A DNA stretch of 64,000 bases from Prevotella sp. (GTDB taxonomy: Bacteria; Bacteroidota; Bacteroidia; Bacteroidales; Bacteroidaceae): positions 62,001 through 126,000 of the forward strand of contig JAFYYV010000009.1 of the NCBI GenBank assembly GCA_017557405.1. The letters run 5' to 3'. Positions 1 to 64,000 of this stretch are shown piece by piece. A program made the translations under genes and the position numbers. Each line of letters starts with the position of its first letter. The first letter of the stretch is position 1. A model generated the notes under the pieces. That model did not search any database. It was not told the origin of the DNA and saw only the letters and a list, made by a program, of their open reading frames with translations.

Positions 1-126
1 TTCCGTTTCTGCGGTTGCTTCCGTTGTCTCAGCCTTCTCAACGGTTTTTTTGTCTGTGCAGTTTGTTGTCAGGACGGCTATCATCAATCCCAGCAACAGA
101 AATAGTCGATTCTTCATTGTTTTCAT
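1..126 (-). CDS. Lipoprotein, N-terminal part only (cut by window edge)
   Basis: An open frame on the minus strand starts at 126 (or at a second in-frame ATG at 117) and runs off the left edge. The 42 visible residues form a basic start, a hydrophobic stretch (LFLLLGLMIAVL) and a cysteine in TTNC, which reads as a lipoprotein signal, followed by a Thr/Glu/Ala-rich linker. This layout resembles the lipoprotein at 30276-31271, but too little is visible to claim homology. Function unknown; the body of the gene lies outside the window. Confidence 0.6.
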   Translation of the reverse strand, partial: MKTMKNRLFLLLGLMIAVLTTNCTDKKTVEKAETTEATAETE

Positions 127-160
127 TATTGAGGTTTTAAGGAAAAGGGGTAATTATATA

Positions 161-216
161 AACTTATCAACTCATAAACTTACGAACTAATCAACTCACG
201 AACTCATGAACTTATT
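161..216. repeat. 8-bp tandem array, AACTYANN type, 7 units
   Basis: Seven consecutive 8-bp units with no indel: AACTTATC, AACTCATA, AACTTACG, AACTAATC, AACTCACG, AACTCATG, AACTTATT. They fill the gap between the end of the RDD gene (219) and the start of the lipoprotein gene (126). The first four bases AACT are invariant and the last two vary. The same unit type recurs at 5012-5083 and, weaker, at 1961-2000. Confidence 0.8.
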
Positions 217-218
217 CC

Positions 219-947
219 TCAAATAATCTGTGTGGCGTAGAAGCGGTAGTCGTAGAGCAGGGTGATGAGGAAATTGGCATCGGACCCTTTTTTCGGACGA
301 ATACCCAATGCTTCTTGCACTTTCTGCGAGAGTTGACGGACGCGTTGTTCATCGTAATTGGCAGAGTCGGCCATTACTTGCTCGATGACGTTGATTTGTC
401 CTTGCGAAAGTTCGGCTGCTTCGGGATAGGTAGGGCGATAGTGGCGTGAGACACTATAGAACTCGTCGAGCGACACGTGAATCTGGTTGATATTGTCGGT
501 CTTGATGACCATCGTGCCAGCGGCAAGGTCGCCAAGTCGTTGGTTGTTTTTGGTAAGGATGACGGCAATCGTACCCATTCCTGTGGTGAGCCATAGGTCG
601 AAAGGCAGCAATATCCATCGGAGTAGGATGGCTCCGAAAGTGGGAGCGGAACCGTCAACCATTACGACGCGCGTGTGCAAAAGGAACTTGCCGACCGTTT
701 GTCCGTGTGTGAGCGTTTCGCAGATGGCGGAATAGAAAAAGAAAGGAAAGTAGGAGAGGACGGGAATGAGCCACGTGTCGAAGTCGTAGACATTTTTGTC
801 GATGAACTCCACGAAGTAGAATGCGGCATAGGCATAGATGAAGAGCACGACAACGTCGATGAGCCTTGCGAAGATGCGTTCGCCGACGCTGGCAGGAGTC
901 TGGCTGATTTGTACGTATTGGCCAGTTATGATGTTTGATTCCGACAT
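219..947 (-). CDS. RDD family integral membrane protein
   Basis: A 242-residue protein with an RDD domain over about residues 20-150. The family's conserved Arg/Asp positions are visible as RLID near 28-31, RWILLPFD in the middle and QRLGDLAAGT after it, between three hydrophobic segments. A soluble C-terminal stretch of about 90 residues follows. The role of RDD proteins is poorly defined, with transport or ion homeostasis suggested for some. It is divergent from, and shares a promoter with, the SpoIIM-like/MoxR/DUF58 cluster, an arrangement also seen in other Bacteroidetes, so it probably works with that cluster at the membrane. Start at 947 follows a good minus-strand promoter by about 20 nt. 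Confidence 0.85.
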   Translation of the reverse strand: MSESNIITGQYVQISQTPASVGERIFARLIDVVVLFIYAYAAFYFVEFIDKNVYDFDTWLIPVLSYFPFFFYSAICETLTHGQTVGKFLLHTRVVMVDGSAPTFGAILLRWILLPFDLWLTTGMGTIAVILTKNNQRLGDLAAGTMVIKTDNINQIHVSLDEFYSVSRHYRPTYPEAAELSQGQINVIEQVMADSANYDEQRVRQLSQKVQEALGIRPKKGSDANFLITLLYDYRFYATQII

Positions 948-964
948 GTTTTTTCTTGTTTTGC

Positions 965-998
965 TTGCAAATTTAAGTGAAATTGTTTACTTTTGCAA
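965..998. promoter_or_regulatory. Interlocked bidirectional promoter, RDD gene / SpoIIM-like operon
   Basis: Plus strand: CTTG at 964-967, a 20-bp spacer, TACTTTTG at 988-995. Minus strand: CTTG (complement of 996-999), a 20-bp spacer, TAAATTTG (complement of 968-975). Both fit the Bacteroidetes primary-sigma consensus TTG-N19-21-TAnnTTTG. Each -7 element directly abuts the -33 element of the opposite promoter, so a polymerase bound one way covers the other promoter. Confidence 0.8.
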
Positions 999-1004
999 GA
1001 CTTA

Positions 1005-1961
1005 ATGAAAGAAATCACGTTTATACGAAATAATTTTGACAAATGGAGGCATCTGGAGGAGATGCTTGCGGATGTTGATGGCCAGTCGCCTGCCGACTTG
1101 GCCGACATGTATGTCGACCTGACTGCTGATTTGGCATTCGCCCAGAGTCATTATCCCAAGTCGCGCATCACGTTGTATCTGAACAACCTGTCGTCGACAC
1201 TCCACAACGAGATTTACAAGAACAAGCACGAGAAATGGTCGCGTCTGCTGACGTTCTGGACGCGCGAGGTTCCGCTGACGATGTATCAGGAGCGGAAGAT
1301 GCTGCTGATCTCTTTCCTTGTCTTTGTGGGGTGCGCTTTGATAGGTGTGATATCGCAGATGGCCGACCCGGAATTCGTTCGTGTGATATTGGGTGACTCT
1401 TATGTGGAGATGACGCTTGAAAACATCGCGAATGGCAAACCGATGGACGTGTATAATGGCGGCAACGAGACCGACATGTTCCTCGGCATTACATTAAATA
1501 ATGTATGGGTGTCGTTCCAGACGTTTATTCTCGGCATCTTCACCAGTCTTGGCACGTGTTGGGCATTGTTCAATAACGGCATCATGATGGGTTCGTTCGA
1601 GGCGTTCTTTTATCAGCACGGCTTGCTGGGCGAGAGTCTGTTGGCGGTGTTCCTGCACGGAACGTTGGAGATTTCCGCCATCATCGTGGCAGGTGCCGCA
1701 GGTATAGCGTTGGGCAACAGTTGGCTGTTCCCAGGCACATATAGCAGGATTGTGTCGTTTCAACGCGGCGCCAAACGAGGCTTGAAGATCATCGTGGGAA
1801 CTGTGCCCATCTTCGTGGTGGCAGGTTTCATCGAGGGTTTCCTGACCCGCCATACCGAGGTGAACGACTGGTTGCGTTTGGCGTTCATCCTCTTGTCGTT
1901 GGCATTTGTGATATTCTATTTCATCGTTTATCCGCGAAGACTTCACAATAAAAACAATTGA
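1005..1961 (+). CDS. SpoIIM-like (DUF95) membrane protein
   Basis: An integral membrane protein of the stage II sporulation protein M / DUF95 family. The N-terminal 95 residues are soluble and the rest holds about five hydrophobic segments, including the Gly/Phe-rich stretch with LNNVWVSFQTFILG and HGTLEISAIIVAGAAG that I recognise from the family. The frame is open from a TTG at 993, but 993-995 lies inside the promoter's -7 element, so the ATG at 1005 is chosen (318 residues). That leaves a leader of only a few bases. Nothing suggests sporulation; in Bacteroidetes the family sits beside RDD, MoxR and DUF58 genes, as here. Confidence 0.85.
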   Translation: MKEITFIRNNFDKWRHLEEMLADVDGQSPADLADMYVDLTADLAFAQSHYPKSRITLYLNNLSSTLHNEIYKNKHEKWSRLLTFWTREVPLTMYQERKMLLISFLVFVGCALIGVISQMADPEFVRVILGDSYVEMTLENIANGKPMDVYNGGNETDMFLGITLNNVWVSFQTFILGIFTSLGTCWALFNNGIMMGSFEAFFYQHGLLGESLLAVFLHGTLEISAIIVAGAAGIALGNSWLFPGTYSRIVSFQRGAKRGLKIIVGTVPIFVVAGFIEGFLTRHTEVNDWLRLAFILLSLAFVIFYFIVYPRRLHNKNN

Positions 1962-2000
1962 CTCAAAACTTATAAACACATAGAATCTTAGACATAAATA
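1961..2000. repeat. Degenerate 8-bp periodic linker
   Basis: The gap between the SpoIIM-like stop codon and the next start reads as roughly 8-bp steps: AAACTTAT, AAACACAT, AGAATCTT, AGACATAA. It resembles the AACTYANN arrays at 161-216 and 5012-5083 but is much more diverged, so it is scored lower. Confidence 0.45.
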
Positions 2001-2971
2001 TGGAAAAGGAACGATTGGTGATTTATAAAGTGCGTACATTTGGCGACAAACTGAATGTGACATTCGACTTCATACGCGAGAACTGGCGTCCGATGTTGAA
2101 ATACATGACCTACATGATGTTGCCGTTGGCTTGCGTGTTGGGTGTGACGTTGAGTAAGTTTATGACCATCTATACGAAACTGTTGGTGGACAAACAAACT
2201 CCGGACTCGTACGCTGGAATAGCCATTTCCTATGGATTGACGATTTTGCTCTATGTGTTTGCCACATTGTTGCTGTCGACAATCGTGTATTCGCTGATGA
2301 GGATTTACCAAGAGCGCAAGAACCGGCTTGAGGATTTGACCTACGCAGAACTGAAACCAACGTTCTGGCGGATGTTCAAACGGATGTTGATATTAGGATT
2401 GGTATTCCTTGTCTTGTATGTGCTGGCCATTGTTCTCATGATTGGATTGGCAGCGCTTTCGCCTTGGACGCTCCTGTTGACGATTCCCGCCCTTCTTGTT
2501 TGTATCGTTCCTTTGGCTTATTGGACGCCCTCATATATGTTTGAGGATATCTCCGTGTTCGCCGCATTTGAAAAGTCATATCGATTGGGCTTCCCCACAT
2601 GGGGCGGCATCGTGCTCATCATCATAGTACTCGGCTTCTTGTCGACGGCTATCAGTTCAATTGCCAGCATTCCTTGGTCGATTGGTTTGGTTGTTTTCAC
2701 GATGTTGAGTGAGTCTGGCGACGGGAACGTTCCTGTGCTGATGGAGTTTCTGATGTATCTGCTCACAGTCGTTCAGGCCTATTGTACGTTGGTGGTTTCC
2801 TCGTTGGGTCTTGTTGGAATGGCGTTCCAGTATGGTCATGCAGCCGACAAGATAGACGGAATCACAATGGACAGGAACATCAAGAACTTCGAACAACTGG
2901 GCGACGACAACATAGATGCTCCCGACGTGATGGAGATGGACAATGAGTTTGACGACTTCGATAAATTGTAA
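2000..2971 (+). CDS. Polytopic membrane protein of the MoxR/DUF58 cluster
   Basis: A 323-residue protein with about six hydrophobic segments (for example MLPLACVLGVTL near 40, ILLYVFATLLLSTIVYSL near 85, and a long pair near 130-170). It ends in an acidic tail rich in Asp and Glu (about residues 300-323). I cannot assign a named family with certainty; it has the look of the glycerophosphodiester-phosphodiesterase-like or DUF4013-type membrane proteins that flank DUF4129 genes in Bacteroidetes. It lies 38 nt after the SpoIIM-like gene and 7 nt before the DUF4129 gene, so it is almost certainly cotranscribed. Confidence 0.75.
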   Translation: MEKERLVIYKVRTFGDKLNVTFDFIRENWRPMLKYMTYMMLPLACVLGVTLSKFMTIYTKLLVDKQTPDSYAGIAISYGLTILLYVFATLLLSTIVYSLMRIYQERKNRLEDLTYAELKPTFWRMFKRMLILGLVFLVLYVLAIVLMIGLAALSPWTLLLTIPALLVCIVPLAYWTPSYMFEDISVFAAFEKSYRLGFPTWGGIVLIIIVLGFLSTAISSIASIPWSIGLVVFTMLSESGDGNVPVLMEFLMYLLTVVQAYCTLVVSSLGLVGMAFQYGHAADKIDGITMDRNIKNFEQLGDDNIDAPDVMEMDNEFDDFDKL

Positions 2972-2978
2972 TTCATAA

Positions 2979-3620
2979 ATGACAGCGCAAGACACATTGA
3001 GGGTCGACACCGAACTGCTGGAACAATTCCAGAATAGTGGCGACTTTGACTACGGACGCGAGTTGGTGGCCCCCGACTTCAATGTGTTGGAATGGCTGAC
3101 CATGCAGATTCGCAACTTCCTCAACGATATATTCAATAGTGAGACGATGGCTTTCCTTGAACCGAAGTTCTGGCTTCTGGTGGCTATCATCTTGTTGATA
3201 GCAGCCATCGCCTATTATCTCATCAAACGCCCGGAGTTCTTCAAACGTACGGAAACAGAAGAGGCGTTGGATTATGAGGTGACCGAGGACAACATCTATG
3301 GTGTCGATTTCAGCAAGGAGATAGTAAAAGCCGTGGAGCGAAGCGATTGGCACGAGGCAGTCAGGTTGACCTATCTGAATACGCTGCGTTGGCTTAGTGA
3401 CCACGAAAAGATTAATTGGCGCCCATCGAAGACGCCGACGCAATATACCAGGGAAATCACTTCCAACGAGTTCCGCACCCTCACCCAGCATTTCATGCGT
3501 GTGAGATATGGTAATTTCAAGGCCACTCGCGATTTGTACGAAGAGTGTCAACGGTTGTCGGATGTGGAGATGGGAAAGCAGGAATCTGCAACAACCGATG
3601 AGAAAGGAGGGCAGTCATGA
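2979..3620 (+). CDS. DUF4129 domain protein
   Basis: A 213-residue protein with one transmembrane helix (WLLVAIILLIAAIAYYLI, about 66-83). The C-terminal DUF4129 region (about 120-205) contains the recognisable AVRLTYLNTLRWLSDH and TPTQYTREI stretches. DUF4129 proteins are regularly linked to MoxR ATPases and to transglutaminase or DUF58 proteins; their biochemical role is not settled. The stop codon overlaps the start of the DUF4350 gene by 4 nt (ATGA), which points to translational coupling and possibly to a complex between the two products. Confidence 0.85.
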   Translation: MTAQDTLRVDTELLEQFQNSGDFDYGRELVAPDFNVLEWLTMQIRNFLNDIFNSETMAFLEPKFWLLVAIILLIAAIAYYLIKRPEFFKRTETEEALDYEVTEDNIYGVDFSKEIVKAVERSDWHEAVRLTYLNTLRWLSDHEKINWRPSKTPTQYTREITSNEFRTLTQHFMRVRYGNFKATRDLYEECQRLSDVEMGKQESATTDEKGGQS

Positions 3621-5020
3621 ACAAGCGTTTCATTCTTGGCATCGTAGCCTTCATCCTGCTCGTGTTTTTCATGCAGTTGCGCATGCCCAAGCAGTTCTCT
3701 TGGGATATGACCTTCCGACACGACAGCACCGATCCCTTCGGTTGCAAGTTGTTCGACTCGTTGATGACGGTTTCACTCGACAAGGGCTATACGGTGGAGA
3801 GCAAGACCTTTTATCAGCTCGCCCACGACTCCGCATGGAAGGGAAAACCGCGTGGCGTGTTGATGGTCTGCCGCCATTGGGATCCCGACTCGGTCACCAT
3901 CTGCCAGATGCTCGACCTCGTCCAGCAAGGTAATGTCGTGATGATAGCCAACAACTCACTTTATTCAAGTCGGCTATTGCGCGATACGTTGCAACTTGCC
4001 CATGTGTCATATTCGTATACTGAGTTCTCGCCCCAGAACATTCGCCGCAGGATGGAGAATAGCATTTACCATTCGTATGACACCATCTATTATGTGGGCC
4101 ATCCCGAAGTCTATCCTCGTCATTTCTATCCGCTCTATGCAAACCTTGTAGAGTCGTATTTTTTCTCTTACGAAGAAGATTCGATCGAGATGGATTGCGA
4201 CACTTTGGCTTATATGAAGGAAGAGCGTACTATTTGGGAGCATGTGGATTCCGTAAAACGTAACATAGAAGAACTCAGAGCCTCTTCTGCCAACTCTACC
4301 GTTGAGATGGATGAAGAACCTCCTGTCGACTCCGTAGAAATAGTATACTCTGACAAAAAACAAATAATAATTCACAATCCCATCGCTATCTCGTTCAACC
4401 GAGGGAAAGGACGGTTGATACTAGTTACAGCACCTTTGCTCTTCACCAACTTCTCCGCGCTCAACGATACTGTTTCGGGGTTGACAAACCGTTTGATGTC
4501 CGAGTTTGGAGACCTGCCGGTGGTGAGAACCGACAAATATGCAGAATCTACATTGGACGAAGCACGACAGAGTTCACCCTTACGTTATTTAGTCTCCCAG
4601 CCTCCGTTGCGTTGGGCGCTATATACAGGTTTGGTGATGCTGCTGCTCTTCATGGTGTTCAACTCGCGTCGTAGGCAACGAGTCATTCCTGTCGTAAAAC
4701 CTCCCTCCAATCGTTCGTTAGAGTTCATGAAGCTTGTGGGCACGCTCTATTACGAGCGCCACGACAATGCCGACTTGCTACACACGAAGTATCGCAGTTT
4801 CGTGGAGGAGGTGCGTCGGAAAACAGGGTTGGATATCGACGACGATACCGATGATGAACAACTCTTCGAACTATTGGCTGAGAAGACGGGAATGGAGATG
4901 GCTGAATTGCGCAATTTCATTCTGCGGTTACGTCAGATTGAAGCCCAAGAAGGTAGTTTGCGCGACGAACCGATGAAGCATCAAATCAACAAGATGAACA
5001 AGATATTGTATCACTTATAA
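3617..5020 (+). CDS. DUF4350 domain protein
   Basis: A 467-residue protein. An N-terminal membrane anchor (FILGIVAFILLVFFM, about 5-19) precedes a DUF4350 region (about 25-300). A second hydrophobic helix (WALYTGLVMLLLFMVF, about 333-348) follows, then a basic RRRQR stop-transfer and a cytoplasmic tail of about 110 residues. The fold of DUF4350 recalls the GldG/IfT family, but I cannot show this from the sequence. It overlaps the DUF4129 stop by 4 nt. The last codons (CAC TTA TAA) already belong to the 8-bp array that fills the following gap. Confidence 0.85.
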   Translation: MNKRFILGIVAFILLVFFMQLRMPKQFSWDMTFRHDSTDPFGCKLFDSLMTVSLDKGYTVESKTFYQLAHDSAWKGKPRGVLMVCRHWDPDSVTICQMLDLVQQGNVVMIANNSLYSSRLLRDTLQLAHVSYSYTEFSPQNIRRRMENSIYHSYDTIYYVGHPEVYPRHFYPLYANLVESYFFSYEEDSIEMDCDTLAYMKEERTIWEHVDSVKRNIEELRASSANSTVEMDEEPPVDSVEIVYSDKKQIIIHNPIAISFNRGKGRLILVTAPLLFTNFSALNDTVSGLTNRLMSEFGDLPVVRTDKYAESTLDEARQSSPLRYLVSQPPLRWALYTGLVMLLLFMVFNSRRRQRVIPVVKPPSNRSLEFMKLVGTLYYERHDNADLLHTKYRSFVEEVRRKTGLDIDDDTDDEQLFELLAEKTGMEMAELRNFILRLRQIEAQEGSLRDEPMKHQINKMNKILYHL

Positions 5021-5083
5021 ACTCATAAACTAAGAAACTTATAAACTCAAGAACTTATAACCTCAAAACCTCATAAAACTCAC
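5012..5083. repeat. 8-bp tandem array, AACTYATA type, about 9 units
   Basis: Consecutive 8-bp units from inside the DUF4350 stop codon to just before the moxR start: CACTTATA, AACTCATA, AACTAAGA, AACTTATA, AACTCAAG, AACTTATA, ACCTCAAA, ACCTCATA, AAACTCAC. There is no indel although the sequence is degenerate. Because 8 is not a multiple of 3, the TAA inside the unit recurs in all frames. Confidence 0.8.
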
Positions 5084-5087
5084 TCAT

Positions 5088-6050
5088 ATGGAAGAAAGAA
5101 TGGATTTGACTCTCTTTTCTGAGAAGATCGAACGGCTGAAGAATCAGATTGCCAACATCATCGTAGGGCAAGAGACGGCTGTCGACATGGTGCTCACATC
5201 GATGCTCGCCGATGGTCATGTGCTCATCGAGGGAGTGCCAGGTGTTGCAAAGACGCTGTTGGCAAGATTGATCGCCCGATTGGTGGATGCGCGTTTCTCA
5301 CGCGTCCAGTTCACGCCCGACCTCATGCCTAGTGATGTGTTGGGTACGACAGTATTCAATATGAAGACGGGCGAGTTTGATTTCCACCAAGGACCTGTGT
5401 TCAGCGACATCGTGCTGGTGGATGAAATCAACCGTGCACCAGCGAAGACACAAGCCGCACTCTTCGAGGTGATGGAAGAGCGTCAGGTGACCATCGATGG
5501 AACATCGCGTCAGATGGGTTCCGTGTTCACCATCCTGGCTACGCAGAACCCTGTGGAGCAGGAGGGAACTTACCGGCTTCCCGAAGCCCAGCTCGACCGC
5601 TTCCTCATGAAAATCACCATGGGCTATCCTTCGCTCGACGAGGAAGTGGCCATCCTCGAGCGTCATCTGGGGCGTGCGTCGTTCGTCAAACTTAATGATG
5701 TGGAACCCGTGCTGACGTTGGACGAGTTATTGCAATTGCGTGGCATGTTGCAGAATGTGGTCGTTGAAACATCGTTGTTGCGTTACATCGCGCAGATTGT
5801 CCAGCAGACACGTTCGTCGAAGGCCACCTATCTCGGTGCTTCGCCTCGTGCTACGGTGGCCATCATGCAGACGGCAAAGGCTCATGCCTTGCTGACAGGA
5901 CGCGATTTCGTGGCTCCCGACGATATCAAGGTCGTAGCACCCTATGTGCTCAATCATCGTCTGGTGCTTACCGCTGAGGCCGAGATGGAAGGTTACACCC
6001 CGTTGAAGGTCGCCCAGCGACTCATAGAGAAAGTGGAGGTTCCCAAGTGA
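5088..6050 (+). CDS. MoxR family AAA+ ATPase
   Basis: A 320-residue AAA+ protein of the MoxR family. Walker A is GVPGVAKT at 49-56 and Walker B is IVLVDEINRAP with the DE pair at 112-113. The sensor-1 Asn is in ATQNPVEQEGTYRLPEAQLDRF, a MoxR hallmark. MoxR ATPases are chaperone-like and are thought to activate or assemble partner complexes, often containing von Willebrand A domains. The DUF58 gene follows after 43 nt and the DUF4129/DUF4350 pair precedes it. An in-frame ATG at 5100 is an alternative start. Confidence 0.95.
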   Translation: MEERMDLTLFSEKIERLKNQIANIIVGQETAVDMVLTSMLADGHVLIEGVPGVAKTLLARLIARLVDARFSRVQFTPDLMPSDVLGTTVFNMKTGEFDFHQGPVFSDIVLVDEINRAPAKTQAALFEVMEERQVTIDGTSRQMGSVFTILATQNPVEQEGTYRLPEAQLDRFLMKITMGYPSLDEEVAILERHLGRASFVKLNDVEPVLTLDELLQLRGMLQNVVVETSLLRYIAQIVQQTRSSKATYLGASPRATVAIMQTAKAHALLTGRDFVAPDDIKVVAPYVLNHRLVLTAEAEMEGYTPLKVAQRLIEKVEVPK

Positions 6051-6054
6051 TTAA

Positions 6055-6093
6055 TATCTCTTATCTCCTTATCTTTTATCCCCCTATCTATTC
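6055..6093. repeat. 8-bp periodic linker, TATCTNNT type
   Basis: The gap between the moxR stop and the DUF58 start is filled by near-8-bp steps: TATCTCT, TATCTCCT, TATCTTTT, ATCCCCCT, ATCTATTC. The first is 7 bp and the rest are 8. A different word from the AACTYATA arrays, but the same period. Related linkers lie at 7405-7441 (complementary word) and 51713-51743. Confidence 0.6.
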
Positions 6094-7404
6094 ATGTTTC
6101 TGAGTCGTAGGTTCTATATCATCCTCTCCATCATCATTGCCGTGCTGGGCAGTGGTTATTGGTTTGCGCCGATGTTCGACATTGGCCGCGTGTTGCTGGT
6201 GGCATTTGCCGTGGCTGCCGTGGTGGATGTTGTCCTTTTGTATATGAAGAAAGGTGTGCAAGCCGTTCGCCAATGTGCCGACCGTTTTTCCAATGGTGAT
6301 GAGAACGATGTCAACTTGTTACTCACCAATTCCTATCCTTTCAAGGTTTGGCTCAACATCATTGACGAGATACCGCATGTGTTCCAGCGACGCGACATCA
6401 ATTTCAAGACCAGCATTCAACCTTCTGGTGTGCAGACCATCACCTATCAGTTGCGTCCCACCCAGCGTGGCGTCTATGGCTTTGGCGACATCCGTGTGTT
6501 CGTACAGACAGTATTGGGACTTGTTCAACGGCGCATCACTAGTGAAGGGAAACGCGATGTGAAGGTATATCCTTCTTACCTGATGCTCCACAAATACGAG
6601 TTGCTGGCCATCAGCAACCGATTGACCGAGCTGGGCATCAAGCGTATTCGCCGCGTGGGCAACAACACCGAATTCGAACAAATCAAGGATTATGTGGCAG
6701 GTGATGACTTCCGCACCATCAACTGGAAGGCTTCTGCGCGGCGCAGCCATCTCATGGTGAATGTCTATCAGGACGAGCGGTCGCAACAGGTGTTTAACGT
6801 CATCGACAAAGGTCGTGTCATGCAGCATGCATTTCATGGGATGACCCTCTTCGACTATGCCATCAATGCCTCGCTCGTACTCTCGTATATCGCCATGCAC
6901 AAGGAGGACAAGGCAGGTCTTTGCACCTTCAGCGACCAGTTCGACACGTTTATCCCTGCCCAGCGTAGTCCTGGCCACATGCAGAACATCCTCGAGAGCC
7001 TCTATGGGCAGCAGACAACGTTCGGCGAGACCGACTTCTCTGCCTTGCTCGATGCTGTGAACCGTCATGTCACCAAGCGCAGCCTGATGATTGTCTACAC
7101 CAGTTTCAGCGGTGTTGTGGCCATGCGTCGCCAATTGCCCTATCTGTTGCAACTGGCACGTCGTCATCGTGTGTTGGTCGTCTATTTCGAGGATGCTGAA
7201 CAAAAGGAATACGTGGCTACTCGTGCGCATACCACCGAAGAGCATTATCAACACGTGGTTGCCGAGAAGTTCATCGCTGAGCAACGACGCATCTCCACCA
7301 TACTCAGTCAGCATGGTATTCTCAATCTGTTGACGACGCCTGATAATCTATCGCCCGACATCGTCAACAAATACTTGGAGTTGAAAGAAAGAGGAGTATT
7401 TTGA
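6094..7404 (+). CDS. DUF58 domain protein, MoxR partner
   Basis: A 436-residue protein. Two N-terminal hydrophobic segments (about 7-25 and 31-50) precede a beta-rich region and the DUF58 signature VAGDDFRTINWKASARR at 201-217. A von Willebrand A-like second half follows (SLMIVYTSFSGVVAMRR near 330). DUF58 proteins occur next to MoxR ATPases throughout bacteria and are thought to be their membrane-bound clients. It is the last plus-strand gene of the cluster begun at 1005. Confidence 0.92.
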   Translation: MFLSRRFYIILSIIIAVLGSGYWFAPMFDIGRVLLVAFAVAAVVDVVLLYMKKGVQAVRQCADRFSNGDENDVNLLLTNSYPFKVWLNIIDEIPHVFQRRDINFKTSIQPSGVQTITYQLRPTQRGVYGFGDIRVFVQTVLGLVQRRITSEGKRDVKVYPSYLMLHKYELLAISNRLTELGIKRIRRVGNNTEFEQIKDYVAGDDFRTINWKASARRSHLMVNVYQDERSQQVFNVIDKGRVMQHAFHGMTLFDYAINASLVLSYIAMHKEDKAGLCTFSDQFDTFIPAQRSPGHMQNILESLYGQQTTFGETDFSALLDAVNRHVTKRSLMIVYTSFSGVVAMRRQLPYLLQLARRHRVLVVYFEDAEQKEYVATRAHTTEEHYQHVVAEKFIAEQRRISTILSQHGILNLLTTPDNLSPDIVNKYLELKERGVF

Positions 7405-7441
7405 AGATATTGAGATACTAGATAAGAGATATATAGATATC
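7405..7441. repeat. Short periodic linker, AGATANNG type
   Basis: Directly after the DUF58 stop codon come AGATATTG, AGATACTA, GATAAGAG, ATATATAG. The word is the complement of the TATCT steps before the same gene, so the DUF58 gene is bracketed by linkers of inverse sense. The period is 7-8 bp and degenerate. It separates the DUF58 gene from the convergent esterase gene. Confidence 0.45.
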
Positions 7442-7444
7442 AAA

Positions 7445-8551
7445 TTACCACCAATTCATAATTGGCCGCAGGAACGCAATGAGTTCGGCGGCCATTTTTT
7501 GTTGCTGCCAATAGCTGGGATGCCACGATGCACCATAGCCCAGATCTCCCCGTTGGAAAGAGAAGTCGAAACGATAGACCTCTGTATCGCCAGCCTTGTG
7601 GGTGTCTTGGCAGATGGCATCGAGCACCTTGCGCTGTTCAGCCGACTCTTTCTCACCCAGCATAGGACCCGTGCAGAGCACAATCTTCGCGTTTGGGTAA
7701 TGACCACGCACCGTCTTTAGGAAGTCGCGATAGTTCTTCTCGAAGAGTTTGATGTCGAAGTTGGGCGTCGAGAGGTCGTTCGTTCCCAGGTTGATGCAAA
7801 CCAATTGAGGCTGCCAGCGGCTGAAGTCCCAACGTTCCGAATGGTCGTTGAACAACGTGTATTCATATTGCCACGGCATGTTGTCCTTGTTGCCTGTCCT
7901 GGGACCGTTGTAGTTGCGATAGATGCCAATGCCGCTACGTGCGATGGCGGTGTGTTGAGCGCCTAAGGCCTTTGCCGTGATGGTGGCATAGGTATAATAA
8001 TGATTCTCCGTCTCGTCCTCGAAGGGAGCCTCCTTCTTCGTGCTTTCCACGCCATAACCGCACGTGATGCTGTTTCCAATGAACTCAATCTTGCGTCCCG
8101 ATTGGGTAGGAGGAGTTGTCAGCGTACAACCCTCGTCGAGCAGGAATCCCCAGAACTCAGGGTGGCGGAACAATCCCTCGATGCAATACATCAGCTTCAC
8201 CGTGTGGCGGCCAGGTGTGAGGGCTGTGGCCAATGTAACCACCGAGTCGCGAGGAGCGTTGAACGACACCTTGAAAGCCTCGCCACCATCAATCTGAGCC
8301 ATGAAATAGCCTGTCTCAGGACGAGCCAACATCTTCAGCGACGTACCTTCGAAGGCGGCGATGATCTGTGTGCCAGGGAAGTTGAAGCGTGGTCGCTCAG
8401 GATTTGCAAAACTCACGCGCCCCACGTATTGGATGTTCTTATCTGTAGGACTCACAAAGCTACCCTTCAGCGGCAGCGTCTGTGCTTGTAGCGACATGGT
8501 CAGCAGCATGGCCACCATAGCCGAGAATAATCTTGATTTCATCATTGTCAA
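7445..8551 (-). CDS. SGNH-type carbohydrate esterase, CE2-like
   Basis: A 368-residue secreted protein with a signal peptide (about 1-23, ending SLQA) and an N-terminal beta domain (about 25-145). An SGNH hydrolase domain follows: nucleophile Ser161 in GNSITCGYG, the block III motif GTND at 256-259, and the catalytic His in SWHPSYWQQ near 346. The two-domain layout matches family CE2 acetyl esterases, which remove acetyl groups from xylan or glucomannan. It probably acts in the periplasm or at the surface on plant polysaccharide. It stands alone, convergent with the DUF58 gene and divergent from the aquaporin gene. M4 is an alternative start. Confidence 0.85.
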   Translation of the reverse strand: MTMMKSRLFSAMVAMLLTMSLQAQTLPLKGSFVSPTDKNIQYVGRVSFANPERPRFNFPGTQIIAAFEGTSLKMLARPETGYFMAQIDGGEAFKVSFNAPRDSVVTLATALTPGRHTVKLMYCIEGLFRHPEFWGFLLDEGCTLTTPPTQSGRKIEFIGNSITCGYGVESTKKEAPFEDETENHYYTYATITAKALGAQHTAIARSGIGIYRNYNGPRTGNKDNMPWQYEYTLFNDHSERWDFSRWQPQLVCINLGTNDLSTPNFDIKLFEKNYRDFLKTVRGHYPNAKIVLCTGPMLGEKESAEQRKVLDAICQDTHKAGDTEVYRFDFSFQRGDLGYGASWHPSYWQQQKMAAELIAFLRPIMNWW

Positions 8552-8586
8552 TGGTTTTTAGCGAAGTCAGTATGTCTTCTTCTTTG

Positions 8587-8594
8587 CAAAGATA
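8587..8594 (-). promoter_or_regulatory. -7 element for the CE2-like esterase gene
   Basis: The minus strand reads TATCTTTG 36 bp upstream of the esterase start. No convincing -33 TTG is found at the usual distance, so the call rests on the -7 element alone. Confidence 0.45.
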
Positions 8595-8616
8595 TAACAA
8601 ATTTTTGCTTAAAAAG

Positions 8617-8647
8617 TTGTGATTGTCAGAATTTTTACTTATTTTTG
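8617..8647 (+). promoter_or_regulatory. Promoter of the aquaporin gene
   Basis: TTG at 8617-8619, a 20-bp spacer and TATTTTTG at 8640-8647, an excellent fit to the Bacteroidetes primary promoter. It leaves a leader of roughly 30 nt before the ATG at 8683. Confidence 0.75.
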
Positions 8648-8682
8648 CGGAATATTGTTCACCTTTTTAATAATTTAAGCGT

Positions 8683-9363
8683 ATGAAAAAGTATTTAGCA
8701 GAATTGGTAGGCACATTTGTGCTTACGTTCCTTGGATGTGGTGCAGCAGTTGCACTGGGTTGCGGTTCAGACACCGCGTCAATCGTTGGTACAGCTTTCG
8801 CTTTCGGACTTTCGGTGGTCGCCATGGCCTACACCATCGGCGGCATCAGTGGTTGCCACATCAATCCCGCCATCACTCTTGGTGTTTTCCTCAAGGGAGG
8901 AATCTCAGCTAAAGACTGCGGCATGTACATGCTGTTCCAGGTCATCGGCGCCATTCTCGCAGCCGCCGTGCTCGCAGGTATCGTAGCCACCGACCCCAGC
9001 GCTGTCATCACGACCGCCACGGGTGCCAACGCATGCACATACGGCACTACCAACGGCCTTTTCGTTGAGATTGTGCTCACCTGCCTGTTCGTACTCGTAG
9101 TGCTTGGTGCCACATCGAAAACCAATGGTGCCACGAACAATTTCGCTGGTCTTGCCATCGGTTTGAGCCTCATCCTCATTCACCTTGTGGGCATTCACTT
9201 CACAGGAACCAGTGTGAACCCCGCTCGTTCCATCGGTCCCGCCCTCTTCGAAGGTGGTAAGGCATTGGCCGACCTCTGGGTATTCATCGTAGGTCCGCTG
9301 GTGGGTGGTGCTTTGGCCGCATTCATCTGGAAGGCCATTGAGCCTGCAGAGGAGAAAGAGTAA
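8683..9363 (+). CDS. aqpZ: Aquaporin (MIP family channel)
   Basis: A 226-residue channel with six membrane segments and the two NPA half-helix motifs: HINPAITLG near 60-68 and SVNPARSIGPAL near 175-186. The Arg after the second NPA is the selectivity-filter residue, and the His in LVGIHFTGTSVNP favours a water-specific AqpZ type over a glycerol facilitator. Role: passive water movement and osmotic adjustment at the inner membrane. Its own promoter lies at 8617-8647. It is followed by a repeat element that can fold and may end the transcript. Confidence 0.92.
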   Translation: MKKYLAELVGTFVLTFLGCGAAVALGCGSDTASIVGTAFAFGLSVVAMAYTIGGISGCHINPAITLGVFLKGGISAKDCGMYMLFQVIGAILAAAVLAGIVATDPSAVITTATGANACTYGTTNGLFVEIVLTCLFVLVVLGATSKTNGATNNFAGLAIGLSLILIHLVGIHFTGTSVNPARSIGPALFEGGKALADLWVFIVGPLVGGALAAFIWKAIEPAEEKE

Positions 9364-9369
9364 TCTTTT

Positions 9370-9541
9370 TGAAAGGGTATAAAGAGCCTAAAGAGGAGTG
9401 GAAGGTTTAAAGGGACATTTGCCTTTCCACTCCTTTTCCCTTATCTCTTTATCCAAGTCTATTGTCCTTTTAAACCCTTTCACTCCCCTATATACACTTT
9501 ACGCCCTCATTATAATTTTATAATTATTTAATTTTATAATT
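9370..9541. repeat. Dispersed intergenic repeat, copy 1, with inverted arms
   Basis: The gap between the aquaporin and permease genes shares long near-identical blocks with 21305-21437. One block covers GGAGTGGAAGG, TTTAAAGGGACATTTG and flanks; the other covers CACTCC-CT-TATACACTTTA followed by AT-rich DNA. Within copy 1 the left arm (9395-9419) is nearly the reverse complement of 9461-9486, so the transcript can form a stem of about 25 bp. The left arm also pairs with the CTTTCCACTCC at 9423-9433 as a shorter alternative. Confidence 0.7.
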
Positions 9542-9546
9542 ATACT

Positions 9547-10749
9547 TTGAACACAAAACTGACCGATAGGCGATACGTGGTGCCTTTCATTCTCATTACC
9601 ACGTTGTTCTTCCTTTGGGGCTTCTCGCGCGCCATCCTTGACGTGCTGAACAAGCATTTCCAGAACTCGATGGACATCTCCATCACGCAGTCGTCGCTCA
9701 TCCAAGTGACCACCTACGTCAGTTATTTCCTGTTGGCCATTCCTGCCGGCCTCTTCATCAATCGTTGGGGCTATCGCAAAGGAGTCGTGGCTGGATTGCT
9801 GTTGTTCGGCGTGGGTGCCTTGATGTTCATTCCAGCCGCAGAGTGGGGTACATTCAATCCCTATCTCTTCGCTTTGTTTGTCATAGGTTGCGGACTCGTG
9901 TTCCTCGAGGTGGCCGCCAACCCCTATGTGACCGAGCTGGGAGCCCGCGAGACAGCCACCAGTCGACTCAACTTCTCGCAGTCGTTCAATGGTTTGGGTT
10001 CGCTCTTCGCCACGTTTGCCGTAGGGCAGTTCCTCTTTCGAGGCTCCGAGGAGAGTGGCAACGTCTCCTTACCCTACACCATCTTGGGCATCGTAGTGCT
10101 CGCTATCGCCGTGGTGTTCTCGCGTGTGAACCTGCCCGAGATCAAACACGACGACGCGACCGAGGATGAAGGAGGTCTTCAGAAGCTGGGGCAGTTGTGG
10201 AGCCACAAAATGTTCGTCTTCGGACTCTTCGCCTTGCTCGCCTACGAGGTGGCCGAGATCTCCATCAACAGCTATTTCATCAACTTCGTCACGGGCTTGG
10301 GTTGGATGTCCGACCGCACAGCCTCCGTGGTGCTCACGTGCGCCTTGGCGTTCTTCATGGTTGGACGTTTCGTGGGTTCGTGGATCATGCGCCGTGTTGA
10401 GGCCAGCCGCATGCTGCTCATCTGTGGCGTGGGCACGGTGGTCTGCACGTTGTTCGTCCTGTGCAATCTGGGATGGCTCTCCATGGGCGCCCTGATGTGC
10501 AACTATCTCTTCGAAGCCATCATGTTCCCCACCATCTTCTCGCTCGCCCTGCGTGGGCTGGGAGGACTCACCAAGAGTGCCTCGTCGCTTCTGATGATGA
10601 CGCCTGTGGGAGGCTGTGGCTTCATGCTCATGGGCTTGATGGCCGATAGCACAGACAACCTGGTCATCCCCTTCATCATCCCCTTGCTGGGCTACATCGT
10701 GGTGGCACTCTACGCATGGCGGATGACACAAAAAACGACCGTCGAATGA
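9547..10749 (+). CDS. FucP/GluP-type sugar:proton symporter (MFS)
   Basis: A 400-residue major facilitator protein with about 12 membrane segments. It begins near the family signature PFILITTLFFLWGFSRAILDVLNKHFQ region, which places it in the fucose/glucose/galactose permease family. EVAANPYVTELG and SLFNGLGS-like stretches in helices 4-5 also fit. The only plausible start is a TTG at 9547, since the conserved N-terminus begins ten residues later and there is no upstream ATG in frame. The substrate cannot be read from the sequence; glucose, galactose or fucose are candidates. A very strong terminator follows. Confidence 0.88.
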   Translation: MNTKLTDRRYVVPFILITTLFFLWGFSRAILDVLNKHFQNSMDISITQSSLIQVTTYVSYFLLAIPAGLFINRWGYRKGVVAGLLLFGVGALMFIPAAEWGTFNPYLFALFVIGCGLVFLEVAANPYVTELGARETATSRLNFSQSFNGLGSLFATFAVGQFLFRGSEESGNVSLPYTILGIVVLAIAVVFSRVNLPEIKHDDATEDEGGLQKLGQLWSHKMFVFGLFALLAYEVAEISINSYFINFVTGLGWMSDRTASVVLTCALAFFMVGRFVGSWIMRRVEASRMLLICGVGTVVCTLFVLCNLGWLSMGALMCNYLFEAIMFPTIFSLALRGLGGLTKSASSLLMMTPVGGCGFMLMGLMADSTDNLVIPFIIPLLGYIVVALYAWRMTQKTTVE

Positions 10750-10770
10750 TTCAAAAACCATAGCGGGAAG

Positions 10771-10816
10771 TCGGGCTTTTGTAAAGTGCATTTTACAAAA
10801 GTCCGATTTCTTTTTC
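10771..10816 (+). terminator. Intrinsic terminator after the sugar permease
   Basis: A 15-bp stem with one G-T pair: TCGGGCTTTTGTAAA (10771-10785) against TTTACAAAAGTCCGA (10792-10806), with a 6-nt loop. A T-rich run (TTTCTTTTTC) follows. Confidence 0.88.
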
Positions 10817-10876
10817 ATATTGTTCGCGATTTAAGTTTTTTTGTAACAATCTGTTGTGAAAAATGGCCATAAACTT

Positions 10877-10907
10877 TTTGTGTTGCCAAAAGAAAGTGGT
10901 AATTTTG
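10877..10907 (+). promoter_or_regulatory. Promoter of the aldolase gene
   Basis: TTTG at 10877-10880, a 19-bp spacer and TAATTTTG at 10900-10907. It leaves a leader of about 60 nt before the ATG at 10973. Confidence 0.75.
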
Positions 10908-10972
10908 CATTCGCAAACGAGATTTTGCATTTGCGTCAGCATATTAGTTAATCAATTATAACACAAATTATT

Positions 10973-11977
10973 ATGGTAAGTTACAAGACATTAGGTTTGG
11001 TGAACACGCGCGATATGTTCGCTCGTGCCATCAATGGCGGTTATGCCATTCCTGCGTTCAATTTCAACAACATGGAGCAATTGCAGGCCATCATCAAGGC
11101 CAGCTCCGACCTCAAGAGCCCTGTCATCCTTCAGGTTTCGGCTGGTGCACGCAAGTATGCCAACCAGACTCTGCTGCAGTACATGGCACAGGGTGCTGTG
11201 GAATATGCCAAGGAGTTGGGTTGCGCTCATCCTGAGATCGCCCTCCACCTCGACCACGGTGCAAACTTCGAGATTTGCAAGAGCTGTGTCGACATGGGCT
11301 TCTCTTCTGTGATGATCGATGGTAGCTCGCTGCCTTACGAGGAGAACGTCGCTCTGACCAAGAAGGTCGTTGAGTATGCTCATCAGTTCGATGTCACAGT
11401 CGAAGGTGAGCTTGGTGTGCTCGCAGGTGTTGAGGACGAGGTTGTTGCAGCCGAGTCTCACTACACAAAGCCCGAGGAGGTCATCGACTTCGTCGGCCGC
11501 ACAGGTGTTGACTCTCTCGCCATCTCCATCGGTACCTCTCACGGTGCCTACAAGTTCACTCCCGAGCAGTGCACACGCGACCCGAAGACCGGTAAGCTCG
11601 TGCCCCCGCCATTGGCATTCGACGTGCTCGACGCCATTATGGTGAAACTGCCTGGCTTCCCCATCGTGCTCCACGGTTCGTCAAGCGTTCCCCAGGAGTA
11701 TGTTGACATCATCAACGAATATGGTGGCAAACTGCCCGACGCTGTGGGTATCCCCGAGGAGCAGCTCCGCAAGGCCTCTAAGAGCGCCGTCTGCAAGATC
11801 AACATCGACTCCGACTCTCGTCTGGCCTTCACCGCCGCCGTCCGCAAGACGCTCGCTGAGAAGCCCGGTGAGTTCGACCCCCGCAAGTACTGTGGTCCCG
11901 CTCGCGACGAGATGGAGAAAATGTACAAGCACAAGATCACAGACGTGCTGGGCTCTGACAACAAGCTGGCCGAGTAA
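10973..11977 (+). CDS. fba: Class II fructose-bisphosphate aldolase
   Basis: A 334-residue zinc-dependent aldolase that splits fructose 1,6-bisphosphate into glyceraldehyde 3-phosphate and dihydroxyacetone phosphate in glycolysis, and the reverse in gluconeogenesis. The N-terminus has AIPAFNFNNMEQLQAI. The zinc/catalytic region is LHLDHGANFEICK (about 97-109), then SVMIDGSSLP, the second-half metal His in SIGTSHGAYKF, and LHGSSSVP (about 228-235). Codon use is strongly biased, as expected for a highly expressed gene. Single gene with its own promoter and terminator. Confidence 0.97.
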   Translation: MVSYKTLGLVNTRDMFARAINGGYAIPAFNFNNMEQLQAIIKASSDLKSPVILQVSAGARKYANQTLLQYMAQGAVEYAKELGCAHPEIALHLDHGANFEICKSCVDMGFSSVMIDGSSLPYEENVALTKKVVEYAHQFDVTVEGELGVLAGVEDEVVAAESHYTKPEEVIDFVGRTGVDSLAISIGTSHGAYKFTPEQCTRDPKTGKLVPPPLAFDVLDAIMVKLPGFPIVLHGSSSVPQEYVDIINEYGGKLPDAVGIPEEQLRKASKSAVCKINIDSDSRLAFTAAVRKTLAEKPGEFDPRKYCGPARDEMEKMYKHKITDVLGSDNKLAE

Positions 11978-12042
11978 TCCAAGTGATTGCTGAATGGGTG
12001 TTGGCTTTTTTTAGGTGTTTGCCATCACCTGCAAAATAATAA

Positions 12043-12080
12043 GACGGGAACTACACAACGTGGTTCCCGTTCTTTTTTTG
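12043..12080 (+). terminator. Intrinsic terminator after fba
   Basis: Stem ACGGGAAC (12044-12051) with GTTCCCGT (12063-12070), an 11-nt loop and a T tract at 12072-12079. A smaller hairpin, AGGTG...CACCT, lies at 12013-12030. Confidence 0.85.
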
Positions 12081-12256
12081 TCATCGTTCGACCAAACATG
12101 CAACATCTCAAAAGCAAATACAAGAAAGTGTGAAAAAGAATGAAAAAACATGACAATTTTCTGTCGACTTTTCCGTTCAATCTAGAGAAGAAAATGGAGT
12201 GAGAAAACGACTTTTTTGCTCCTATTTTCTCATTTTCCGCATACGAAATTGTCACA
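12081..12256. other. AT-rich intergenic DNA, nothing identified
   Basis: Between the fba terminator and the 22-bp array I see no coding frame with plausible composition, no promoter and no clear hairpin. The stretch is rich in A/T runs. Confidence 0.5.
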
Positions 12257-12388
12257 TGTGGCATCTATGCCGCTCATAGTTATGCTTTGACCCGCTCACT
12301 TGTGGCATCTGACGCCCTCAAAGCATAGCTATGACAAGCTCATTCCATACATTTGACTACCTCATTGCATAGCTTTGACAACGCTATA
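12257..12388. repeat. 22-bp tandem array A, 6 units without indels
   Basis: Six consecutive 22-bp units at 12257, 12279, 12301, 12323, 12345 and 12367. Each has a core like GCATAGCTTTGAC (variants TGTGGCATCTGAC, GTTATGCTTTGAC, GCATAGCTATGAC) and ends in an element like CTCATT or CTCACT. Units are contiguous with no spacers, so this is not CRISPR. The same unit forms arrays B (36637-36746) and C (48041-48150). It lies between a terminator and an orphan ATPase gene. Confidence 0.85.
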
Positions 12389-12603
12389 AAATGTAAAGAA
12401 AATGGAAGTCGCTGATACCTAATACTTTCCGAAAACGCTCAAAACTCGCGTATTTGCCCACGAGGAAGAATTTTTTCAAAACGTTGGCCTTCTCGAGGCA
12501 CCAAAATCTATAATTTTCTTTACAAAAGAGTGTTGTTGAGAAGTTTGGAACCATAAAGACTAAAGAGTAGTTTTGATGCATCATAATTAATAGAAATAAC
12601 AAA

Positions 12604-12655
12604 AGTGCACTAGAAATAGTGCGATTTTTCATATTTTTTGCACTCAATTTAGTGC
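12604..12655 (+). promoter_or_regulatory. Operator-like cluster of AGTGC/GCACT sites
   Basis: Upstream of the ATPase promoter the pentamer AGTGC or its complement occurs four times in 52 bp: the palindrome AGTGCACT (12604-12611), AGTGC (12618-12622), GCACT (12640-12644) and AGTGC (12651-12655). The last two form an inverted repeat spaced by 6 bp. In AT-rich DNA this clustering suggests a repressor or activator site. Confidence 0.5.
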
Positions 12656-12673
12656 AGTTATTGATTTTATTTG

Positions 12674-12681
12674 TATATTTG
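12674..12681 (+). promoter_or_regulatory. -7 element for the AAA ATPase gene
   Basis: TATATTTG matches TAnnTTTG, 39 bp upstream of the ATG at 12721. There is no good TTG at -33; the AGTGC site at 12651-12655 falls close to where it would be, which would suit a regulator that replaces the -33 contact. Confidence 0.55.
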
Positions 12682-12720
12682 CAGCCGAAAGTATACGAAA
12701 TAACGACATAATAACGGAAT

Positions 12721-13890
12721 ATGGAAAGATTACAAGCTACATTTGATAAACTATTGCGAGAGACAACCTCCACGTTTCATCGCTATATGTATGATCGCAT
12801 AGACTGGCAGGCACGAATAGTAGGAGTGCTAGGCCCTCGTGGAGTGGGTAAGACAACAATGCTGCTACAGTATATCAAGGAAAACTTGCCACGCAAAGAG
12901 ACATTATACGTGGTGGCTGAGGATCTGTATTTCTCGCAGCACTCGCTGATAGACTTGGCTGATGCCTTTGCCCGCACCGGTGGTAAACACTTGTTCATTG
13001 ACGAGATTCATAAATATAAAGGATGGTCACGAGAACTGAAACTCATCTACGACTACCACTCAGAGCTACATGTGGTTTTTACAGGTTCATCTGTGCTCGA
13101 CATCTCAAAAGGAGTAGCCGACCTGAGTCGACGTGTACTGACTTTTGAAATGCAAGGTCTTTCGTATCGTGAATATCTCCAGTTGTTCCATCAGATAGAA
13201 TTACCTTCCTACGACCTTCAACAGATTCTCTCTCAGCAGGTAAAGTTGCCTCAGGGCTTCTTGCCTCTACAACATTTCGCTGATTATCTCAAGCGAGGAT
13301 ATTATCCATTTAGGGATGATAACTTCGAACGTTACCTTATGCAAGTGGTGAACACCACGCTCGAAGTGGACATCGCACAATATGCCGACCTGACTCCTGC
13401 CACCATCAGAAAACTGAAACGATTGTTGGCCATCATCGCACAGGCAGCACCTTTCAAACCCAACTTCACTCAGATAGGAGGGCAACTGGAAGTGTCGCGC
13501 AACAATATTGCTGACTTGTGTGCTTGGCTGGAGAAAGCAGGGCTCATCGGACAACTTCGTGACAGTACTGGAGGCATTCAGGGGCTTGGGAAAGTGGATA
13601 AGGTTTATCTTGACAACACCAACCTTATATATGTCTTAGGCAACGAAAACACGGAGATAGGAACAATTCGTGAGACGTTCTTCTTCAATCAAATGAGAAT
13701 GACTCAAGACATCACCTCCTCTCGCATTTCTGATTTTCTCGTTCACGAGACATATACCTTCGAAGTTGGTGGCAAGAAGAAAAAACAGAAACAAATACAG
13801 AAAGCTGAGCAAGGTTATGTGGTGAAAGATGATATAGAGACGGGATACGGCAACATCATTCCACTCTGGATTTTCGGATTGTTGTATTGA
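12721..13890 (+). CDS. Orphan AAA ATPase (AAA_14/DUF4143-like)
   Basis: A 389-residue ATPase. Walker A is GPRGVGKTT (38-46) and Walker B is HLFIDEIHKYKGW (about 92-104), followed by the sensor stretch VVFTGSSVLDI. The C-terminal third looks like a winged-helix/nuclease-like region as in DUF4143-type proteins (ISRNNIADLCAWLEKAGLI-like helix-turn-helix, then KVYLDNTNLIYVL). Such proteins are common and scattered in Bacteroidetes; their function is unknown, with DNA-related or stress roles proposed. It stands alone behind a 22-bp array and an operator-like cluster, consistent with an acquired, separately regulated gene. Confidence 0.8.
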   Translation: MERLQATFDKLLRETTSTFHRYMYDRIDWQARIVGVLGPRGVGKTTMLLQYIKENLPRKETLYVVAEDLYFSQHSLIDLADAFARTGGKHLFIDEIHKYKGWSRELKLIYDYHSELHVVFTGSSVLDISKGVADLSRRVLTFEMQGLSYREYLQLFHQIELPSYDLQQILSQQVKLPQGFLPLQHFADYLKRGYYPFRDDNFERYLMQVVNTTLEVDIAQYADLTPATIRKLKRLLAIIAQAAPFKPNFTQIGGQLEVSRNNIADLCAWLEKAGLIGQLRDSTGGIQGLGKVDKVYLDNTNLIYVLGNENTEIGTIRETFFFNQMRMTQDITSSRISDFLVHETYTFEVGGKKKKQKQIQKAEQGYVVKDDIETGYGNIIPLWIFGLLY

Positions 13891-13924
13891 ATCAAAGAAT
13901 ATCATATATTGGCACATATAGCAC

Positions 13925-14500
13925 ATGGAACAAAAATTCAGCAATAACAACTTGGACCTCGAGATGTTGCGGGAGTTCTGCGAGCGTGAGGGCGAGGCGG
14001 TCGTTTATCGAAAGGGTGACCAACTGGAGCGTGAGGGCGACCCGGCACGTTGGCTCGCCTACGTGGAGAGCGGGTGCTTTAAGTATGTGAACTATGGCAT
14101 CAGCGATGATAGGGAACATATCACTTGGTTCTCGTTTGAGGGCGAGTTCGTAGTCGACTATCCCACATTCCTCTATGGCCGTCCTTCACAGACCACCATC
14201 GTGGCGATGATGCCCAGTCGTGTGCTGAGGGTCACGGGTCAGCAATTGGAGCAGTTCTTCGACCAAGACAAGGAAACGATGAAGTTGCGCGCCATCATTG
14301 CCGAGCACATCCTCTTCCAGTTCCGTTCGCGCTATCTCGACCTTCATCGTACCACAGCCCGCGAGCGCTATGAACTACTGATGCAGCGTTGCCAGGGCAT
14401 CGTTAAACTGCTCGACTTGCAGGACATTGCCTCGTTCCTCAACGTCCATCCCAACACCATCAGCAAGATACACCGCGACATCACGTTTGACGGCAAATAA
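13925..14500 (+). CDS. Crp/Fnr family transcriptional regulator
   Basis: A 191-residue regulator. A cyclic-nucleotide-binding-like beta-barrel (about 20-115) is joined by a dimerisation helix to a C-terminal helix-turn-helix (LQDIASFLNVHPNTISKIHRD, about 165-185). There are no Fnr-type N-terminal cysteine clusters. In this phylum such proteins often control neighbouring genes. The HExxH/TlpA cluster starts 135 nt downstream on the same strand behind a terminator, so it is a candidate target, but this is inference only. The start at 13925 gives the normal family length. Confidence 0.88.
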   Translation: MEQKFSNNNLDLEMLREFCEREGEAVVYRKGDQLEREGDPARWLAYVESGCFKYVNYGISDDREHITWFSFEGEFVVDYPTFLYGRPSQTTIVAMMPSRVLRVTGQQLEQFFDQDKETMKLRAIIAEHILFQFRSRYLDLHRTTARERYELLMQRCQGIVKLLDLQDIASFLNVHPNTISKIHRDITFDGK

Positions 14501-14522
14501 CAGGCAAAAAATAAGAAAAACT

Positions 14523-14587
14523 CTCAACCTAAGTTGAGACTTTCACCCTCGGCACTCGATTTTCGGGTTTGCCGAGGTTTTCTTTTA
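14523..14587 (+). terminator. Double hairpin terminator after the Crp/Fnr gene
   Basis: A small hairpin CTCAAC-CTAA-GTTGAG (14523-14538) is followed by the main stem CCTCGGCA (14547-14554) with TGCCGAGG (14570-14577). TTTTCTTTT follows it. Confidence 0.8.
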
Positions 14588-14635
14588 TGACTTTTTGTAA
14601 CTTCGCAGCACGAAACGTATAAAAAACAAAGAATT

Positions 14636-15631
14636 ATGAACAAGAAGGAAAGGTTTTGCGATGTTGATAACATCGTGGAATGGCGCCACATCATCACCGC
14701 ACTGCTCGCCCTCGTCGCTATGTCAGCCAATGCACTGGGTCTCAACAAGGATGTTGAGAGGCTGCGATACGTCTATGCCCTGAAAGCGGTCATCAACGAT
14801 AGCGTCTGGAGTGGATTTGCTGATAAGCAATATGACGTACCTCTACTATATTATGTTGATTCCTGTTGCTATGTGGTGAATCCCATGGAGAAGTTCTTGG
14901 CTAAGTATCCGTCAGTTTTGGTACACAGCGACAATGACATCCAGATTTACCAGACGAAGAAAGTCGATGATAAACTATTCCACATGCACGTAACCTTCAC
15001 AGATGAGGAAAGCGACATCGACTATCGTACACCCATCATGAGGTGCAGCAGTCTGGAGCAGACGAGCAGGACGATTCCAGATGTCACTTCAGTCAACGAA
15101 TGGGCTACGATGGTGATGCATGAGTATTTTCATGGTTTCCAGTTTAAGAACGATGGCTTTCTGGATATTTACGAAGCAATCACCGATGCACTCTTGCCAG
15201 ATACTCTTCCCACATTAGCCGCTCGTTTTGATTGGTACAGAGAAAGCATCACCCGGGAGAACGACTTGCTGCTAAAAGCAATTGATTCCAGTGATATTGA
15301 GGTGTCAAGAGCCTATATCCAGTCGTTTTTTATGTTGCGTGATGAGCGCAGGGAAAGGGTGAAAAAAGAATTGGGTATAGACATGGAAGCCTTGGAGCAG
15401 TTATATGAAACGATGGAAGGTTCCGCACGCTATATCGAATATTGTCTATATCGGCATTTTGGAGACTTCAACCTGTCCGATGCAAAATGGTTATACACTG
15501 TCGGCCGCAATTATTACTATGCCACGGGATTCAATCTCCTCCGCATATCAGACAAATTGGAGATTGATTATAAACACGGGATATTCAAAGACGTGTCAAC
15601 TGTTGAAAGGATTTTAAGAAATATATTATAA
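14636..15631 (+). CDS. Secreted protein with HExxH zincin-like motif, function unknown
   Basis: A 331-residue protein I do not recognise. After an odd 18-residue N-terminal extension comes a signal-peptide-like core (IITALLALVAMSANA, 20-34). The middle holds MHEYFHGFQF with His162, Glu163 and His166, a zinc-metallopeptidase HExxH motif. A later YETMEGSARYIEY stretch could supply a third ligand and the glutamates seen in some zincin-like families. The next gene starts 4 nt after its stop and encodes a TlpA-type thioredoxin, so the two are surely cotranscribed. The signal-peptide DNA (14689-14718) is nearly identical to that of the next gene. Confidence 0.75.
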   Translation: MNKKERFCDVDNIVEWRHIITALLALVAMSANALGLNKDVERLRYVYALKAVINDSVWSGFADKQYDVPLLYYVDSCCYVVNPMEKFLAKYPSVLVHSDNDIQIYQTKKVDDKLFHMHVTFTDEESDIDYRTPIMRCSSLEQTSRTIPDVTSVNEWATMVMHEYFHGFQFKNDGFLDIYEAITDALLPDTLPTLAARFDWYRESITRENDLLLKAIDSSDIEVSRAYIQSFFMLRDERRERVKKELGIDMEALEQLYETMEGSARYIEYCLYRHFGDFNLSDAKWLYTVGRNYYYATGFNLLRISDKLEIDYKHGIFKDVSTVERILRNIL

Positions 15632-15635
15632 AAAA

Positions 15636-16406
15636 ATGAACAAGAAAACCATCATCACCGCACTGCTTGCCCTCGTCGCAATAGCAGGGGAAGCGCAGGA
15701 AACACGTATAGACACTATCGTACCAAAGTACTTAATCAATGGTTATTTCTTCCGTGAAATGCCGAAATTACCTGATGCAATCCCAAGCGTGACACGGCTA
15801 AAAGACAAGGAAGGAAATAGCCTGGTAGCCATCGGACTCAATGTCGATTTGCCCAAGTCGGTCATCCGTCAGGCCATCCCAAGTGAACAGGTTCACAACG
15901 CTGACCAGTTTTTGAACGGTGTTAACATGATGCGGACGATGCAGGAATTGACACAGGCAAATGTCAAGGCTGACGGAACATTCTACTCACCCAAAACCGG
16001 TGAACAATTCCCACAATTCAAAGAGAAGGATATGGATGGTTGCACATGGACGAACGACAGCATTCGTGGCCGAGTGATGGTGCTCAACCTGTGGTATTCC
16101 GGCTGTGGTCCTTGCCGTGCCGAAATGCCCGAACTCTCAACGTGGAAGGAGTTGTTGCCTGATGTTATGTTTTTTTCTGCCACCTACCATGATGCAGAGA
16201 CTGCCAAGAGGATAACCGACAGGCACAACTTCACATGGACGCACCTCGTAGAAGCCAAGGACATGATGTCGTGGATTGGCACCGAGGGCTTCCCCTTCAC
16301 CGTCGTTGTCGATAAGCAGGGCATCGTCCGTTATGCCGTTCACGGCACGAGCGAGGAGAAACGTGCTGAACTGCTGGCAAAGATCAAGGAAGCTGAGGCT
16401 GAGTAG
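15636..16406 (+). CDS. TlpA-type thioredoxin-like exported protein
   Basis: A 256-residue protein with a signal peptide (TIITALLALVAIAGEAQ, 5-21) and an N-terminal region of about 100 residues without a known domain. A thioredoxin fold follows, with the active site LWYSGCGPCRAEMP (Cys157, Cys160) and the cis-Pro region EGFPFTVVVDKQG. TlpA-like proteins reduce or exchange disulfides outside the cytoplasm. It is 4 nt after the HExxH gene and 16 nt before a second TlpA-like gene, so it probably serves the thiol chemistry of products of the same cluster. Confidence 0.88.
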   Translation: MNKKTIITALLALVAIAGEAQETRIDTIVPKYLINGYFFREMPKLPDAIPSVTRLKDKEGNSLVAIGLNVDLPKSVIRQAIPSEQVHNADQFLNGVNMMRTMQELTQANVKADGTFYSPKTGEQFPQFKEKDMDGCTWTNDSIRGRVMVLNLWYSGCGPCRAEMPELSTWKELLPDVMFFSATYHDAETAKRITDRHNFTWTHLVEAKDMMSWIGTEGFPFTVVVDKQGIVRYAVHGTSEEKRAELLAKIKEAEAE

Positions 16407-16422
16407 ATAAAATAATCAAGAT

Positions 16423-17517
16423 ATGAAGAGTTTATTTGTTACTGTAGTATTTACTGTGGTTTCGTTGACTACATCTGCCAAAGACAATTTCAAGATGACA
16501 GGTAGAATTGACGGTGCAGGCAACGATACGCTTTGCATTGAATATGTCATTCTGCAACCGCAAAAAGAAATTGTCACACATAAGGTGGCTGTCAAGAATG
16601 GCGAGTTTTCGTTCTCAGCGAAACTTCGCGAGGCCTATTACGGAACGATGTTTCTCAAGTCAAATCCTCAAGAGATTCTTTCTACATATTTTGTACCCGA
16701 CGAAGAGGCTGTTTTCAGTGGCAGATTGAATGAGGTAGAAGAGCATTGGAGTGGCACTACTTTTTATCAGCAATACGGGCGAATAATGGATATTCAGCGT
16801 CCTTTTAACGTAGAATTTGCTGCTGCCAGAAATGAACCAGACAGCATAAGAAGCCTAAAGAACCGCGATATCAATAGTCGTAAAGATCCCCAATACATGA
16901 AATATATCGAAGATCATCCTGACGAGGACGCAACTGCAACTCTGGTGGTCTATGTGGGTTACGACCAAGTGCTAACTGCTATCAGCAAACTTACTCCAGA
17001 AGTGAGAAACGGCAGAATGAAAACCGATTTAGACAAAATGGAAAATACGTTCAAACAAATTACAAAAGAAATTGCGGCTCGTAGAGCTATTAAGAACGAC
17101 ACAGTAACAATAGGCGGTCAAGTGCCTGAGCTTGGGCTGAAAGACTTGAATGGCAACGTTTTAGAGTTGAAATCGTTGCGAGGAAAATATGTTGTACTAG
17201 ACTTCTGGGGTTCGTGGTGTACCTGGTGCATCAAGGGGTTCCCCAAACTGAAGGAATACTATACAAGATACAAAGATCGACTGGAGATTGTGGGCATCGA
17301 TTGTAATGACACTCCCGAGAAGTGGGCTGCTGCCGTTAAGAAGCACAATGTGCCCTGGTTGCACGTTAGGAGTGAGGATGGCATCGTTGAGCAGCAATTC
17401 AGAGTTCAGGGCTATCCCTATAAAGTGCTGATTTCACCAGAAGGCACAATACTGAATGCATACCTTGGAGAAACAGAAGAATTCTATCAATATTTAGATT
17501 CAACTCTCGAACAATGA
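16423..17517 (+). CDS. DUF4369-TlpA family disulfide reductase
   Basis: A 364-residue exported protein. A signal peptide (about 1-19) is followed by a DUF4369-like beta domain (about 22-120, beginning FKMTGRIDGAGNDTLCIEY), a helical linker, and a TlpA thioredoxin domain (about 228-364). The active site is FWGSWCTWCIKGFP (Cys266, Cys269) and the cis-Pro is in VQGYPYKVLISPEG. This domain pair is typical of Bacteroidetes. The CTWC active site differs from the CGPC of the preceding protein, so the pair may have different redox potentials. Confidence 0.9.
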   Translation: MKSLFVTVVFTVVSLTTSAKDNFKMTGRIDGAGNDTLCIEYVILQPQKEIVTHKVAVKNGEFSFSAKLREAYYGTMFLKSNPQEILSTYFVPDEEAVFSGRLNEVEEHWSGTTFYQQYGRIMDIQRPFNVEFAAARNEPDSIRSLKNRDINSRKDPQYMKYIEDHPDEDATATLVVYVGYDQVLTAISKLTPEVRNGRMKTDLDKMENTFKQITKEIAARRAIKNDTVTIGGQVPELGLKDLNGNVLELKSLRGKYVVLDFWGSWCTWCIKGFPKLKEYYTRYKDRLEIVGIDCNDTPEKWAAAVKKHNVPWLHVRSEDGIVEQQFRVQGYPYKVLISPEGTILNAYLGETEEFYQYLDSTLEQ

Positions 17518-17591
17518 ACAAGAAGAAATGGTTTTGCGAAGGTTTCTTTGTACAGTTATTTGTAACAATGCAGTCGATTAAGAACAATTAA
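17514..17591 (+). other. 25-codon ORF overlapping the TlpA stop; copy of an upstream gene start
   Basis: A 26-codon frame (including stop) begins inside the TlpA stop codon (ATGA overlap). Its first 26 bases nearly match the start of the HExxH gene at 14636: both encode MNKK followed by an FC pair. It may be a leftover of gene duplication or a tiny real peptide; I cannot decide. Confidence 0.3.
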
Positions 17592-17638
17592 CAACTGGCG
17601 GTGCAAGATTTTCGTTTTTTGGCGTTTAATCAGATAGA

Positions 17639-18994
17639 ATGATTAATATCGAGATTATGACAAAAATGAAAACAATGAAGATTTATTTAAACATCATAGT
17701 GATGGCTGTCGCTGTTCTCTCCTTCAACTCGTGCAGCGATGAAAAAGATGGAGATTGGGACTCGATGGTTTGGAAAGCGGAGGTGCCTGTACAGATGACC
17801 GATGGCGTTTATACCGTTTCTGCAAATGGAACCGAATTTACGTTCTCATGCCAAAACTATTCATTCCCATGGATTAATGGTGCAGAATCTAACGGAAAAT
17901 ACTATTACCCTCCCCGCGAAGCAAATGATTATCATACGATATCGGCGGATTGGTTCAAGGCAGAGATAAAGGGTAACAAACTCACAGTTGTTTTTGAGGC
18001 AAATGAAACTGTGGAAGAAAGACCGCTTCAGCTAACAGTTACAGCAGGCGACATTTTCTATACGTTCAAGTTCATGCAATCAGCAAACGAACAATACGAG
18101 GTTGATTTGGAACAGCCAACGGCAACAACCGCGCTCAGCCTTTCCAATGCGCCCATCATCGATGGTTCCGATTCCACAGAGCCGCTGAGGAACCTACTGA
18201 TGTGCCGTCTGCTCGGCATCGACTGCCAATGGCGACAGCGTTTACATACCGATGGGACGTGGTGCGTCATTCCGGAATACCAAACTTTGAATGATGATGA
18301 CAATAAAGCTTTGCAACGCATCCTTGAGAACCGCAACACACACGGCTCTTTCGTCAGTTTGATAGATGGTGAGAACGACATCATCATCACGGCTCGTGGT
18401 ATCAGTAGGGACGAACAGAAATATGCTGATGAGAAAGGCGTCCAACTACTCTCCCGCCCTGTGGCAAAAGACGCTTTCGTGTTCATCGTCAATCCGAGGA
18501 ACCCCGTTCGCAACCTCACCATTGAGCAGATACAGAAGATTTACACAGGCGAAATCCGTAATTGGAAAGAGGTCGGAGGACGCGACGCTACCATCAACCC
18601 CTATGTGCGCAATCCCAATTCAGGCAGCCAGGAGAAGATGGAAACCATCGTGATGGCTGGGCTGACGATGATTGAGTGGCCTGAAATGATTGGCTATGTG
18701 ATGCTTGCTCCCTATTTTCAATTGGCAAATGATGAAAACGGTATTGCCTATACACCTTTCTACTATTACGACACCATCGTAAATGACGACCGTACACAGG
18801 TCATTGGCGTAAATGGCATCGAACCCAGCAAGCAGACTATTGAGGACAACAGCTATCCTTACGTGACCCATGTGATGGCCAGTGTACGCGCCGACAAAGA
18901 CAAATCGAGTACTGCCTATCAACTATTCTATCAGCTAGCGACAGGTCAGCACAATGACATCGTGAAAGAAAGTGGATATATTGTATATCGTTAA
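17639..18994 (+). CDS. PstS-like substrate-binding lipoprotein with N-terminal BACON-like domain
   Basis: A 451-residue lipoprotein. In-frame ATGs at 17657, 17666 and 17675 give a more normal signal (lipobox VLSFNSC, Cys32 of the long form). Residues about 45-150 form a beta-rich region resembling a BACON domain. Residues about 165-451 resemble the phosphate-binding protein family: DGSDSTEPL, then LTIEQIQKIYTGEIRNWKEVGG and NPNSGSQEKMETIV, the signature of PstS-type proteins. No ABC transporter genes lie nearby, so it is an orphan binding protein. It lies 121 nt after the DUF4369-TlpA gene. Ligand unknown. Confidence 0.8.
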   Translation: MINIEIMTKMKTMKIYLNIIVMAVAVLSFNSCSDEKDGDWDSMVWKAEVPVQMTDGVYTVSANGTEFTFSCQNYSFPWINGAESNGKYYYPPREANDYHTISADWFKAEIKGNKLTVVFEANETVEERPLQLTVTAGDIFYTFKFMQSANEQYEVDLEQPTATTALSLSNAPIIDGSDSTEPLRNLLMCRLLGIDCQWRQRLHTDGTWCVIPEYQTLNDDDNKALQRILENRNTHGSFVSLIDGENDIIITARGISRDEQKYADEKGVQLLSRPVAKDAFVFIVNPRNPVRNLTIEQIQKIYTGEIRNWKEVGGRDATINPYVRNPNSGSQEKMETIVMAGLTMIEWPEMIGYVMLAPYFQLANDENGIAYTPFYYYDTIVNDDRTQVIGVNGIEPSKQTIEDNSYPYVTHVMASVRADKDKSSTAYQLFYQLATGQHNDIVKESGYIVYR

Positions 18995-18998
18995 TGGC

Positions 18999-20240
18999 TC
19001 AGTCTGTTTGCGTTTTCTGTAGCCCTAAGATGAAGTTGACGAGGGCAGTGACGTCGGTAATGGTGATGTTATTGTCTCCGTCCACATCAGCAGCCTCATG
19101 GTCGTACAAGTATGGCTCTGCGTTGTCCTTACCCAAGATGATGTCGACAAGGGCTGTGACGTCGGCAATGGTAGTATCCCAATCTTTGTCTACGTCAATG
19201 AACTCGACGATATTTTTAAACTCCTTCCAGTAATTGGCGTTCTCGTAGGCAGCCTTGCTGCCCTTGGGCACATAGAGTGTGGCATTAGCGCGATTGCGGA
19301 AAGTGTAGGTTGTATTAATAGGCAGGGGTGTCTTGATTTTGACTTTGACGGTAGTCAGATTGTTGCTATTGGAGAATGCCCCGTTGCCGATTTCTGTAAT
19401 CGAACTGGGAATAAAGACTTCTTTCAACCCGCTGCAATTGGCGAACGCATATAAGCCAATGGTTGTCAATCCGTTAGGGATGGTGACCGATGTGAGGCTG
19501 GTGCAGTAAGAGAAAGCACTTTGGCCGAAGGACGTCACACTGGCGGGGAGTGGTAGAGATGTGAGGCTGGAGCATTTTTCGAAAGCTCTCTCGCCAAGGG
19601 TTGTCACACTGTTGGGGATGGTGACTGAGACGAGGCTAGAGCATTCGTAGAAAGCGTAGGAGCCAATGGAGGTCACTGAGCTGGGAATCGTGATTTCTGT
19701 CAGAGCGGTACACCCCGTGAACGTATAATTGTCGATAGCTGTTATGCTATTGGGGAGGGTAACTGAGGTGAGGCTGGTGCAATTTTGGAAAGCATACACA
19801 CCGATAGATGTCACGGAGCTAGGAATGTCAATTGATTGAAGACCACTACATTCGCTAAACGCATACATGCCAACAGTTGTGATGCTGTTGGGAATCTTAT
19901 ACGATGTCAGGTTTTCGCAATGATAAAACGCATAATTGCCCAAAGACGTCACACTACTGGGAAGGGTGACCGACTTCAGGTCTGTGCAATATTGGAACGC
20001 CCAATGGCCAATGGCCGTCACAGTGTAAGTCGTACCATTGTAGTTAACGGTCTCGGGGATGACGACATCGCCTTTATAGGTAGCCGCGTTGTTCGTACCA
20101 TTGACATCGTACGTCACCGTCGCATTTGTACCAGAGAAAAGATAGTAAATACCATTGACTTTATTTCCGACGGCCAAGGCCTCACTAGTAAAAAGGCTTA
20201 AGAAAAGGGTGAGTAATAGAGAACAGAACTTTTGTTTCAT
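18999..20240 (-). CDS. BspA-type leucine-rich repeat protein with C-terminal dockerin-like pair
   Basis: A 413-residue secreted protein. A signal peptide (about 1-23) and a short beta region precede about ten LRR_5 repeats of 23 residues (about 75-320, for example CTSLTSVTLPNSITAI). The end carries two calcium-loop/helix units (DVDKDWDTTIADVTALVDIIL and DVDGDNNITITDVTALV, about 352-408), the layout of a type I dockerin. LRR_5 proteins such as BspA bind host or bacterial surfaces. Gene order suggests cotranscription after the DUF4831 gene, 9 nt upstream. Confidence 0.85.
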   Translation of the reverse strand: MKQKFCSLLLTLFLSLFTSEALAVGNKVNGIYYLFSGTNATVTYDVNGTNNAATYKGDVVIPETVNYNGTTYTVTAIGHWAFQYCTDLKSVTLPSSVTSLGNYAFYHCENLTSYKIPNSITTVGMYAFSECSGLQSIDIPSSVTSIGVYAFQNCTSLTSVTLPNSITAIDNYTFTGCTALTEITIPSSVTSIGSYAFYECSSLVSVTIPNSVTTLGERAFEKCSSLTSLPLPASVTSFGQSAFSYCTSLTSVTIPNGLTTIGLYAFANCSGLKEVFIPSSITEIGNGAFSNSNNLTTVKVKIKTPLPINTTYTFRNRANATLYVPKGSKAAYENANYWKEFKNIVEFIDVDKDWDTTIADVTALVDIILGKDNAEPYLYDHEAADVDGDNNITITDVTALVNFILGLQKTQTD

Positions 20241-20249
20241 CAGGTCTTT

Positions 20250-21293
20250 TTATTTGTCAAGTGCTTCTTCCTTGATGCTCTCGATGGCTCCCGTGGTGGG
20301 ATTGAGGATGATCTTGCTGGTCATCTTCTTGCCGAAGAGGTCGGGGCTGAGAGATTCGGTCTTACCGAACTGGCCGGCGTAGAGGTTGTATTTCTCGAGG
20401 GCCAGGTCTTCCTTGTAGAGCGCCACCTGAATACGTCCGGGCACGTTGACGTTGAGACCCAGTTCGTCTTTCGGTTTCTTCTCTTTTCCCTTGGTCTCAT
20501 CGGGTTTGGCGTTGCGTTCATCCACGACACTTACGTAGTAGGGTGCGCCGGCGAGGTCGTCGGCATCGCAGAATCCAAAGTGGCGCGAGAAGCGGAACAG
20601 CAGTTGACGTTCGACTGCCTGAGTGGGCAGGAACTCGATGGTGACCTCGGTTGTGTCACAGTCGGCAACGCCGTCGAAGGCTTGCATGAGTGCACGTTCC
20701 TGCGTGTCGAGACCATCCATCATGATGCGCAGTTGTTGTCCGTCCTTGGGCATGTTCTCGGCTTGTCCGCGCTGTAGTTGGTTGCGGCTGTCACGGATGT
20801 CGTAGATCTCCTGGGCGGTGAGCTCAGCCATCTTAGCCGTGCTTCCAGCGGTGAGGATATCTTCGTTCATGAAGTCCTTGGGGTTCAGGCGACGCTTCTT
20901 GCGGGCGGGTGTGAAAGGAGCCGACTGAGTGTTGGGAGCTGGATGTTGGGTGTTGATGGCCAGTAGGATGCCACTTTCCGAGCGCTGCACCTCACTAATG
21001 GAGAAACGGCGGTCGGTAGAGAGCTGAAACTGCTTGGTGGTGTCCGGCACCCCAATGGGTTCCATCTTTGTACTGATGATGCGGTATTCGGTGTAAGGTT
21101 CCTGCTTCACATCGGCCTTCTTCATGTAGCGTTGCGCGTAGGAGGCCAGTTCGCCGGGCGTATAGATTGTTTTCTCGACGAGGAAGTGGAACTTCATGGC
21201 CGTGGCGGGCAGGAAGTAGGTGTTGCCCGTTGTTTGCGCGCTGAGGCTCATGGTGGCGGCCAGCAGCAGTAGGGTGGTGATGGATTTTTTCAT
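20250..21293 (-). CDS. DUF4831 family exported protein
   Basis: A 347-residue protein with a signal peptide (about 1-19, ending SLSAQ). I recognise the N-terminal FHFLVEKTIYTPGELASYA region and the AEMTAQEIYDIRDSRNQL region from the Bacteroidetes DUF4831 family. Function unknown. It lies downstream of nnr on the same strand, separated by a dispersed repeat (21305-21437), and 9 nt upstream of the LRR gene. Confidence 0.8.
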   Translation of the reverse strand: MKKSITTLLLLAATMSLSAQTTGNTYFLPATAMKFHFLVEKTIYTPGELASYAQRYMKKADVKQEPYTEYRIISTKMEPIGVPDTTKQFQLSTDRRFSISEVQRSESGILLAINTQHPAPNTQSAPFTPARKKRRLNPKDFMNEDILTAGSTAKMAELTAQEIYDIRDSRNQLQRGQAENMPKDGQQLRIMMDGLDTQERALMQAFDGVADCDTTEVTIEFLPTQAVERQLLFRFSRHFGFCDADDLAGAPYYVSVVDERNAKPDETKGKEKKPKDELGLNVNVPGRIQVALYKEDLALEKYNLYAGQFGKTESLSPDLFGKKMTSKIILNPTTGAIESIKEEALDK

Positions 21294-21304
21294 GTTTTTA
21301 TTGT

Positions 21305-21437
21305 TTAGGGTTTAAAGGGCCTAATGGGGAGTGGTAGAGTTTAAAGGGACATTTGACTTTTATGCCCATCACTCCTCTTTATACACTTTATGCCGCTTTA
21401 ATGATTCTATAATCTTTTAATTTTTTAATTATGTATT
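21305..21437. repeat. Dispersed intergenic repeat, copy 2
   Basis: This shares with 9370-9541, in the same + orientation, the blocks GGGTTTAAAGGGCCTAA (variant GGGTATAAAGAGCCTAA), TTTAAAGGGACATTTG and CACTCC-CT-TATACACTTTA, then AT-rich DNA with TTTTAATT. The inner segment between the blocks is shorter than in copy 1. The genes on both sides are on the minus strand here but on the plus strand at copy 1, so orientation relative to transcription differs. Confidence 0.7.
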
Positions 21438-21450
21438 TTTTTAATTCTCC

Positions 21451-22968
21451 TCAGTCTTCCAGACGGAGGAACGCTTTGGGTAGGTAGTGGATGATATCGC
21501 TGGCGATGAGGCTTTCCTTACCGATGTCACGGATAGCGAGGTCGCCGGCAAGACCATGCAGATACATACCCAGTTGGCATGCTTCAGCTTGCTTGTATCC
21601 ACGTGCGAGGAGTCCGGTGATGATGCCAGCAAGCACATCGCCGCATCCTGCCGTTGCCATTCCCGAGTTGCCCGAGGGATTGAAGATGACATGTCCGTCG
21701 GGGAGGCAGAGCACCGAGTAGTGGCCTTTGAGGATGATGTAGGCTCCGAGGTGGGTGGCCAGGTCGCGCGCTTTGGAGAGTCGGTCGTAGCAGTCGTTGC
21801 TGGCTCCTCCGTTGATGCGATCGAACTCGGCAGGGTGGGGTGTCATGATGATTCCCTTGGGCAGTTGCTGCATCCACGCACGGTGGTTGGCGAGGATGTT
21901 CAATGCGTCGGCATCGAGTACGATGGGGCATTGTGCACGCCGTATCTGCGCGATGAGTGCGATGGCTGTATTCTCGTGAGTGCCAATGCCAGGCCCTATG
22001 CCTAATGCGTCATAGTCGTGGGCGTCGAGGGCTTCGGAGAAACATGTCTCTTCGTGGTCCATCTGCAGCACAGCCTCGGGCACGGCCATCTGCATGATGG
22101 CGTAGTTGCGTTTGGGGGTGCGCACGGTGACTTTTCCAACGCCTGAGCGGAGACAAGCCTTGGTGGCGAGGATGGCGGCTCCTGTCATACCGTAGCTGCC
22201 GGCAATGATGAGCGCATGTCCCATCTGCCCCTTGTGGGCAAAATCGTTGCGTGGCCGCAGGATGGCACGCAGTTGGTTCTCCTCTTGTATGGAATATCGG
22301 GCGTCGGTCTCGCGAATGTACTCTTGAGAGAGTCGAATGTCGAGCACGCGCAGTTCACCCAGGTATTGTTGGCAGTCGGTGAGCATCATGGAGAGCTTCT
22401 TCTGCTGGAAAGTCAACGTGAGGTCGGCCTTGATGATGTTGGCGCGGATGTTATAGGTGTTGTCGTCGGTCATCAAACCCGATGGGATGTCGATACTTAC
22501 GACCTTGGCGTGCGACTGGTTGATGTATTTCACCAACGAGGCGAAACCACCTGCCAACGGCTTGTTAAGACCTGAACCAAAGAGACCGTCAACCACCAAC
22601 ATGCCAGACTCGAGGCGTGGTGGATCGAAGTCGCGTGACACTTCTATGAACTCCTTCAACCGCTTCGACTCGGCCAACCGTTTCTTGTTGGCGGCGCAGT
22701 CGTCGGAAAGTTTGTCGTGGATATTGAAAAGATAGACCGACACCTGGTAGCCTTGTTCGGCCAACAGGCGTGCTACAGCCAGTGCATCGCCACCATTGTT
22801 GCCAGGACCGGCAAAGACGACGACGGGCGTTGTCTGGTCCCACTCCTTGGTGATGACCTGTGTGACGGCTTTCGCTGCCCGCTCCATCAAATCAATGGAA
22901 CGGATGGGTTCATGTTCGATGGTATATTTGTCTAACTCGTGGATTTGAGTCGTGCTGAAAATCTTCAT
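21451..22968 (-). CDS. nnr: Bifunctional NAD(P)H-hydrate epimerase/dehydratase
   Basis: A 505-residue metabolite-repair enzyme. The N-terminal YjeF epimerase domain (about 1-210: ITQIHELDKYT-like start, VFAGPGNNGGDALAVARLL) interconverts the S and R hydrates of NAD(P)H. The C-terminal ribokinase-like dehydratase (about 230-500: GSYGMTGAAILATKACLRSG, DADALNIL, ATAGCGDVLAGIITGLLA) removes water at the cost of ADP or ATP. The common GTGDVLAG reads GCGDVLAG here. The frame stays open to 22986, but the -7 element TATTTTTG (minus strand, 22976-22983) ends only 7 nt before the ATG at 22968, which fixes that start. Confidence 0.95.
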   Translation of the reverse strand: MKIFSTTQIHELDKYTIEHEPIRSIDLMERAAKAVTQVITKEWDQTTPVVVFAGPGNNGGDALAVARLLAEQGYQVSVYLFNIHDKLSDDCAANKKRLAESKRLKEFIEVSRDFDPPRLESGMLVVDGLFGSGLNKPLAGGFASLVKYINQSHAKVVSIDIPSGLMTDDNTYNIRANIIKADLTLTFQQKKLSMMLTDCQQYLGELRVLDIRLSQEYIRETDARYSIQEENQLRAILRPRNDFAHKGQMGHALIIAGSYGMTGAAILATKACLRSGVGKVTVRTPKRNYAIMQMAVPEAVLQMDHEETCFSEALDAHDYDALGIGPGIGTHENTAIALIAQIRRAQCPIVLDADALNILANHRAWMQQLPKGIIMTPHPAEFDRINGGASNDCYDRLSKARDLATHLGAYIILKGHYSVLCLPDGHVIFNPSGNSGMATAGCGDVLAGIITGLLARGYKQAEACQLGMYLHGLAGDLAIRDIGKESLIASDIIHYLPKAFLRLED

Positions 22969-23076
22969 AACTTTGCAAAAATACAAAAATTATAGTAATC
23001 TGCCACCTCATCAGCGTTTTTTTTGCATTTTTGATTCGTTAATCGTAAAAAATGAGGATATTTGGTTGTTTTTTAC

Positions 23077-23084
23077 TATCTTTG
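23077..23084 (+). promoter_or_regulatory. -7 element for the hpt-adk-obgE operon
   Basis: TATCTTTG, 28 bp upstream of the ATG at 23112. No TTG lies at the normal -33 distance. Confidence 0.5.
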
Positions 23085-23111
23085 CAACAATATTTAATTA
23101 AAGAGAGTGAT

Positions 23112-23648
23112 ATGGGTACAGTTAAAATCAAGGACAAGACGTTCAGAACGTCGATTCCTGAGTCTGAAATTCAAAAGCGTGTGAAAGCCGTGGCCGACCG
23201 TATCAACAAGGACATGGAAGGCAAGAATCCTCTTTTCTTGGCAGTATTGAATGGTTCGTTCATCTTTGCTGCCGACCTGATGCGTGAGATTACCATCCCT
23301 TGCCAAATCTCGTTTGTGAAACTTGCCTCGTATGAAGGAACCACCTCGACGGGGAAGATCACGGAGGTGATTGGCATCAACGAAGACTTGGCAGGAAGGA
23401 CTGTCATCATCGTGGAAGACATTGTTGATACGGGTTTGACGATGAAGCGCATGGTGGAAACGCTCGGCACTCGCAACCCAGAATCGATTCATATTTGTAC
23501 GCTGTTGGTGAAGCCGGAGAAACTGAAGGTGGACCTCAACATCGAATATGCTGCCATGGAGATTCCCAACGATTTCATTGTGGGCTATGGTCTCGATTAT
23601 GATCAGGAAGGTCGTGGACTGAAGGACATCTATACCATCGTGGAATAA
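23112..23648 (+). CDS. hpt: Hypoxanthine phosphoribosyltransferase
   Basis: A 178-residue purine salvage enzyme that converts hypoxanthine (and probably guanine) plus PRPP to IMP/GMP. The PRPP-binding motif is VIIVEDIVDTGLTM; the upstream LNGSFIFAADLMREI and the downstream VGYGLDYDQEGRGL are typical of HPRT. The frame is open from 23052, but the -7 element lies between, so the ATG at 23112 is used. It heads a tight unit with adk, obgE, pgeF and the LytM gene (gaps 29, 1, overlap 4, 24 nt). Confidence 0.93.
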   Translation: MGTVKIKDKTFRTSIPESEIQKRVKAVADRINKDMEGKNPLFLAVLNGSFIFAADLMREITIPCQISFVKLASYEGTTSTGKITEVIGINEDLAGRTVIIVEDIVDTGLTMKRMVETLGTRNPESIHICTLLVKPEKLKVDLNIEYAAMEIPNDFIVGYGLDYDQEGRGLKDIYTIVE

Positions 23649-23677
23649 GCAATCAACATAAAATATAATAAAAGGAA

Positions 23678-24250
23678 ATGAAGAACATCGTGATTTTTGG
23701 TGCTCCAGGTTCAGGTAAAGGAACCCAGAGTGACAAGATGATAGAGAAGTATGGTTTTGAGCACATCTCGACCGGTGATGTGCTGCGTAATGAAATCAAG
23801 AACAACACCGAGCTGGGTCAGACGGCCAAGCGGTTCATTGACCAGGGACAACTGATTCCCGACGAACTGATGATTGACATCTTGGCTTCTGTTTACGACT
23901 CATTTGGCAAAGAGCACAAAGGAGTGATTTTCGATGGATTCCCCCGCACCATCCCACAGGCTGAGGCATTGAAGAAGATGCTGGCAGAACGTGGACATGA
24001 GGTGGCTGCCATGATTGAGTTGGATGTGCCCGAGGACGAGCTGATGAAGCGTCTCATCCTGCGCGGTCAGCTGAGTGGCCGCAGCGACGACAACGAGGAA
24101 ACCATCAAGAAACGCCTCGACGTGTATCACAAACAGACCTCTCCACTCATCGAATGGTATGAGAAAGAGGGCATTCGCAACCATATTGACGGCCTGGGTG
24201 ACCTCGACCGTATCTTTGGTGACATCTGCGAGGTGATAGACAACATTTGA
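23678..24250 (+). CDS. adk: Adenylate kinase, short-LID type
   Basis: A 190-residue enzyme interconverting ATP + AMP and 2 ADP. The P-loop is [10 protein letters not shown] (about 8-17), the AMP-binding region is [12 protein letters not shown], and [12 protein letters not shown] follows. The segment between [19 protein letters not shown] and the preceding helix is short, so the long zinc-finger LID of many bacterial enzymes is absent. Second gene of the hpt operon, 1 nt before obgE. Confidence 0.95.
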
Positions 24251-24251
24251 T

Positions 24252-25427
24252 ATGGCTGAATCGAATTTCGTTGACTACGTGAAGATTTTGTGCCGCTCTG
24301 GAAAGGGCGGTAGGGGAAGCATGCACCTGAAGCATGTGAAATACAACTACAACGGTGGTCCAGACGGTGGAGATGGCGGCAAGGGTGGCAGTGTTATCCT
24401 GCGCGGTAACCACAACTATTGGACGTTGTTGCACCTGAAGTACCAGCGGCACGTGTTTGCTGAACATGGTGGCAATGGTGGAAAAGACAAATGTCACGGC
24501 ACCAACGGAAAGGACGAATATATCGATGTGCCGCCTGGAACGGTGGTGTATAACGCTGAGACGGGAAAGTTCGTCTGCGACATCAACTACGATGGTCAGG
24601 AGGTCGTGCTGCTGAAAGGTGGACGCGGAGGATTGGGCAACTTCCAGTTCCGCACGGCTACCAACCAGGCTCCTCGCTTCGCACAACCGGGTGAGCCGAT
24701 GGAGGAGATGACTGTTATCCTTGAACTGAAGCTGTTGGCTGATGTAGGATTGGTGGGATTCCCCAACGCAGGCAAGTCGACATTGGTGTCGGCATTGTCG
24801 AACGCCCGTCCGAAAATCGCCAACTATCCCTTCACCACCATGGAGCCATCGCTAGGCATCGTGGGCTATCGCGACAACAAATCGTTTGTGATGGCCGACA
24901 TTCCGGGCATCATCGAGGGTGCCAGCGAAGGACGTGGCTTGGGCTTGCGTTTCCTTCGTCATATTGAACGAAATTCGCTATTGCTCTTCATGGTGCCTGG
25001 CGATACCGACGACATCAAACTCGAATATGAGATATTGTTGAACGAACTCAAGAAGTTCAATCCTGATATGCTGGGGAAGCATCGGGTTTTGGCCGTGACG
25101 AAGTGCGACCTGCTCGATGACGAACTGATGGACATGCTTCGCGAGACGTTGCCCGACGACCTTCCTGTGGTGTTCATATCAGCTGTTACTGGCTTTGGAT
25201 TGACGGAGTTGAAGGACGTCCTTTGGGAAGAGTTGAACTCCGAGAGCAACAAACTGGAGGTCATCACTTCGACCGACTCACTCATCCATCGCGACAAGGA
25301 CATGAGTCGCTTAGCGAAAGAGATGGAGGCCGAGGGTGAAGACGAGGAGATTGTCTTCATTAAGGATGACGATATCGAAGATATTGAGGATATCGAGGAC
25401 TTTGAATACGAGGACACGGAAGAATGA
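24252..25427 (+). CDS. obgE: GTPase ObgE/CgtA
   Basis: A 391-residue ribosome-associated GTPase involved in large-subunit assembly and stress control. The glycine-rich Obg fold occupies about 1-160 ([18 protein letters not shown]). The G domain holds G1 GFPNAGKST (169-177), [16 protein letters not shown] as the G3 region, TKCDLLDD as G4 and SAVTGFG as G5. The tail is very acidic ([20 protein letters not shown]), as in other Bacteroidetes Obg proteins. The stop overlaps pgeF by 4 nt. Confidence 0.96.
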
Positions 25428-26239
25428 GACCACGCCTGACACGTTATCCTGTTTATGGGACGAATGGCGGGGTTGAGGTGTTCTCGACGACGCGTCATGG
25501 TGGCGTGAGTGTGGGCAATCATGGCACGTTCAACATCAACGGATACTGTGGCGACCTGCCAGAGAACATCCTGACGAACAAGAAGTTGTTGGCGGATGAA
25601 TTGGGCATCGACGTGCAGCATATCATCATGCCACATCAGACGCATGGAACAGTGGCGCGATGCATTGATGCAGATTTTCTAAACAAATCCGAGGAGGAAC
25701 GCCGGCTATTGTTGGAAGGTGTGGACGCTGTGTTCACAGATCTCCCTTGCATCTGTGTAGGTGTCTCTACCGCTGACTGCATTCCTGTTCTTCTTTATGA
25801 CCCGCTGCAAGGTGTGGTTGCTGCCGTGCATGCGGGGTGGCGAGGAACGGTGGCACGAATTGCAGGGAAGACCATCAAGGCTATGGCGGAAGCATTCGGT
25901 TGCGCTTCCAACGACATGGTTGCATGGATTGGTCCTGGCATCTCAATAGATGCGTTTGAAGTGGGCGATGAAGTCTATGACACCTTTGTCGATGCGGGGT
26001 TCGACATGCAAGGTATCGCGCAGAGGTTTCCGGCTGCCGACTCTATGGCGGCAGATGGTTGCAAATGGCATGTTGATTTAGTGGAATGCAACCGTCGCCA
26101 ATTAGTGGAGGCTGGCGTTGACGAGCATAGTATTTATGTCAGTGGCATTTGCACATTCAACAACTGCACCGATTATTTCTCTGCTCGTCGGTTGGGCATC
26201 AACAGCGGACGAATCTATTCGGGCATCTTGCTAAAATGA
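25424..26239 (+). CDS. pgeF: Peptidoglycan editing factor PgeF (YfiH family)
   Basis: A 271-residue protein of the DUF152/YfiH family, a purine-nucleoside-phosphorylase-like fold now linked to removal of L-Ser-containing muropeptide precursors; earlier called laccase. Metal-site residues are visible in MPHQTHG, in [14 protein letters not shown] and in [13 protein letters not shown]. Length is normal. It is translationally coupled to obgE (ATGA) and precedes a LytM-family gene, so two genes of this unit touch the cell wall. Confidence 0.93.
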
Positions 26240-26263
26240 GTTTTTGAATCTATCACTTAGCCT

Positions 26264-27508
26264 ATGAATAAAATCCGATTTTGCCTTTATAGTGTGGCGT
26301 TGGCTCTGTGGCCGTCGTTGGCTGACGCGCAAATCAAGGACTTTACACCTGCCGAAATGCAGTCGATTAGTGTCCCTACACCAGGGTTGTTCGACAGTAG
26401 TACGACTCTTACCATTGATTTTACGGACATGGTGCAGGGAACCTACTCATTTCCATTGCCCGTGGGAAAGGCGCAGTTGAGCGACAATCGTGCGAGTCTT
26501 GTGATCGAAACGAAGAAAGGGGACGCTGTGAAGGCGATGTTTGACGGTGTAGTACGTCTGTCGAAGAACAACCCTCCATACGGAAACGTGATTGTCGTAC
26601 GTCATGATAACGGTTTGGAAACGGTGTACAGCTATAACGCGCAGAATCTGGTGAAGGTAGGCGATAAGGTGAAGGCTGGTCAGACGATTGCCATCGTGGG
26701 AGGTGAGGGTATTCGTACGTTCTGCGATTTTGGCATCATGATCAATGGCCGTCGTGTGAATCCCAGTACTATCGTGGAGGTGCAGAGTCATCGCTTGCGC
26801 AGGCAAAAGGTGACGTTCACGAAGAATGGCCCGCGCATCAGCATCAAGACCGTTCGTGAGCCATGGTCTCCTTTGTCAAAGCCCGACGTGGACGCTTTTG
26901 CCAAGTCGAAGACCATCAGATGGAATCTGCGTGAGACGCCGAATGACATGTGGTCGTATCCGCTTCGTGGCTGTCATGTCATCAGCCCTTATAATCATCA
27001 GCGGGCGGGATACAAGCACACGGGCGTAGACTTGAAAACCAAGCCCAACGACAATGTGCGTGCCGCATTCGATGGCATTGTCATCTCGTCTGGGCCTGCA
27101 ACGGGTTACGGCAATTGTATCAAGGTGAAACATGGCAACGGATTGATGACGCTCTACGGCCATCAGTCGAAGAACCTCGTGAAAACGGGAGAGCGAGTGA
27201 AGGCTGGCCAGGTGATAGGTTTGACGGGGCGTACGGGGCGTGCCACCACAGAACATCTGCATTTCGAGGTATTTTTCTGCGACCACCGCTATAATCCCGA
27301 GATTCTTTTCAACCACGATACTCAGCAGTTGCAGAATGTCACGTTAACCATCGACAAGAACGGCAATGTAACGTCGAAAAAGAACGTATCTCCAACTCCG
27401 AAGATTAATAGTGCCCCGACTACGAAGAAGAACAATAACGTAACTTCAAAGAAGAATGGAAACTCGACATCGAAGAAAAATGGGAAGGTAACTCCGAAGA
27501 AAAAATGA
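26264..27508 (+). CDS. Tandem LytM (M23) protein, first domain degenerate
   Basis: A 414-residue exported protein with a signal peptide (about 1-22). It holds two M23-like domains. The first (about 60-175) keeps the fold words VKAMFDGVVRL, YGNVIVVRHDNGLETVYSY and VGDKVKAGQTIAIVGG, but lacks HxxxD, the YxH and HLHFE. The second (about 245-350) has HTGVD, LYGHQ and TEHLHFEVFF, so zinc ligands are complete and it should be an active endopeptidase. A basic 60-residue tail repeats TSKKNGN-like words. It may cleave cross-links, with the first domain as a regulator or binder. Last gene of the hpt operon. Confidence 0.88.
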   Translation: MNKIRFCLYSVALALWPSLADAQIKDFTPAEMQSISVPTPGLFDSSTTLTIDFTDMVQGTYSFPLPVGKAQLSDNRASLVIETKKGDAVKAMFDGVVRLSKNNPPYGNVIVVRHDNGLETVYSYNAQNLVKVGDKVKAGQTIAIVGGEGIRTFCDFGIMINGRRVNPSTIVEVQSHRLRRQKVTFTKNGPRISIKTVREPWSPLSKPDVDAFAKSKTIRWNLRETPNDMWSYPLRGCHVISPYNHQRAGYKHTGVDLKTKPNDNVRAAFDGIVISSGPATGYGNCIKVKHGNGLMTLYGHQSKNLVKTGERVKAGQVIGLTGRTGRATTEHLHFEVFFCDHRYNPEILFNHDTQQLQNVTLTIDKNGNVTSKKNVSPTPKINSAPTTKKNNNVTSKKNGNSTSKKNGKVTPKKK

Positions 27509-27528
27509 CGGGTACAAAAACAACTCAA

Positions 27529-27565
27529 CCACGAATCTCACAGTGAAAAACGTGAGGTCCGTGGC
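27529..27565. terminator. Candidate hairpin between convergent genes
   Basis: CCACG...CTCAC-loop-GTGAG...CGTGG, 21 nt after the LytM stop. The minus strand has TTGAGTTGTTTTTG after the stem, so it suits the minus-strand unit better than the plus one. Confidence 0.45.
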
Positions 27566-27588
27566 TGAATGGTTATTCCACTCAACGA

Positions 27589-27783
27589 TTATTTCTTGTG
27601 ACGGTTGGCTCGCTGCTCACGATATTTAGCCTTTTGTCTGGCTGCTCCAGAGCCGTGGGCACCCGTGATGTATTGCTTCTTCTTGGCTTTGGTTTTCACC
27701 TTCCCATTGTTGGTGTTTTCTTTTTTCTCCCCACCGCGTTTGAAGGAAATACCATTCTCCAAGATGCTTTGAAAATCGTCCAT
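27589..27783 (-). CDS. Small basic protein downstream of the AICAR transformylase gene
   Basis: A 64-residue frame from the ATG at 27783 (an upstream ATG at 27813 adds ten residues and overlaps the transformylase stop by 4 nt). An acidic N-terminus (MDDFQSILENG) is followed by a very Lys/Arg-rich body ending in ANRHKK. I do not recognise it. The tight placement after the transformylase gene and before a hairpin supports a real gene, but composition alone could also arise by chance. Confidence 0.5.
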   Translation of the reverse strand: MDDFQSILENGISFKRGGEKKENTNNGKVKTKAKKKQYITGAHGSGAARQKAKYREQRANRHKK

Positions 27784-27809
27784 ATATTCTCCTTTCTTAA
27801 TTGTGGAAA

Positions 27810-28997
27810 TCAATGGTGGAACAAACGTACGCCCGTGAAGGCCATGGCGATATCATATTTGTCGCAGGTCATGATGACATGGTCGTCGCGTACGGAACCA
27901 CCAGCCTGTGCGATGTACTGCACACCACTCTTATGGGCGCGCTCGATGTTGTCGCCGAAGGGGAAGAATGCGTCACTACCCAATGCTACAGCCGTATTCT
28001 GGGCAATCCATTCGCGCTTTTCTTCACGAGTCAACACTTCGGGCTTCTCCTTAAAGAACAGTTGCCAAGTACCCTCAGCCAACACATCGTCGTGGTCGTC
28101 GCTGATGTACACATCGATGGTATTGTCGCGGTCGGCACGGCGGATTCCGTCAATGAAGGGCAATGCCATTACTTTCGGATGCTGACGCAACCACCAGATG
28201 TCAGCCTTGTTACCAGCTAAGCGTGTGCAGTGGATGCGACTTTGCTGACCGGCTCCGATGCCGATGGCTTGACCGTCTTTCACGTAGCAGACGCTGTTCG
28301 ACTGTGTGTATTTCAGAGTGATGAGGCTGATGATAAGATCGCGTCGTGCCTCAGGACTGAAAGTCTTGTTTTGTGTGGGGATGTTTTGGAAGAGGGCATC
28401 GTCGTCGAGACGGATCTCGTTGCGTCCCTGCTCGAATGTGATACCGAACACTTGCTTGCGTTCGATAGGTTCGGGGGTGTATGACGGATCTATCTTGATG
28501 ACATTATAGGTACCCTTGCGCTTGGCTTTCAGTATTTCGATAGCCTCGGGTGTATAGTCGGGGGCGATGACGCCATCGCTCACTTCGCGTTTGATGATGA
28601 GAGCGGTGGTGGCGTCGCAGGTGTCGCTCAATGCGATGAAGTCACCATAGCTAGACATACGGTCTGCTCCACGAGCACGAGCGTAGGCGCAAGCGATGGG
28701 GCTCTCATCAAGAGCGGGGATGTCGTCGACAAAGTAGATTTTCTTCAGTGTGTCGCTCATAGGAAGGCCCACGGCGGCACCAGCAGGTGAGACGTGCTTG
28801 AACGATGCTGCAGAAGGCAGACCTGTGGCTTGGCGTAACTCTTTCACGAGTTGCCAGGAGTTCAGCGCGTCAAGGAAATTGATGTAGCCTGGGCGTCCGT
28901 TAATCACTTCGATGGGCAATTCGCCCTCGCCGTCCATAAAGATGCGTGAGGGTTTTTGGTTCGGATTACATCCGTACTTCAGTTGTAATTCTTTCAT
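27810..28997 (-). CDS. purH: Stand-alone AICAR transformylase (PurH C-terminal half), ATIC-like
   Basis: A 395-residue protein holding only the AICARFT domain: it formylates AICAR with 10-formyl-THF, the ninth step of purine synthesis. The catalytic Lys-His pair is in ASFKHVSPAGAAVG; ARGADRMSSYGDF, TQSNSVCYVKDGQAIGIGAG and QQSRIHCTRLAG follow. Compared from memory, these stretches resemble animal ATIC more than the usual bacterial PurH, which has FKHTNPCGVA-like words. There is no IMP cyclohydrolase domain here; that half is the gene at 48460-49056. A minus-strand TACCTTTG lies at 29033-29040, 36 bp upstream. Confidence 0.9.
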   Translation of the reverse strand: MKELQLKYGCNPNQKPSRIFMDGEGELPIEVINGRPGYINFLDALNSWQLVKELRQATGLPSAASFKHVSPAGAAVGLPMSDTLKKIYFVDDIPALDESPIACAYARARGADRMSSYGDFIALSDTCDATTALIIKREVSDGVIAPDYTPEAIEILKAKRKGTYNVIKIDPSYTPEPIERKQVFGITFEQGRNEIRLDDDALFQNIPTQNKTFSPEARRDLIISLITLKYTQSNSVCYVKDGQAIGIGAGQQSRIHCTRLAGNKADIWWLRQHPKVMALPFIDGIRRADRDNTIDVYISDDHDDVLAEGTWQLFFKEKPEVLTREEKREWIAQNTAVALGSDAFFPFGDNIERAHKSGVQYIAQAGGSVRDDHVIMTCDKYDIAMAFTGVRLFHH

Positions 28998-29098
28998 AAA
29001 GTTGAATTTCGGGAATATTTCTTTTGCGACTGCAAAGGTACGAATAATTGACGTAATAAACGAACAAAACGCGAAGTTTTCATCGACTTTGCTGCATA

Positions 29099-29128
29099 CA
29101 AAAAAAGACGGCCTCGAAAGACCGTCTT
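29099..29128 (-). terminator. Intrinsic terminator after the ferredoxin gene
   Basis: On the minus strand AAGACGG (complement of 29122-29128) pairs with CCGTCTT (complement of 29105-29111), followed by a T run (complement of 29100-29106). Confidence 0.8.
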
Positions 29129-29159
29129 GTATTCGTGTGACTATGAATCACCCATCCAA

Positions 29160-29327
29160 TTAAGGAAGGCTGATAGCCTCGTTGGGACATACGTCAGCAC
29201 ATGTTCCACACTCTGTGCAGACTTCAGGGTCAATTGAATAGATGTCGCCCTCAGAGATTGCTCCTGCGGGGCATTCATCAATACAGGTTCCGCATGCGAT
29301 GCAGTCCTCACTAATTACATAAGCCAT
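29160..29327 (-). CDS. Ferredoxin, 2[4Fe-4S], 55 residues
   Basis: A 55-residue protein, small enough to be missed by length cut-offs. It carries two complete cluster motifs: CIACGTCIDECP at about 9-20 and CTECGTCADVCP at about 37-48. Between them lies the usual GAISEGD segment, and after the second NEAI. A classical clostridial-type ferredoxin carrying electrons for cytoplasmic redox enzymes such as pyruvate:ferredoxin oxidoreductase. It is a single gene with its own -7 element (29396-29403) and terminator. Confidence 0.95.
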   Translation of the reverse strand: MAYVISEDCIACGTCIDECPAGAISEGDIYSIDPEVCTECGTCADVCPNEAISLP

Positions 29328-29395
29328 AGTTATTCAAATTTTTATTGTTAATACTTTAATTATTTGTCGGTACTTATACCGTCTTTTGGACGTTG

Positions 29396-29403
29396 CAAAG
29401 ATA
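29396..29403 (-). promoter_or_regulatory. -7 element for the ferredoxin gene
   Basis: The minus strand reads TATCTTTG, about 70 nt upstream of the ferredoxin ATG. It gives a leader long enough for regulation, though I see no obvious structure in it. Confidence 0.5.
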
Positions 29404-29514
29404 CAAAAGTTATTTCAAATACCTATAATTGGGTATAACTTTTCACATAATTTATATTTCTTCTTATTTGACCCCAGCGCAATAAGATGGCGTTTCGAAC
29501 GTTTATATTATAAA

Positions 29515-30261
29515 ATGAGAAGATTATTGTTATCAATCATCGTGTGTCTGCTTGCTTTCTGTGGTTTGCAGGCACAAGAAAGGACGGTACAGAATCGCCC
29601 CTATACTGATTTGCGTACGTTCCACTTTGGAATTCATGCGGGTTTTCATGTGCAAGACCTGGAATTCATCAATAGTGGCCCACAGGTGGTCATTGACGAG
29701 GAAGGCAACTCGATGGAGCATCTCATCACGTGCGACCAGGACAGATGGGATGGTGGTTTCAACGTAGGTGTGCTGGGTGAATTGCGCCTGAACGAGCATT
29801 TCCAGTTCCGCGTGGCACCTGCCATGTATTTCGGAACTCGCCATCTGACTTTCCGCAATTTCACCGCCGCCACGCCCGAAAGGTCTATCTTCGAGGAGAC
29901 TCAGGCCATCAAGACGGCTTATATCACGAGTGCCTTGGACTTGATTTTCGGTTCGAAACGTGCTGGCAACCACCGACCTTACATGATGTTGGGATTGAAC
30001 CCTATGATCAACCTAAGCGGAAAGGACAACGATTTCCTGAAACTGAAACGCACCGATTTGTTCCTGGAGACAGGCGTGGGGTGCGATATGTATCTGCCTT
30101 TCTTCAAACTGCGTCCCGAACTGAAGTTCATGTATGGATTGACCGATTGTCTGGACGAAAAACATGCAGACAACATCCGCGACAAGAATATGTTGGCTTA
30201 CACGAACAGCGTAAAAAAAGCACGATCGAAAATGATCGTGCTCACATTCTATTTTGAATAG
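29515..30261 (+). CDS. porT: PorT-like outer-membrane barrel protein of the type IX secretion system
   Basis: A 248-residue protein. The frame is open from 29386, but the ATG at 29515 starts a clean signal peptide (MRRLLLSIIVCLLAFCGLQAQ), so that start is chosen. The rest is a small outer-membrane barrel. RPYTDLRTFHFGIHAGFHVQDL followed by NSG reads like the N-terminal part of PorT, a type IX secretion component, and the C-terminal strand ends in Phe-Tyr-Phe-Glu. GldH and a T9SS-tailed enzyme elsewhere in the window fit. Its last 40 nt contain the terminator of the convergent gene. Confidence 0.75.
   Translation: MRRLLLSIIVCLLAFCGLQAQERTVQNRPYTDLRTFHFGIHAGFHVQDLEFINSGPQVVIDEEGNSMEHLITCDQDRWDGGFNVGVLGELRLNEHFQFRVAPAMYFGTRHLTFRNFTAATPERSIFEETQAIKTAYITSALDLIFGSKRAGNHRPYMMLGLNPMINLSGKDNDFLKLKRTDLFLETGVGCDMYLPFFKLRPELKFMYGLTDCLDEKHADNIRDKNMLAYTNSVKKARSKMIVLTFYFE
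30213..30241 (-). terminator. Minus-strand terminator inside the 3' end of porT
   Basis: GCACGATC (30220-30227) and GATCGTGC (30234-30241) form a perfect 8-bp stem with a 6-nt loop; the run of seven A at 30213-30219 is a T run on the minus strand. It ends the convergent unit 32959-30276 while coding for PorT residues on the other strand. Confidence 0.8.
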
Positions 30262-30275
30262 TGCGTGTAGGCTTC

Positions 30276-31271
30276 TTATTCATACATCTGGTAGAAACCT
30301 CCTAGACGAATTCTTTTCAGCTCTATCCCTTCTTGGCGCATCAGATAATAGTTGGACATCTCGTCAGTGTCCATGTGCTGGGTATAGATATCGAGTCCAT
30401 TCTCTCCCTTGACCACGGCCACAATGTTAGGCTCCATGTATTCATCAGGGTCATAGTTCGACCAATAGACGCGCGGCTCTCCTTCTTCTGTCACAACTTC
30501 ACAGGTATCGGTGAATATGCTTACGTCGTTGCCTTTGGCCAGCACCCATGCGGCGATGGCATATTTGTCATTGTGTTTCGTTTTCATCACGCCGAAGTTG
30601 TATTCGTCCTTGTTGCCAAAGACGCTGGAAATGCGGTTCTTCTCGATTTTCATCCCTAACAATTTCTCCACTTTCGCCACCACAGTAGCTGGGAACTCTG
30701 GTCGGTCGGGGTCTTCGGTGGTAGTGGCGTGGAATTTGAGGACGCTACGTCCCTTTAGATAGTTGGCTGAGACCAGAATGCCTTCATCATACTCACAAGG
30801 GATGAACTCACCTTCTGCAGTCGTGACTCCGAGCTTTTTCATGTATTGCTCAACAGCTTTCGCATCGGCATAGCTGTAGATTTGGCCCTTCATCAAGTCT
30901 TTGCTCTTGTATACGTATTGATTCAGATAACTGTCATCGTGCTCCAGGTTCTTGTTTTTCTCTTCCTTGTAAGTCACATCGAGTACAACATCTTTCATGA
31001 TGAACTTGGTGTATTTCTCGGGCGATTGCTTCAGTATGCGTCCTTCGTCAAGAAGGTCACCCTCGTTGAAGGGAGCAAATAGGGGCAGTCCGTTCACGCA
31101 GGAAGCAACAACGGGAGGCACATCTGCGCTCTCTTCGGCATTGGCTGCATTTTCGGTTGTGTTTTCAGTTTTCAGTGTTTCGCTGGCTGACTCGTTTTGT
31201 TGCTTGGGCTTGTCGTTGCATGCACATAGAAACGTCATGGCGGCCATGGCGAAAATAAGATTCTTTTTCAT
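30276..31271 (-). CDS. Lipoprotein of unknown function
   Basis: A 331-residue lipoprotein: signal MKKNLIFAMAAMTFLCAC with Cys18, then a Glu/Ala/Thr/Asn-rich linker (about 20-50). A mixed alpha/beta domain follows that I cannot name. No catalytic motif stands out. It follows the 5'-nucleotidase pair on the same strand by 18 nt and is probably cotranscribed. The domain start VVASCVNGLPLFAPFNEGDLL might be informative in a profile search. Confidence 0.75.
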   Translation of the reverse strand: MKKNLIFAMAAMTFLCACNDKPKQQNESASETLKTENTTENAANAEESADVPPVVASCVNGLPLFAPFNEGDLLDEGRILKQSPEKYTKFIMKDVVLDVTYKEEKNKNLEHDDSYLNQYVYKSKDLMKGQIYSYADAKAVEQYMKKLGVTTAEGEFIPCEYDEGILVSANYLKGRSVLKFHATTTEDPDRPEFPATVVAKVEKLLGMKIEKNRISSVFGNKDEYNFGVMKTKHNDKYAIAAWVLAKGNDVSIFTDTCEVVTEEGEPRVYWSNYDPDEYMEPNIVAVVKGENGLDIYTQHMDTDEMSNYYLMRQEGIELKRIRLGGFYQMYE

Positions 31272-31289
31272 GTTTATAGTGGTTTGTGG

Positions 31290-32135
31290 TTATTTCTTCT
31301 TCATGTCGAGTACCAGTTTGCCCACATAGATGGCGTGCTTGCCGTTTTGGTCAACAGGAATCGGTTTTCCGTCGAGGTTATTCACATATTCGAGAGTTGG
31401 CAGATAAGTGTGGGAATGGCCTCCCAGAACGAGGTCAACGTTGCGTGAATTCTCAATCATATAGTTGTCATCATGTCCCTTGACGGCCCAACCCAGGTGT
31501 GAGATACAGATGACAAGGTCGCACTTCAGTTTGTTTTTCAGCAGGTCGCCCATCTCATTGGCCACTTGTGCGGGATCCAGATATTTCACGCCTTGGCATT
31601 TCTGCAAGTCAACGAGTCCTTCCATCTTCGGACACAATGCGAACACACCGATCTTGATGCCTTTGCGCTTCAAGACGATGTAAGGTTTCACGAGGCCTTC
31701 CACAACGGTTCCTGTGAAGTCATAGTTGGAACAAACGATAGGGAAGTTAGCCATGCGGAAGATGCGCGCCATATTCTCCATACCGAAGTCGAACTCATGG
31801 TTGCCGATGGTAGAGGCATCGATACCCATCTCGTTCATCAATCCTATTTCCACATCGCCTTTGTAAAGCGTGTAATAAGACGAACCTTGCGAGAAATCTC
31901 CACTGTCGAAATAGAGCAAGTCAGGGTTCTTCTGTCGCTCTTCCTTGAGCATGGCGATGCGGCGAATGAAACCACCTCGTCCCGCCAACATGGTGTCGGC
32001 GAGTGCCTCACTCAGCGGGAAGATGCAACTGTGCGTGTCGTTGGTGTGCAGAATGACGAGTTGTCGACCACCTTTGGCCATGCTCGAGAGTGCTACTGTG
32101 AGCACCAAGGTTATGATGAGTGATACTTTTTTCAT
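31290..32135 (-). CDS. Metallophosphatase half of a split 5'-nucleotidase
   Basis: A 281-residue exported calcineurin-type phosphoesterase (start chosen at 32135, before the signal peptide MKKVSLIITLVLTVALSSMA). Metal-ligand motifs in order: LHTNDTHS, FDSGDFSQGS, TIGNHEFDFG, the His in CISHLGW, and LGGHSH. This is the N-terminal domain of UshA-type 5'-nucleotidases without the C-terminal substrate-binding domain, which is the neighbouring gene at 32186-32959. The two products probably pair in the periplasm to hydrolyse nucleotides. Confidence 0.9.
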   Translation of the reverse strand: MKKVSLIITLVLTVALSSMAKGGRQLVILHTNDTHSCIFPLSEALADTMLAGRGGFIRRIAMLKEERQKNPDLLYFDSGDFSQGSSYYTLYKGDVEIGLMNEMGIDASTIGNHEFDFGMENMARIFRMANFPIVCSNYDFTGTVVEGLVKPYIVLKRKGIKIGVFALCPKMEGLVDLQKCQGVKYLDPAQVANEMGDLLKNKLKCDLVICISHLGWAVKGHDDNYMIENSRNVDLVLGGHSHTYLPTLEYVNNLDGKPIPVDQNGKHAIYVGKLVLDMKKK

Positions 32136-32185
32136 GTTGTTCATTGCTTTTTCTGTTTTCTTTTTCATTTACCGAAGGACAAATG

Positions 32186-32959
32186 TCAATTTTCAATAAC
32201 TTTGATTCTTCCTTCCACGTTAGCATCGACTGCTTTCCCTTCTTTCATTTTCTCTCGGAAGTAGTCCATGATGTAGTTGCGCACATTGCTGTTTTCGTCT
32301 TGAGGTGACACCACGTCGGTCTTCTGCTTGAAAGCCGTCAAACCATCGTTGCCTTGCGCCGCATAGTCGATGGTGACGACACGGTAGGTTCGCTCGGGAG
32401 CGATTTCTTCGCCGTTCAGTCGTGCTGATAACATCTTTCCATCGGGGGTCATCGTGATTTCAACACCATGACTCACACCCTCACCTTTGCGCATGGCTAT
32501 TTGATTGAAGAGTTGCGTCACAGCATCGCCTTTGAGCGAAAGAAAGCAGATGTGATTCTCAAAAGGTGCCACATCGACAATGTTTCCTTTCGTGACTTCG
32601 CCTTCAGCGATAGCGGCTCGAATTCCTCCTATGTTGTAAACGCTGAAGTCGGGCGTTTCGTTGAAGGAACGGCTGGTCCACATCAGAATGTCGCAGAGCA
32701 AATTGGAGAGTGGACTTTCGGGTCGCACCGCCTCCAGATATTTGGCAGCTTTGCCTACGACAGGGTTCATCTCGGCATCAACCCTCTGCTTGAACGGAGC
32801 GATGAATTCCATCGCCTTAGCATCGGGGTTTGTGTCATAGTGTCGATCGACCAAAATCCTTGTGCGTTCCACACTGTTGAGTTCATAATGCGAGCGGCAA
32901 GATATTGCCACAAGAGACAGAACGATGAGTCCTGTCATGAGATTTTTTAGTTGTTTCAT
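32186..32959 (-). CDS. 5'-nucleotidase C-terminal domain lipoprotein
   Basis: A 257-residue lipoprotein (signal MKQLKNLMTGLIVLSLVAISC). It has only the 5_nucleotid_C domain: LSNLLCDILMW, FSVYNIGGIRAAIAEGEVTKG and RTYRVVTIDYAAQGNDGL, the residues that hold the base and ribose in UshA. The frame is open to 33067, but the -7 element TATCTTTG (minus strand, 32964-32971) ends 4 nt before the ATG at 32959, which excludes the longer form. It is the first gene of the unit; the phosphatase half follows after 50 nt. Confidence 0.88.
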   Translation of the reverse strand: MKQLKNLMTGLIVLSLVAISCRSHYELNSVERTRILVDRHYDTNPDAKAMEFIAPFKQRVDAEMNPVVGKAAKYLEAVRPESPLSNLLCDILMWTSRSFNETPDFSVYNIGGIRAAIAEGEVTKGNIVDVAPFENHICFLSLKGDAVTQLFNQIAMRKGEGVSHGVEITMTPDGKMLSARLNGEEIAPERTYRVVTIDYAAQGNDGLTAFKQKTDVVSPQDENSNVRNYIMDYFREKMKEGKAVDANVEGRIKVIEN

Positions 32960-32963
32960 GCTA

Positions 32964-32971
32964 CAAAGATA
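32964..32971 (-). promoter_or_regulatory. -7 element abutting a start codon
   Basis: Minus-strand TATCTTTG is separated by only 4 nt from the ATG at 32959, so the transcript of the 5'-nucleotidase unit should be leaderless or nearly so. Confidence 0.6.
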
Positions 32972-33056
32972 GAGAAAAATCCTGATAATTATCACAAAAA
33001 TGCAAAGATATTGAAAAAATAAATGGTGTTTTGATGGTCGGATGGAAAAAAATGTG

Positions 33057-33064
33057 TAACTTTG
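33057..33064 (+). promoter_or_regulatory. -7 element for rplS
   Basis: TAACTTTG, 88 bp upstream of the L19 start. The nearest upstream TTTTG (33029-33033) is 23 bp away, slightly beyond the usual spacing. It puts the structured leader (33077-33118) inside the transcript. Confidence 0.55.
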
Positions 33065-33076
33065 CAACCGCTTTCG

Positions 33077-33118
33077 GCGTAACCGCTGGCAATGGAAGAG
33101 TCATTGGCCATGTTGCGC
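33077..33118 (+). ncRNA. Structured 5' leader of rplS (candidate L19 autoregulatory element)
   Basis: The leader folds into one long hairpin. The outer stem is GCGTAAC (33077-33083) with GTTGCGC (33112-33118), with one G-U pair. The inner stem is TGGC+AATG (33087-33094) with CATT (33102-33105) and GCCA (33107-33110), with G33106 bulged and a 7-nt loop GAAGAGT. It lies between the promoter and the L19 start with about 34 nt of unstructured RNA after it. Ribosomal-protein leaders for L19 are described in related groups; whether this one belongs to them needs a covariance search. Confidence 0.55.
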
Positions 33119-33152
33119 ACGAACAATCAACAATTATAAAATCATCATCAAA

Positions 33153-33515
33153 ATGGATTTAATCAAGATTGCTGAAGAAGCATTTGCAACAGGTAAAGAG
33201 TTCCCCCAGTTTGGTCCGGGTGATACCATCACTGTTGCTTACAAAATTATCGAGGGTTCAAAGGAGCGCATCCAGCTCTATCGTGGTGTGGTAATCCGCA
33301 TCTCGGGAGAAGGAAAGAAAAAGCGTTTCACTGTTCGCAAAATGTCTGGCACCGTGGGTGTGGAGCGTATCTTCCCCATCGAGTCGCCCAACATTGAGAG
33401 CATCGAGGTGAACAAGCGTGGTAAGGTTCGTCGTGCTAAGCTTTACTATCTGCGCAAGCTCACTGGTAAGAAGGCTCGCATCGCTGAGAAGCGTTCACCG
33501 ATTGCCAAAGATTAA
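33153..33515 (+). CDS. rplS: 50S ribosomal protein L19
   Basis: A 120-residue ribosomal protein at the 30S-50S interface. [34 protein letters not shown] and the strongly conserved [19 protein letters not shown], then [12 protein letters not shown], identify it. It is a single gene here, away from the usual rpsP-rimM-trmD neighbours of other phyla. A structured leader precedes it and a long terminator follows. Confidence 0.98.
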
Positions 33516-33561
33516 AAAGCACAGACTCTCAGAATGCAGAGAACATAGTTCTCGTAAGTAT

Positions 33562-33604
33562 AAAAAAGATTCATTCCTCATATGTGGAATGAATCTTTTT
33601 TTGT
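33562..33604 (+). terminator. Terminator after rplS, usable on both strands
   Basis: A 15-bp stem, AAAAAGATTCATTCC (33563-33577) with GGAATGAATCTTTTT (33586-33600), followed by more T. The A run on the 5' side makes it work for the convergent gene at 33617 as well. Confidence 0.9.
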
Positions 33605-33616
33605 CCTTGTCGTAGC

Positions 33617-33874
33617 CTAACCTTTTGAATCGTCTTTCGGCTCTTCGTAGTTTTCGTTGGCACTAGCCTCACCGTGCAAGGCTTTTTGGAAACTATCCCA
33701 ATCTTGGAATCCTACAAAAAGCGACAGGTGGTCGAGGGTCTCCTTCTTGGGCTTCTCCAATCCCTGCAGATATGCCTTCACTTTTTCCAAAGCCACAGGT
33801 TTTGCGGGTTTCCAATTCATTTCGCGCTCGATGGCTTCGCGCAACTTCCGCAGTTCCCAATGTTTCTTCTCCAT
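33617..33874 (-). CDS. Small conserved-looking soluble protein
   Basis: An 85-residue charged protein with a predicted helical N-terminus (KKHWELRKLREAIEREMNWKP) and a DHLSLFVGFQDWDSFQKAL stretch. It ends in a disordered Glu/Asp/Lys tail. I do not know its function; the helix-loop-helix look suggests a small DNA- or protein-binding module. It follows the GH127 gene by 48 nt on the same strand and ends at the shared terminator. Confidence 0.7.
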   Translation of the reverse strand: MEKKHWELRKLREAIEREMNWKPAKPVALEKVKAYLQGLEKPKKETLDHLSLFVGFQDWDSFQKALHGEASANENYEEPKDDSKG

Positions 33875-33922
33875 GGTCTTTATTATAATATTAGTAAGAA
33901 TGTTATCTAAGAACGATGTTTA

Positions 33923-36469
33923 CTAATGAGCACCGCTGGTGAGCAGTCGAATGTAATAGATACCAGGACACATGGTTTCGTTGGAGGCTTGCAACTTAAC
34001 GACAAGCTTGTTTTTCGCTGTTCCATCGGCACGGGTTACAATCGATTTCGGCAATGGAAACTCTAAGTTGAAGAAACCATTGCGGTCGGCACTTTCCATT
34101 CTTGCTGGGATTTCTATTTGCGCAATAGTCTCACCGTCCACGGTAAGTGTTGCTTTGCGCCCGCGATCAGTGGTGATGAATCGACAGAACAGCGAGAGAC
34201 CTTCGGTGACACCCTTGTTGTTGAACAAGGAGTATTGGATGTATCCCCCTGCACGTGCATCGCGATAGCTTTCGCTACGGAAGTTGCCTTTACTAGAATC
34301 GCTACTGTAGTTGTATTCATGTCCGGCCTCACTTTGTTGTTCGCCAGGTACCACGAAGTCGAGCGTTCGGGCTTGTAGGCGTTCGTTGGCAGCTTCGCTG
34401 ATGGCCATGTCGCTGCGGGCATAATTATCTGCTGTCTGCTGATACCAATAGCATATGTAACGGGCATGTTGGATGGAGTAGAAGGGCAGGAGCGTGAGCG
34501 ATTTCCATTGATAGGAAGGAGCATCGGTGCGGCTAGCATCAATGGTGAATCGCAGTTTGCTTGTGTCGAGGGGTTTGATGCGTTGCAAAACGTTGCTTCG
34601 ACTACCTATCAGCAATGGTGCCGATGTGAGGCTGAGGCTAGCAGTCATGCTGCCTGGAGCATGATCCATTCGTCCTTCATGTCCGTATTCGTTCTTCATA
34701 ACCTCCACCGGAAGATTTGCCAAACTGTTGTCGGAATGGTCGGGGATAGTGGTTTGCGCTGCCAGAAGGATGGGACCATATTCGAAAGCCACGTAATCGC
34801 CATAGTTGGGGCATTCCTCATAACGTAGTTGCATAGGCAGGTCGATGGTCACCATATCGCCTTTGCGCCATTTACGTTGCAGTGTCACATAGCTAGCTTT
34901 ACCTTGCTCCACGCTGATGTTCTGCCGCTGTCCGTTCACGCTGATGGCGAATCCGTTGGTGGTCCACCAAGGATGGCGGATGGCCAGTGTGAACTTACCA
35001 CCACGATCAATGGTCAGTCGTGTCTGCTGTTCGTATGGATAGTTGGTTGTCTGTGTCAGAGCGAATTTCTTCGATGCGAGTCGGCTGGGCGTGAAAAGAT
35101 TAACATACAGAGTCTCGTCGCCATCGTGGGTGTAGATGAAATGTCCGTATTTGGAGTGGTTCTCCATACCAGTTCCCACACAGCACCACATCGATTCGTT
35201 CACTGTGGAATAGATGCGATAACCTTGTGGGCGCAACGTTGTGAAATAGACATAACCGCCAGTCTTGGGATCTTGTGTGGAAAGGATGTGATTCCACATC
35301 GTGTATTCGTAGAAGTCGGCGTAGCGAGCATCATGAGTACGGTCGGAGAGCATTTCCGAGAGTTTCAGCATGTTGTTCGAGTTGCAACTTTCAGGACCGT
35401 CCAGATGGTCGATGTACCGATTCGAGTTCTCCTTGGAAAGAAAATGCTCACCTACACTGTTTCCTCCTATGCACACCGTTCGATTCTCGGCCACATCACG
35501 CCAGAAGTTCTCTGCAGCCACGCGGTATTCTTTGGCAGCAGCGTCTAGTTCGCCGATGCGCTCAAAGCCAATGTACTTGGGCACCTGCGTGTTGGCGTGT
35601 TTGCCATCGAGGAAAGTGGGGTTCAGTGTCTGCATACCGTTAAGCATGACCTTGTGGCTGTATTTATATGCAGCATCTAAATATTTCTTGTCACCGAAGA
35701 GCTGATAAGCGTCGAGCATCGACTCGTTCATGCCACCGTGCTCAATACCTAATATGCGCTCCATGTCTTCAGCAGAGACGCGAGATACTACATTCACACT
35801 CCATTCAGCCAACGAACGGAACAATTCCAAAGCAGTCTTGTTGCCTGTATAGAGATAGGCGTCGCGCAATCCTGCCAACACCTTGTGCTGGCAATAGAAA
35901 GGCACCCAACCACCTCGCCTTTGGAACTTCGTAATGTCGCCTTGGGCAAGAGCCTCCCATGCTTCGCGTATGGGCTGTCCGCCAATGAATCCTTTGAAAT
36001 TGTCATCGATGGAACTGTGAGCCGAGCAGTCTGACAATACTTTCAGCATGTATTCCAGCCGCTCCATCATTTTTTGTTTCACCGCAGGGTCGTCGTTGGC
36101 AGCGTAAGCCAAAGCGAGGGCAGAGAGATAGTGGCCGCCTACATGTCCGCTAAGGTCGAATCCGGCTGCACCGCCCCAGTTGTCGAAGTTAGGATGTTTC
36201 TTCAGCCACCCTTCGTAGGCGCTTCCTTCAGTGTCGAGTCGGGCTTCGCGAATGAAAGGAGCCAGCAGTCGGTCTGCATCGTATTCCAACAACAATTTGT
36301 TGTTGACTAGCATGGCCTGTTTCATTGGGCCGTCAGTCAACGTCACTTCATTCAGGTTGAAATGTCCAGGATACAATTGGCTTTGTGCCAGGCTTTTGGT
36401 TGGCGATGTCAGGATGGTTGTCAGTCCTATTACTCCAAACAATAGTGTGCGGATTTTGATTCGTTTCAT
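33923..36469 (-). CDS. GH127 family beta-L-arabinofuranosidase
   Basis: An 848-residue secreted glycosidase with a signal peptide (about 1-29). It contains the (alpha/alpha)6 GH127 (DUF1680) catalytic region over about 35-570. By comparison with the characterised HypBA1, the zinc-thiolate site is complete: Glu360 and Cys362 in GPESCNSNN, and Cys429-Cys430 in MWCCVGTGMENHSKYG; one of the two adjacent cysteines is the unusual Cys nucleophile. A C-terminal beta region (about 650-848) may be a binding module. Likely substrate: L-arabinofuranose on plant glycoproteins or arabinan. There is no SusC/D pair nearby. Confidence 0.92.
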   Translation of the reverse strand: MKRIKIRTLLFGVIGLTTILTSPTKSLAQSQLYPGHFNLNEVTLTDGPMKQAMLVNNKLLLEYDADRLLAPFIREARLDTEGSAYEGWLKKHPNFDNWGGAAGFDLSGHVGGHYLSALALAYAANDDPAVKQKMMERLEYMLKVLSDCSAHSSIDDNFKGFIGGQPIREAWEALAQGDITKFQRRGGWVPFYCQHKVLAGLRDAYLYTGNKTALELFRSLAEWSVNVVSRVSAEDMERILGIEHGGMNESMLDAYQLFGDKKYLDAAYKYSHKVMLNGMQTLNPTFLDGKHANTQVPKYIGFERIGELDAAAKEYRVAAENFWRDVAENRTVCIGGNSVGEHFLSKENSNRYIDHLDGPESCNSNNMLKLSEMLSDRTHDARYADFYEYTMWNHILSTQDPKTGGYVYFTTLRPQGYRIYSTVNESMWCCVGTGMENHSKYGHFIYTHDGDETLYVNLFTPSRLASKKFALTQTTNYPYEQQTRLTIDRGGKFTLAIRHPWWTTNGFAISVNGQRQNISVEQGKASYVTLQRKWRKGDMVTIDLPMQLRYEECPNYGDYVAFEYGPILLAAQTTIPDHSDNSLANLPVEVMKNEYGHEGRMDHAPGSMTASLSLTSAPLLIGSRSNVLQRIKPLDTSKLRFTIDASRTDAPSYQWKSLTLLPFYSIQHARYICYWYQQTADNYARSDMAISEAANERLQARTLDFVVPGEQQSEAGHEYNYSSDSSKGNFRSESYRDARAGGYIQYSLFNNKGVTEGLSLFCRFITTDRGRKATLTVDGETIAQIEIPARMESADRNGFFNLEFPLPKSIVTRADGTAKNKLVVKLQASNETMCPGIYYIRLLTSGAH

Positions 36470-36636
36470 CGGTGAGAGTTTGAGTTTTGATTGTTGGGTT
36501 TACAATTAACGATACAAATATACGAAAAAACAAATTAACAAACGAACTTTTTCAGAACATTAACTTAAAAAGCCATGTAGGTTTGATATTTGAATATGAT
36601 ACGCGAGTGTAGAAATGATGAAAGGGAAAGTGCCTT
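36470..36636. other. Upstream region of the GH127 gene
   Basis: A minus-strand TATATTTG at 36515-36522 is a likely -7 element about 45 bp upstream of the GH127 start, without a clean -33. The rest is AT-rich with no frame I would call coding. Confidence 0.45.
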
Positions 36637-36746
36637 CATTCTTTTTGAGTTTGTCATTTGTGGCTTTTGACCGTCCCATTGCATAGCTTTGACGCTCTCA
36701 TTGCATAGCTTTAACAACGTCATTTGTGGTCTTTGACAGGAATAAA
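36637..36746. repeat. 22-bp tandem array B, 4-5 units without indels
   Basis: Exact 22-bp steps at 36659, 36681, 36703 and 36725, with a degenerate fifth unit at 36637. Cores read TGTGGCTTTTGAC, GCATAGCTTTGAC, GCATAGCTTTAAC and TGTGGTCTTTGAC; unit ends read CCCATT, CTCATT and GTCATT. It is the same unit as arrays A and C. The last unit runs directly into the terminator of the TPR gene. Confidence 0.85.
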
Positions 36747-36781
36747 AAAACGAACCGATTGTCTGCCAACCGGTTCGTTCG
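36743..36781 (-). terminator. Terminator of the ExbB-TonB-TPR operon
   Basis: On the minus strand CGAACCG (complement of 36771-36777) pairs with CGGTTCG (complement of 36751-36757); a T run follows (A at 36744-36750). It lies 31 nt after the TPR gene stop. Confidence 0.85.
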
Positions 36782-36811
36782 ATTATAATAATGTTTCTAA
36801 TGTTTTACATA

Positions 36812-38230
36812 TTACTTCACACCAAGAGCTTCAAGAGCGGCCTTTGCAGCTTCATCCTCGGGTGCAATTTCGAGAATCTTCTTGAAGTTGGCGATAGAGG
36901 TAGCCTCGTCCTTGTTCAGATAATAGTAAGAGCCGAGATAACGATAGGCCTCAATCAGACGCATGTTGTCGCCGTTATCGCGTGTTGTGGAGTTAGCAAG
37001 ATGGTCAACGATAGCCTGATAGAAGGGTTTAGCCAAACCTTTCTCGCTGTCGGGGTCCATTGCACCAGCCAAACGAGCACGCATGAAGTTAGCGTAGTCA
37101 ATCTGCTCAGGATATGTCTCACCCAGCTTTGCGTATGTGGCATCAGCCTTCGCGAAAGCAGCAGCTTGCTCGTCACCCGTCTTGTCGGCACCCATCTTCT
37201 GGTAGATGCTTGCAAGACCTGCGATATCGTATGCACTGGCTTTTTCTTTTGCTGAGAGATAGAGATCGTAATACTTGGTTCCATTCTCGAAGTCGTCCAT
37301 AGCAATGTAGGTATCAGAGAGGTTCTTGTGGGTCATGCCGAGCTGATCCTTGTTGTCCTTGTTAGCCTCTTCTGCCTTGTGGAACATCTCGATGGCGCGG
37401 CTGAACTGCTTGGCATTCTTCAGAGCGGTGCCATAGTAGGTGTAGTCGAAACCAGAGATCTTGGCACTGTCGGAACGGTTGAACAGGGCGTCGGCATACT
37501 CAAGGGCCTCGTCCGTGCGCTCCATATCGGTGAGGTTATAGAAGGCCAGACGGTTCCAGGCAGCCTTACGGGCATCGCGTGTCAGACCGTACTTGGCGAG
37601 CTCTAGGCTCTTATCGCGATCCTGATGCATCCAGGAGGCCATTGCATAGTTGGTGATATCGACATCCTCAAGCTTGGTCTTGTCAACCTTGCTATAGTAA
37701 TCGATAGCCTGATCCAAACGGTTGGAGTTGTAGTAGATGCGGCCAGCCAAAGCGTCGACAGCGATGTCGGGACGCTGGGTGCGAAGGTCGTTGAGGTTGG
37801 CAACAGCCTCTTCAGGACTACGACCACGCAGGATGTTGGCATACTTGAAATAGCCTTCAGGATCTTTCGGATCGAAGTATTTGGCCTGCTGATACCACTC
37901 GGCAGCCTTACCACCATCGTCGTTGGCAACAGCAACGTCGCCGAGAAGGATATAAGCCTTGGCATACTTCTTGTCGCGTGCCATAGCCATTTCAGCATAC
38001 TTTGTTGCGTTCACTTTGTCGTTGGCGTCCAAGAAAGCACGACCAATGGCTGTGAGCATAGCGGGGTCCTTCTTGTTGGCGTTGACAATGGGTTTGAGTT
38101 GTTTGTCAACATCAGTCTTCGACTGGATGATTTTTGTTACCTGATCAATGACGGCCTTGTCTTGGGCCATCGCAGGAGCGCTGAAGCCTAGCATCAATGC
38201 TCCCATCACTAAATATTTGATAGCTTTCAT
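36812..38230 (-). CDS. Periplasmic TPR protein, last gene of the TonB operon
   Basis: A 472-residue exported protein with a signal peptide (ending APAMAQ, about residue 22). About ten tetratricopeptide-type helix pairs follow, for example KAYILLGDVAVANDDGGKAAEWYQQA (about 100-125), and the final STIANFKKILEIAPEDEAAKAAL-like unit near 445. TPR solenoids hold protein partners. Position at the end of exbB-exbD-exbD-tonB-binding protein suggests a scaffold for TonB-linked transport; a 73-nt gap separates it from the binding-protein gene. Strong codon bias suggests high expression. Confidence 0.88.
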   Translation of the reverse strand: MKAIKYLVMGALMLGFSAPAMAQDKAVIDQVTKIIQSKTDVDKQLKPIVNANKKDPAMLTAIGRAFLDANDKVNATKYAEMAMARDKKYAKAYILLGDVAVANDDGGKAAEWYQQAKYFDPKDPEGYFKYANILRGRSPEEAVANLNDLRTQRPDIAVDALAGRIYYNSNRLDQAIDYYSKVDKTKLEDVDITNYAMASWMHQDRDKSLELAKYGLTRDARKAAWNRLAFYNLTDMERTDEALEYADALFNRSDSAKISGFDYTYYGTALKNAKQFSRAIEMFHKAEEANKDNKDQLGMTHKNLSDTYIAMDDFENGTKYYDLYLSAKEKASAYDIAGLASIYQKMGADKTGDEQAAAFAKADATYAKLGETYPEQIDYANFMRARLAGAMDPDSEKGLAKPFYQAIVDHLANSTTRDNGDNMRLIEAYRYLGSYYYLNKDEATSIANFKKILEIAPEDEAAKAALEALGVK

Positions 38231-38303
38231 AATTCTCTCTCTTTTAAGTTAAACGTATGAGTTTTAATCTTATGACGTGAATGTATGAGAAATGTTCAAT
38301 CCT

Positions 38304-39260
38304 TTAGTTTACATTAACACTTCTGATGGTGATTTGTCCATTCACTGGAAGCAAACCTGCTTTCAGAATAATCATTTGGCCTTTCGCAGACTCTATAAAG
38401 TGGGCAAATCCCCAAGGTAATCCATTGCGTGGGTCGTTGAGTAATCCGTAGATAGTGCGAATGAGAGGATAGTTATTGTTGTAAATGTAGTATTGGTAGG
38501 GCTTCCAACTGTTGTTTGGAGTAGCTGTGTCGAGCCTACTTACTGACATTAAGCGAATATTCTTATTGAATGTGAGGTTGGTGGTGTCGCGCTTGTCGTT
38601 GAGCCAGTTGCTACCGATGATACCGATGGCATTTGGCGTCTTGGCAACGTAGTTGACCACCTCAGCGCTAGTCTTGGCCGCGGTGACATTCTTGCTGGTA
38701 ATAGGTTTGCCGCCAAGAATGGAATCTTCGGCATAGTGGACAGCCGATGATTTCTCGTTGTCGAATACAAGTGCGATGTCGCCTCGTTTAGAACCGGGAT
38801 AGATGTCGCTCCATTTGGTGGCAGATCCATCGAGTATGCGTGCGATGTCCTTGACGGTGATGCATGAGTCAGTGTTCCCCTTGTTGATAATGAGGGCTAA
38901 CCCATCATATGCCAAGCGAATGGTGCGTGGTGCATATCCACGGTCTTTCAGGTTCTTGAGCTCTTCTGGTTTGAAGTCTCTTGCGGTGATGAGAAGGTAG
39001 ACCTTCTTGTTTAGCAACATCTCCATGCCGTCAGACTCATTTGTGTAGATGGGGTTGACTTTTGCTTTGGGATAAGTTGCCTCGAAGACTTCTCTTTCTT
39101 CTTCAATAATGGGACTAAAACTTTCGTCAGAGGCGAAATCAATCACCCCTGACGAATAAGTATCTGTACGGCCACTTTTGGACTTATTGTCTGAGCACGA
39201 AGCCCAAAAGCAAGCCGACAGTGTTAATCCTACGATAGTGTAAGATAAGCTGCGTTTCAT
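38304..39260 (-). CDS. PstS-like substrate-binding lipoprotein in the TonB operon
   Basis: A 318-residue lipoprotein (signal ending LSACFWASC, Cys22). The body is a phosphate-binding-protein-like fold: VIDFASDESFSPIIEEE, MLLNKKVYLLITARDFKPEE, ITVKDIARILDGSATKWSDIYPGS, the typical segment before the hinge, and later AVHYAEDSILGG. No permease or ATPase gene is near, so it is not part of an ABC importer. It starts 3 nt after the tonB stop. I infer that it delivers or senses a ligand for TonB-dependent uptake; phosphate is only a guess. Confidence 0.85.
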   Translation of the reverse strand: MKRSLSYTIVGLTLSACFWASCSDNKSKSGRTDTYSSGVIDFASDESFSPIIEEEREVFEATYPKAKVNPIYTNESDGMEMLLNKKVYLLITARDFKPEELKNLKDRGYAPRTIRLAYDGLALIINKGNTDSCITVKDIARILDGSATKWSDIYPGSKRGDIALVFDNEKSSAVHYAEDSILGGKPITSKNVTAAKTSAEVVNYVAKTPNAIGIIGSNWLNDKRDTTNLTFNKNIRLMSVSRLDTATPNNSWKPYQYYIYNNNYPLIRTIYGLLNDPRNGLPWGFAHFIESAKGQMIILKAGLLPVNGQITIRSVNVN

Positions 39261-39263
39261 GTT

Positions 39264-40097
39264 TTACTGCAATCTGAATGAAACAGGAACATTGTACTTC
39301 ACACGAACAGCCGATCCGTTCTGTTTACCAGGAATCCAACGCGGCATCGACTTCACGACGCGAGCGGCTTCCTTGTCAAGTGACGGGTCTACCGAGCGAA
39401 CGACCTTCACGTCGGTAATCGAACCATCCTTCTCAACGACGAATGACACGACAACACGACCTTGAACACCGTTCTCCTGAGCGACAACAGGATATTTCAC
39501 GTTATTCTGCAGATACTCCATCAGAGCGGCGTTACCGCCAGGGAATGATGGCATCTGTTCTACAACGTCGAACACCTTGTTCTCAACCTCAGGTTTGGGT
39601 TCGGGCTGTGCGACAGCTTCCTTCAGTTTGAGCACCTCACCGTTGGCATCGTCATTACCCTTCACATCGAGGGCACCGATGGCGGTCTTGGTGTTCATAA
39701 GTTCGTCCTGCGTCTTCAACTCATCCTCAGGCTTCACATCATCGTCTTTCTTGATGACAGGAGCCGTGAACTTCACAGAGCTCTTTACACGCTCAACGAC
39801 CTTTTCAGGTTGCTGGATTTCAACTTTCTTCTGCTTCACTTCAGCCTTCTCTTTCGGTTTCTCAAGAGCAGAAAGCTCCTGCACCTGAGTAACGGCAACT
39901 TTCTTGCTGTTGCTCTCAATGAAAGTTTTCAGACTGATTCCTACGAATACGAGTGCAGCTAAAGCAAGCATGGCGATGATGGCGAACACGTTTCTCTTGG
40001 AAGTGCCTTTACGAAGTTTGTAAGCTCCGTATTCTTGGTTTCTTCCTTCGAACACAATGTCTACCCAATCATTGTTTACCAAATCGATTTTAGACAT
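39264..40097 (-). CDS. tonB: TonB energy transducer
   Basis: A 277-residue protein. A cytoplasmic start resembling other Bacteroidetes TonB proteins (DWVDIVFEGRNQEYGAYKLR) precedes a membrane anchor (about 36-55), a Lys/Glu/Pro/Val-rich periplasmic spacer (about 75-185) and the C-terminal TonB domain (about 190-277: FPGGNAALMEYLQNNVKYP, GRVVVSFVVEKDGSITDVKVV, PRWIPGKQNGSAVRVKYNVPV). It couples the proton motive force gathered by ExbB/ExbD to outer-membrane transporters. Confidence 0.95.
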   Translation of the reverse strand: MSKIDLVNNDWVDIVFEGRNQEYGAYKLRKGTSKRNVFAIIAMLALAALVFVGISLKTFIESNSKKVAVTQVQELSALEKPKEKAEVKQKKVEIQQPEKVVERVKSSVKFTAPVIKKDDDVKPEDELKTQDELMNTKTAIGALDVKGNDDANGEVLKLKEAVAQPEPKPEVENKVFDVVEQMPSFPGGNAALMEYLQNNVKYPVVAQENGVQGRVVVSFVVEKDGSITDVKVVRSVDPSLDKEAARVVKSMPRWIPGKQNGSAVRVKYNVPVSFRLQ

Positions 40098-40135
40098 GAT
40101 CTTTACTTTTTAAATGGTTAGTAATTAGCCCCGAC

Positions 40136-40789
40136 TTATTTAATTCCACGTTGCTCAAGCAACTTCTCGTCGTCCGAATTAATGTCGTCGATGACATATT
40201 TACCAATACTGCAAATCTGCATCTCGTCGAGAGCTTCCACTACGTTCTTGTAACTAGCACCTTCGGTGGGCTTGATGATGACGGTCATGGTCTGGATTTT
40301 TTCTCCAGTTCCAGTGACATCACCGCCTTTGATCTTCGCCAACTCTACATTGTAAATAGAGTCATTCCAAGTCTTCGGATCAGCGAGTTTCTTTTCATCG
40401 AGCTTTGCCTTTGCCAGCATAACCTGTTGCACAGGCTGTGTGCCGTCTTCAGTGACGTGTGTGATAAGTACTTTGCGGATACCTTCTTTTCCCCATGTGG
40501 TCTCTTTGATACAGTCGGGGTTGTTGTAATCGGGTATTCCTGCAACATAGTAGAGTTTGTCGTTGGCACCCACATACATCGTGATGGTGTAAGAGGCTTT
40601 TGTCACCGACTTGTCTTCGTCTTGCATGTTCTTGTCGTTACTAGGCATCGTCAACTCCATTGTCTGAGGCTTAGCCAAAGAGGTACAGAGCATGAAGAAC
40701 GTGATAAGAAGCATCATCATGTCCACCATCGGCGTAAAGTCGACTCGGACAGTCATCTTCTTCTGCTTACTTGCTTTTTGTTTTGCCAT
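40136..40789 (-). CDS. exbD: ExbD/TolR biopolymer transport protein, second copy
   Basis: A 217-residue protein with a single N-terminal helix carrying the proton-path aspartate (VDFTPMVDMMMLLITFFML, about 15-33) and a periplasmic domain. It starts 3 nt after the other exbD gene (40793-41404). It is longer than classical ExbD, with an insert near 60-150 rich in Lys and Asp. Two non-identical ExbD proteins probably form a mixed dimer inside the ExbB pentamer. Confidence 0.92.
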   Translation of the reverse strand: MAKQKASKQKKMTVRVDFTPMVDMMMLLITFFMLCTSLAKPQTMELTMPSNDKNMQDEDKSVTKASYTITMYVGANDKLYYVAGIPDYNNPDCIKETTWGKEGIRKVLITHVTEDGTQPVQQVMLAKAKLDEKKLADPKTWNDSIYNVELAKIKGGDVTGTGEKIQTMTVIIKPTEGASYKNVVEALDEMQICSIGKYVIDDINSDDEKLLEQRGIK

Positions 40790-40792
40790 GCT

Positions 40793-41404
40793 TTAGTCCT
40801 CCTGTGTCTTGTATTGAGTGATGAGGTAGTAACGGTTCTCATTGATGTCACGCAATTCGTTCATAATGAGCTTGATGGTTTTGTAAGGAGTGTTTCCATC
40901 GGCTTTGATGGCCACTTTCAGTTCGTCGTTGACGCCCTTGGCGGCTTTCACCCAGTTCTGGAACTCACTTAATCCACCGTCAATACTGTCGAGAGGGATG
41001 CCTTCGTTTTTAATGGTGGCGTTCATCTCGTTGATGTCGAGATTCAGATAAGCAGAAAGCTTGCTCATTGGAACACCCCACATGGCATCTTGCAGGAACT
41101 TGGCTTGCTGCTCTCCATTCAAGGACACGCCGAACGCGCCTGTCATGTCAGCGAGCACTTCCTTGATCTGCCCCTGATTGTCCATACCCATGAATACCTT
41201 GCCAACTGAATCGACAAGAATATTCAGCACATCTTTCTCTGGCACTTTGATCTCCGAGACAGAAGCCGGGGTGAGTACTTTTGCCGGTTCATTCTTCACG
41301 AACGTAGATGTCATCATGAAGAACGTCAGCAGAAGCACCATCACGTCTGACATAGGAGTCATGTCGATCCAGACGTCTTGTTTCTTAATTTTTACTTTAC
41401 CCAT
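40793..41404 (-). CDS. exbD: ExbD/TolR biopolymer transport protein, first copy
   Basis: A 203-residue ExbD: WIDMTPMSDVMVLLLTFFMM (about 12-31) holds the membrane aspartate, followed by a periplasmic domain ending in KLIMNELRDINENRYYLIT. It differs clearly from the second copy, especially in the periplasmic part, so the pair is an old duplication. It lies 31 nt downstream of exbB. Confidence 0.92.
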   Translation of the reverse strand: MGKVKIKKQDVWIDMTPMSDVMVLLLTFFMMTSTFVKNEPAKVLTPASVSEIKVPEKDVLNILVDSVGKVFMGMDNQGQIKEVLADMTGAFGVSLNGEQQAKFLQDAMWGVPMSKLSAYLNLDINEMNATIKNEGIPLDSIDGGLSEFQNWVKAAKGVNDELKVAIKADGNTPYKTIKLIMNELRDINENRYYLITQYKTQED

Positions 41405-41435
41405 AGCGATAAATGTTTTAAAGGGTTAGCAAAAA

Positions 41436-42275
41436 TTAAGCCTCTTCTGTGTGGTTTGCTTCGTATGTCTGAGCGATTGAATAACCAACCTCGTCGAGGG
41501 CGTATGTCAACTTGTCAATCTTATTCGTGTAGTAGTTGTAGGCGATCACAGCACCCCACGATGTCAAGATACCAGAAGCTGTGTTCACCAGAGCCTCAGA
41601 AATACCTTGTGACAGGGCGAGAGAGTCACCACCACCACCAGCAGCCAGAGCTGCGAATGAACGAATCATACCAACCACAGTTCCGAACAGAGCGGTCAGT
41701 GTACCCAGAGTAACGATAGTAGCCAGAATCGGCATGTTCATCTGCAAGGTAGGCATCTCAAGCTGAGTGGCCTCTTCGTGAGCCTGCTGGATCTTAGCAA
41801 TCTTCTGAGATTTCTTCAGACCAGTAGTAGCCTCCATGTCCTTGTAAGCCTTCAGAGAAGCGCCTACAACGTTAGCAACAGTACCTCTCTGGTCGTCGCA
41901 AAGCTTCTGAGCCTTAGCGAAGTCACCTTCTGCGAGAGCTGCCTTGATGTTAGACACAAATTTGGGGAGCTTGCCCTTACCGAAAGCGGTGCGGAGAGCG
42001 AGCCAGCGCTCAATGCTGAGTGCGATCACGGTGAACAACAGGGTGATGATCACAGGCACCACGATACCGCCTTTGTAGACGAGACCGAGGAGACTTCCGT
42101 CTTTCACTGCGTTAGAAGGATCGCCATCAACGAAGTTTGCGGGGTTACCCAACACGAACTTGTAGAAGCAAACGGCTGCAATGAAACAGAATACGATGAT
42201 CCAAATTGCTGCTTGAACTCCCTGGAAGCCCTGAGATTTTTTCTTCGGGGCTGCTGCTTTTTGTGTAGTTGCCAT
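41436..42275 (-). CDS. exbB: ExbB/TolQ-type proton channel
   Basis: A 279-residue channel protein of the MotA/TolQ/ExbB family. It has an N-terminal helix (about 22-42), a second near 68-90 and the conserved paired helices near 180-245 (ILATIVTLGTLTALFGTVVGMIRSF and GISEALVNTASGILTSWGAVIAYNYY). It forms the stator that lets protons drive TonB. First gene of the operon, with a -7-like TATCTTTG on the minus strand at 42393-42400 and a leader of about 110 nt. Confidence 0.94.
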   Translation of the reverse strand: MATTQKAAAPKKKSQGFQGVQAAIWIIVFCFIAAVCFYKFVLGNPANFVDGDPSNAVKDGSLLGLVYKGGIVVPVIITLLFTVIALSIERWLALRTAFGKGKLPKFVSNIKAALAEGDFAKAQKLCDDQRGTVANVVGASLKAYKDMEATTGLKKSQKIAKIQQAHEEATQLEMPTLQMNMPILATIVTLGTLTALFGTVVGMIRSFAALAAGGGGDSLALSQGISEALVNTASGILTSWGAVIAYNYYTNKIDKLTYALDEVGYSIAQTYEANHTEEA

Positions 42276-42392
42276 AATTTAATTTTTTAATTTTTTGGTT
42301 ATTAATAAATTTAAGTTGTTGAATATCGGATTTAATGTCAGTGTGCCAAGTACACAGTTTTTCTTCTTGTGATACTTTTCACAATCAACACG

Positions 42393-42400
42393 CAAAGATA
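42393..42400 (-). promoter_or_regulatory. -7 element for the exbB-tonB operon
   Basis: Minus-strand TATCTTTG about 118 nt upstream of the exbB start, with no clear -33. The long AT-rich leader holds no hairpin I can defend. Confidence 0.45.
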
Positions 42401-42507
42401 GTAAAATATGAGAAACTAATCATTGAATTAAGGATATTTAACGATGTATTTCGTTTTTTCTTATTATTCGATGAATTGTTTTTTCCTTTTTTCACATCCT
42501 TGTTTTC

Positions 42508-43713
42508 TTATCCTAGTTGAGCCAATGCATTTTTGATTCTGCTTATGGCCTCGCGGATGTTTTCGTCGCTAGTAGCATAACTCATGCGGAAACATTCAGG
42601 ATCGCCGAATGCATCGCCACCTACCGTAGCCACATGTCCCACTTCTAGCAGATACATAGCTAGGTCGGTGCTGTTGTTGATGGTTCTAACGGTATTGCCC
42701 TCTTTATAGCTTTTTCCGTAGAAACTACTGCATTTTGGGAACAAGTAGAATGCTCCTTCGGGTTTGTTCACCTCCAATCCTGGAATGTCTCTAGTCAACT
42801 CCACTATGAGATCGCGTCTGCGTTCAAACGCTTGGCGCATTTCCTCCACACAACCTTGGTCGAGCGTATAGGCAGCTTCGGCGGCTTTCTGACTCACCGA
42901 ACAAGGTCCGCTGGTGTATTGTCCTTGCAGTTTGTTGCAACCTTTCACAATCCATTCAGGAGCGGCGATGTATCCAATACGCCAACCAGTCATAGCATAG
43001 GCTTTTGACACACCATTGACGATGATGGAGCGTTCTTTCATTCCTTCGAATTGGGCAATCGACTCGTGTTTGCCGATATAGTTGATGTGCTCATAGATCT
43101 CGTCTGCCAGCACAAAGAGGTCCTCGTGTTTCAAGATGACTTTGGCAAGTTCTTCGAGTTCATTTTTAGAATAGACGCTTCCAGTAGGATTACTAGGAGA
43201 ACAGAGAATGAGCATTCGCGTTTTCGGTGTGATAGCTGCCTCCAGTTGCTCGGGTGTCATCTTGAAGTTCTGCTCGAATCCCGCGTTCACGATGACAGGT
43301 TCTCCGCCAGCCAACTTCACCATCTGCGGATAGCTTACCCAATAGGGGGCTGGTATGATGACCTCATCACCGTCGTTGACAAGTGCCATGATGGTGTTGC
43401 ACACGCTCTGTTTAGCGCCGTTCGACACAAGCACATCGTTAATGGTATAGTCGAGGTTGTTCTCGTTTTTCAGTTTGGCGACGATGGCTTTGCGCAAGTC
43501 GGGGTAACCTGGAACGGGCGAATAACGCGACCAGTTGTCGTCTATGGCTTTCTTGGCAGCTTCTTTGATGTCGTCGGGAGTGTTGAAATCGGGTTCTCCG
43601 ACGCTCATGTTGATGACGTCAATGCCTTGCGCCTTCATTTCACTGCTTTTCTGCGACATAGCCAGCGTTGCTGATGGAGCCAGTCGGTTCAGACGGTTTG
43701 ATAATTGTGCCAT
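42508..43713 (-). CDS. aspC: Class I/II PLP aminotransferase (aspartate aminotransferase type)
   Basis: A 401-residue fold-type I aminotransferase. The N-terminal SVGEPDFNTPDDIKEAAKKAI, the PAPYWVSYPQM substrate loop, ILCSPSNPTGSVYSKNEL, ADEIYEHI and the PLP lysine in SKAYAMTGWRIGY identify it. This subgroup (type Ib) mostly uses aspartate/glutamate with 2-oxo acids, but aromatic or prephenate activity cannot be excluded. A weak promoter lies 35 bp upstream (TAATTTTG on the minus strand, 43748-43755). Confidence 0.92.
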   Translation of the reverse strand: MAQLSNRLNRLAPSATLAMSQKSSEMKAQGIDVINMSVGEPDFNTPDDIKEAAKKAIDDNWSRYSPVPGYPDLRKAIVAKLKNENNLDYTINDVLVSNGAKQSVCNTIMALVNDGDEVIIPAPYWVSYPQMVKLAGGEPVIVNAGFEQNFKMTPEQLEAAITPKTRMLILCSPSNPTGSVYSKNELEELAKVILKHEDLFVLADEIYEHINYIGKHESIAQFEGMKERSIIVNGVSKAYAMTGWRIGYIAAPEWIVKGCNKLQGQYTSGPCSVSQKAAEAAYTLDQGCVEEMRQAFERRRDLIVELTRDIPGLEVNKPEGAFYLFPKCSSFYGKSYKEGNTVRTINNSTDLAMYLLEVGHVATVGGDAFGDPECFRMSYATSDENIREAISRIKNALAQLG

Positions 43714-43747
43714 ATTGTTTTGAAACTCCTATTTTAAATTCAAGCTG

Positions 43748-43755
43748 CAAAATTA
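43748..43755 (-). promoter_or_regulatory. -7 element for the aminotransferase gene
   Basis: Minus-strand TAATTTTG; 20 bp further upstream is TTTCG (complement of 43776-43780), an imperfect -33. Confidence 0.5.
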
Positions 43756-43909
43756 AGCATTTTATTCGTTAAAACGAAAAATTCCTTTCATTATTTCACT
43801 AAATCCCGCATTTTTCTTCCTTCATGCCCGATAATTCCCCTTTTTCCTTATTATTCGTAATCGGGCTTTTACTGTTTGTTTTTAGTTTTTTATCAGGAAT
43901 CTACCCGTT

Positions 43910-45121
43910 TTATTTCAAATGCAGAGTGTGCCCCATGCGGTCTTGCTTTGTTTTCAAATAACGGTAGTCGTATTGGTTGGGCGTGATTTCGATGGGCACG
44001 TTCTCTACGATTTCCAATCCGTAGGCTTCCAATCCGACGCGTTTGGTGGGGTTGTTGGTCATCAATCGCATTTTGTGCACACCGAGATGGCGTAGCATCT
44101 GAGCACCGCAGCCATAATCGCGTTCGTCGGGTTTGAATCCCAAGTGTACGTTGGCCTCAACAGTGTCCATACCTTCTTCCTGTAGTTTGTAGGCAGCGAT
44201 TTTGTTCATCAAGCCGATACCGCGACCTTCCTGCTGCATATAGACGAGCACACCTTTTCCTTCTTTTTCAATCATCTGCAACGATTTGTGCAGTTGTTCG
44301 CCACAATCGCATCGCATACTGCCTAAGATGTCGCCCGTAGCACACGAAGAGTGAACACGCACCAATATGGGCTCGTTTTCACGCCAGGTGCCTTTGATGA
44401 GCGCCATATGCTCCAATCCGTTGCTTTTTTGACGGAAAGGAATCAAACGGAAATGACCGTATTGTGTGGGCATATCCACCTCGCTCCCCACCTCAATGAG
44501 CGATTCCCGTTGCAATCGATAGGCTATCATATCGCGGATGGAGATGATTTTCAAGCCCCATTCCTCAGCTCGTTTTATCAGTTCGGGCATACGGGCCATA
44601 TCTCCGTTATCGCTCATGATTTCCATCAGTGCGGCTGCAGGATAGAGTTCAGCCATCTTGCAAAGGTCCACAGCTGCTTCGGTGTGGCCGCTTCGGCGCA
44701 ACACGCCGTTGTCTTGGGCGTAGAGCGGATTGATGTGTCCAGGTCGTCCGAAAGTCTGTGGAGTGCTTTTCGGGTCAGCGAGAGCTAGGATGGTGGCAGC
44801 GCGGTCGTGAGCCGATACACCAGTTGTGCACCCTTCGAGTTTATCAACAGTGACCGTGAAGGGAGTTCCCAACACCGATGTGTTATCTTGCACTTGATGG
44901 GGTAGGTCGAGTTCCTCGCAGCGAGAGAGCGTGATAGGGGCGCACAGCACGCCACGAGCGTGCTTGAGCATGAAGTTCACTTTCTCGGGTGTTATCTTTT
45001 CTGCGGCGATAATGAGGTCGCCTTCGTTTTCGCGATCTTCGTCGTCAACCACAATGACAAACTTCCCTTCTTTGAAGTCTTCGATGGCAGCTTCGATGCT
45101 ACTGAGTTTGAATTCTTTCAT
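43910..45121 (-). CDS. ribBA: Bifunctional DHBP synthase / GTP cyclohydrolase II
   Basis: A 403-residue riboflavin biosynthesis enzyme. The N-terminal RibB domain (about 1-200: [53 protein letters not shown]) makes 3,4-dihydroxy-2-butanone 4-phosphate. The C-terminal RibA domain (about 205-400: [19 protein letters not shown] with the zinc cysteines, [22 protein letters not shown]) opens GTP. Both catalytic sets look complete. Cotranscription with the lptF-type gene 45 nt upstream is likely. Confidence 0.96.
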
Positions 45122-45166
45122 ATACCTTATTATATATAGGGTGTTGGTCGAGTCGTGTAAAAGGAA

Positions 45167-47071
45167 TCAAGATTTTTGGTTGAGCAACTTGATTCGATTG
45201 ATAATGTTCGTGCTGGTTAACTTGATGGTTCGCAGGTCGCGGAGCAGTCGCAGACGGAACATCCACATGCGAATGTAGAGGAACAAGCCCACAGGAACGA
45301 TGATGGCCGCCACGATGTTCATCCATCGACGTTCGAAAGGCCGCGTGTGGGCTTTCACCGAGAGGATGGGGTAGTGGTTGAGTTCCGTGAGGATGTGTTT
45401 GTCCTTCGTGTTCGACAAATCTTCGATTACTTCCTCCATCTCGTCGCTGATGCGTTCGATTTCGTGGTCGGGCTCGTAGCGGAAGAACACTTTGATGGGG
45501 TTGGGCATCAACATCAGTTTGTGCTGGTGTGAATAGTCGGTCACTTCTTTGTTGATGATGCTCAAACGTGAAGCATCGGTGGGATAGTCGGGATCGTTGA
45601 TGATGACTTCCTTTCCGAATACATGACGTTTCAGTCTCAGTCCCAGCAATCGCATGAAGAAATTGCGATAAGCGTCGAGGTTGAACACCACAGAGTCGTT
45701 GTTGGCCTTGTAGGTCACAAACACCGCGATAGGCGTCAATACGGCGGTAGCGAGTCCTTTTCCGAACCAAACCGTCCACATTCCTCCACGCGACATTCGG
45801 TAGCCGGTGTTGTCGAGAATGTAGAAAATGATGAACACGATGACCGATATGATGACGGGAATACCCAGTCCTCCTTTTCGGATGATGGCTCCCAATGGGG
45901 CTCCGATGAAGAAGAAGATGAGACACGAAAGAGCCAACGTGAACTTGTTGATGGCCTCGATGTCGTGCTGTCGGATGATCTTGTCGCCGTCGCTGGTCAT
46001 CATCGAGTTGAATGTGAGTTCACTGCTTTGCGACCTCACGTTGCCCAATGCGATGTTCACCACGTTTTGTTTCTCCTCGGTAGTCATTTTCGCATAGACC
46101 GAATCAATGCTCATCGACTTGTTTTCGGCTCGTTTCAAAGCTATGAGCGAGTCTTTCTTCGACACGCTGTGCAGGCGGTAGTATCTTTGTTTAGCGCTTT
46201 TGTAGAACTGAAGTCCAATGCTGTCGTAGATCTGCACCATCGAGTCCTTGTCGTGGAATATCTGAGCGAGACTCTTACCGCGTGCGTTGTTTGAAAGGGT
46301 AGTGGCGTCGGTCAGATTGAAGTCGCCGTCGTAGTCGAGCACCAGCTTCTTTGTGACAAACGCCTGTCGCTGATAAGGAACAGCCGCCGTACGACCCATC
46401 TCGGTTTGCAAGTTTCCGTACCACATGCCGTCCCAGAGGCTGAGCACCAAGTGCTTCTTCTCGGCAGTTGCCTGCAGCATACCCGAGTCGGCGAGAATGA
46501 TTTCCTGATCCTCATAGCTTCCCGACATGCGGTAGATCATGATGCCGTAGAGTTTGCCCGTCTTCATGTCTTTCTTCTGCACGTAGAGGTTGCAGTTGGG
46601 TATTCCGTCGTAGAAGATGCCTTCAGGAATCTCCAGTTCAGGGCTTTTTTGCTTCATCGAGATGAGCAGCTGCGTCATCTTCATGTTGGCCTTCGGCCCT
46701 ATGTCGTTTTGGAAGAAGAAGGAGACGAGGGTGATGAGGATGGAGATGAAGATGAGCGGTCGGAATGTCTGCATCAACGAGATGCCTGCCGACTTGATGG
46801 CGGTGAGCTCAGAGCTTTCTCCCAAGTTTCCGAAGGTGATGAGCGAAGAAAGAAGAATGGCCAGCGGCAATGCTTGAGGCACAAGCATCAGACTCATATA
46901 CCAGAAGAACTGGGCCATCACTTCCATCGAGAGACCCTTTCCGATGAGTTCGTCGATGTATCGCCACAGGAATTGCATCATCAGCACAAACTGGCAGATG
47001 AAGAATGTGGCGACGAATAGCAGCCCGAATTGCTTGGATATGAAAATGTCTAATTTCTTGATTCGAAACAT
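45167..47071 (-). CDS. LptF/LptG family LPS export permease
   Basis: A 634-residue permease of the YjgP/YjgQ family, part of the complex that extracts lipopolysaccharide from the inner membrane. An N-terminal membrane pair ([30 protein letters not shown] and [22 protein letters not shown]) precedes a long periplasmic beta-jellyroll (about 130-340). Membrane helices follow at about 385-470, then a Bacteroidetes-type C-terminal extension of some 150 residues with a final helix near 595. It is longer than the E. coli proteins (about 360) because of the extension. Confidence 0.9.
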
Positions 47072-47079
47072 TTCACCTT

Positions 47080-47128
47080 ATAAAAATAGCGCGTGCGCGT
47101 TCGTGCGCACAATCAGGCTGCAAAGGTA
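47080..47128 (-). promoter_or_regulatory. Promoter and GC-rich hairpin upstream of the LptF/G gene
   Basis: Minus-strand TACCTTTG at 47121-47128, then a leader with a GC-rich hairpin GTGCGC-ACGAAC-GCGCAC close to 47092-47110, unusual against the AT-rich surroundings. The ATG is at 47071. Confidence 0.45.
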
Positions 47129-47167
47129 ATAAAAAAGGTTGTAACGCCGAAAGACTTTACCATTTTT

Positions 47168-47566
47168 TCACAGTCCAGTGGAGTGGCGCAGTCGATTCAG
47201 GTTGTCGTCCCACAAGTCGTAGAGTGTGTCGACGTCTTCTTCAAGAGCGTAGTCGGTGATCGAGAGGATGTAGTCGTTGGTGATGTTGCTGTGCTCCATC
47301 CTCAGTTCCAAGTAGGCGTCTTCGTCGGTCTCGTCGGCCCATCTGATTCTGAACCTGTGGTTTCGCTCGGTCTCTATGATGACGGCTTGTCGCGTTTCGT
47401 GGTGTTTCCACACTTCGCCCCACGTGAACGTAATGGTGTCGCCATCCTGTTGCACGTCGTCGGCAATCCATCTGGCCAGTCCTTCGGGGGTGCTAATGAG
47501 CTGCCAGATGATGGGTTGCGAATTCGACCTCAGTTCGTGTTCGATGATGATTTTCTGCTTTTTCAT
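47168..47566 (-). CDS. START-like (SRPBCC) domain protein
   Basis: A 132-residue helix-grip protein of the AHSA1/START-like group; I chose the ATG at 47566 since the upstream codons overlap AT-rich promoter-like DNA. Words such as SQPIIWQLISTPEGLARWIADDV and WGEVWKHHETRQAVIIE are typical of the Bacteroidetes START-like family, whose ligand is unknown. It lies upstream of the lptF-type gene with a 96-nt gap and a separate promoter between, so it is likely its own unit. Confidence 0.82.
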   Translation of the reverse strand: MKKQKIIIEHELRSNSQPIIWQLISTPEGLARWIADDVQQDGDTITFTWGEVWKHHETRQAVIIETERNHRFRIRWADETDEDAYLELRMEHSNITNDYILSITDYALEEDVDTLYDLWDDNLNRLRHSTGL

Positions 47567-47691
47567 GCGCTGGGGTTGTTGTTTTGTTTGTAGACGTGAC
47601 TTCTTCGTTGCAAAAATAATAAAAAAATATTCCCTATACAAATTATTTGCATGTTTTTTTGGTGAATTAAAAAGTTTATATTACCTTTGCA

Positions 47692-47699
47692 CCCGCATT
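47692..47699 (+). promoter_or_regulatory. -7 element for the tRNA(CAU) gene
   Basis: TACCTTTG, 13 bp upstream of the tRNA. The same octamer stands on the minus strand upstream of the tRNA-Lys gene (62354-62361). Confidence 0.5.
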
Positions 47700-47712
47700 C
47701 AAGAAAATGGAT

Positions 47713-47786
47713 GGCGGGATAGCTCAGTTGGTTAGAGCGTCGGATTCATAATCCGGAGGTCGAGGGTTCGGGTCCCTCTCCCGCTA
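47713..47786 (+). tRNA. tRNA with CAU anticodon, elongator Met (or Ile2)
   Basis: A complete cloverleaf of 74 nt with discriminator A and no encoded CCA. Acceptor GGCGGGA pairs with TCCCGCT (first pair G-U). The D arm is GCTC/GAGC, the anticodon stem TCGGA/TCCGG with loop TTCATAA, and the T arm GAGGG/CCCTC with loop TTCGGGT. It is not the initiator: position 1 pairs with 72 and the anticodon stem lacks the GGG/CCC run. Whether the C34 becomes lysidine (Ile) cannot be read from DNA. Confidence 0.93.
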
Positions 47787-47797
47787 CATCGGATGTG

Positions 47798-47829
47798 AAA
47801 GCCCTGCAGATGGTCTGCAGGGCTTTTTT
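47798..47829 (+). terminator. Terminator after the tRNA(CAU) gene
   Basis: AAAGCCCTGCAGA (47798-47810) pairs with TCTGCAGGGCTTT (47814-47826), 13 bp with a 3-nt loop, followed by T. Confidence 0.9.
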
Positions 47830-48040
47830 GTTTTCAATTGTCATTTGTTCGCGCGAACATTCGCCCATCATGCTCTCTTAAGGTCATTTTTGGCTTTAAA
47901 TTTGTTGATTTTTTTCCGAATTTTTAATACATTTTAGTTAATTGTTCTAGAAATTTAATAGGCTGGTTTTGTAAAGAATTACGAAAAAAATGACGCATTC
48001 TGCGCGTTTTCAAGTGGGTTTCGTGGTCGGTTTCTGCATG
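47830..48040. other. Intergenic DNA, nothing identified
   Basis: AT-rich with runs such as AAATTTGTTGATTTTTTTCCG. The only frames are short and lack composition expected of genes. No promoter or hairpin stands out. Confidence 0.5.
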
Positions 48041-48150
48041 AAAGCTATGCTTTGACCTTGTCAAACGATAGCTTTGAGGGCGCAATATGTATGCTTTGAC
48101 CTCGTCAAAGCTATGCTTTAGCAGGGTCAAAGCATAGCTCTGACAAAGAG
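48041..48150. repeat. 22-bp tandem array C, 5 units, two-palindrome structure
   Basis: Five contiguous 22-bp units at 48041, 48063, 48085, 48107 and 48129. The unit joins two palindromes, AAAGCTATGCTTT and TTTGACCTCGTCAAA, that share their ends, so the array reads alike on both strands. Variants: AAACGATAGCTTT, ATATGTATGCTTT, AAAGCATAGCTCT. It is the least degenerate of the three arrays (others at 12257 and 36637). Confidence 0.87.
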
Positions 48151-48396
48151 AAGAAAGACGTTTTGGTTGTCATTTTACGGTAATAGGATTGCAATCCGTT
48201 GATTTCCAGCTAGTTGCGAAAATTGCGAGAAAATGCCGATTTTTGACCATTTTTCGACCATTTGGCCGTCTATTTCCCATTTTTGAGGGCGTTTTGTAAA
48301 ATAAATTAGTAATTAATTGAAAAATGTTTACAAAGTGACATAAATTGACTTGTGATAATTTCTCACTTCGAAATGAAAATTTTCCGCAAAAAACAG

Positions 48397-48427
48397 TTGC
48401 TCAATCCGATGGATTTTCTTATCTTTG
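48397..48427 (+). promoter_or_regulatory. Promoter of the IMP cyclohydrolase gene
   Basis: TTG at 48397-48399, a 20-bp spacer, TATCTTTG at 48420-48427; a full consensus match about 33 bp before the ATG at 48460. Confidence 0.75.
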
Positions 48428-48459
48428 CAGTTCCAAAATATATAATGTACGAAGAAAAT

Positions 48460-49056
48460 ATGGCTGCAACAAAGAAAATCAAGACTGCATTGGTATCGGT
48501 GTTCCATAAAGATGGCTTGGACGAACTGCTCGCCAAGCTGAATGCCGAGGGCGTGAAATTCCTTTCTACAGGCGGCACCCAGAAGTTCATTGAGTCGCTG
48601 GGCTACGACTGCCAGACCGTGGAGAGTGTGACTACTTATCCTTCGATTCTCGGAGGGCGCGTGAAGACGCTCCATCCGAAAGTGTTCGGAGGCATTTTGG
48701 GTCGTCGTGAAAACGAGGGCGACCAGCAACAAATGAAGGAGTATGAGATTCCTGAAATCGATTTGGTCATCGTGGATCTTTATCCATTCGAACAGACAGT
48801 GGCCAGCGGTGCATCTGAGCCCGACATCATCGAGAAGATTGATATTGGCGGCATTTCGCTCATTCGTGCCGGCGCCAAGAACTTCAACGATGTGGTTATC
48901 GTTCCCAGCAAGGCCGAATACGCCGTTCTGCTCGACATCTTGAACCGCAAGGGCGCACAAACCGACATTGAAGACCGCCGCATGTTTGCCGAGCGCGCTT
49001 TCGGTGTGAGCAGCCACTATGATACAGCCATCCACGAGTGGTTCTGCAAGAAATAG
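48460..49056 (+). CDS. purH: Stand-alone IMP cyclohydrolase (PurH N-terminal half)
   Basis: A 198-residue protein consisting of the MGS-like IMP cyclohydrolase domain only; it closes FAICAR to IMP, the last step of purine synthesis. KTALVSVFHKDGLDELL, VKFLSTGGTQKFIE, GGRVKTLHPKVFGGIL, LVIVDLYPFEQTV and IEKIDIGGISLIRAGAKN are all present and typical of bacterial PurH. The frame then stops where the transformylase domain would begin, at IHEWFCKK. The promoter at 48397-48427 excludes the longer frame from 48352; an ATG at 48445 is a possible alternative start. The missing half is at 27810-28997. Confidence 0.92.
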   Translation: MAATKKIKTALVSVFHKDGLDELLAKLNAEGVKFLSTGGTQKFIESLGYDCQTVESVTTYPSILGGRVKTLHPKVFGGILGRRENEGDQQQMKEYEIPEIDLVIVDLYPFEQTVASGASEPDIIEKIDIGGISLIRAGAKNFNDVVIVPSKAEYAVLLDILNRKGAQTDIEDRRMFAERAFGVSSHYDTAIHEWFCKK

Positions 49057-49205
49057 GGTTTCATTCATTTAGCAGGACATACACGATTTTGCCCGACCGC
49101 CACATCGTAAGAGGCAAAGGGCGCGGGCGATAGAAAGATGATTCTAAAGGAAACAGTAGAGACGTGATAATAAATTATTAAAAAAAGAAATTTTAGCTAT
49201 AGCTT

Positions 49206-50228
49206 ATGGGATTTTTTTCATTTATCCAGGAAATTGCAATGGACCTGGGCACGGCCAACACCATTATTATCAGTGATGACAAGATTGTGGTTGACGAGCC
49301 CTCTGTTGTGGCATTGAATCGCCATGATGGCAAGATGATTGCCGTAGGCGATGAAGCCAAGTTGATGTACGAGAAGACTCACGAGAACATCAAGACCGTT
49401 CGCCCGTTGCGCGACGGCGTGATTGCCGATTTCTCGGCTTGTGAGCAGATGATGCGCGGATTGATCAAGAAAGTACATACGGGCAGCCGCCTGTTCTCTC
49501 CGTCGCTCCGCATGGTGATTGGCGTACCTTCGGGTTCTACCGAAGTGGAATTGCGTGCTGTTCGCGATAGTGCTGAACATGCTGACGGACGCGACGTATA
49601 CTTGATTTTCGAGCCGATGGCTGCCGCTATTGGTATTGGCATTGATGTGGAGGCTCCGGAAGGAAATATGATTGTTGACATTGGTGGTGGCTCGACCGAG
49701 ATTGCTGTGATTTCGTTGGGTGGCATTGTGTCGAACAACTCCATCCGTACTGCCGGCGACGATTTGAACGCCGACATTCAGGAGTACATGAGCCGTCAGC
49801 ACAATGTGAAGGTCAGTGAGCGTATGGCCGAGCGTATTAAGATTCATGTAGGAAGCGCCCTCACCGATTTGGGCGACGAGGCTCCTGAAGACTATATCGT
49901 GCACGGCCCGAACCGTATTACCGCTCTGCCGATGGAGGTGCCCGTTTGCTATCAGGAGATTGCCCACTGCATCGACAAGACCGTTGCGAAGATTGAAAAC
50001 GCCGTACTCTCGGCTCTCGAGAATACGCCGCCTGAGCTTTATGCCGATATCGTGAAGAATGGCATCTACCTGACTGGTGGTGGAGCATTGCTTCGCGGTC
50101 TTGACAAGCGTTTGAAGGACAAGATCAACATCGACTTCCACATTGCCGAAGATCCTTTGCACAGTGTGGCTAAGGGCGCTGGAATCGCTCTGAAGAACGT
50201 AGATCGTTTCTCGTTCCTCATGCGATAA
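49206..50228 (+). CDS. mreB: Rod shape-determining protein MreB
   Basis: A 340-residue bacterial actin: phosphate-1 loop AMDLGTANTIIISDD (about 11-25), FEPMAAAIGIGIDVEAPEGNMIVDIGGGSTEIAVISLGG (two segments, about 137-175), and the adenosine region LTGGGALLRGLDKRL (about 294-308). It forms membrane filaments that steer lateral wall synthesis. It heads the rod operon mreB-mreC-mreD-mrdA-rodA, 149 nt after the IMP cyclohydrolase gene. Confidence 0.97.
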   Translation: MGFFSFIQEIAMDLGTANTIIISDDKIVVDEPSVVALNRHDGKMIAVGDEAKLMYEKTHENIKTVRPLRDGVIADFSACEQMMRGLIKKVHTGSRLFSPSLRMVIGVPSGSTEVELRAVRDSAEHADGRDVYLIFEPMAAAIGIGIDVEAPEGNMIVDIGGGSTEIAVISLGGIVSNNSIRTAGDDLNADIQEYMSRQHNVKVSERMAERIKIHVGSALTDLGDEAPEDYIVHGPNRITALPMEVPVCYQEIAHCIDKTVAKIENAVLSALENTPPELYADIVKNGIYLTGGGALLRGLDKRLKDKINIDFHIAEDPLHSVAKGAGIALKNVDRFSFLMR

Positions 50229-50260
50229 ACCTCTTAGTCGTTCATCAAAAGCTCTGAGCG

Positions 50261-51127
50261 ATGCACAATCTGATGGATTTCCTGCAGAAACACAACCACT
50301 GGTTTGTGTTTCTGCTGCTTGAAGTGGCCAGCCTTGTGATGCTGTTCAAATACAACAGCTACCAAGGTAGCGTCTGGTTCACATCGGCTAATACCGTCTC
50401 GGGAAAAGTCTACGAGATGGGTAGCGATGTGGAGCAGTTTTTCTCGCTTGTCAAAGTGAATGAGGAACTCACCCAGCGCAACGCTTACTTGGAGCAGCAG
50501 GTGGCACGAATGGGCGAGCGGCTTGTCGATATGACGGGCGATTCGGCTATCATGCACAGCAGTCAGATTGAAATGCTTTCGCAATATAAGCTCATCCCCG
50601 CGAAGGTGGTCAGTAACGAATTGGGTCGCCCCGACAACCTCATCACTATTAACAAAGGTGAGAACGACGGCGTAAGATGCGATATGGGAGTGGTGAGCGG
50701 AAACGGTATTGTGGGAATTGTTTATCTCACTTCGCCCAACTATTCGGTCGTTATTCCCGTGCTCAACACCAATTCGTATATTAGTTGCGCTATCAAAGAT
50801 CGTGGCTACTTTGGCTATCTGCATTGGAATGGGGGAGACCCAGGAATGGCATTTGTAGATGATATTCCTCGCCATGCGCGTTTCAAACTCTATGAGCAGG
50901 TGGTTACAAGCGGTTATTCATCAGTGTTTCCTCCGGGAATACTCGTTGGAAAGATCATGCACGTCTATAACTCGGGCAATGGTTTGTCTTATCGCTTGCA
51001 AGTGAAATTGGCAACCGATTTCGGTCGTCTGCGTGATGTGTGTGTCATTGACGACGCTACGATGGACGAACGACTCAAAGTGCTGAGGGCAGCACAAGAT
51101 TCCATCAAACCCAAAGAGGGACGTTGA
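50261..51127 (+). CDS. mreC: Rod shape-determining protein MreC
   Basis: A 288-residue protein with a short cytoplasmic start, a membrane helix (FVFLLLEVASLVMLF, about 15-29), a coiled coil (VKVNEELTQRNAYLEQQVARM, about 65-85) and the periplasmic beta domain (about 105-275: PAKVVSNELGRPDNLITINKGENDGV, VVSGNGIVGIVYLTS, VVTSGYSSVFPPGI). It links MreB to the wall synthases. 32 nt after mreB. Confidence 0.94.
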   Translation: MHNLMDFLQKHNHWFVFLLLEVASLVMLFKYNSYQGSVWFTSANTVSGKVYEMGSDVEQFFSLVKVNEELTQRNAYLEQQVARMGERLVDMTGDSAIMHSSQIEMLSQYKLIPAKVVSNELGRPDNLITINKGENDGVRCDMGVVSGNGIVGIVYLTSPNYSVVIPVLNTNSYISCAIKDRGYFGYLHWNGGDPGMAFVDDIPRHARFKLYEQVVTSGYSSVFPPGILVGKIMHVYNSGNGLSYRLQVKLATDFGRLRDVCVIDDATMDERLKVLRAAQDSIKPKEGR

Positions 51128-51179
51128 GATTGTTAAAGGAACAAGGTAAAAGAAACGAAAACGGAGAAAGGACGCTGAA

Positions 51180-51692
51180 ATGAATGTCGAATTGATGAAG
51201 GGCATAGTGGCTTTTGCCATTCTCGTCTTGGTGCAGGCGCTTGTGTTGAATCACATCCACCTTTTCAACTGCGCCACACCGATGCTCTATATCTATTTGG
51301 TATTGCTGTTCCGACGTGGATATCCGCGTTGGGCAGTCATTTCCTTGTGTTTTATCATGGGCCTTTGCGTTGATATCTTCTCCAACACTCCTGGTGTTGC
51401 CGCAGGCGCAATGACATTCGTTGGTTTTCTGCAACCCTATTTGTTGGAAGTATTTGTTCCTCGCGATAGTGCGGAAGATCTTTGGCCATCGATGCGCACG
51501 CTGGGTATCGGCAAATTCATAGCTTATGCGGCTGTCTGTGTTTTGATATTCTTCGTTCTCTTCTATACGCTCGAGACTTTCAATTTCTTCAATTGGCTGC
51601 AATGGTTGGAGGCCATAGGTGGAAGCTTTGCCATCACCATGATTTTGTTGTTGGTCATTGAGAATTTCAGAAGCCATGCTCGGACTGCGTAA
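51180..51692 (+). CDS. mreD: Rod shape-determining protein MreD
   Basis: A 170-residue polytopic protein with about five membrane helices (for example KGIVAFAILVLVQALVLNHI near the start, and FITMILLLVIENF near the end). MreD sequences are poorly conserved, so identification rests on size, topology and its place between mreC and mrdA. Confidence 0.9.
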   Translation: MNVELMKGIVAFAILVLVQALVLNHIHLFNCATPMLYIYLVLLFRRGYPRWAVISLCFIMGLCVDIFSNTPGVAAGAMTFVGFLQPYLLEVFVPRDSAEDLWPSMRTLGIGKFIAYAAVCVLIFFVLFYTLETFNFFNWLQWLEAIGGSFAITMILLLVIENFRSHARTA

Positions 51693-51712
51693 AATCCTTG
51701 CTTCATCCCGAA

Positions 51713-51743
51713 TCTCTGTATCTTTTATCTCCATATCTTCTAA
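51713..51743. repeat. 8-bp periodic linker, ATCTNNNT type
   Basis: Between mreD and mrdA: ATCTCTGT, ATCTTTT, ATCTCCAT, ATCTTCTA (8, 7, 8, 8). It is similar to the steps at 6055-6093. Confidence 0.5.
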
Positions 51744-51758
51744 ATAGTTAGTCAGCTC

Positions 51759-53609
51759 GTGAAGGATTTCAATCTATCAAATCGGCGATTAGTTATAGGT
51801 GGCGTTGCGATTATTATCGTAGCCGTCTATATCGTTCGATTGTTCATGTTGCAGTTGATGAGCGACGACTATAAGAAGAATGCCGACTCCAATGCTTTCC
51901 TAAAACGCATTGAGTTCCCTTCTCGTGGCGTGATTTATGACCGAACGGGCAAGTTGATGGTCTATAACCAGCCCGCCTACGATATCATGGTGGTCATGAA
52001 CGAGGCCAAGGGACGTCTTGATACTGCGGAGTTCTGTAGGTCGATAGGTGTGACAAAAGAGTTTTTCGAGCAGCGGATGAAAGACATTATGGACCGCTCG
52101 AAGAATCCGGGTTACTCGCCTTACACGCAACAGATATTCATGAGTCAGTTGAGTGATAAGGAGTTCAGTATCTTCCAGGAGAAAATGTATCGCTTCCCAG
52201 GCTTCTACGTGCAACGCCGTACGGTCAGGGAATACCGTTATCCGTATGCTGGACACGTTCTAGGCGATGTAGCTGAGGTTTCCCCGAGTGATATCGAGGA
52301 AGATGACTACTATCAACCAGGCGACTACATCGGAAAACAAGGTGTGGAACGTTCCTATGAAAAGCAGCTTCGTGGACAGAAAGGTGTGCAGATTCTGTTG
52401 CGCGATGCTCATGGTCGTGTACAGGGGAAATACATGAATGGTGCTTACGACCAGAAACCTATTGCTGGAAAAGACCTTACGTTAAGCATTGACCTTGATT
52501 TGCAGGCGCTCGGCGAGCGATTGTTGGAAGGAAAGATAGGCTCCATCGTGGCCATCGAGCCCTCCACAGGCGAAGTGCTTTGTATGGTCTCCTCACCTTC
52601 ATACGACCCTCGGTTGATGATTGGTCGACAACGCGGAAAGAATCAGAAAGAACTCTCGCTTGACCCGTGGAAGCCTTTGCTGAACCGTTCCATCATGGGA
52701 CAGTATCCTCCTGGTTCCACCTTCAAGACCTCGCAGGGTCTGACATTCTTGACTGAAGGCATCATCACCACCGAGACTCGCTATCCTTGTAGTCACGGTT
52801 TCCGCTATGGAAGTTTGAAGGTAGGTTGTCACGGGCATCCTGCACCTCTTCCACTTGTGCCAGCCCTGAGTACCTCATGCAACGGTTATTTCTGTTGGGG
52901 ACTCTATCATATGTTGGGCAACCGTAAGAAGTACCCCACGGTACAAGATGCTATGAACACATGGCGCGACTATATGGTCAGCATGGGTTTTGGCTATAAG
53001 TTGGGTGTTGACTTGCCAGGCGAAAAGCGTGGACTCATTCCCAATGCACAATTCTACGATAATGCCTATAAAGGTTCATGGAACGGTTTGACCATCATCA
53101 GTATTGCCATAGGTCAGGGTGAGGTGAACCTCACGCCCTTGCAAATTGCCAACCTCGGTGCCACTATTGCCAACCGCGGATACTATTATGTGCCTCATGT
53201 GGTAAGGAAAGTGAAGGGCGAACCGCTTGACACCACGTTCACACGCCGCCATTACACAAAGGCTAGTCAACGTGCCTACGAATACGTGGTGAAAGGTATG
53301 CGCTCGTCAGTAATGGGTGGAACGTGTAAACGCCTGAATCGAAGTGACATCATCATCTGCGGTAAGACAGGAACAGCCCAAAACCGCGGCCACGACCATT
53401 CGGTCTTCATGGGTTTCGCTCCGATGGACAATCCGAAAATTGCCATTGCGGTGTATGTGGAAAATGGTGGATTCGGTGCTGAATATGGTGTGCCCATTGG
53501 TGGCCTCATGATAGAACAATATTTGCATGGTAAGCTTTCACCTGGCTCACAGGCGCAAGCTTCTGTATTCCAAAAACGAAGAATTGGTTATGGCTCGCGA
53601 AACAGATAA
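51759..53609 (+). CDS. mrdA: Penicillin-binding protein 2
   Basis: A 616-residue elongation transpeptidase with a GTG start. An N-terminal membrane helix (about 11-33) and dimerisation/pedestal region precede the transpeptidase domain. The active-site Ser320 is in YPPGSTFKTS, the second motif is in STSCNG (near 371), and the third is KTGTAQN (near 533). It cross-links lateral peptidoglycan with RodA. The last 20 nt overlap the start of rodA. No ATG fits the conserved N-terminus better than the GTG. Confidence 0.96.
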   Translation: MKDFNLSNRRLVIGGVAIIIVAVYIVRLFMLQLMSDDYKKNADSNAFLKRIEFPSRGVIYDRTGKLMVYNQPAYDIMVVMNEAKGRLDTAEFCRSIGVTKEFFEQRMKDIMDRSKNPGYSPYTQQIFMSQLSDKEFSIFQEKMYRFPGFYVQRRTVREYRYPYAGHVLGDVAEVSPSDIEEDDYYQPGDYIGKQGVERSYEKQLRGQKGVQILLRDAHGRVQGKYMNGAYDQKPIAGKDLTLSIDLDLQALGERLLEGKIGSIVAIEPSTGEVLCMVSSPSYDPRLMIGRQRGKNQKELSLDPWKPLLNRSIMGQYPPGSTFKTSQGLTFLTEGIITTETRYPCSHGFRYGSLKVGCHGHPAPLPLVPALSTSCNGYFCWGLYHMLGNRKKYPTVQDAMNTWRDYMVSMGFGYKLGVDLPGEKRGLIPNAQFYDNAYKGSWNGLTIISIAIGQGEVNLTPLQIANLGATIANRGYYYVPHVVRKVKGEPLDTTFTRRHYTKASQRAYEYVVKGMRSSVMGGTCKRLNRSDIIICGKTGTAQNRGHDHSVFMGFAPMDNPKIAIAVYVENGGFGAEYGVPIGGLMIEQYLHGKLSPGSQAQASVFQKRRIGYGSRNR

Positions 53610-55059
53610 ACAACCTGGTGTACTCGCCTCGCTTGATTGGGTCACCATCATCATCTATCTGGCACTGCTCACTTTTGGATGGGTCAGTGTCTGTGGCGCG
53701 TCCTATACCTATGGCGACACCGATATCTTCAGTCTCTCCACGCGTTCGGGTATGCAGATTGTGTGGATAGGCGCTTCGATAGTCATTGGATTCGTTATTC
53801 TTTTGCTCGACGACCGATTCTACGACACGTTCTCCTATATTATCTATGGGTTATTGCTCATTGTACTTGTGCTCACCATCTTCAACCCTCATGAAATCAA
53901 GGGCTCGCGGTCGTGGTTGGTCATCGGTCCCTTGCGAGTGCAACCAGCAGAGTTTGCGAAGTTTGCAACAGCATTGGCGGTATCGAAGTTCATGAGCACC
54001 TATGGCTTTAATATCCACAACTGGAAGAACTTTGCCATTGCCTGTCTCATTGTGTTGGCGCCCATGTGTATGATTGTGTTGCAGAAGGAGACGGGTTCGG
54101 CATTGGTATATCTGTCGTTCTTCCTCATGTTCTATCGTGAGGGAATGACAGGCAGTATCCTCTTTGCGGCCGTTGCAATGGTGTTTTATTTCGTCTTTGG
54201 TATCAAGTTCGAGAGTCTTTTTCTGTGGGACACACCCACATCGGTTGGCAAGTTCGTTGTGCTTTTGCTCGTCCAGATATTCTCAGCGATTATGGTCTAC
54301 ATCTATTGTGAAGACAAAAAGCGCGCACTCACCATCATTGGCTACTGTCTTGGTATCACGTTGCTGTTTCTGCTTTTCTCCGAATACGTTATTCCGTTCG
54401 ACATCGTGTGGGTGCAGTTGGGCATCAGTGCAGCCATGATCGGCTATTTGGTTTACCAGGGATTGAGCGCCCGAGTGGCCAATTATTTTTATATAGCCCT
54501 CTTCTCCCTTTCCTCCATCCTCTTTTTCTATTCGGCCGACTACGTGCTCAACGATGTTCTGAAGCCCCACCAGCGTGTGCGTATCAACGTGCTTCTTGGA
54601 CTAGAAGAAGACCTCGCGGGCGCTGGCTACAATGTGCACCAGAGTGAGATTGCCATTGGATCGGGCGGACTTAAGGGAAAAGGATTCCTTAATGGCACAC
54701 AAACGAAACTGAAGTTCGTTCCTGAGCAAGACACCGACTTCATTTTCTGCACCGTAGGCGAAGAAGAAGGATTCCTTGGTTCAGCGGGCGTACTCCTCTT
54801 GTTCTTAGCCTTGATATTGAGGCTTATACACTTAGCCGAGCGACAACCATTCAAATTTGGCAGAGTCTATGGCTACTGTGTGCTCAGCATCTTCCTCTTC
54901 CATGTGTTCATCAACGTGGGGATGGTGTTGGGATTGACGCCAGTCATTGGTATCCCGCTACCTTTCTTCAGCTACGGTGGAAGTTCTCTTTGGGGTTTCA
55001 CCTTCTTGCTGTTTATCTTCCTGCGCATCGATGCAGGCCGCAACCTTGTGCGCACTTAG
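53590..55059 (+). CDS. rodA: Rod shape-determining glycosyltransferase RodA (SEDS)
   Basis: A 489-residue SEDS polymerase with about ten to twelve membrane helices. ARDSWLVIGPLRVQPAEFAK-like residues appear as KGSRSWLVIGPLRVQPAEFAK-type sequence near 140, and IAIGSGGLKGKGF, FVPEQDTDFIFCTVGEEEGFLG and GLTPVIGIPLPFFSYGGSS follow. The ATG at 53590 lies inside the mrdA 3' end (20-nt overlap); the longer frame from 53527 adds only residues with no family match. It polymerises glycan strands for PBP2. There is an expanded loop near 210-330 compared with E. coli RodA. Confidence 0.96.
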   Translation: MARETDKQPGVLASLDWVTIIIYLALLTFGWVSVCGASYTYGDTDIFSLSTRSGMQIVWIGASIVIGFVILLLDDRFYDTFSYIIYGLLLIVLVLTIFNPHEIKGSRSWLVIGPLRVQPAEFAKFATALAVSKFMSTYGFNIHNWKNFAIACLIVLAPMCMIVLQKETGSALVYLSFFLMFYREGMTGSILFAAVAMVFYFVFGIKFESLFLWDTPTSVGKFVVLLLVQIFSAIMVYIYCEDKKRALTIIGYCLGITLLFLLFSEYVIPFDIVWVQLGISAAMIGYLVYQGLSARVANYFYIALFSLSSILFFYSADYVLNDVLKPHQRVRINVLLGLEEDLAGAGYNVHQSEIAIGSGGLKGKGFLNGTQTKLKFVPEQDTDFIFCTVGEEEGFLGSAGVLLLFLALILRLIHLAERQPFKFGRVYGYCVLSIFLFHVFINVGMVLGLTPVIGIPLPFFSYGGSSLWGFTFLLFIFLRIDAGRNLVRT

Positions 55060-55086
55060 GATTTCTATTAATTTTAAAAATATAAA

Positions 55087-55112
55087 GCGCCACTTAATAA
55101 GTGACGCATTTT
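55087..55112 (+). terminator. Terminator after rodA
   Basis: GCG-C-CACTT with AGTG-A-CGC (55087-55107), one mismatch, followed by ATTTTGTATT. Modest stem; it lies between convergent rodA and gldH. Confidence 0.55.
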
Positions 55113-55147
55113 GTATTATGTAGGAAGTCCGATAGATGATACTCCTT

Positions 55148-55651
55148 TTATTCTCGATACAACTGGATTCCAACTTCTGCGACGCCAGGTAGAATTTCGC
55201 GTTTCATGTCGTGGCGCACACAGATATGTAGTGAATCGGTAGGTTGCAGCGGCATTTCGCTGACATTGAATCGGTATTGGAAATGGCTCACGCCAGCACC
55301 TCGCGCATTACCACGCTCGTCGATGAGTTTGCAACTCAGGGTATCGGTTTGTTGGCGAAAGATGATATGGCTGGCGTTGTCGGTCTGGCGGAAGATGGTC
55401 TGTTCCACAACGAGTGTCAATCCTGTAAAAGGATACGAAGGGTTGATGCGCAAACCGAGGTCGATGATGTAGTCGCCGCCAGTGATGGCCGACTTGGGCA
55501 CACCAAATATGAGGGTGTCGTTTTTCTCCCATCCGGCCAGCGGAGCATGCTCGTAGTGGTCGTACACCTTATTGCCGATACATGCCGATAGCAAAAAGGT
55601 GATTGCCATCAGCACGAGAGGAACCAATATGTTGCGAAAACGCGTTCTCAC
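55148..55651 (-). CDS. gldH: Gliding motility lipoprotein GldH
   Basis: A 167-residue lipoprotein (signal ending ITFLLSAC, Cys24) with a beta-rich body: DHYEHAPLAGWEKNDTLIF, PSYPFTGLTLVVEQT and DSLHICVRHDMKREILPGVAEVGIQL are as in GldH of Flavobacterium and relatives. GldH is linked to gliding and the type IX secretion network but also occurs in non-gliding Bacteroidetes, as in this lineage. The start overlaps the ricT stop by 4 nt, so the two are translationally coupled. Confidence 0.88.
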   Translation of the reverse strand: MRTRFRNILVPLVLMAITFLLSACIGNKVYDHYEHAPLAGWEKNDTLIFGVPKSAITGGDYIIDLGLRINPSYPFTGLTLVVEQTIFRQTDNASHIIFRQQTDTLSCKLIDERGNARGAGVSHFQYRFNVSEMPLQPTDSLHICVRHDMKREILPGVAEVGIQLYRE

Positions 55652-56889
55652 TCTTTGTTATCTTCCTTTCTTCTTGGTGCGTTGTAGTTGTTGCGGCGGT
55701 TCTGGTTTTTGAACGCAGGTTGCCCTTGTGCGGGCTTGTTATTCTGTTGTGCCTGTCTGTCGCTGTTGGCTGAGTTGCGATTGTCGTTGTGCTTATGCTT
55801 GTTCTTCTTCCGCTTGCTCTTGTCAAATCGACTGAGGTCAGCATCGGCCAACAAGTCAATGGGGCCTTTGGCTCCCTTCTGCTCGCTGTCATCGGTCAAG
55901 GTTAGCGGTTTCTCACCTCGTTTGTTCATCTCGATGATTTCACGAGCTCGCTCGGCGGTGATTGTCTCGAGGTTGGCAGCCATCTTCTTGTCAGTGGAAT
56001 AAGTAACTAACCCTGCTAGAATATCTGTTTTGAAGACATAGTAGTCGCTGTCGGCGGTTTCTAGCACGATGTCCTTTCCGGGCAGTCGGCGACCAGCCTC
56101 CACATAGTCATCAACCTCGTAATTTAGACAGCATTTCAGTTTGGCGCACATACCCGCAAGTTTCTGCGGATTGAGCGAGATGTCCTGGAAGCGGGCAGCG
56201 TTGGTGGAGACGCTAACAAAGTTCTTCATCCATGTAGCACAGCACAGTTCGCGTCCGCAAGGCCCTGTTCCTCCTATGCGTCCAGCCTCTTGACGAGCAC
56301 CAATCTGTTTCATCTCGATACGCACGTGGAAGGTCTCGGCGAGCACCTTGATGAGTTGTCTGAAGTCCACACGCTCGTCGGCGATGTAGTAGAAGATGGC
56401 CTTGTTGCCGTCGCCTTGGTATTCCACATCACCAATCTTCATCTTCAACCCGAGATCTTTGGCGATTTGCCTACTTTGAATCATCGTACCATGTTCGCGA
56501 CTTTTTGCCTCGCGATATTTGTCCATATCCACCTGCTTGGCGTGGCGATAAACGCGTTTGATGTCATCAGCCGACTTCAAGTTTGCCTTCTTCACCTGTA
56601 GGTTCACGAGTCTACCCGTGAGTGTAACCACACCGATATCATGACCTGGGCTTGCCTCCACGGCCACGATGTCGCCCTTCTTGAGGTCGAGGTTGTTGAC
56701 ATTATGATAATATCCTTTACGCGTGTTCTTGAACTGCACCTCCACAAGATCGGTGTCCTCGGCGTTGCCAGGCACGTCAGCCAGCCAGTCGAAGGTGTTT
56801 AGCTGGCGGTCTTGCCTTCCACATCCACGTCGGCACAGTCCACGGTCACATCCGCGCGATATCTCGAATTTCATGTCTTTATAGTCCAT
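55648..56889 (-). CDS. ricT: PSP1/RicT (YaaT) family protein
   Basis: A 413-residue protein with the PSP1 domain (about 50-300). It carries the cysteine-rich motifs CDRGLCRRGCG near the N-terminus, GPCGRELCCATWM near 220 and MCAKLKCCLNYE near 250. In Bacillus, RicT binds iron-sulfur clusters with RicA and RicF and tunes RNase Y, but no ricA/ricF is visible here. The last 60 residues are low-complexity Lys/Asn/Gln/Arg. Between holB and gldH, the order I associate with Bacteroidetes. Confidence 0.88.
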   Translation of the reverse strand: MDYKDMKFEISRGCDRGLCRRGCGRQDRQLNTFDWLADVPGNAEDTDLVEVQFKNTRKGYYHNVNNLDLKKGDIVAVEASPGHDIGVVTLTGRLVNLQVKKANLKSADDIKRVYRHAKQVDMDKYREAKSREHGTMIQSRQIAKDLGLKMKIGDVEYQGDGNKAIFYYIADERVDFRQLIKVLAETFHVRIEMKQIGARQEAGRIGGTGPCGRELCCATWMKNFVSVSTNAARFQDISLNPQKLAGMCAKLKCCLNYEVDDYVEAGRRLPGKDIVLETADSDYYVFKTDILAGLVTYSTDKKMAANLETITAERAREIIEMNKRGEKPLTLTDDSEQKGAKGPIDLLADADLSRFDKSKRKKNKHKHNDNRNSANSDRQAQQNNKPAQGQPAFKNQNRRNNYNAPRRKEDNKE

Positions 56890-56930
56890 ATCCTTATGAT
56901 TTATATTGAGTTTTGGGGCTTTTCCATTGT

Positions 56931-58058
56931 CTATTTCCTTATGATGAGCACGATGATCTGTAGTGCCATCTCATAGAACACCACCTTAGCGTTGGCGTTC
57001 TGACCAATATCACGATGTGCCTTCTGCATCAGTTCGAACAACTCCACAACGTTAGTCTCGTTGATGAATCTTGCGAAGTTACGCGAGAAATCCTCTTCGT
57101 CTTGCGTCATGTAGTTCAGTTCAGGGTTCTTGAAGTTGTAAACGAAGTTCTCCCTCACCATTTGCATGAAGTAGACCAACATGCGCTTCTGACGTTCTCT
57201 GCCGTAGGCAGCCACAGTATCGCTCCATTTCTTCAGTTCCTTCACGTTCTTCATGTAGGCCAAACGCATGAGCATGATAAACATGTCGAGGAATGTGCGG
57301 TTCTCGTTGTCTGCGTTCAGTGCCTCGATGGCTTTTGTCCAGTTTCCATTGGCAGCCCTTGCCAATCGGTGTGCCATGTCAGGTTCAATGCCTCGTCGTT
57401 CCACCAATGCCTGCTCAATAGCCTCCACGTCAATGCGTTTCACGTCGATGCGTTGGGTGCGGCTGCGAATGGTATCGAGCAACGTGTCTGGGTTTTCGCT
57501 TACCATGATGAACACCGTCTGCTGAGGCGGTTCCTCAAGCAGTTTCAGCAATTTGTTGGCGCTCGTTGCGTTCATTCGTTCAGGCAACCAGATGATGCTA
57601 ACCTTGTATCCTCCTTGGCTCGATTTCAGGCTCAGTCGGCGGCTCAGTTCATCGCTCTCGGCTCCAGTAATGATGGCTTGCTGGTTGGCTGCGTTCATGG
57701 CGCTCATCCATTGATCCATTGTGAAGTAAGGACCTTGGGCAATCAGTTCGCGCCACTCGCGGATGAAGTCATCGCTCACGGGTTGGTGCTCACTGCCCAT
57801 ACCAGGACCTTTGATGGTAGGAAATGTGAAGTGCAAGTCAGGATGTTCCATCTTCTCCAGCATGGCCTCCGTGTTGGCATTCTCGTGGCCCTGTCTCAGC
57901 AAAGTAGAGGCAAATGCCATTGCCAATGCCATCTTCCCGCAGCCTTGCGGACCGCAGAGCATGACAGCATGGGGAACCCTTCCATCATCGACCATCTGGA
58001 GCAGCCGCTCCTTCACGTCGTTTTGTCCTATGACCTCATTCCAATTCACAATTGACAA
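56931..58058 (-). CDS. holB: DNA polymerase III delta' subunit
   Basis: A 375-residue clamp-loader subunit. VIGQNDVKERL, VPHAVMLCGPQGCGKMALAMAF, LLKLLEEPPQQTVFIMVSENPDTLLDTIRSRTQ (split over two helices) and a C-terminal collar domain match delta'. The P-loop reads GCGKM with Met43 where Ser/Thr would bind magnesium; delta' does not need ATP binding, so loss is tolerated. 41 nt upstream of ricT. Confidence 0.9.
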   Translation of the reverse strand: MSIVNWNEVIGQNDVKERLLQMVDDGRVPHAVMLCGPQGCGKMALAMAFASTLLRQGHENANTEAMLEKMEHPDLHFTFPTIKGPGMGSEHQPVSDDFIREWRELIAQGPYFTMDQWMSAMNAANQQAIITGAESDELSRRLSLKSSQGGYKVSIIWLPERMNATSANKLLKLLEEPPQQTVFIMVSENPDTLLDTIRSRTQRIDVKRIDVEAIEQALVERRGIEPDMAHRLARAANGNWTKAIEALNADNENRTFLDMFIMLMRLAYMKNVKELKKWSDTVAAYGRERQKRMLVYFMQMVRENFVYNFKNPELNYMTQDEEDFSRNFARFINETNVVELFELMQKAHRDIGQNANAKVVFYEMALQIIVLIIRK

Positions 58059-58140
58059 TTAAACTACGTTTGAATATCGGCTGCACCTCAGCAATTAAAA
58101 CCAAGTTTTATTGCATTCGGTTTGCACGATATTTCACAAT

Positions 58141-59103
58141 TTACAGTACTCTCTTTGCCACTTCCTTCACCGATTCCACAGCCGAGACCGTGTAGAAGTG
58201 TATGTTGTTCACGCCGGCAGCATAGAGTTGGCGACATTGTTCGGTTGTCCACTCAATGCCCAGTTGTCGAGCGTCATCATCAGTCTTGCATTTCACGACT
58301 TCAGCAGCCAACTCCTGTGGTAGGTCGCAATGGAAAGTCTGCGGCACTACAGTCAGTTGCGAGAGTTTCGCAAAAGGTTTCACGCCAGGTACGATGGGAA
58401 TGGTGATACCCATCTGGCGAGCACGAGCCACGAAGTCGAAGTATTTTTTGTTGTCGAAGAACAGTTGTGTCACAGCATATTCAGCACCCAATTGTTGCTT
58501 CTCCAACAGATGCTGCATGTCCATTTCAAGGTTGGGAGCCTCCTCGTGTTTCTCGGGGTAGCAGGCCACACCATAGCTGAAAGGCTCACCAGGATTCTGG
58601 ATTTCAGTCCCATCAGCGAAAAAACCTTCGTTGAAACGGTTCACCTGCTGAATGAGGTCGGTCGTATGGCGATGTCCGCCACGCGTTGGCTTGAACGTAC
58701 GATCGTCTTTTGCCTTGTCACCTCTCAGTAAGAGCACATTGCTGATACCCAGGAATTGCAAGTCAAGCAACTCGTATTCAATGTCTTCGATGGTCGCTCC
58801 GCTACATATCACGTGGGGAATCACCGAGATGCCGTAGCGCTGCTGTATGGCGGCTGCAATAGCCACCGTGCCAGGGCGACGGCGAATACGCTGTCGTTCA
58901 AACTGTCCGTTATCCAGTTCCTTGTAAACAAATTCGCTATGATGAGTCGTTATGTTGATGAAGAGTGGGGTGAACTCTTGCAGCTGGTCGATTGTGGCAA
59001 ACAGGCTGTCAGTGCCTGTGCCTTTCAGAGGTGGCAACACTTCGAACGAGAAATGCCGCGTTCCGCTGTCGTCTTTGAGCAAGTCGATGACCTTCATTTT
59101 CAA
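58141..59103 (-). CDS. metF: 5,10-methylenetetrahydrofolate reductase
   Basis: A 320-residue FAD enzyme that reduces methylene-THF to methyl-THF for methionine synthesis. FSFEVLPPLKGTGTDSL near the start, INITTHHSEFVYK, SVIPHVICSGATIEDIEYELLDLQ, VLLLRGD, and the C-terminal IPIVPGVKPFAKLSQL fit MetF. A second ATG at 59097 is possible. It is the first gene of a minus-strand run metF-holB-ricT-gldH (82 nt before holB). Minus-strand TAACTTTG lies at 59126-59133. Confidence 0.95.
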   Translation of the reverse strand: MKMKVIDLLKDDSGTRHFSFEVLPPLKGTGTDSLFATIDQLQEFTPLFINITTHHSEFVYKELDNGQFERQRIRRRPGTVAIAAAIQQRYGISVIPHVICSGATIEDIEYELLDLQFLGISNVLLLRGDKAKDDRTFKPTRGGHRHTTDLIQQVNRFNEGFFADGTEIQNPGEPFSYGVACYPEKHEEAPNLEMDMQHLLEKQQLGAEYAVTQLFFDNKKYFDFVARARQMGITIPIVPGVKPFAKLSQLTVVPQTFHCDLPQELAAEVVKCKTDDDARQLGIEWTTEQCRQLYAAGVNNIHFYTVSAVESVKEVAKRVL

Positions 59104-59279
59104 TTCTTATTGGTACATTTGGATGCAAAGTTAATGAAAAAGGTGCAAAAAAAACACTTTTTTGGGAACATTAACGCGTAAATGTGGCATCAAGTTGTTT
59201 TTCTGTTTTCCTAAAACGCCACTTTAGTGTCATAAAAGGGTCGCTTTACTAATAATTCTTAATAAATAATGTTCGCGTG

Positions 59280-59309
59280 TTGTTCTATGTGCATTAATTT
59301 GTATATTTG
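59280..59309 (+). promoter_or_regulatory. Promoter of the T9SS-tailed glycosidase gene
   Basis: TTG at 59280-59282, a 19-bp spacer and TATATTTG at 59302-59309, leaving a leader of about 60 nt before the ATG at 59377. Confidence 0.75.
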
Positions 59310-59376
59310 CAAAGATATGATGTTATGTTTTCCAACATCCCGATGTAAACCAATGATAACTAACAACTGATTCAAT

Positions 59377-62160
59377 ATGAAAAAACTTACCCTTCTTTCG
59401 CTGCTATCCCTGTTGATGACAAGCGCGTTTGCCGTGAACACCAAGACTGTGGTCGAGCAGGTTTCGCAGGCGATAGTGCTGAACGATAATGTGGACTTCC
59501 ACATCACTTCGGAAGAACCCTTCACAACGACAGGCAGTCTCGACATCAAGAACGTTGACCAGGCGGTCGTCATCTTCGACAATCTGCGTCCTAGCCAGGC
59601 TTTGGCTTATCTGGGATTCATTACCATCGATGGCCAGAAGGCGGCGAACCGAGTGAATTGTTATTTGAAGATCTACAATCGTGGTGCCATCTTGATGCCT
59701 CATAGCCCCAACCTCAAGCCGCTGACCACCTACACCGAACCCAATTTCGAGGGTGAGTCGTGTTCCAACTACTCCATCGGGCACAACAACGGTTTTATGC
59801 GCACGCTCTCGGCAGCACAGCTGAACAATCGTATCAAGTCGTTCAAATTGAAGCGTGGCTACATGGTGACATTCTCCCTGCGTGATGAGGGGCGTGGCTA
59901 CAGCCGCTGCTTCATTGCCGACGACCGTGATATAGAGGTCAATCTGCCGCCATTGATGGCTGGCCGTGTGTCCTCCTATCGTCTTTTCCATTGGAACGAC
60001 TGCAGTAAGTCGGGTATTGCCGACAACCTGAATCAGAGCGTCAACGCGCTGCTCCACACCACATGGAGTTACACTTGGAGCGCTGGCAGTAGCATGGGAA
60101 CCGATTTCGAGTGCGTGCCCCACATGAACCACATCTATGGTCCGTCGGCCTCTGATTTGGGTAAGGCTGATTATTCCGCACATATCAAGACCGACAACGA
60201 GCCTGGCAACAGTGCCGATCCGAACCCCGCCACCGTTGATCAAGTGCTCGCACGTTGGGAAGACCTGATGCGCACGGGCAAACGACTCATGACACCCTCT
60301 TCCCACGATGGTTCCATCGGTTGGATGACCGCCTTTGTCGACTCCATTGACAAGCGTGGTTGGCGTTGCGACATTGTGGACGTTCACTCCTATTGGACCG
60401 AAGGCACTTACAACGGACTAGAGAACAACTGGTACAAGAAATACAAGCGACCCATCTGGATTTCGGAGTTCGTTTGGGGAGCATCGTGGAACAAGAATGG
60501 CATCTTCAGTACTGACGTCAACTGGGATAACCCGACAGCTGCCGACCTGCAGTTGAACCTGACGAACATGTCGCGCATTCTGAACAACCTGAACAAATGG
60601 GGCTTCATCGAGCGATACGCCTATTGGAACGGTGAGCGCAACTGTTCGAAGATCTATATGAATGGCAAGCTGACACCGCTGGGTGAGTTCTATTCGAAGA
60701 TGGACACGGGCGTGGGCTACAATTCGGCTTACGAATACATTCCTTCTGCACCGCCCCTCACTGCACCGCGCATCATCACCTATTCGTTCACGCCCAGCAC
60801 GCAGGTTTTCAAAATGACATTCCGCGACAGCAATGGTGAGCTCAACGACGCTGTGTACGTGGAACGCAAGGTGGGCGATGGCCCGTGGGAGCCCATCTAT
60901 ACGGCTCAAATCTATGAGAACGGATATACTTACTTGGTTACCGACACCATCACGAAGGGTGGCAATTATGCTTATCGCACCCACGCCAAGGCTTATAATG
61001 GCGCCAATTATTATTCGTCTGAGGTCTATAACATGATTGGAATGACCCAAGGAGAAGGCACCTTGCAATATGGCGATCTTACGACTTCAGTGTCCGACAA
61101 CATCGTCAACTTCTTCTCGCAGCCCCTCGACAATCCGCCTGTGGTGGTCTTTGGAGGTCCTACCGTGAAGACGCTCACCACCTACCCTGTTGAGCAGGTG
61201 ACAGAGGTGACCAAAGACGCCGATACTTATACCAGCTTCGGAGCCAAGATGATGACATGGACAGAATCGATTGATGAAACGCCGTTCACCGATGGAGCCG
61301 AAACGAGTTCTTATCTGGTCATCGAGCCAGGTAATGGAAAGATAGGCGATCTGAACTACGAGGCTGGAATGGTGTCCGATGAAGAAGGAAACCTGTTGGG
61401 CGTGTCCACCGACCTGGTGGAAGTGAAGTTCAAGCAGCCGTTTGCTGAGGTTCCTGTGGTGATGGTCACGACCTATAACAACAAGAACAAATACCCCATT
61501 TCAGGTCGTGCGTTCGATGTGACAACCGAAGGCTTCAAGCTCATCGCTCGTCGCCAACATGGCTTGACTGGAACCATGCAACCTGTCAACTTCTCCTATT
61601 TCGCCATCAACAAGGGTGAGGGTGAGACACCCGAGGGCAAGAAGCTCACGGTCGGTGTGGAGGACCTGACCTTCAAGGGAGTGATGGTGCAGATACAATA
61701 TGGTTCGACACTCACCAACCCCATTCCTTTCGTGCAACTTCAGAGTCAGAACCGCGATGCTGCCGGCATCATCCGAATCCAGATGCAAGACGATTCCTAC
61801 ATGCGTGTCAGGCTGCAATTCGACCCCAGTTCGCCCAATGGAACGATCAATCGCACAAATCCAGCCACCGAGGCTGTGGGATGGTTGGTGCTCAGCGACA
61901 ATCCGACTGCCACCGCCATTCGCGACCTTGCCACTCCTGCAGGCCGTCGTTTGAACATCTGGCCCACCGTGGCCACGCATGCTGTAGCCGTGAAAGACGC
62001 CTCTGCCACCACAGCCAGCGTCTATTCTACGAGTGGCGCACGGTTGTTGACGGTCGATTTGGTGGAAGGACAAGCCACCATCGACATCACCTCGCTGCCA
62101 GCAGGTATCTACGTGGTGCGCACGAACGCCCAGCATAGCGGGAAGATTGTGAAGCGTTGA
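59377..62160 (+). CDS. Secreted GH128-like glycosidase with T9SS sorting domain
   Basis: A 927-residue multidomain protein: signal peptide (about 1-19) and an N-terminal beta domain (about 25-190). A TIM-barrel of the Asl1/GH128 type (about 200-460) has Glu275 in TDNEPGN as candidate acid/base and Glu364 in WISEFVWGASWN as candidate nucleophile, plus VDVHSYW. A Fn3-like part (about 470-555) and a beta-rich region follow. A C-terminal type A sorting domain (about 850-927) ends in LPAGIYVVRT and GKIVKR. GH128 members cleave beta-1,3-glucan, but the substrate here is unproven. Own promoter, single gene. Confidence 0.82.
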   Translation: MKKLTLLSLLSLLMTSAFAVNTKTVVEQVSQAIVLNDNVDFHITSEEPFTTTGSLDIKNVDQAVVIFDNLRPSQALAYLGFITIDGQKAANRVNCYLKIYNRGAILMPHSPNLKPLTTYTEPNFEGESCSNYSIGHNNGFMRTLSAAQLNNRIKSFKLKRGYMVTFSLRDEGRGYSRCFIADDRDIEVNLPPLMAGRVSSYRLFHWNDCSKSGIADNLNQSVNALLHTTWSYTWSAGSSMGTDFECVPHMNHIYGPSASDLGKADYSAHIKTDNEPGNSADPNPATVDQVLARWEDLMRTGKRLMTPSSHDGSIGWMTAFVDSIDKRGWRCDIVDVHSYWTEGTYNGLENNWYKKYKRPIWISEFVWGASWNKNGIFSTDVNWDNPTAADLQLNLTNMSRILNNLNKWGFIERYAYWNGERNCSKIYMNGKLTPLGEFYSKMDTGVGYNSAYEYIPSAPPLTAPRIITYSFTPSTQVFKMTFRDSNGELNDAVYVERKVGDGPWEPIYTAQIYENGYTYLVTDTITKGGNYAYRTHAKAYNGANYYSSEVYNMIGMTQGEGTLQYGDLTTSVSDNIVNFFSQPLDNPPVVVFGGPTVKTLTTYPVEQVTEVTKDADTYTSFGAKMMTWTESIDETPFTDGAETSSYLVIEPGNGKIGDLNYEAGMVSDEEGNLLGVSTDLVEVKFKQPFAEVPVVMVTTYNNKNKYPISGRAFDVTTEGFKLIARRQHGLTGTMQPVNFSYFAINKGEGETPEGKKLTVGVEDLTFKGVMVQIQYGSTLTNPIPFVQLQSQNRDAAGIIRIQMQDDSYMRVRLQFDPSSPNGTINRTNPATEAVGWLVLSDNPTATAIRDLATPAGRRLNIWPTVATHAVAVKDASATTASVYSTSGARLLTVDLVEGQATIDITSLPAGIYVVRTNAQHSGKIVKR

Positions 62161-62203
62161 CCTTTCAACAGGAAAACAAAAGCAAAAACAAAGGAAAATG
62201 AAA

Positions 62204-62240
62204 GAAGGCCGCATCCCATCAGATGCGACCTTCTTGTTTG
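62204..62240 (+). terminator. Terminator after the glycosidase gene
   Basis: GAAGG (62204-62208) with CCTTC (62229-62233) and GCATC (62211-62215) with GATGC (62222-62226), a 2-nt internal loop on each side, then TTGTTTGT. The A-rich 5' side would also suit the convergent tRNA-Lys. Confidence 0.7.
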
Positions 62241-62242
62241 TG

Positions 62243-62315
62243 TGACTCGCTTGGGGCTCGAACCCAAGACCCCAACATTAAAAGTGTTGTGCTCTACCAA
62301 CTGAGCTAGCGAGTC
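62243..62315 (-). tRNA. tRNA-Lys (UUU)
   Basis: 73 nt on the minus strand: acceptor GACTCGC/GCGAGTC with discriminator A, D arm GCTC/GAGC, anticodon stem CAACA/TGTTG with loop CTTTTAA (anticodon TTT), T arm TTGGG/CCCAA with loop TTCGAGC. No encoded CCA. Confidence 0.96.
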
Positions 62316-62353
62316 TCCCGTTATTTTTATGCCCTCATTTCTAAAAGCGAGTG

Positions 62354-62361
62354 CAAAGGTA
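62354..62361 (-). promoter_or_regulatory. -7 element for tRNA-Lys
   Basis: Minus-strand TACCTTTG, 38 bp upstream of the tRNA; identical to the octamer before tRNA(CAU). Confidence 0.5.
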
Positions 62362-62436
62362 CAACAAAAAGTTGAAAGGAGGCATATTTAATCGTTTGAA
62401 AAGCAGAATATTAAACAAAATTAACAGGCAATTGCC

Positions 62437-63585
62437 CTAATCTGCCACTTCCTCCGTGTCAATCTCTTGGTTTTCCTCGCTTCCTTCTTGGTTCTTTTTC
62501 ATCTCCAGCCGCAGGTCGATTTCATGTTCTCGCGTCACATATCGTTGCCAATAAGCCATGATGAGGGTCGTGAGCGGCAGGGCGATAATCAGTCCGATGA
62601 AACCCAGCAAGGCGCCCCAGATGGAGAGCGACAGCAGGAGGATGGCCGGGTTGAGCCCCATGGCCGTTCCCATGATTTTGGGAGTGACCACCATGTCGAT
62701 GATGACCTGCACAATGGCAAACACAGCCACAGCCATCGCCAGGATGGCCCAGAAGTTCTGACCCGTGTCAGCGGCTTTCAGCAGGGCGAGGAAAGCGGTC
62801 GGAATCAGTGCGAAGGTGTGCAGATAGGGCACAAGGTCGAGTATTCCGATGAGGATTCCCAAACCTATTGCCATCGGGAAGTCGATGATGGTGAAACCAA
62901 TGCAGAAGAGAATGCCCATCGTGAGCGCCACGAGGCCCTGACCGCGGATGTAGTTGTTCAGCTCGCGCTCCACGTCCTTCATCAGCTCCGTCCAGAACGG
63001 GCGCGACTTCTTGGGGAATATCTTGATCCAGTTGTTGGTCAGATACTCGTAGTCGAGCAGGATGAAGAACATATACAACAGGGTGATCAGCGAAGCCACG
63101 ATGCTGATGACCACGCTCGCCGTGTGTCCTAAGAAGGAGAACAGCTTGGGCATGGCCGTCTGCAGGGCATCCGTAAAATCCTTGCTTTTGAAGAAGTCGG
63201 TGATGGCCGTCTGGTTTTCCTTCACCCAGTTGTTGATGGTCTCCGGAATGCTTGTGATGTGGGTGGTCGACTGGATGTATTTCGTTGACAGCTCCACCAG
63301 CTTCTGGAATTGCTCAATCATGGGCGGTATGATGAGCCAAATCACACCCGTGATGATGGCGATGACGGCGATGAGCGTGATGAGGATGCTCACCACACGG
63401 TTGCGCACGTGCATCTTGTCTTGCACGAACTTCACGGCAGGGTAGAGCAGATAGGCCAGGAACCACGCGATGAAGAACGGCAACAGCACGCTGCTGAGGC
63501 GATTCACCAGGAACAGAACTCCAAAGATGAGCAATCCTATTCCTACCCATCTCACTAATTTGTCGAATGTGATTTTTTCTTGCAT
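62437..63585 (-). CDS. AI-2E family transporter (PerM/YtvI type)
   Basis: A 382-residue membrane protein with about seven or eight helices, including the N-terminal double helix (VGIGLLIFGVLFLVNRL and VLLPFFIAWFLAYLLYPAV). It also has a soluble middle (about 95-150) and the family's LGILIGILDLVPYLHTFALIPTA and GFIGLIIALPLTTLIMAYW. Members export AI-2 or act as sodium/proton antiporters; the substrate cannot be assigned. The C-terminus is acidic. It precedes tRNA-Lys on the same strand. Confidence 0.9.
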   Translation of the reverse strand: MQEKITFDKLVRWVGIGLLIFGVLFLVNRLSSVLLPFFIAWFLAYLLYPAVKFVQDKMHVRNRVVSILITLIAVIAIITGVIWLIIPPMIEQFQKLVELSTKYIQSTTHITSIPETINNWVKENQTAITDFFKSKDFTDALQTAMPKLFSFLGHTASVVISIVASLITLLYMFFILLDYEYLTNNWIKIFPKKSRPFWTELMKDVERELNNYIRGQGLVALTMGILFCIGFTIIDFPMAIGLGILIGILDLVPYLHTFALIPTAFLALLKAADTGQNFWAILAMAVAVFAIVQVIIDMVVTPKIMGTAMGLNPAILLLSLSIWGALLGFIGLIIALPLTTLIMAYWQRYVTREHEIDLRLEMKKNQEGSEENQEIDTEEVAD

Positions 63586-63634
63586 TGGTCGTCGATTAGC
63601 GATTCAACTCATGTGTTGTGGGACGTTGAGGCCG

Positions 63635-64000
63635 TTATTCCTCACTTCCCACGGCGGCTTTGTAGCACTCACGGCAGAGGGGCTCATATTCCTGTGTCTC
63701 GCCCAGCAACACCCGTTTGTCGCCCGGTACCAGACGGTGGCTCACATAGGCCAGATTGCCGCATTTCACGCAGATGGCATGCACCTTGGTCACGTCGTCG
63801 GCAATGGCGCACAAGGCAGGCATAGGGCCAAACGGCTTTCCACGGAAGTCCATGTCGAGACCTGCCACGATGACGCGCACGCCACGGTTAGCCAACTCGT
63901 TGCAGACGTCAACAAGACCCTCGTCCATGAACTGAGCCTCGTCAATGCCCACCACCTCGATGTCGGCCGACAGCAGCAATATTGCCGATGAATGCTCGAC
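63635..64000 (-). CDS. tdk: Thymidine kinase, C-terminal part (cut by window edge)
   Basis: At least 121 residues read in from the right edge. [11 protein letters not shown]-type sequence ([16 protein letters not shown]) holds the Walker B/Mg region. [14 protein letters not shown] follows, then the zinc ribbon CVKCG ... CRECY and the thymidine loop with [10 protein letters not shown]. It phosphorylates thymidine for salvage. The frame is open to 64000, so the true start and P-loop lie outside. It ends 49 nt before the AI-2E transporter gene on the same strand. Confidence 0.93.

Follow-up and report, generated by a model that had tools for sequence, protein, structure and literature searches.

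Array C lies between a tRNA-Met gene and a PurH-type gene in the window, by which we mean the whole 64,000-nucleotide stretch of Prevotella sp. DNA that was analyzed, and two related arrays (A and B) lie elsewhere in it. The features discussed here are as follows:

12147..12531, plus strand: family I composite element of 385 bp (leader, array and tail), one of 20 aligned copies
12252..12378, plus strand: array A, the run of 22-bp units that the family I element contains
36654..36736, minus strand: array B, four units, simple type III
36749..36779, minus strand: intrinsic-terminator-like hairpin, belonging to the TPR gene at 36812-38230 (minus), directly before array B
47713..47787, plus strand: tRNA-Met (anticodon CAT), upstream neighbor of array C
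48039..48148, no strand assigned: array C, five 22-bp units
48460..49056, plus strand: PurH-type gene, downstream neighbor of array C, with its start codon placed by eye

The original prediction of five contiguous units of exactly 22 bp was confirmed for array C, in which units start at 48039, 48061, 48083, 48105 and 48127 and the run ends at 48143 (48148 when the last spacer is counted). Self-identity of this array is 0.57 at lag 22 and at most 0.35 at the other lags from 15 to 30. The two further places said to carry the same unit are likewise real, at 12274-12378 and 36654-36736, and the register is common to all three; arrays A (0.60), B (0.58) and C (0.57) are the top three lag-22 places in the window when scored over 88 bp, compared with 0.49 for the next-best real place and a peak of 0.45 in 20 base-shuffled windows. 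The first unit of array A, at 12252, was assigned by eye from a weak match, the profile-matched part being 12274-12378. Both outer units of array B have the core type TCAAAGACCACAAATGA on the minus strand, and this array is of the codirectional-downstream kind, following directly on the terminator-like hairpin of its minus-strand neighbor. Array C falls outside composite families I and II, described below, and has no first unit of the TCAAAGACCACAAATGA type. Its downstream gene encodes an MGS-like domain but reaches its stop after covering positions 1-57 of the 311 in AICARFT_IMPCHas, and is perhaps a split PurH; MreB follows at 49206. Other periods in the window reach 0.60 (lag 16) and 0.66 (lag 24), peaks that presumably stem from its 8-bp repeats. 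Such repeats were seen as two runs of a AACTCATA-like unit, at 158-214 and 5013-5082, which have higher periods of 16 and 24 bp and bear no sequence relationship to the 22-bp arrays.

Each unit comprises a 17-bp near-palindrome and a 5-bp variable spacer, the consensus being TCAAAGCTATGCTTTGAC followed by that spacer. The steadiest parts are the TCA...TGA anchors, of which all six bases are present in 196 of 318 units and five of six in 88, a count in which end units are biased since arrays were extended by the anchor rule. The predicted first dyad, in which symmetric positions were to be the best kept, has an asymmetric TAT/ATA center (complementary in 2% of 105 core units of the window's genome, versus 48% in shuffles). 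Between 32 organisms, the outer pairs of this dyad were complementary at frequencies of 0.45 versus 0.32 and 0.42 versus 0.27 in shuffles (sd 0.08), a covariation of less than 2 sd. The predicted second dyad, GAC-NNN-GTC, is not favored: it is present at two of the four array C junctions, and outer spacer bases were complementary 79 times against 113 expected among 258 spacers of this genome, paralogous copies included.

Register and distribution of the arrays

Searching the window's genome (G000) with the pattern AAAGCTATGCTTTGACNNNGTC at up to three mismatches returned 285 matches (167 + 118), and the reversed control returned 0 + 0. Sixty stretches around listed matches, together with the window, were then scanned with a 17-bp profile in which no spacing is assumed; having been chosen by matches, these stretches are a sample and no census. 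The scan found 95 clusters, 61 of them holding at least two units, and within these 61 arrays the steps between units were 146 of 22 bp, 15 of 44, one of 66 and one of 82, so that 162 of 163 are multiples of 22. As predicted, sequence drifts and length stays fixed, since this register is kept despite differences at 6.3 of 22 positions between units 22 bp apart (146 steps). The sole off-grid step, of 82 bp, belongs to L038. A motif-free lag scan of G000 placed 79 stretches at lag 22, one at lag 21 and none at lag 23. Neither a scarcity of copies nor unit lengths scattered over 19-25 bp, which had been named in advance as signs of chance or ordinary drift, was found, given the 285 matches and near-exact 22-bp steps.

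All 61 arrays in the G000 sample lie outside called genes according to a simple home-made gene caller, the 17-bp overlap of L038 with its neighbor gene being caused by its off-grid match. By the same caller, the 57 array-bearing gaps comprise 27 between codirectional, 16 between divergent and 14 between convergent genes, and the 71 gaps in those stretches that are 130 bp or longer and carry no array comprise 41, 26 and 4, respectively.

Within the genus, 75 of 299 sampled genomes match AAAGCTATGCTTTKAC at one mismatch or fewer, a level at which single matches also arise in the reversed control; counts are 0 in most genomes and rise to 160, with at least 15 matches in 15 of the 299, G000 included. 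Because this distribution is patchy, hosts can evidently do without the array. Cultivable species rich in arrays include Hoylesella marshii and Prevotella illustrans. Mostly 22-bp phased arrays were found in G012, G001, G006, one of two G014 stretches, G055, G184, G092, G268, G266 and G309. Off-register steps occurred in G012 (21, 39, 43 and 45), G266 (43) and G277 (31), and some of those in G012 and G266 may arise from core matches that fall next to an array by chance. The lag scan of G055 gave 10 stretches at lag 22, two at 21 and three at 23. Counted by hand, close same-strand pairs were in register in 34 of 34 cases among 100 listed of 177 matches in G092 and in 6 of 6 among 50 listed of 297 in G184.

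A GTDB scan for two phased units recovered at least 116 stretches, and 280 of 287 steps were in register over 116 loci outside G000, a set in which the search design guarantees one 22-bp pair per locus. Arrays of about 3-6 units, read by eye, occur beyond Prevotella and close genera in Mediterranea massiliensis, Bacteroides faecis, B. bouchesdurhonensis, Candidatus Bacteroides merdavium and Caecibacteroides pullorum, and in B. faecis and Mediterranea the close pairs among the matches listed are 22 or 44 apart. Candidates from Lactococcus (L230/L256), Gottesmanbacteria (L291) and Rhodopseudomonas (L292) were set aside as two-unit palindromes by eye. An order-wide draw yielded matches at up to two mismatches in 11 of 393 genomes, which apart from G000 and G266 are single matches with one or two mismatches; the reversed control gave single matches in more than a dozen genomes. 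This even draw, which included three genomes of the same family's other genera, showed nothing above control level outside the genus.

In IMG/VR, no contig held either of two exact 18-bp units, and a viral origin of the arrays was rejected on this ground. Two contigs carry phased double units, one of them between tail genes, and phages can therefore carry the array. A prophage contig bears arrays at two places, L333 6505-6592 and L335 6883-6961. The former starts where a 698-aa ORF has its stop codon and extends across the earliest in-frame start of the following ORF, which is a tail-protein relative; a 301-bp query around it had no match among phage records.

Composite families and persistence between genomes

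An all-against-all comparison of the G000 arrays separated two families with common flanks, family I with 20 copies and family II with 17, in each of which a fixed leader and tail flank the core array and mean column identity is 83%. Their lengths are nearly constant: 17 family I copies measure exactly 385 bp, two 386 bp and one (L036) 363 bp, which is short of exactly one unit, and 16 family II copies measure exactly 218 bp and one 219 bp. The remaining 24 arrays are simple runs (type III), 12 of which begin with a unit within three mismatches of TCAAAGACCACAAATGA; for 10 of those 12 the gene upstream is codirectional. In G000 there are 23 matches to the left 107 bp of family II, and the 22 that were examined all bear arrays (16 and four in two sets of stretches, and L188 and L192, the last two judged by eye), with no transposase seen in place of an array at any of them. 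Family II arrays are surrounded by the inverted sequences TGACAAAATGTAA / TTACATTTTGTCA; for family I and type III such sequences are not clear. For many arrays, then, the 22-bp run forms the core of a composite repeat with dispersed copies, and mobility, which the original prediction overlooked, accounts for much of their distribution. Several hundred additional bp without a called gene are common to the family I copies L044, L054, L059, L069, L043 and L077, and in L044 this extended shared sequence includes a long inverted repeat by eye.

Leaders also recur in G266: at 9 of 10 loci, arrays that differ from one another follow a leader end that hardly varies; L208 and L209 are the two ends of one element with inverted 22-bp ends, L208 being without the longer leader. 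At L211 (1522-1730), one leader end adjoins a fragment that by eye resembles the C terminus of an IS3-type transposase.

Of 398 genomes, G277 matched the array C locus best, and 14 collinear blocks (54.5 kb) link it to most of the window. Arrays B and C occupy the same sites in both genomes, and array A falls in a non-collinear stretch. Array C is 78% identical to its G277 orthologue, between flanks of 58% and 55%; array B is 83% identical (flanks 57% and 91%), and further orthologous pairs gave 83% for L042 (75% and 72%), 97% for L074 (85% and 77%) and 73% for L036 (64% and 58%). The array of the L048/L163 pair, at 63%, falls below its flanks (78% and 78%). There, three core units have changed type without loss of phase next to a nearly unchanged leader, and single-unit switches with phase kept were read in array B (unit 2) and L042/L154, all by eye. 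The G277 stretches were picked for having arrays, and the frequency of site sharing cannot be read from them; 62 of 63 of their steps are in register, and a motif-free lag scan of G277 placed 49 stretches at lag 22, four at 21 and none at 23. G277 also carries an inserted array, some 300 bp long, that is missing from the window at 29078; it shows no clear target-site duplication, and its core TAAAATAATTTATTTTA is quite different in sequence and still repeats every 22 bp. A shared intergenic site (L057 2861-3105 / L168 3787-4041) was seen to hold a family II element in G000 and another array type in G277. The constant features of these arrays are register and anchors; core, spacer and leader are exchangeable.

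Origin and maintenance of the register

We propose, with a probability of about one half, that arrays A, B and C belong to a dispersed non-coding intergenic repeat of Prevotella and some relatives which spread in a MITE-like manner and whose register is held by a cooperative dyad-binding protein. The core, mostly of 3-7 units of near-palindrome and spacer, is in several families carried between a fixed leader and tail, as the repeated copies show, and would spread as a MITE-like element; settled arrays can change through substitution, whole-unit loss and core-type exchange, and hardly through phase-shifting indels. Each dyad would be bound as double-stranded DNA by a putative symmetric protein, which would stack cooperatively on neighboring dyads two helical turns apart and thereby keep the register. 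The spacing is so strictly kept that something probably depends on it, and a cooperative protein-binding scaffold, as originally suggested, fits the arrays; the protein, its cooperativity and any benefit to the host are all putative. Counting against the proposal are the patchy distribution, the asymmetric dyad center, the off-register steps, the identity of the L048/L163 array below that of its flanks, and an outer-pair covariation smaller than 2 sd. Reasoning further, one may speculate that an architectural protein of Prevotella and Bacteroides polymerizes on the phased dyads, which MITEs would have spread as docking sites, and that species-specific changes of the outer dyad bases (TC..GA, TA..TA, CA..TG, CT..AG) record co-evolution with it, although we hold this extended version to be rather doubtful.

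Neutral minisatellite slippage, to which the tandem organization and stretches of almost identical units (for example G277 C33:31181-31345) might point, is scarcely credible. The flanks of six orthologous pairs show 14 internal gap events per 414 substitutions, or about 1 per 30, and at this rate some 35 of the 163 G000 steps should be broken, a rough estimate that assumes point changes, whereas core exchange also makes differences. A single broken step was found, contrary to what slippage or neutral decay predicts, and the near-exact phase is moreover shared across several genera; the prediction that such slippage is not at work is borne out by this register among divergent units. Within the arrays of the six pairs themselves, two internal gap events were counted against about four expected, a difference that is not significant. 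A purely selfish, non-autonomous element, in which the array is MITE cargo and phase is inherited through copying and whole-unit recombination with no host-bound protein, is a possible if lesser explanation. The fixed lengths of families I and II, the loss of exactly one unit in L036, the patchy distribution, the leader-plus-array loci of G266 with their one inverted-ended element and the G277 insertion absent at window 29078 all agree with it, and recent copying of whole elements could keep phase without any protein. Phase is nevertheless kept in type III arrays and array C, which have no common leader, in orthologous arrays across 3-37% sequence divergence, and identically in distant genera with other leaders; selfish copying certainly happens, and it is more likely that dyad recognition is needed for phase. 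The recognizing protein might instead be a transposase, with the arrays serving as its binding sites at transposon ends. The ends of Mu and Tn7 carry several recognition sites in a row, each about 22 bp long, and the 22-bp register, the inverted TGACAAAATGTAA / TTACATTTTGTCA of family II and the inverted ends at L208/L209 would suit such a role. Mu and Tn7 sites are not known to be palindromic, however, in contrast to the units here, and the 22 family II left ends all carry arrays and in no case a transposase instead; we hold this reading to be unlikely. Mu-transpos_C (PF09299) had no matches in 22 genomes, which does not show absence, since its control had none anywhere either.

Readings in which the arrays act through transcription fare less well than cooperative dyad binding. 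If transcribed arrays folded into hairpins that stabilize or end transcripts, in the manner of REP or BOX RNA, one would expect the palindromic units, the excess of arrays in convergent gaps (14 of 57, versus 4 of 71 array-free gaps, by the home-made gene caller), the terminator-like hairpins adjoining 6 of 24 type III arrays (6 of 48 ends, a count with no shuffle baseline) and the arrays between codirectional genes in L219 and between prophage tail genes in L333. Yet 16 of 57 arrays lie between divergent genes, RNAalifold found little covariation (term +0.29 for family II and -1.38 for family I), and spacers paired across arrays less than in shuffles (26.6 observed versus 32.5 in pool shuffles, 23 arrays), as they did in arrays of relatives (13.4 versus 15.4, 14 arrays). 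Covariation and cross-array spacer pairing thus lend no support to the folding RNA that had been offered as an alternative, and we regard it as improbable. An array-wide fold-back hairpin, suggested by L087 of G012, was rejected since spacers pair no more than shuffles. Rfam returned no match above gathering score for the five loci queried; weak mir-2363 matches (E 0.05) lie on both strands of the L048 array, and a sub-threshold match to the Bacteroides sRNA BTnc060 was noted at L048 5355-5533 on the minus strand (74.6 bits against a gathering score of 228.9, E 4.8e-10). Still less probable is a function as tandem promoters. The Bacteroidetes -7 box has the motif TAnnTTTG, which appears on one strand in 114 of 318 units, a count with no shuffle baseline; 204 units are without it, and arrays lie between convergent genes too.

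Dispersed bacterial repeats are usually recognized by sequence, whereas here the near-invariant property is a unit length of about two helical turns, with an exchangeable core. Whether such repeats are mere passengers or landing sites for a protein thereby becomes a testable question. Were the protein to be found, bacteria common in the gut, mouth and rumen would have a new factor concerned with genome organization or with transposons, and ready-made typing markers would be at hand in the arrays.

Comparison with known repeat systems

Among the literature matches listed, no description of 22-bp phased palindrome arrays in Prevotella or Bacteroides was found. The boxB module of the BOX elements of streptococci is about 45 bp long. 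As far as the available part of the source describes them, BOX elements are boxA-boxB(n)-boxC composites with a variable number of tandem cores between flanking modules, and in S. suis a boxB core of this type is found between different flanks (PMC3049150). The arrays resemble BOX in their dispersed copies, in the fixed modules flanking a tandem core (20 copies of family I and 17 of family II) and in their intergenic location, kept by 61 of 61 arrays by the home-made gene caller. The likeness is one of organization, and the portion of that account available to us describes no two-turn palindrome register (PMC3049150); BOX RNA, furthermore, is predicted to fold, whereas folding of the present arrays gets no support.

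The BrickBuilt MITE of Porphyromonas gingivalis shares with the arrays the order Bacteroidales, an intergenic location and the sequence of leader, tandem repeats and tail, and the accessible text reports 19 copies with 23-nt tandem repeats without spacers, 0-6% indels within elements, occurrence in P. gingivalis and P. gulae, and ends resembling those of the IS5 family, GAGACC...GGTCTC (PMC4596501). The present arrays differ in their 22-bp unit, in being palindromic, in occurring in several genera and, by eye, in the ends of families I and II, which are unlike GAGACC...GGTCTC. Short tandem 22-nt repeats are also mentioned for P. gingivalis W83, their sequence and place not being given in the text available (PMC4596501).

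REP and BIME sequences, which the available excerpt describes as small high-copy extragenic palindromes located mostly between unidirectional or convergent genes, are similar in being small, palindromic, extragenic and abundant (PMC3733652). They differ from the direct tandem phased arrays found here, whose consensus unit TCAAAGCTATGCTTTGAC with its variable spacer contains no fixed GTAG or CGTC tag. Nor is a RAYT-type Y1 transposase associated with the arrays: Y1_Tnp occurs in 5 of 13 array-rich genomes (two of these matches being weak and partial) versus 7 of 12 array-poor genomes, and a RAYT-driven REP was rejected. The array family works like BOX and BrickBuilt, and is neither BrickBuilt nor a RAYT-type REP but a phased palindromic composite repeat.
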